A stretch of 11,074 nt of DNA. Source: Chloroflexota bacterium (GTDB lineage: Bacteria; Chloroflexota; UBA6077; CF-72). Position 1 is the stretch's first letter; each line of letters begins with the position of its first letter. Positions 1 through 11,074 of the stretch are shown here, piece by piece. The translations under genes and the position numbers were made by a program. The notes under the pieces are model-generated. The model worked only from the letters and a program-made list of their open reading frames with translations, was not told the DNA's origin and did no database searches. Where the stretch lies: the NCBI GenBank assembly GCA_019247135.1, contig JAFAPL010000984.1, forward strand, positions 1 through 11,074. Direction: 5' to 3'.

Positions 1-116
1 ACGAGCTGGCGCACTTGCCGACCGGACAGGCAGCCGTCTCCATCCGATTCGACCGGCAGCGGCTGGCAGTCGTGCAGGTCGAGCCGCCGCAAATGTTGCT
101 GTATAGAAAGGAATAG
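1..116 (+). CDS. C-terminal end of an unrecognised protein (partial)
   Basis: An open frame enters from the left edge and ends at TAG 114-116. The last 37 residues include ELAHLPTGQAAVSIRF and end in QMLLYRKE. The frame begins at base 3, and the residue composition (mixed hydrophobic and charged, natural codon use) looks coding. The stop lies 4 bases before the GTG of the next gene, so the two are probably in one operon. The tail is too short to assign a family; a faint similarity to ends of TraG/VirD4-like ATPases is only an impression. Confidence 0.5.
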   Translation, partial: ELAHLPTGQAAVSIRFDRQRLAVVQVEPPQMLLYRKE

Positions 117-120
117 GACT

Positions 121-1020
121 GTGTTCCTCTCGACCCTGTGGGCGGCGCTTCGGCGCCGCCCTTTTTCGTTTGGCAGCACGCTCGTGTTGCTGGTCGTGTT
201 CAGCAGTCTGATGGGTGCTGCGGCTCCAGTCGCAGTGCTGCTCTGGATCGGACTCGCGTTGCTCGGGCTGGAGGTCTGGTTCGTGGTGGAGCCGGTCGCA
301 CTTCGAAGACTCGGCGCGCGCAAGCCGAACCAGGCGGAGTGGACGCGGCTCCAGGGGGCGGTTCAAACCTGCGGGTGTCGGCTCCTGATCCTCGATCAGC
401 CGGAGCCGTGGCTTTTCCCCACCCTCCGTCACGTCGTGGTGAGCCGCGGAATGCTGGATTTTGTCGAGGATCGCGGCGTGTTCGGACTTGTCGCGCAAGC
501 GACCGAGCAGCAGCGACTTGCCGCCGTCGTCGGTGTGCCGATCGTCTGGCTCGGCAATCTCGAACTGGTCGCCGCCTATGTCATCAGTTGTTGCGCCGTG
601 CGACTGGGCGAGCTTGTCGCAAGCGTGATGGGTTACAGCCTGGTCTTGCCTGGTCTGCTGTTCCCGAACGCGTTCCGACGCTACGGCGGGCTGTTGCTAG
701 GCACCGTGCTACTCGGACTGATTGGCGCGACGCTGATCACGGACAGTTTGCCGGGTGCCGGTCTGGCGCTGCTCGTCGGTTGGGCTGTCGTCCGTGCAGT
801 TGACGCCGTCCTGGCGTGGGAGTCACGCCGACTGGAGGCAGTCGCTGACGAGGCGACCGTCGCGGCCGGTCTCGGATCGCACCTGCGCGAGGCGCTGGAA
901 ACACTCGGGTGGGCCGACGAGCTGCCCCGAGCGCGCGGCCTGCTGGGAGTACTGCAGCAGCCGGGTGCGTCGGTGGCTGCTCGCCTGGAACGCGTCGAAC
1001 GGCTACTCGCAGGCAGTTGA
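121..1020 (+). CDS. Membrane protein resembling a degenerate M48 (HtpX-like) metallopeptidase
   Basis: The GTG start is preceded by AAAGGA (107-112) at 8-base spacing. The 299-residue protein has a hydrophobic hairpin near residues 20-56, a central soluble or membrane-associated stretch, and another hydrophobic segment near 190-232. Several features match M48 peptidase layout: HVVVSRGMLDFV (104-115) corresponds to the strand and helix before the active site; SRRLEAVADEA (235-245) matches the usual SRxxExxAD segment that holds the third zinc ligand (E239); and SVAARLERVERLL near the C-terminus resembles the THPSVAARIERL tail. Where HExxH should be, residues 124-131 read VAQATEQQ, so both histidines and the catalytic Glu are absent. 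It is therefore probably a non-catalytic pseudopeptidase, or a divergent protein of another family. The next feature is a terminator, so it likely closes the upstream operon. Confidence 0.6.
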   Translation: MFLSTLWAALRRRPFSFGSTLVLLVVFSSLMGAAAPVAVLLWIGLALLGLEVWFVVEPVALRRLGARKPNQAEWTRLQGAVQTCGCRLLILDQPEPWLFPTLRHVVVSRGMLDFVEDRGVFGLVAQATEQQRLAAVVGVPIVWLGNLELVAAYVISCCAVRLGELVASVMGYSLVLPGLLFPNAFRRYGGLLLGTVLLGLIGATLITDSLPGAGLALLVGWAVVRAVDAVLAWESRRLEAVADEATVAAGLGSHLREALETLGWADELPRARGLLGVLQQPGASVAARLERVERLLAGS

Positions 1021-1025
1021 GGATG

Positions 1026-1033
1026 AAGGAGGG
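1026..1033 (+). promoter_or_regulatory. Strong Shine-Dalgarno sequence AAGGAGGG
   Basis: AAGGAGGG lies 6 bases before ATG 1040. It is one of the best ribosome binding sites in the window, yet the frame it serves is interrupted at RNA level by a terminator hairpin about 50 bases later. It decides the start of the doubtful small ORF described next. Confidence 0.5.
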
Positions 1034-1039
1034 ACAACC

Positions 1040-1225
1040 ATGACGCGCGCACCTCCGCGGCTCCAGACGAGCCGCCCGTTTCTCGTCGTCAAAAGAGCCC
1101 CGGTTGGCGCCGGGGCTCTTTCCGTTTGCCGACCTGTAAGGAGCAGATCGGCGTTCCCGTGGGCTTTCGCCCAGAGGAGACACCAGCGTGTCGATTCCCA
1201 CTCTAGCACCGCATGCCGCCGGTGA
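1040..1225 (+). CDS. Doubtful small ORF (61 residues) spanning a terminator
   Basis: This ORF starts at ATG 1040 behind AAGGAGGG and runs to TGA 1223-1225. The peptide (MTRAPPRLQTSRPFLVVKRA...) is basic and resembles no family I know. A 12-bp terminator stem at 1092-1121 sits inside it, and its 3' end overlaps the start of the next gene by 38 bases in another frame. It could be a short leader peptide whose translation affects the hairpin, or simply a chance frame behind a purine-rich stretch. No start-independent evidence of coding (homology, domain) is visible. Confidence 0.25.
   Translation: MTRAPPRLQTSRPFLVVKRAPVGAGALSVCRPVRSRSAFPWAFAQRRHQRVDSHSSTACRR
1092..1124 (+). terminator. Intrinsic terminator after the M48-like gene
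   Basis: AAAGAGCCCCGG (1092-1103) pairs perfectly with CCGGGGCTCTTT (1110-1121), giving a 12-bp stem with a 6-base loop. The A-run on the left and T-run on the right mean it could act in both directions. It probably ends the transcript that includes the M48-like gene. Confidence 0.75.
1128..1173 (+). promoter_or_regulatory. Two hairpins in the leader of the 72-residue protein gene
   Basis: GCCGACCTG (1128-1136) and CAGATCGGC (1144-1152) form a 9-bp stem with one mismatch; its loop is TAAGGAG, an anti-SD complement. A second small stem, TGGGC (1160-1164) with GCCCA (1169-1173), has a TTTC loop and abuts the true SD of the next gene. Together with the terminator just upstream they make a compact structured leader of about 80 bases. 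No known riboswitch class is recognised. Confidence 0.3.
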
Positions 1226-1406
1226 GAACGGTGTTCCCGCGCGGCCGCCGCTCACGCGTTATCAACAGCTCGTAGAGGTGGAGCTGGCGATCTCGAGTCT
1301 AGAGCAGCGGGTCGCGAAGCTCGAGCGCAAGCTCAAGGGCACCGCGGTATCATCGAAAAGGTCGAAGAAGCGGCGCAGATCGCGTCGATCGGCCTGGATG
1401 AACTGA
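1188..1406 (+). CDS. Small coiled-coil protein with a highly basic C-terminus
   Basis: The GTG start follows AGAGGAGA (1173-1180) at 7-base spacing. The 72-residue product has a Pro/Ala-rich N-terminus (1-22), a heptad-like helix at about 24-50 (YQQLVEVELAISSLEQRVAKL), and a tail packed with Lys/Arg (KRSKKRRRSRR). The helix suggests oligomerisation and the tail suggests binding to nucleic acid or an acidic partner; both are inferences from composition. I do not recognise a family. It is bracketed by terminators at 1092-1121 and 1411-1449, so it may be its own short transcription unit. There is no sign that it belongs to the pilus operon downstream. Confidence 0.6.
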   Translation: MSIPTLAPHAAGENGVPARPPLTRYQQLVEVELAISSLEQRVAKLERKLKGTAVSSKRSKKRRRSRRSAWMN

Positions 1407-1410
1407 ACAG

Positions 1411-1449
1411 GAGTGCCGCCCTGGGGACCCGGGGCGGCACTCTTTTTTT
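1411..1449 (+). terminator. Intrinsic terminator after the coiled-coil gene
   Basis: GAGTGCCGCCC (1411-1421) pairs with GGGCGGCACTC (1432-1442) in an 11-bp perfect stem with a 10-base loop, followed by seven T residues (1443-1449). It begins 4 bases after the stop codon of the coiled-coil gene and separates it from the pilus control region. Confidence 0.9.
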
Positions 1450-1475
1450 GTGCCCAGCGACATCGGCGCAGCCGG

Positions 1476-1629
1476 CGTGACGCTTGTGACGTCAGAGTGA
1501 TCACGTAGTGCACTCAAGCTTGTGACGGGTTCGTAACACCGCCCACCCCTGGTCTCCCACGTGACGCTTGTGATCACGGTGTGACCGCCAAGGTCTCTTC
1601 CGCGTGACGCTTGTGACGGCGCGGTGACG
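1476..1629 (+). repeat. Composite GTGAC-motif array 1
   Basis: The basic unit is three GTGAC-type half sites at steps of 9 and then 11 bp. Clear copies begin at 1477/1486/1497, 1561/1570/1581 and 1604/1613/1624; a degenerate copy fits at 1513/1522/1533. The strict octamer CGTGACGC occurs at 1476, 1560 and 1603. Within the units, GTGATCAC appears at 1497-1504 and 1570-1577 and TGACGTCA at 1487-1494, so some half sites also face each other. The last two units are exactly 43 bp apart at all three positions. The pattern suggests a DNA-binding array, not coding DNA. Confidence 0.75.
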
Positions 1630-1635
1630 ACGATC

Positions 1636-1670
1636 AGTTTGTTAAATTTTTGCAAGCGCTCGATTTTTCC
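1636..1670 (+). promoter_or_regulatory. AT-rich island, possible weak promoter
   Basis: This is the most AT-rich stretch of the control region (TTTGTTAAATTTTTGC and then GATTTTT). TTGTTA (1639-1644) and GATTTT (1662-1667) are 17 bp apart, a weak sigma-70-like pair. It lies between the two halves of the repeat region and could also be a bend or protein-binding site. Confidence 0.2.
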
Positions 1671-1675
1671 TCTCA

Positions 1676-1707
1676 CGTGACGCTCCACGTGACGCCTCGC
1701 GTGACGC
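1676..1707 (+). repeat. Triplet of CGTGACGC at 12-bp steps
   Basis: CGTGACGC occurs at 1676-1683, 1688-1695 and 1700-1707, exactly 12 bp apart. The same arrangement, with closely similar spacers (for example CTCCA), closes the second array at 5416-5447. It lies about 210 bases before the cpaB start. Confidence 0.8.
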
Positions 1708-1763
1708 CCCATGTCGAAACTGGACTCACATGCGCAGCAACTTTCACGACTCGCTGAAAAATC

Positions 1764-1816
1764 TTGACATCACCGTTTGGTCAAAATTGACCTCCGCCGC
1801 CCGGATGCGAAAACAT
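1764..1816 (+). promoter_or_regulatory. Possible cpaB promoter with operator-like inverted repeat
   Basis: GGTCAA-AA-TTGACC (1779-1792) is a perfect 6-bp inverted repeat around two bases. Its right arm TTGACC (1787-1792) can serve as a -35 box with AAACAT (1811-1816) as -10 at 18-bp spacing. A second TTGACA lies at 1764-1769 but has no good -10 at normal distance. The match to sigma-70 is modest. If right, the 5' leader before the cpaB start is about 95 bases. Confidence 0.3.
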
Positions 1817-1821
1817 GTTCG
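1808..1821 (+). promoter_or_regulatory. LexA-box-like palindrome
   Basis: CGAAAACATGTTCG has one mismatch to CGAAC-N4-GTTCG, the LexA (DinR) box form known from Bacillus and Actinobacteria. It overlaps the proposed -10 box. One such near match in 11 kb is not far from chance, so this is only a candidate. Confidence 0.25.
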
Positions 1822-1917
1822 CGTCAGGTTGCCGAGCGGCTCACCTGGAGTGCCCGCCGCCGGGGGCATGACACCGTCACGCACCATCTCATCCCAGCCT
1901 GAAGGGGGAGGCCCGAC

Positions 1918-2619
1918 TTGGCTGTCACGGCTCTGAGTCCGGCACGTGCCATTCGCCGTCCGAGGCGGGCGGATCCGCGGGCCCTCATTGGTGTGTTTCT
2001 CACGCTCGCCGCACTGGCCGGCTCCGTCGCTTTCTGGGTGACCGCGAGCGAAGCACGGCCGGTGGTGGTCGCTACGCGAGATCTGCCGGCCGGCGCAACT
2101 CTCCAGAGCTCAGACCTGACGGTTGCGTACGTGCGTATGGACGACGCGCTGTATCGGGCCGCGACACCGTCTGAGATGCTGGACTCCCTCGTTGGACGCC
2201 AGCTGGCGGAGCCCATGCACGCGCAACAGGTCCTGGCGCGCGCCCAACTGGAGGACCACTCCGGGCTCGGCCGCGATCAGGTCGCCATCACGATTCCGGC
2301 GCATCCGGACACCGCCGTGGATGGTCGCATCCGCGCCGGCGACCAGGTCCAGATCCTGGTGACGGTGACGGATAAGAACGTCAGCGAAGCGCACACGCGC
2401 CTGGTGCTCGCGCGTGCCCAGGTGTTCGAAGTTGGCCGCGAACAAGGCTTCGGCGCCTCGAGCACAACGAGTGCCGAGAGCGCCGACGCAAACGGGCACG
2501 GCAGCATCAGCTCCATCACGCTGGCGCTGTCGCCCGAGGACGCCCGAAGCCTGGCCGAAGCACGTCGCAGCGGCGATCTGGACGTGCTGCTCCTGCCACC
2601 GGAGTCTGACAACCCGTGA
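1918..2619 (+). CDS. cpaB: CpaB/RcpC-type Flp pilus assembly protein (SAF domain)
   Basis: The TTG start is supported by GGGGGAGG (1904-1911) at 6-base spacing. The 233-residue protein has a basic N-terminus, one membrane helix near 22-44, and then a SAF domain: VVVATRDLPAGATLQSSDL (49-67) is the typical family opening. A second part (about 120-180), with DQVAITIPAHPDTAVDGRI followed by GDQVQILVTV, matches the RcpC/CpaB C-terminal domain. Length is at the short end of the family. CpaB proteins are anchored in the membrane with the SAF domain outside and take part in pilus assembly, in diderms together with the secretin. No secretin gene is seen here, so in this organism it probably works at the outer face of the membrane or in the wall. 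It is the first gene of the operon behind a long control region. Confidence 0.88.
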   Translation: MAVTALSPARAIRRPRRADPRALIGVFLTLAALAGSVAFWVTASEARPVVVATRDLPAGATLQSSDLTVAYVRMDDALYRAATPSEMLDSLVGRQLAEPMHAQQVLARAQLEDHSGLGRDQVAITIPAHPDTAVDGRIRAGDQVQILVTVTDKNVSEAHTRLVLARAQVFEVGREQGFGASSTTSAESADANGHGSISSITLALSPEDARSLAEARRSGDLDVLLLPPESDNP

Positions 2620-2643
2620 GCGCACGCTCCGTTCGGCCACGGC

Positions 2644-3993
2644 GTGTTTAGCCCACCTCGGACGCGGCTGGCACTCGCGCTCGGCGACCAGGAGCTGGAG
2701 TGGCGCATCAGGCCGACGCTCGAGCTGGATGAGCAGCTCGAGATCACCGCGGACTGCCTGTCGGCTGACCAGCTCACGGCGGTAGTGGAGTCGCGTCAGG
2801 TGGACCTGCTGCTGGTCGCCTGGGGGCTGCACCGGCTGGGCGAGCCCCTGCTGGAGCAACTCACGCGAAGCGGCCTGCCGATGCTCCTGCTGGTGCCGGA
2901 CGCGGCCGACGAGCGATGGAGCGATCGCCGCTTTCAGGTGCTGGCGCAGGATGCGGAGGCGAACGCCGTGCACGAGGCACTGCTGCGCGCCAAGCGCGGC
3001 CACCTGGTCCGACCGAAGCCGCGTCCGAGTCGGGAGCCGGTCGAGCTGAAGCCGGACGATCGTGGCGTGGATCCGGAACCGCAAGTGCGCGTGTTGGCCA
3101 TCGCCGGCGGAGCCGGCAGTCCGGGTCGCACGACGGTCGCCATTTCGCTGGCGGCGGCGCTCGGGTCGGTCGCACCCACCGTCCTTGTAGAAGCCGACCT
3201 GACCGCACCCGCGTTCGCCGCTTACATCGAGCGCGATCCGAGCCGCAACATCTGCACGCTGGCGCACGCCGTGCGCGAGAGTCCGCACGCCTGGACCCAG
3301 GCGATCGCCGACGAGCTGCAAGTGCTCAATCGCCACGTACCGCATGCGGCCGTCCTGTGTGGATTGCCGAAGCGCGAAATGCGATCCAGCGTCTCGCCCG
3401 GGCTCATCCAGCGACTGGTAGCGGAGCTCGCGTCTCGCTTTCGCTTCGTCATCCTCGATGTCGGAGAGCAGTTGCTCGGTACCGACGCCGCGGTGATGGC
3501 TCACCGAGCTGCGCTGGGTGTGGCGCAGCACGTCCTCATGGTGTCGCGCTCGGACATGGTGGGACTCTGGCACACCCGCGTGGCGCTGAAGCAGCTGGAG
3601 CACCAGCTGAGCATCGAGCCCGCGCACGTCAGCCTGATCGTGAATCGACATGATTCACGGCATCACCATTCCCGGTCGGAGATCGAGTGGCATCTGGGCG
3701 TGCCGATCGCGGCGGTGATCCCGTTCGACCATGCGGCGACTGAACGCGCGATTACCGACCAGAGCCCACTCGTGCTCGACGGATCCAGCCGAGCAGCCAG
3801 GGCAATCCTGGACCTTGCCGAGCGCCTGCATGCAGGACACATCCATCTGCCGCGGACCGACTCGCGTGCGGTTCGACCGTGGTGGCGGCGGTGGCCTGCG
3901 CGACAGCCGACCAGCGCCGCGGCTTCATCTTCTGAATCTGATCTCGAGCCGCGGCTGGCGGCGAGTGGCCGGCGCGAAGGTCGGGCGTGGTAG
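2644..3993 (+). CDS. cpaE: CpaE/TadZ-like ATPase with receiver-like N-domain
   Basis: This 449-residue protein has a receiver-like alpha/beta domain at about 6-115 (VDLLLVAWG, LPMLLLVP strands), a Pro/Arg linker, and a ParA/MinD-type ATPase domain from about 147 to 395. The P-loop GAGSPGRTT (156-164) has Arg in place of the invariant Lys and lacks the MinD signature Lys. RFVILDVGE (267-275) is the Walker B strand. The Ser/Arg-rich tail after 400 looks disordered. CpaE/TadZ proteins position the pilus machine at the membrane or pole. It overlaps cpaF by 7 bases, so the two are translationally coupled. GTG 2644 is the only upstream start in frame and has no clear SD; see the finding on the cpaB-cpaE junction. 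Family assignment is firm; ATP hydrolysis is uncertain. Confidence 0.82.
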   Translation: MFSPPRTRLALALGDQELEWRIRPTLELDEQLEITADCLSADQLTAVVESRQVDLLLVAWGLHRLGEPLLEQLTRSGLPMLLLVPDAADERWSDRRFQVLAQDAEANAVHEALLRAKRGHLVRPKPRPSREPVELKPDDRGVDPEPQVRVLAIAGGAGSPGRTTVAISLAAALGSVAPTVLVEADLTAPAFAAYIERDPSRNICTLAHAVRESPHAWTQAIADELQVLNRHVPHAAVLCGLPKREMRSSVSPGLIQRLVAELASRFRFVILDVGEQLLGTDAAVMAHRAALGVAQHVLMVSRSDMVGLWHTRVALKQLEHQLSIEPAHVSLIVNRHDSRHHHSRSEIEWHLGVPIAAVIPFDHAATERAITDQSPLVLDGSSRAARAILDLAERLHAGHIHLPRTDSRAVRPWWRRWPARQPTSAAASSSESDLEPRLAASGRREGRAW

Positions 3994-5315
3994 CCGCGCA
4001 GGCGGGCGAACTGGAAGCACTTCGGCCAATCGCGCCAACTGACCGTGGCGCGGAACGCATCATCCGCGAGCGGGTCGTGCAGGCGGTCAGTCGCTACCTG
4101 GGTGACGGCCGGCTGCTCAGTCCGAACGCCGAGGACGAGCAGCGCGTGCGCGCGATCATCGAGGACGAAGTCACCGCCTTCGAACGCCGCGCCGTCACCA
4201 CGAACTCGCCGCTGTTGCTGGACCCGGAGCGCCTGAAACAGCGCCTGTTCGACTCGGTCTTCGGTATGGGCGTCCTCCAGCCACTGATGGACGATCCACG
4301 CGTCGAAGAGATCATCGTCAACGGGCCGATGCGCGTTTTCGCGATCCGCGACGGACACAAAGAACAGGTGGCGATCCGATTCGAATCCGACGACGAGCTG
4401 CGCCAGCTGATCAAACGCGTGATCAGCTCCGCCGGCCGGCGACTGGATGACGCCGCTCCGATGGTCGACGTGCGGCTGCGCGACGGCTCGCGCCTGAATG
4501 CCGTGATCACGCCCGCCTCGACGCGCTGGACGTCGGTGACCATTCGGCGATTCCTGCTCCGCGCGCAGTCGCTCCAGCAGCTTGTCGAACTGGACGCGCT
4601 GAGCGACAGCGCCGCCGAATTCCTCGAGGCGGCCGTCCAGGCGGGTGTGAACATCCTGGTCAGTGGCCAGACCGGCGCGGGCAAGACGACGCTGCTGAAT
4701 GCACTCGGTGCATCCATCGCGACACTCGAGGAACGGGTTGTCACGGTTGAGGAAGTGCCCGAGCTCCAGCTCGATCGACTCTTGCCCGATTGCGTCGCAC
4801 TGCAGGTGCGCGGAAAAAACGTGGAGGGCGTGGGCGAGATCAGTATTCGAGATCTGGTGCGCAATGCGCTGCGGATGCGGCCGACGCGCATCATCGTCGG
4901 CGAGGTGCGCGGTGCCGAGGCGCTCGACATGCTGCTGGCGATGAACACCGGTCACGAAGGCTCGCTCACGACCATTCACGGCAACTCGCCGCGCGACGCC
5001 CTGGATCGTCTGGCGACGCTCGCCAGCATGGCCGGCGAACGACTTTCGAATGAGGATCTCACGCGGATGGTCGCTCGCACCATAGAGCTGGTGGTCCAGT
5101 TGCGGAGCAACGTGCGGACCGGTCAGCGACGGGTTGGAAGCATTTTCGAGGTGACCGGTGTCGAGGCCGGCGTGATCAGTGGGCATGACATCTGGAGCCT
5201 GGATCAAGGTCAGCTGGTCTGGACCGGTCGTCCGCCGCGGTGTCTGGAAAAGATGGCCGCGCGCGGCATCGACTACGCGCCTCCGGTCGCGCGTAGCGGG
5301 GATACGGTCGCGTGA
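3987..5315 (+). CDS. cpaF: CpaF/TadA secretion-type ATPase
   Basis: GTG 3987 follows GAAGG (3976-3980) at 6-base spacing and overlaps the cpaE stop. The 442-residue protein carries all landmarks of the GspE/VirB11 superfamily: an N-terminal helical domain to about residue 90, the family segment GVLQPLMDDPRVEEIIVNGP (95-114), Walker A GQTGAGKTT (227-235), an Asp-box-like VTVEEVPEL (252-260), Walker B RIIVGEVRG (301-309), and the His box TGHEGSLTTIH (321-331). It is the cytoplasmic hexameric motor that drives Flp pilin assembly through the TadB/TadC platform. Length is normal for the family. A 169-base non-coding insert with repeats follows, which is unusual between cpaF and tadB. Confidence 0.95.
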   Translation: MVAAQAGELEALRPIAPTDRGAERIIRERVVQAVSRYLGDGRLLSPNAEDEQRVRAIIEDEVTAFERRAVTTNSPLLLDPERLKQRLFDSVFGMGVLQPLMDDPRVEEIIVNGPMRVFAIRDGHKEQVAIRFESDDELRQLIKRVISSAGRRLDDAAPMVDVRLRDGSRLNAVITPASTRWTSVTIRRFLLRAQSLQQLVELDALSDSAAEFLEAAVQAGVNILVSGQTGAGKTTLLNALGASIATLEERVVTVEEVPELQLDRLLPDCVALQVRGKNVEGVGEISIRDLVRNALRMRPTRIIVGEVRGAEALDMLLAMNTGHEGSLTTIHGNSPRDALDRLATLASMAGERLSNEDLTRMVARTIELVVQLRSNVRTGQRRVGSIFEVTGVEAGVISGHDIWSLDQGQLVWTGRPPRCLEKMAARGIDYAPPVARSGDTVA

Positions 5316-5321
5316 GACTCC

Positions 5322-5343
5322 AAAAGCGTCACGTGACGCTTTT
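5322..5343 (+). repeat. Perfect 22-bp palindrome after cpaF
   Basis: AAAAGCGTCAC (5322-5332) is followed directly by its reverse complement GTGACGCTTTT (5333-5343). It begins 6 bases after the cpaF stop and contains the first CGTGACGC of the array. As RNA it could form a 9-bp stem with an ACGT loop ending in TTTT, a possible weak bidirectional terminator; as DNA it would be a symmetric operator. Confidence 0.7.
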
Positions 5344-5447
5344 CCCACTCGGCGTGACGCCTTGCCCCACCCACGTGACGCTTTTTCGTCTGCACGTGAC
5401 GCTTTTTCCTTCCCACGTGACGCCCTACGTGACGCTCCACGTGACGC
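5332..5447 (+). repeat. CGTGACGC array 2 with 21-bp and 12-bp phasing
   Basis: CGTGACGC occurs at 5332, 5353, 5374, 5395, 5416, 5428 and 5440. The steps are 21, 21, 21, 21, 12 and 12 bp. The spacers differ in sequence (several are TTTTTC-rich), so spacing, not spacer sequence, is conserved. Twenty-one base pairs is two helical turns, which would place bound proteins on one face. The last three copies match the layout of the triplet at 1676-1707. Confidence 0.88.
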
Positions 5448-5469
5448 CTGGTGTGCATGATGCAGTGCG

Positions 5470-5477
5470 AAAGGAGA
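5470..5477 (+). promoter_or_regulatory. Shine-Dalgarno of tadB pointing to a CTG start
   Basis: AAAGGAGA is 7 bases upstream of CTG 5485. The next conventional start, TTG 5500, is 22 bases away, too far. An in-frame TGA at 5458-5460 excludes starts farther upstream, and no ATG, GTG or TTG lies between. This decides for CTG, with TTG as the fallback. Confidence 0.5.
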
Positions 5478-5484
5478 CGTTCAT

Positions 5485-6345
5485 CTGATCCCACTCGTCT
5501 TGTCGGTTGCCCTGGCGGCCGGCGTGTACTTCACGTATGACGGACTGGCGCGTCCCCGCGATCGACTGATCCGAGCGCCGCGTCTGGACGCCGTGCGCGA
5601 GTTTCTGACGCGCGCGGGTCTGCGCGAGGTGACGCCGCGTGAATTCGTCGTCTTTTCGCTCGGGGCTGGGCTGTTCTCGGCCCTGGTGAGCCAGCTGTTG
5701 CTAGGGTGGCCGATCGTGACCGGCCTGGCAGGCGGCGCTGGTGCGCTCGCGCCGTACGTGTATTACGTGCGCCGCCACGACCTGCGGCGGCGGGCGGTCG
5801 AGGAAGCGCTCATCGAGGCGATCGAGCAGCTGCGGGATGGCATTCGCGGCGGGCTGTCAGTGCAGGAGTCGCTCGCCGGACTCGCGCGGACCGGGCCCGA
5901 GGCCTTGAGGCAAGAGTTCGCCACGCTCACCCGCGAGGCGCGCCTGCTCGGCTTTGATGGCGCGCTCACCGCGATGCGCGACCGGCTGGCTGATCCGGTC
6001 TTCGACGTGGTCGCCGCGGCGCTCCTGGTCAACGACCGCCTGGGTGGTCGACAGGTCTCGCAGGTGCTGGATCGGCTGGCGGAGGCAACCCGCGCCCAAC
6101 TGCGCATCCAGCAGGAGGTCCGGGCGCAGCAGGGGCGCACGGTGTTGTCGGCGCGCATCGTTGCCGCCGCCCCGCTCGTCGCGCTGCTCGGTTTGCGCGC
6201 AACCAACCCGCGCTATCTCAGTATTTTCGACAGCTTCGCGGGCCAACTGGTGTTGATTGGCTGCGCCGCCAGCATCGGCCTGGGATACATGGCGATGCTG
6301 TATCTGACGCGTCTGCCCGGCCAGCGACGAGTGTTGGTCCGCTGA
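5485..6345 (+). CDS. tadB: TadB inner-membrane platform protein (T2SSF family)
   Basis: The product is about 286 residues from CTG 5485 (281 from TTG 5500). It has a hydrophobic N-terminus (IPLVLSVALAAGVYF), a membrane pair near 54-94, then the cytoplasmic T2SSF four-helix domain (about 105-215) with the typical segments EALIEAIEQLRDGIRGGLS and AALLVNDRLGGRQVSQVLDRL, and C-terminal helices near 220-275. TadB and TadC form the inner-membrane platform that couples the CpaF motor to pilin. The gene starts after the repeat insert and is followed by tadC with a single base between stop and ATG, so the two are coupled. Assignment to TadB over TadC rests on gene order and length. Confidence 0.88.
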   Translation: MIPLVLSVALAAGVYFTYDGLARPRDRLIRAPRLDAVREFLTRAGLREVTPREFVVFSLGAGLFSALVSQLLLGWPIVTGLAGGAGALAPYVYYVRRHDLRRRAVEEALIEAIEQLRDGIRGGLSVQESLAGLARTGPEALRQEFATLTREARLLGFDGALTAMRDRLADPVFDVVAAALLVNDRLGGRQVSQVLDRLAEATRAQLRIQQEVRAQQGRTVLSARIVAAAPLVALLGLRATNPRYLSIFDSFAGQLVLIGCAASIGLGYMAMLYLTRLPGQRRVLVR

Positions 6346-6346
6346 T

Positions 6347-7351
6347 ATGCCGAGTCTCGACGTGCTGATGCTGGTCGTGTCGCTGGAGCCGCGTGGACTC
6401 GACGCGCGAGTGATCGGACTTCCGCTGCTGTTGGGCGCGGGCCTGTATTTCATCCTGACCGCGCAGCCCATCGGCCGGCCGAAACCCGATCTGGGTGATC
6501 GGCTGCGGCTCCTCGACGTGGACGAACGCATCCGTCTGGCGGAGATGGACCAGCATCGGGCACGTCCGTTGTTCGCATCGCGGCTGCTCGAGAACATGCT
6601 GCGACCGGTGATCGATGACCTGGGTCGAATCGGACGCGCAGTGTCGTTGCGGCTTGGCGTCGCCGGCGGACAACGGCTCGAACGGCGTTTGCACGTTGCG
6701 CGACCGGGCGTGGACGTGTCCCAGTTCATGGGTGAAAAACTGGTCAGCGCGGCCATCGGCGGGGTCACATTCCCCTTGATGAACGGTCTGCGCATCACGC
6801 CGTTCGGTGCGTGGCCGGTGTGGCTGTGGCTCGCCGCGGCTGGGGTTGGTTTCCTCATGCCTGATTGGGACCTCGATCGACGGCACGCCCGTCGACAAGG
6901 CATGGTGTTGATGGAGCTGCCAACCATCCTCGATATGCTGACGCTCGCCACGTCCGCGGGCATGGCGCTGGAACAAGCCATCGAGGAGGTCGCACGCCAG
7001 AGCGAAGGTGTGGTTGCGCGCGAGCTGCGACTGGTGGTCCGAGAGCTCGCGCTCGGCCAGCGGGCGACGCTCCAGGTTGCGCTGGAAGCGATGGCGGAGC
7101 GCCTAGGTATGCCGGAGGTGGAGCACGTTCTTGGACGATTAGCGGCGACGTACGAGCAAGGCTTGCCGCTGGCGCAGGCGCTCGCCGCACACGCGCAGGC
7201 GCTGCGCGAACGCCAGCGACTGCACATTGTGGAGGAGGGAGGCAAAGCGACCGTCAGGATGTTGTTGCCGGTCGCGCTGTTGATCTTGCCAGCGCTGTTC
7301 GTTGTGGTGCTGGTACCCGCCGCCGTCGAGCTCACGCGGCTCGGAGGCTAG
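6347..7351 (+). CDS. tadC: TadC inner-membrane platform protein (T2SSF family)
   Basis: ATG 6347 lies one base after the tadB stop. The 334-residue protein has a hydrophobic N-terminal segment (about 22-40), a charged stretch, a central membrane pair near 125-175 (IGGVTFPLMNGL, WLWLAAAGVGFLMP), the T2SSF helical domain at about 185-300 (LPTILDMLTLATSAGMALEQ; LGMPEVEHVLGRLAATYEQG) and a strong C-terminal helix (LLPVALLILPALFVVVLVP). It pairs with TadB as the second platform subunit. The stop TAG is 6 bases before the alternative GTG start of the pilin gene, so translation is tightly linked. Confidence 0.88.
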   Translation: MPSLDVLMLVVSLEPRGLDARVIGLPLLLGAGLYFILTAQPIGRPKPDLGDRLRLLDVDERIRLAEMDQHRARPLFASRLLENMLRPVIDDLGRIGRAVSLRLGVAGGQRLERRLHVARPGVDVSQFMGEKLVSAAIGGVTFPLMNGLRITPFGAWPVWLWLAAAGVGFLMPDWDLDRRHARRQGMVLMELPTILDMLTLATSAGMALEQAIEEVARQSEGVVARELRLVVRELALGQRATLQVALEAMAERLGMPEVEHVLGRLAATYEQGLPLAQALAAHAQALRERQRLHIVEEGGKATVRMLLPVALLILPALFVVVLVPAAVELTRLGG

Positions 7352-7359
7352 TCCCGAGT

Positions 7360-7367
7360 GGAGGAGG
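7360..7367 (+). promoter_or_regulatory. Strong Shine-Dalgarno GGAGGAGG before flp
   Basis: GGAGGAGG ends 11 bases before ATG 7379 and is a doubled SD core. It suggests that the pilin is made at a high rate, as expected for the major subunit, and favours ATG 7379 over the GTG at 7358, which has only CGGAGG (7342-7347) 10 bases upstream. Confidence 0.5.
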
Positions 7368-7378
7368 AACCAGAATCG

Positions 7379-7627
7379 ATGTTGGAGCATGTGGAGCTGC
7401 AAGTGGTGCGCCTGAGCAACTGGATGGTGGAGTTGCGTGAGCAGGTGGGCGAATGGTGCCGCGGGTCGGAGCGGGCGCAGTCGACGGTCGAATACGCGCT
7501 GGTTGGAGCTCTGGTGGTCATCGCCGCGGCGGGCGCACTGACGATTCTCGGCGGCCAGGTCAACAACGTCTTTGGCAGCATCAGCAGTACGTTGAAGACC
7601 GCGGCGACCTCGTCGAGTGGCCACTGA
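7379..7627 (+). CDS. flp: Flp-type major pilin (type IVc prepilin)
   Basis: From ATG 7379 the product is 82 residues (89 if GTG 7358 is used). RAQSTVEYALVGALVVIAAA is the Flp hallmark: cleavage by prepilin peptidase is expected between A33 and Q34, leaving Glu at +5 and Tyr at +6, followed by the hydrophobic assembly helix and a short tail (LTILGGQVNNVFGSISSTL) typical of Flp. The mature protein would be about 49 residues. The leader of 33 residues, with an amphipathic helix (VELQVVRLSNWMVELREQV), is longer than usual for Flp. It is the only clear Flp pilin in the window and lies directly behind tadC. Confidence 0.9.
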   Translation: MLEHVELQVVRLSNWMVELREQVGEWCRGSERAQSTVEYALVGALVVIAAAGALTILGGQVNNVFGSISSTLKTAATSSSGH

Positions 7628-7652
7628 CAGCGACCAGTAGCGCGAGATTCCG

Positions 7653-8051
7653 ATGCGGCCTCATCGCGGCGGCGGCCAGTCCCTGGTCGAGTCCGCCCTG
7701 GTCTTTCCGATGCTGATCCTGCTCTCGCTCGGCGTGATTCAGGTGATGCTGTACGCGCACGCGCGCGACGTATTGTCGAGCGCCGCCCAGGAAGGTGCGC
7801 GGCTGGCAGCAGAGGACGGCCGCGGCGCGGACGAAGGCATCAGTCGAGCGCAGGACCTGGTCAGCGCGGGACTGGGAACCAGTATCGAGCCGGTGCTGGT
7901 TCACATCAGCGTCACTCCAGACCTGGTGGACCTCCGCATCGATTCGGAGCTGCGACCGATCCTGCCACTACCCGTGGCTGGCGGGCTGCCCCTGCACGCT
8001 GAAGCCCGCGTTGCCGCCGAACGTTTTCGACCGGCCGGAGGCTCCGCATGA
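7653..8051 (+). CDS. tadE: TadE-like minor pilin / pseudopilin
   Basis: ATG 7653 lies 25 bases after flp with only a weak SD. The 132-residue protein starts MRPHRGGGQSLVESALVFPM: a short basic leader, a likely cleavage after G8, Glu at +5, and a membrane helix to about residue 34. It then has the TadE signature ARDVLSSAAQEGARLAAEDG and a small extracytoplasmic beta-rich domain (VLVHISVTPDLVDLRIDSEL). TadE pseudopilins are processed by the same peptidase as Flp and are needed for pilus biogenesis. Its stop overlaps the next start (ATGA 8048-8051), so it is coupled to the NERD-TadE gene. Confidence 0.85.
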   Translation: MRPHRGGGQSLVESALVFPMLILLSLGVIQVMLYAHARDVLSSAAQEGARLAAEDGRGADEGISRAQDLVSAGLGTSIEPVLVHISVTPDLVDLRIDSELRPILPLPVAGGLPLHAEARVAAERFRPAGGSA

Positions 8052-9454
8052 CCGATCGTGTGTACGAATGCCGTGGCGCGCCTGTCGATCTGGACCGAGC
8101 AGTCGTCCGCCCACCGGATCGCCGGCAGCGCGAGAAGCCGCGCGGTTTTCTGCCGACTGCGTTGATCGCATTGGTGCTGATACCGCTGGCGGGTGCAGCC
8201 GATAAACAGGCTGGCCCGCTCGTCGCGGCGGCGAGCGCGACCGGTGTGCTGCTGCTTTATCGCGTCGCGCACGGGCGGGCTCCATGGGGCTGGATCAGCC
8301 TGCTCAGCGGAGTCATTGGACTGATTGCTCCACGCAGCCAGTTCGGATCTCTCGGTACGGGCGTGTTCGTCGTGACGATCCTGTCCTTCGTGTTCTGGCT
8401 CGCAAACCACCGGCCGAACGCCGCGCGCAGTCTCAAGCACCCGCGACCCGGCTCGCCCGAGCGCAAAGCGCAGCTTCTGATGGGCTTCAGCGGCGAACGG
8501 CACGTGGGTTCGGTGCTCGCGCACGAGCTACCGCAGGAGTACGCGGTGCTCAACGGTCTGAAGCTTCCGCGCGGCGCCGGCGACATCGATCATCTGGTCG
8601 TTGGTCCCACCGGCGTTTTCGTCCTGGAGACGAAAACGATGGTCGGCCACGTCGTCTGCGCAGCCGACGGGACGTGGAGCCGGACGCGTTTCGGCCGCGC
8701 CGGCGCGCGCTACCCGGCCTACATCGGCGACCCTGCCGCGCAAGCGCAACGCAACATCATCGCGCTGCGCAACTACTTACGGCAGAGACTCCCCGCGTTG
8801 TTCGAACCTGGCCGCGGCCTGTGGATTGAAGGTCTGCTGGTGTTTCCGCACCCGCGTACCGAGCTGGAGACGGAGCACAGCCGCATCCAGGCGCTGCGGC
8901 TGCAAGACACCAGCCGGCACATCGCCAGCCATACACCCCGCCGCCCGCTCCAGCCACACGAGGTGGACGCGGTGGTCGCAGTCTTGCTGGCCGAGACCGA
9001 GCAGCGTCCACAGCCAATCGCGCAGAGCGCGCAGGCGTTCATCGAGATCGCGATCGCGCTTCCAATTGTTCTCGGGCTGCTGTTCGGAACGGTGGCGCTG
9101 AGTCGTGTCGTGCAAGCACAGACCGCGGTGGTTGCGCTCGCCCACGAGGTCGCGCGGGCGGGTGCGCTGGCGAATTCTCCGGCCGATGCACGTGCGCGCA
9201 TGCAGCAGCGATTTCTCGATGTTGCACCCGGCCTTGGCCTGGATGCACGCCAGATCGAGCTCCAGTCTGATGTGTCCCAGTTCGCCCGCGCGAACGGCCG
9301 TGTTCGCGCAAGCGCGCGTTACACAGTGGATCTGGGAAATCTGCCGTTCGTTGACGCGCTGCCGCAACCCACGGTAGTTGCGGAGCATGTAGAGGTGGTC
9401 GACCCGTTTCGCGCCGGTATTTCGATGCCGCTGGAGACCGGCCGATTCCGATGA
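8048..9454 (+). CDS. Fusion: four-helix membrane domain + NERD nuclease-like domain + TadE pseudopilin
   Basis: One uninterrupted frame of 468 residues. Residues 1-30 are basic. Four membrane helices lie near 34-51, 56-72, 79-94 and 103-119. A NERD (PD-D/ExK-like) domain follows at about 145-270 with FSGERHVG (E150), GDIDHLVVGPTGVFVLETK (D181, E194, K196) and DPAAQ (Q232); all expected catalytic positions are present. Residues 325-468 form a TadE-like unit: SAQAFIEIAIALPIVLG, a helix, then VALAHEVARAGALAN and a soluble domain. Positive-inside topology puts NERD in the cytoplasm and the TadE tail outside. A prepilin cleavage between A328 and Q329 (Glu333 at +5) would separate the two parts. 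Overlaps of 4 bases with both neighbours show it belongs to the operon. NERD function is poorly known; nuclease activity is inferred from the fold. Confidence 0.85.
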   Translation: MTDRVYECRGAPVDLDRAVVRPPDRRQREKPRGFLPTALIALVLIPLAGAADKQAGPLVAAASATGVLLLYRVAHGRAPWGWISLLSGVIGLIAPRSQFGSLGTGVFVVTILSFVFWLANHRPNAARSLKHPRPGSPERKAQLLMGFSGERHVGSVLAHELPQEYAVLNGLKLPRGAGDIDHLVVGPTGVFVLETKTMVGHVVCAADGTWSRTRFGRAGARYPAYIGDPAAQAQRNIIALRNYLRQRLPALFEPGRGLWIEGLLVFPHPRTELETEHSRIQALRLQDTSRHIASHTPRRPLQPHEVDAVVAVLLAETEQRPQPIAQSAQAFIEIAIALPIVLGLLFGTVALSRVVQAQTAVVALAHEVARAGALANSPADARARMQQRFLDVAPGLGLDARQIELQSDVSQFARANGRVRASARYTVDLGNLPFVDALPQPTVVAEHVEVVDPFRAGISMPLETGRFR

Positions 9455-9906
9455 GCTGGAGGGGTGCCGAGCGCGCGCAAGCGCTGATCTGGCTGACCGT
9501 CGTGGTGCCACTGTTCATCTCGATGGCCGGTCTGGCAATTGACGGCGCAATCCTCTTGGCGGGCCGCCGCGAGCTCCAGAGTGTCGCGGACGGAGCCGCA
9601 CGCGCCGGTGCAACCCGAGTGGACCTCGCCCGACTACGCGACACCGACGGCGCCGACGTCGAGCTGGATGCGGCCGCCGCCCGCGGCGCCACACAGTCGT
9701 ATCTGGACAGTGAGCTTGCCGGCGAGGTGACCTGGGACGCGCGCCCCCACGCGCGGATCGATGTCCAGTCACGCCGCGTGCGCGTGACGTTGCAAGGCAC
9801 GTTGCGTACCGCGTTCTTGCGAATTGCGAATATCAACGAGGTGCCCGTGGAGGCCAGTGCATTCGCCGACGTGCGTTTCGGTATTCGCACAGGAAGTGGC
9901 AGCTGA
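9451..9906 (+). CDS. TadG/TadE-like membrane-anchored pilus protein
   Basis: ATG 9451 overlaps the stop of the fusion gene (ATGA). The 151-residue protein starts MSWRGAERAQALIWLTVVVP, has one membrane helix to about residue 38, and then AIDGAILLAGRRELQSVADGAARAGATRV, the typical TadG N-terminal (Tad domain) pattern of DG-x-RRELQ-x-AD-AA-A-A. A short extracytoplasmic domain follows (RIDVQSRRVRVTLQGTLRTAF). Full-length TadG proteins are much longer and carry a von Willebrand-like domain, absent here. Position +5 after the A-Q site is Trp instead of Glu. It is probably a minor component or an anchor of the pilus. Confidence 0.75.
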   Translation: MSWRGAERAQALIWLTVVVPLFISMAGLAIDGAILLAGRRELQSVADGAARAGATRVDLARLRDTDGADVELDAAAARGATQSYLDSELAGEVTWDARPHARIDVQSRRVRVTLQGTLRTAFLRIANINEVPVEASAFADVRFGIRTGSGS

Positions 9907-9914
9907 GGAGTCCC

Positions 9915-11074
9915 ATGCCCGCACGTACCGCTGATCCGGCTTGCCGTTCGCGTTCTCAGGTGCGCGCTGGCAGGCGCGGCTGGACCTCACTCGTTGGATT
10001 GATTGTGCTGATGGCGCTCTCGGGCGGCGCACTTCGGGTGTTTGGTGGCCTGCCGCGCATGCCCGAGGGCACACCCAGCGTCGACGCGATGCATGCGCTC
10101 TTGGCTGGTAGCACGTTGCCGCTCCAACCCATCGTCAGCCTCCTGGTCGGAATCGCGTGGCTGCTCTGGCTGTGGATCCTTGTGTCGCTCGTGCTGCAGC
10201 TCGTGCTGCACGCTATTGAATCTCTGGCTCGCGGCGCTGGCTGGCTTCGTTCGGCGCGAGGCTTGACGGATCGTTTTACTGTCCCGATCGTACGCCGCAC
10301 CGTGGCCGCCGCGTTCGCTGTTCAGATTCTCAGTCGAAGTGTCCCGGTCGCCGCCGCCGAGCCGCTCTCGCCTGCGGACGTCAGTGTTGCCGCTCCGCAC
10401 GCGGCGGCCCAACGGCTTGCCGTTGTGGCTCCCATGATCTCGGAACCCAGCGCGCCCACCTCGGCGCTGTATCGCGTCCGAGCTGGCGACACGCTGTGGA
10501 CGATCGCCGAACACGCGTACGGCTCGGGCACCGAATACCGACGCGTGGTCGCGGCAAACCTGGGCCGCCGCATGCCTGACGGCCAGACGTTTACCGCGCG
10601 CGGCGTCATCGCGCCCGGGTGGGAACTGGTCCTGCCTCCGATCACCGCTGATGTCGAACAGGCCGACGGAGAAGCTTGGTACACGGTCCAGCCAGGTGAC
10701 ACGCTCTGTGGCATTGCGGCACGTGTTCTCAAGGACGAGAACAAGTGGTCGGTTCTGCTGGAATTGAATGAAGGCGCGACCAGTCCGGATGGTGCTCACG
10801 TTCTGGCAAATCCGAATTTGATATGGCCCGGCCTACGACTCCGCCTACCCGATCCGCAAACCCCGCGGCCGCTCGAAGCCACTCCGCCGGACTCGGTGAC
10901 CAGCGACGAAGCCGATCCCGCGGAACCATCGCAGGATGCCGATGCCGACCCGGCAGACCGGAGCGCAGGGTCGCCGCTGCTGGCCCACGCTCCGCAACCA
11001 TCGCCCGACACGACGGTTGCTCTCCGCTCCTCGGCCGAAGAACCGGGAGTTGCAGACCCCGATCTCACCGCGGC
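9915..11074 (+). CDS. Membrane protein with two LysM domains (partial, runs off the window)
   Basis: ATG 9915 follows GAGGAG (9905-9910), 8 bases after the previous stop, and the frame stays open to the end (386 codons). There are hydrophobic segments near residues 25-45 and 73-98, and a third near 128-148 ending in VPVAAAEP. LysM 1 (about 186-241) begins YRVRAGDTLWTIAEHAYG and LysM 2 (about 256-312) begins YTVQPGDTLCGIAARVL; both end in a PGxxLxLP-type strand. A Pro/Asp/Ala-rich linker follows. LysM domains bind peptidoglycan, so the protein may anchor the pilus machine to the wall. Large LysM proteins at Tad loci of Actinobacteria and Chloroflexi often carry a C-terminal BTAD domain; whether this one does cannot be seen here. 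Confidence 0.8.
   Translation, partial: MPARTADPACRSRSQVRAGRRGWTSLVGLIVLMALSGGALRVFGGLPRMPEGTPSVDAMHALLAGSTLPLQPIVSLLVGIAWLLWLWILVSLVLQLVLHAIESLARGAGWLRSARGLTDRFTVPIVRRTVAAAFAVQILSRSVPVAAAEPLSPADVSVAAPHAAAQRLAVVAPMISEPSAPTSALYRVRAGDTLWTIAEHAYGSGTEYRRVVAANLGRRMPDGQTFTARGVIAPGWELVLPPITADVEQADGEAWYTVQPGDTLCGIAARVLKDENKWSVLLELNEGATSPDGAHVLANPNLIWPGLRLRLPDPQTPRPLEATPPDSVTSDEADPAEPSQDADADPADRSAGSPLLAHAPQPSPDTTVALRSSAEEPGVADPDLTA

Follow-up and report, generated by a model that had tools for sequence, protein, structure and literature searches.

The closest described counterparts of the gene analysed here are the minor pseudopilins TadE and TadF (CpaJ and CpaK) of Tad/Flp pili, whose known leaders are short, and the NERD proteins (PF08378) such as SmdA, together with the NERD-like ends of PglW and MAD6, none of which is, to our knowledge, fused to a pilin. 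The fusion protein is like TadE and TadF in its place in the operon, its TadE domain, its A/G-xxxxE site and its pilin helix, but 328 residues precede the site, and these comprise four helices and a nuclease-like domain. It also gives a Pfam NERD match above the cut-off and shares membrane anchoring with SmdA; in contrast to SmdA, PglW and MAD6, the fusion family has five invariant catalytic residues. In the accessible portions of the sources on Tad pili, TadV is described as cleaving Flp prepilins after the glycine at position -1, and TadE/TadF/TadG-like proteins are proposed to be pilus primers or to form the tip (PMC4322843, PMC12075869, PMC13170226). The accessible text on SmdA indicates that a NERD protein can act in cell division (PMC9040797).

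Larger systems are also comparable. Natural transformation of Micrococcus luteus depends on a Flp/Tad pilus, as would the system proposed here, in which tad genes, comEC and a comM-like gene moreover share repeat arrays; the word nuclease is absent from the main text of the M. luteus paper, and the present system is known from genes alone. Sulfolobales, according to the accessible text of two sources, combine a type IV pilus (Ups) with a T4SS-like DNA importer (Ced) that has no known relaxase (PMC11868833, PMC9905601). The likeness lies in a type IV pilus together with VirB4/VirB6/VirB2-like proteins and, here, in the absence of relaxases of the two families sought; however, Ups/Ced is archaeal and has another class of pilus, and the likeness is drawn from VirB-type proteins. 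The T4SS of Patescibacteria has the set of VirB4, PrgI/VirB3, VirB6 and VirB2-like proteins in common with the genes described below, but here, in six genomes, the set is found on the contig of a Tad operon, with NlpC/P60 where detected.

The window (the whole stretch of DNA analysed, 11,074 nucleotides) contains a Tad gene set recognized by Pfam, in which the fusion gene lies between tadE and tadG, in agreement with the Tad operon setting proposed by the sequence-only reading:

1918-2619, + strand: cpaB/rcpC (Pfam RcpC, E 7.5e-17, and SAF)
2644-3993, + strand: tadZ/cpaE-like gene (Pfam CbiA, E 5e-8)
3987-5315, + strand: tadA/cpaF ATPase gene (Pfam T2SSE, E 3.6e-49)
5500-6345, + strand: tadB (Pfam T2SSF, E 3.9e-9)
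6347-7351, + strand: tadC (Pfam T2SSF, E 3.4e-15)
7358-7627, + strand: flp major pilin gene, site SERA/QSTVEY with Ala at -1 (motif; Pfam Flp_Fap, E 0.0016, below the cut-off)
7653-8051, + strand: tadE pseudopilin gene, site GGG/QSLVE (Pfam TadE, E 9.4e-13)
8048-9454, + strand: fusion gene, four membrane helices, NERD and TadE pseudopilin, 468 aa (frame, Pfam, model)
8147-8410, + strand: four membrane helices, residues 34-121 (hydropathy, charges, model)
8468-8947, + strand: NERD nuclease-like domain, residues 141-300 (Pfam, models, fold comparison)
9029-9034, + strand: predicted prepilin-peptidase cleavage site A328/Q329, with E333 at +5 (motif conservation)
9032-9451, + strand: TadE-type pseudopilin part, residues 329-468 (Pfam TadE; orthologues without NERD)
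9451-9906, + strand: tadG-like gene (Pfam Tad, E 2e-8)
9915-11072, + strand: start of a gene for a LysM protein (Pfam LysM)

The fusion gene begins with ATG and runs as a single uninterrupted frame, and it overlaps tadE at 8048-8051 and tadG at 9451-9454 by the four bases ATGA in each case. Among 2000 random sequences with equal base composition, just one stayed open over this length. In the 468-residue product, Pfam places NERD at residues 146-267 (E 2.3e-20, 73.6 bits against a cut-off of 22.1) and TadE at residues 329-370 (E 8.6e-06, 26.2 bits against a cut-off of 22.9), and the structural model (mean pLDDT 87) has helices at 34-51, 56-73, 80-93 and 100-120 ahead of NERD elements spanning 137-294 and a pilin helix at 324-373. 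That one frame joins four helices, a NERD domain and a TadE unit, as proposed from the letters, is thus borne out by Pfam for both domains and by the model. The window protein has E150, D181, E194, K196 and Q232, the complete set named in that reading; E, D, ExK and Q are what we take to be the NERD catalytic motif. In the fusion model, E150 lies within a helix, D181 within a strand and E194 at the end of the following strand. The earlier claim had also been tied to a PD-(D/E)xK fold, and the NERD part modelled on its own does adopt a nuclease fold of this type by model and fold comparison. A search by sequence for a relative of solved structure returned two matches only (E 0.83 and 0.89), neither credible. 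The predicted topology is cytoplasmic for the N-terminus and NERD and external for the body of the pseudopilin; against this topology, charge analysis shows that loop 94-102, predicted outside, carries a slight positive charge.

Conservation was followed in an alignment of 120 sequences, that is, 119 homologues and the window protein, with the identical copy P0002 excluded. E150, D181, E194, K196 and Q232 are invariant in all 120 sequences. At the prepilin site, position -1 is Ala in 119 sequences and Gly in one, and Glu occupies +5 in 120/120; a small residue at -1 with Glu at +5 fits a Tad minor pseudopilin, but the leader is 328 residues instead of short. Mean pairwise identity, estimated from 1500 sampled pairs of sequences longer than 440 aa, is 69% for NERD, 71% for the pilin helix, 61% for the other pseudopilin positions and 48% for the four-helix part. 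A divergent subfamily, represented by genome G231, has the complete catalytic set in seven of eight members, the remaining one lacking that end, and Gly at -1 in all seven that reach the site.

To collect homologues, 5.8 billion proteins were searched; scores were computed for only the 7994 candidates with most words in common, and 177 of them match the fusion protein at E 1e-3 or better. The full-length architecture, for which the sequence-only reading had advised a search, recurs: both NERD and TadE Pfam domains are found in 119/120 among the homologues listed, and in the remaining one, P0084, the pseudopilin region aligned but has no TadE entry. Where the listed homologues have names bearing a taxon, all seven are Chloroflexota or Chloroflexi. 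When one genome per species was scanned, the long matches numbered three, all in Chloroflexota, and the best 80 of 215 matches include 77 NERD-only loci; beside these, no gene matched the window Tad proteins (0/77 at E 1e-4, with many flanks short). Within the class, the fusion is present in 3 of 29 genomes (the G001, G002 and G003 type), and among 400 genomes across the phylum nine match at E 1e-20, four of them with the fusion, G231 included. The divergent fusion of G231 belongs to another class, where it occurs in 1 of 41 genomes; a search with this form retrieved eight proteins including itself, seven with both domains. As to a viral origin, viral_contigs gave just one weak NERD-only locus, and this origin was rejected. 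At the DNA level, the fusion gene lies within a Tad operon in the window and in loci L001, L002, L003 and L142, so that the co-occurrence with Tad genes that had been suggested for checking extends to other genomes. Taken together, the fusion is a conserved Chloroflexota family and not an artefact. Names assigned automatically to some JGI entries, such as 'Nuclease-related domain/TadE-like protein', already describe the combination, and the architecture is thus present in databases. No paper naming a NERD-TadE fusion was found, nor any treating a NERD domain with a Tad pilus, or type IV secretion with a Tad pilus in Chloroflexi, in a literature whose coverage is without preprints and thin for subscription journals. 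The fusion is therefore a real, conserved Tad pseudopilin variant of which no description was found in the searched literature, and the earlier remark that no described Tad component has this architecture stands to that extent.

Related loci without NERD suggest how the gene arose. In 12 of 12 such loci from seven genomes (L111-L114 and L143-L150), the same operon with a second pseudopilin is present and NERD is absent altogether, not encoded as a separate neighbouring gene; the split into two genes that the sequence-only reading had named as evidence against a fusion was not what these loci contain. Their pseudopilin genes are mostly short, about 140-180 aa (the starts in L145 and L150 are ambiguous), and L143 has another extension of about 150 aa that belongs to no Pfam family. 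The -1 residue is Gly in nine and Ala in one of the ten loci with a readable site. In the fusion, the 328-residue nuclease part has thus replaced a prepilin leader, with the site retained. In the NERD tree, for which three rows of the second subfamily were dropped as short or misread and usable rows came from 81/85 NERD-only loci, both fusion subfamilies fall to the same side of a branch with support 100/95 (26 rows). In the tree of the pseudopilin half, with P0129 and L150 left out, the G231 type falls among the NERD-less rows. A single fusion clade was neither shown nor rejected by the TadABC tree (p-AU 0.20), in which broken genes are represented by their best piece only.

The retained motif bears on where the nuclease would reside. 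The sequence-only reading tethered it to the pilus base; this view calls for refinement, since the strictly conserved cleavage motif (A/G, then xxxxE) between NERD and TadE implies that the nuclease may be cut off as a leader, remaining membrane-bound on its own four helices. Peptidase_A24, the prepilin peptidase, was detected in 8/8 genomes. Ala instead of Gly at -1 could make processing slow or prevent it. In the window, L002 and L003, however, the major pilin too carries Ala at -1, so that the peptidase of this lineage plausibly accepts Ala; Gly is found at this position in L001 and in 12/12 other loci.

Genes resembling a type IV secretion system lie near the Tad operons. Upstream of the operon, the window begins with the end of one such gene and with a membrane protein gene:

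3-113, + strand: probable C-terminal end of a gene for a T4SS coupling-protein/HerA-like ATPase (match to the tail of L001:185-1483)
121-1020, + strand: membrane protein gene beside the coupling-protein gene (tblastn, 41% to L001:1650-2528; no Pfam match)

The 3-113 product aligns over 28 of 37 residues with the tail of the L001:185-1483 product (57% identity, E 1.2e-9), which itself matches TrwB_AAD_bind and DUF87, and relatives of both genes occur on the L001 contig only among 17 loci compared. Downstream, the complete relative of the LysM gene (L001:11890-15366) goes on into FtsK_SpoIIIE and BTAD matches. In L001/L124, the region 3' of the Tad operon encodes this LysM-FtsK-BTAD protein, PEGA/PD40, TrbL/VirB6, NlpC/P60, a VirB2-type pilin and PrgI, followed in the list by the product of a gene matching TraC weakly, by VirB4 (TraG P-loop) and by a HerA-like ATPase. 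Most of this cluster is found in the same order on the Tad contig in G016, G029 (contig C75), G019, G004 and G231 (contig C30), with some small genes undetected; the cluster shares a contig with a Tad operon in six genomes in all, with NlpC/P60 where detected. In G002 and G003, the T4SS-like genes sit on separate short contigs, and G001 is the one genome in which the fusion itself shares a contig with T4SS genes. The 20 kb that follow the second G029 copy contain no such cluster, nor were T4SS-like genes found within some 10 kb beyond the G302 and G356 loci, and near the G041 loci the PEGA gene alone was found.

At no less than 60% identity, VirB4 occurs in 8 of 29 class genomes, namely in 7/7 with the pseudopilin half and in 1/22 of the others (Fisher p 5.1e-6, with cut-offs picked after the data were seen). 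A pseudopilin half was counted if the match extended to around position 453 with E no higher than 3e-11 (G004 covers 377-453 only, at a contig edge); VirB4 matches at 26-43% in G012 and G028 were not counted, and the genome-wide VirB4 search left out G041, G302 and G356. The exception among the 22 is G006, whose contig ends next to its T4SS genes. The linkage is also seen at Tad loci without NERD, which counts against a tie to NERD itself.

A further link between these genes is a short repeat, present in two arrays in the window:

1476-1707, + strand: GTGACGC direct repeats, six copies, upstream of the cpaB operon
5326-5447: GTGACGC array in the gap between tadA and tadB, seven copies on the + strand in steps of 21, 21, 21, 21, 12 and 12, and one copy on the - strand; the regular part covers 5333-5447

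Similar arrays lie between tadA and tadB in L001, L002 and L003, in steps of 20-22, 40-42 and 12. The count of CGTGACGC is 14, 15, 20 and 15 in the window, L001, L002 and L003 loci, against 0.8-1.6 expected from base composition, and 0-3 per locus in 12 others without the window-type fusion. Genome-wide, the pair GTGACGC-N14-GTGACGC was found 24 times in G001 and 19 times each in G002 and G003, and not in G016, G029 or G231; a control with the pattern reversed gave no occurrence. The pairs group into about 35 sites in the three window-type genomes. An array directly precedes tadB in all three, and one lies 5' of the comEC operon in G001 and G003; in G002, whose comEC is on another contig, an array at a contig end precedes a gene that by eye resembles the one upstream of comEC, a gene for which Pfam gave no match. 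On this count, tadB and comEC are the only targets in three of three genomes. Arrays also lie 5' of a comM/YifB-like gene (G001 and G003), of the PEGA/TrbL segment in G001 and TrbL in G002 (60% identity, E 1e-85), of lgt (G002 and G003) and of rplS (G001 and G003). Single targets are ddl, prmA, DUF2851, VWA/BatA, WD40-LuxR and a GAF histidine kinase, and for about a dozen sites no gene could be assigned with confidence. As lgt and rplS are marked as frequently as comM and TrbL, the putative regulon would be broader than competence. Direct repeats fit an activator of the BTAD/SARP type, and the BTAD protein encoded in the same locus (L001) is a candidate activator for the arrays.

Based on the results presented above, the neighbours and putative common control sites of the fusion gene suggest that it helps in DNA uptake or exchange. 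The best reading of the sequences, which we hold to have slightly better than an even chance, is that the product may process DNA as an enzyme within a machine for competence or DNA exchange. The role in uptake or transfer first proposed from the window thus gains circumstantial support from the T4SS-like cluster and the comEC/comM arrays, and loses some of it again because the arrays mark housekeeping genes (lgt, rplS) as often as comM and TrbL. Under this reading, the precursor would be a membrane-anchored PD-(D/E)xK-type nuclease standing in for the leader of a TadE/TadF-type pseudopilin. It would insert in the membrane with NERD inside, and prepilin peptidase would most likely cut A328/Q329, freeing a pseudopilin that may prime the Tad pilus with TadE and TadG in a priming or tip complex. 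The nuclease would be left in the membrane on its four helices, beside platform and motor. The Tad pilus, the VirB4/VirB6/VirB2-like cluster and ComEC/ComM may form one programme of DNA uptake or exchange with common repeat operators, in which DNA would be brought to the membrane by pilus retraction or a VirB4/VirB6-like channel and then imported by ComEC, and NERD may nick, trim or destroy one form of the DNA that passes inwards or outwards at the pilus base. The first half of this mechanism is drawn from sequence evidence, and the second half is proposed from linkage and common repeats. We put forward tentatively, as an idea that is probably not right in full, that a self-dividing precursor of pseudopilin and membrane nuclease forms the core of a chromosomally encoded machine of Tad, T4SS and ComEC/ComM, a bacterial counterpart of Ups/Ced in which the nuclease substitutes for a relaxase in cutting the DNA.

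The same gene set could also work outward, the Tad pilus and the T4SS-like cluster exporting DNA or protein to neighbouring cells while NERD, and not a relaxase, produces the strand to be transferred. VirB4, TrbL/VirB6, a VirB2-type pilin, PrgI, NlpC/P60 and coupling-type ATPases near Tad would suit such a machine, and relaxases of the two families sought (PF03432 and PF08751) were detected in 0/6 genomes; in the accessible text, monoderm T4SSs mostly without relaxase are known from Patescibacteria (PMC12102498). We nevertheless consider export unlikely: T4SS genes are linked to NERD-less loci too, the relaxase result covers two families in possibly incomplete genomes, and comEC and comM under the same arrays point to import. 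Somewhat harder still to reconcile with the locus is a guard at the envelope, in which NERD would cut phage or other foreign DNA and thereby exclude it at the Tad portal. The weak similarity of NERD to PglW and MAD6 leaves room for such a role, which we regard as quite improbable in view of the conservation of fusion and operon across a broad set of homologues, unexpected for a patchy defence gene, of the arrays common to tad genes, comEC and the comM-like gene, and of the 77 NERD-only loci, whose flanks at hand contain no Tad gene.

By analogy with SmdA, NERD might instead have no catalytic role and act as a docking scaffold for the pseudopilin or for platform proteins. In the accessible text, SmdA consists of one helix and a partial NERD, binds division proteins and needs conserved NERD residues, and no nuclease role is reported for it; the same text describes SmdA as without several of the most conserved NERD residues (PMC9040797). 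The fusion keeps all five catalytic residues in every one of the 120 sequences, and a scaffold role is in our judgement distinctly improbable. A sequencing or annotation artefact joining two genes would be compatible with P0129, a relative of 320 aa that has NERD and ends ahead of the pseudopilin, and with internal GTG codons near residues 306-309. This explanation is scarcely credible, given that the same fusion occurs in the DNA of four other separately assembled loci and that 119/120 of the homologues listed have it, and the earlier view that the fusion is no assembly artefact is upheld. An internal start yielding a free pseudopilin was likewise rejected, the start codons near 306-309 not being conserved across the five loci.

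If the self-dividing precursor is true, pilus priming and nuclease delivery would occur in a one-to-one ratio. The fusion would link a nuclease directly to the Tad pilus and provide a concrete system for how Tad pili handle DNA, an open question since transformation of Micrococcus luteus was shown to be Tad-dependent. The little-studied NERD domain would gain a testable setting, and the fusion suggests that an entire enzyme can serve as a prepilin leader. In these Chloroflexota, which the analysis knows from metagenome-assembled genomes, the arrays may also be the recognisable repeat operator of a regulon related to competence.

Both comEC and dprA are present in 8/8 genomes; matches also occur in 10/14 and 11/14 control genomes, respectively, and their presence is weakly informative. 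The HxHxDH motif of ComEC is kept, by reading, in G016 only, and looks degenerate in the unfused G029, G019 and G041 and in the fused G231; NERD as a replacement of the ComEC nuclease domain is therefore a lead without specificity, since ComEC looks degenerate in unfused genomes too. In the three window-type genomes, ComEC has 541-566 aa, with 167-178 aa past the Competence domain, and neither a DUF4131 nor a Lactamase_B match. In the five other genomes, ComEC has 775-854 aa, with 255-357 aa past that domain; all five have DUF4131, and G016 and G029 only have a Lactamase_B match.

Direct-repeat arrays of the motif GTGACGC are present at two places in the window:

1476-1707, GTGACGC direct-repeat array
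5326-5447, GTGACGC direct-repeat array

The motif recurs for the most part in 21-nt steps, with 12-nt steps at the end. Such arrays occupy approximately 35 sites across three genomes carrying the window-type fusion (G001, G002 and G003), and none was found in the three comparison genomes (G016, G029 and G231). The arrays are a candidate operator, whose regulon would take in tadB and comEC. The comEC genes of the three fusion-bearing genomes are as follows:

L218, comEC of G001
L219, comEC of G002
L220, comEC of G003

Their products, at 541-566 aa, are short compared with the ComEC of five other genomes (775-854 aa) and have no match to DUF4131 or Lactamase_B; the metal motif also looks degenerate in four of the five genomes with the long form.

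The membrane protein at window 121-1020, next to the coupling-protein gene, has no match in Pfam or NCBIfam, and among 17 loci compared, a relative of it turned up in the fusion locus L001 alone. Window 9915-11072 holds only the LysM start of a protein that, in L001:11890-15366, joins LysM, FtsK_SpoIIIE-like and BTAD matches, with a Trans_reg_C match below its cut-off. On the G001 contig, L124:7524-9629 encodes a reverse transcriptase/group II intron maturase that also matches HNH; the gene lies past the T4SS genes, close to the contig end.

Some Chloroflexota have two or three related Tad loci per genome:

L112 and L113, G029
L145-L147, G041
L148-L150, G356

In a second Tad locus of G231 (L143:14593-15444), the same pseudopilin carries a different N-terminal extension of approximately 150 aa, which matches no Pfam family. 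One homologue of the divergent subfamily, P0129, has the NERD domain and stops ahead of the pseudopilin part. Finally, the locus L036, whose record title is Vibrio cholerae strain 35D, has a NERD gene that groups within the Arthrobacter clade of the NERD tree, which suggests that L036 is a contaminating contig.
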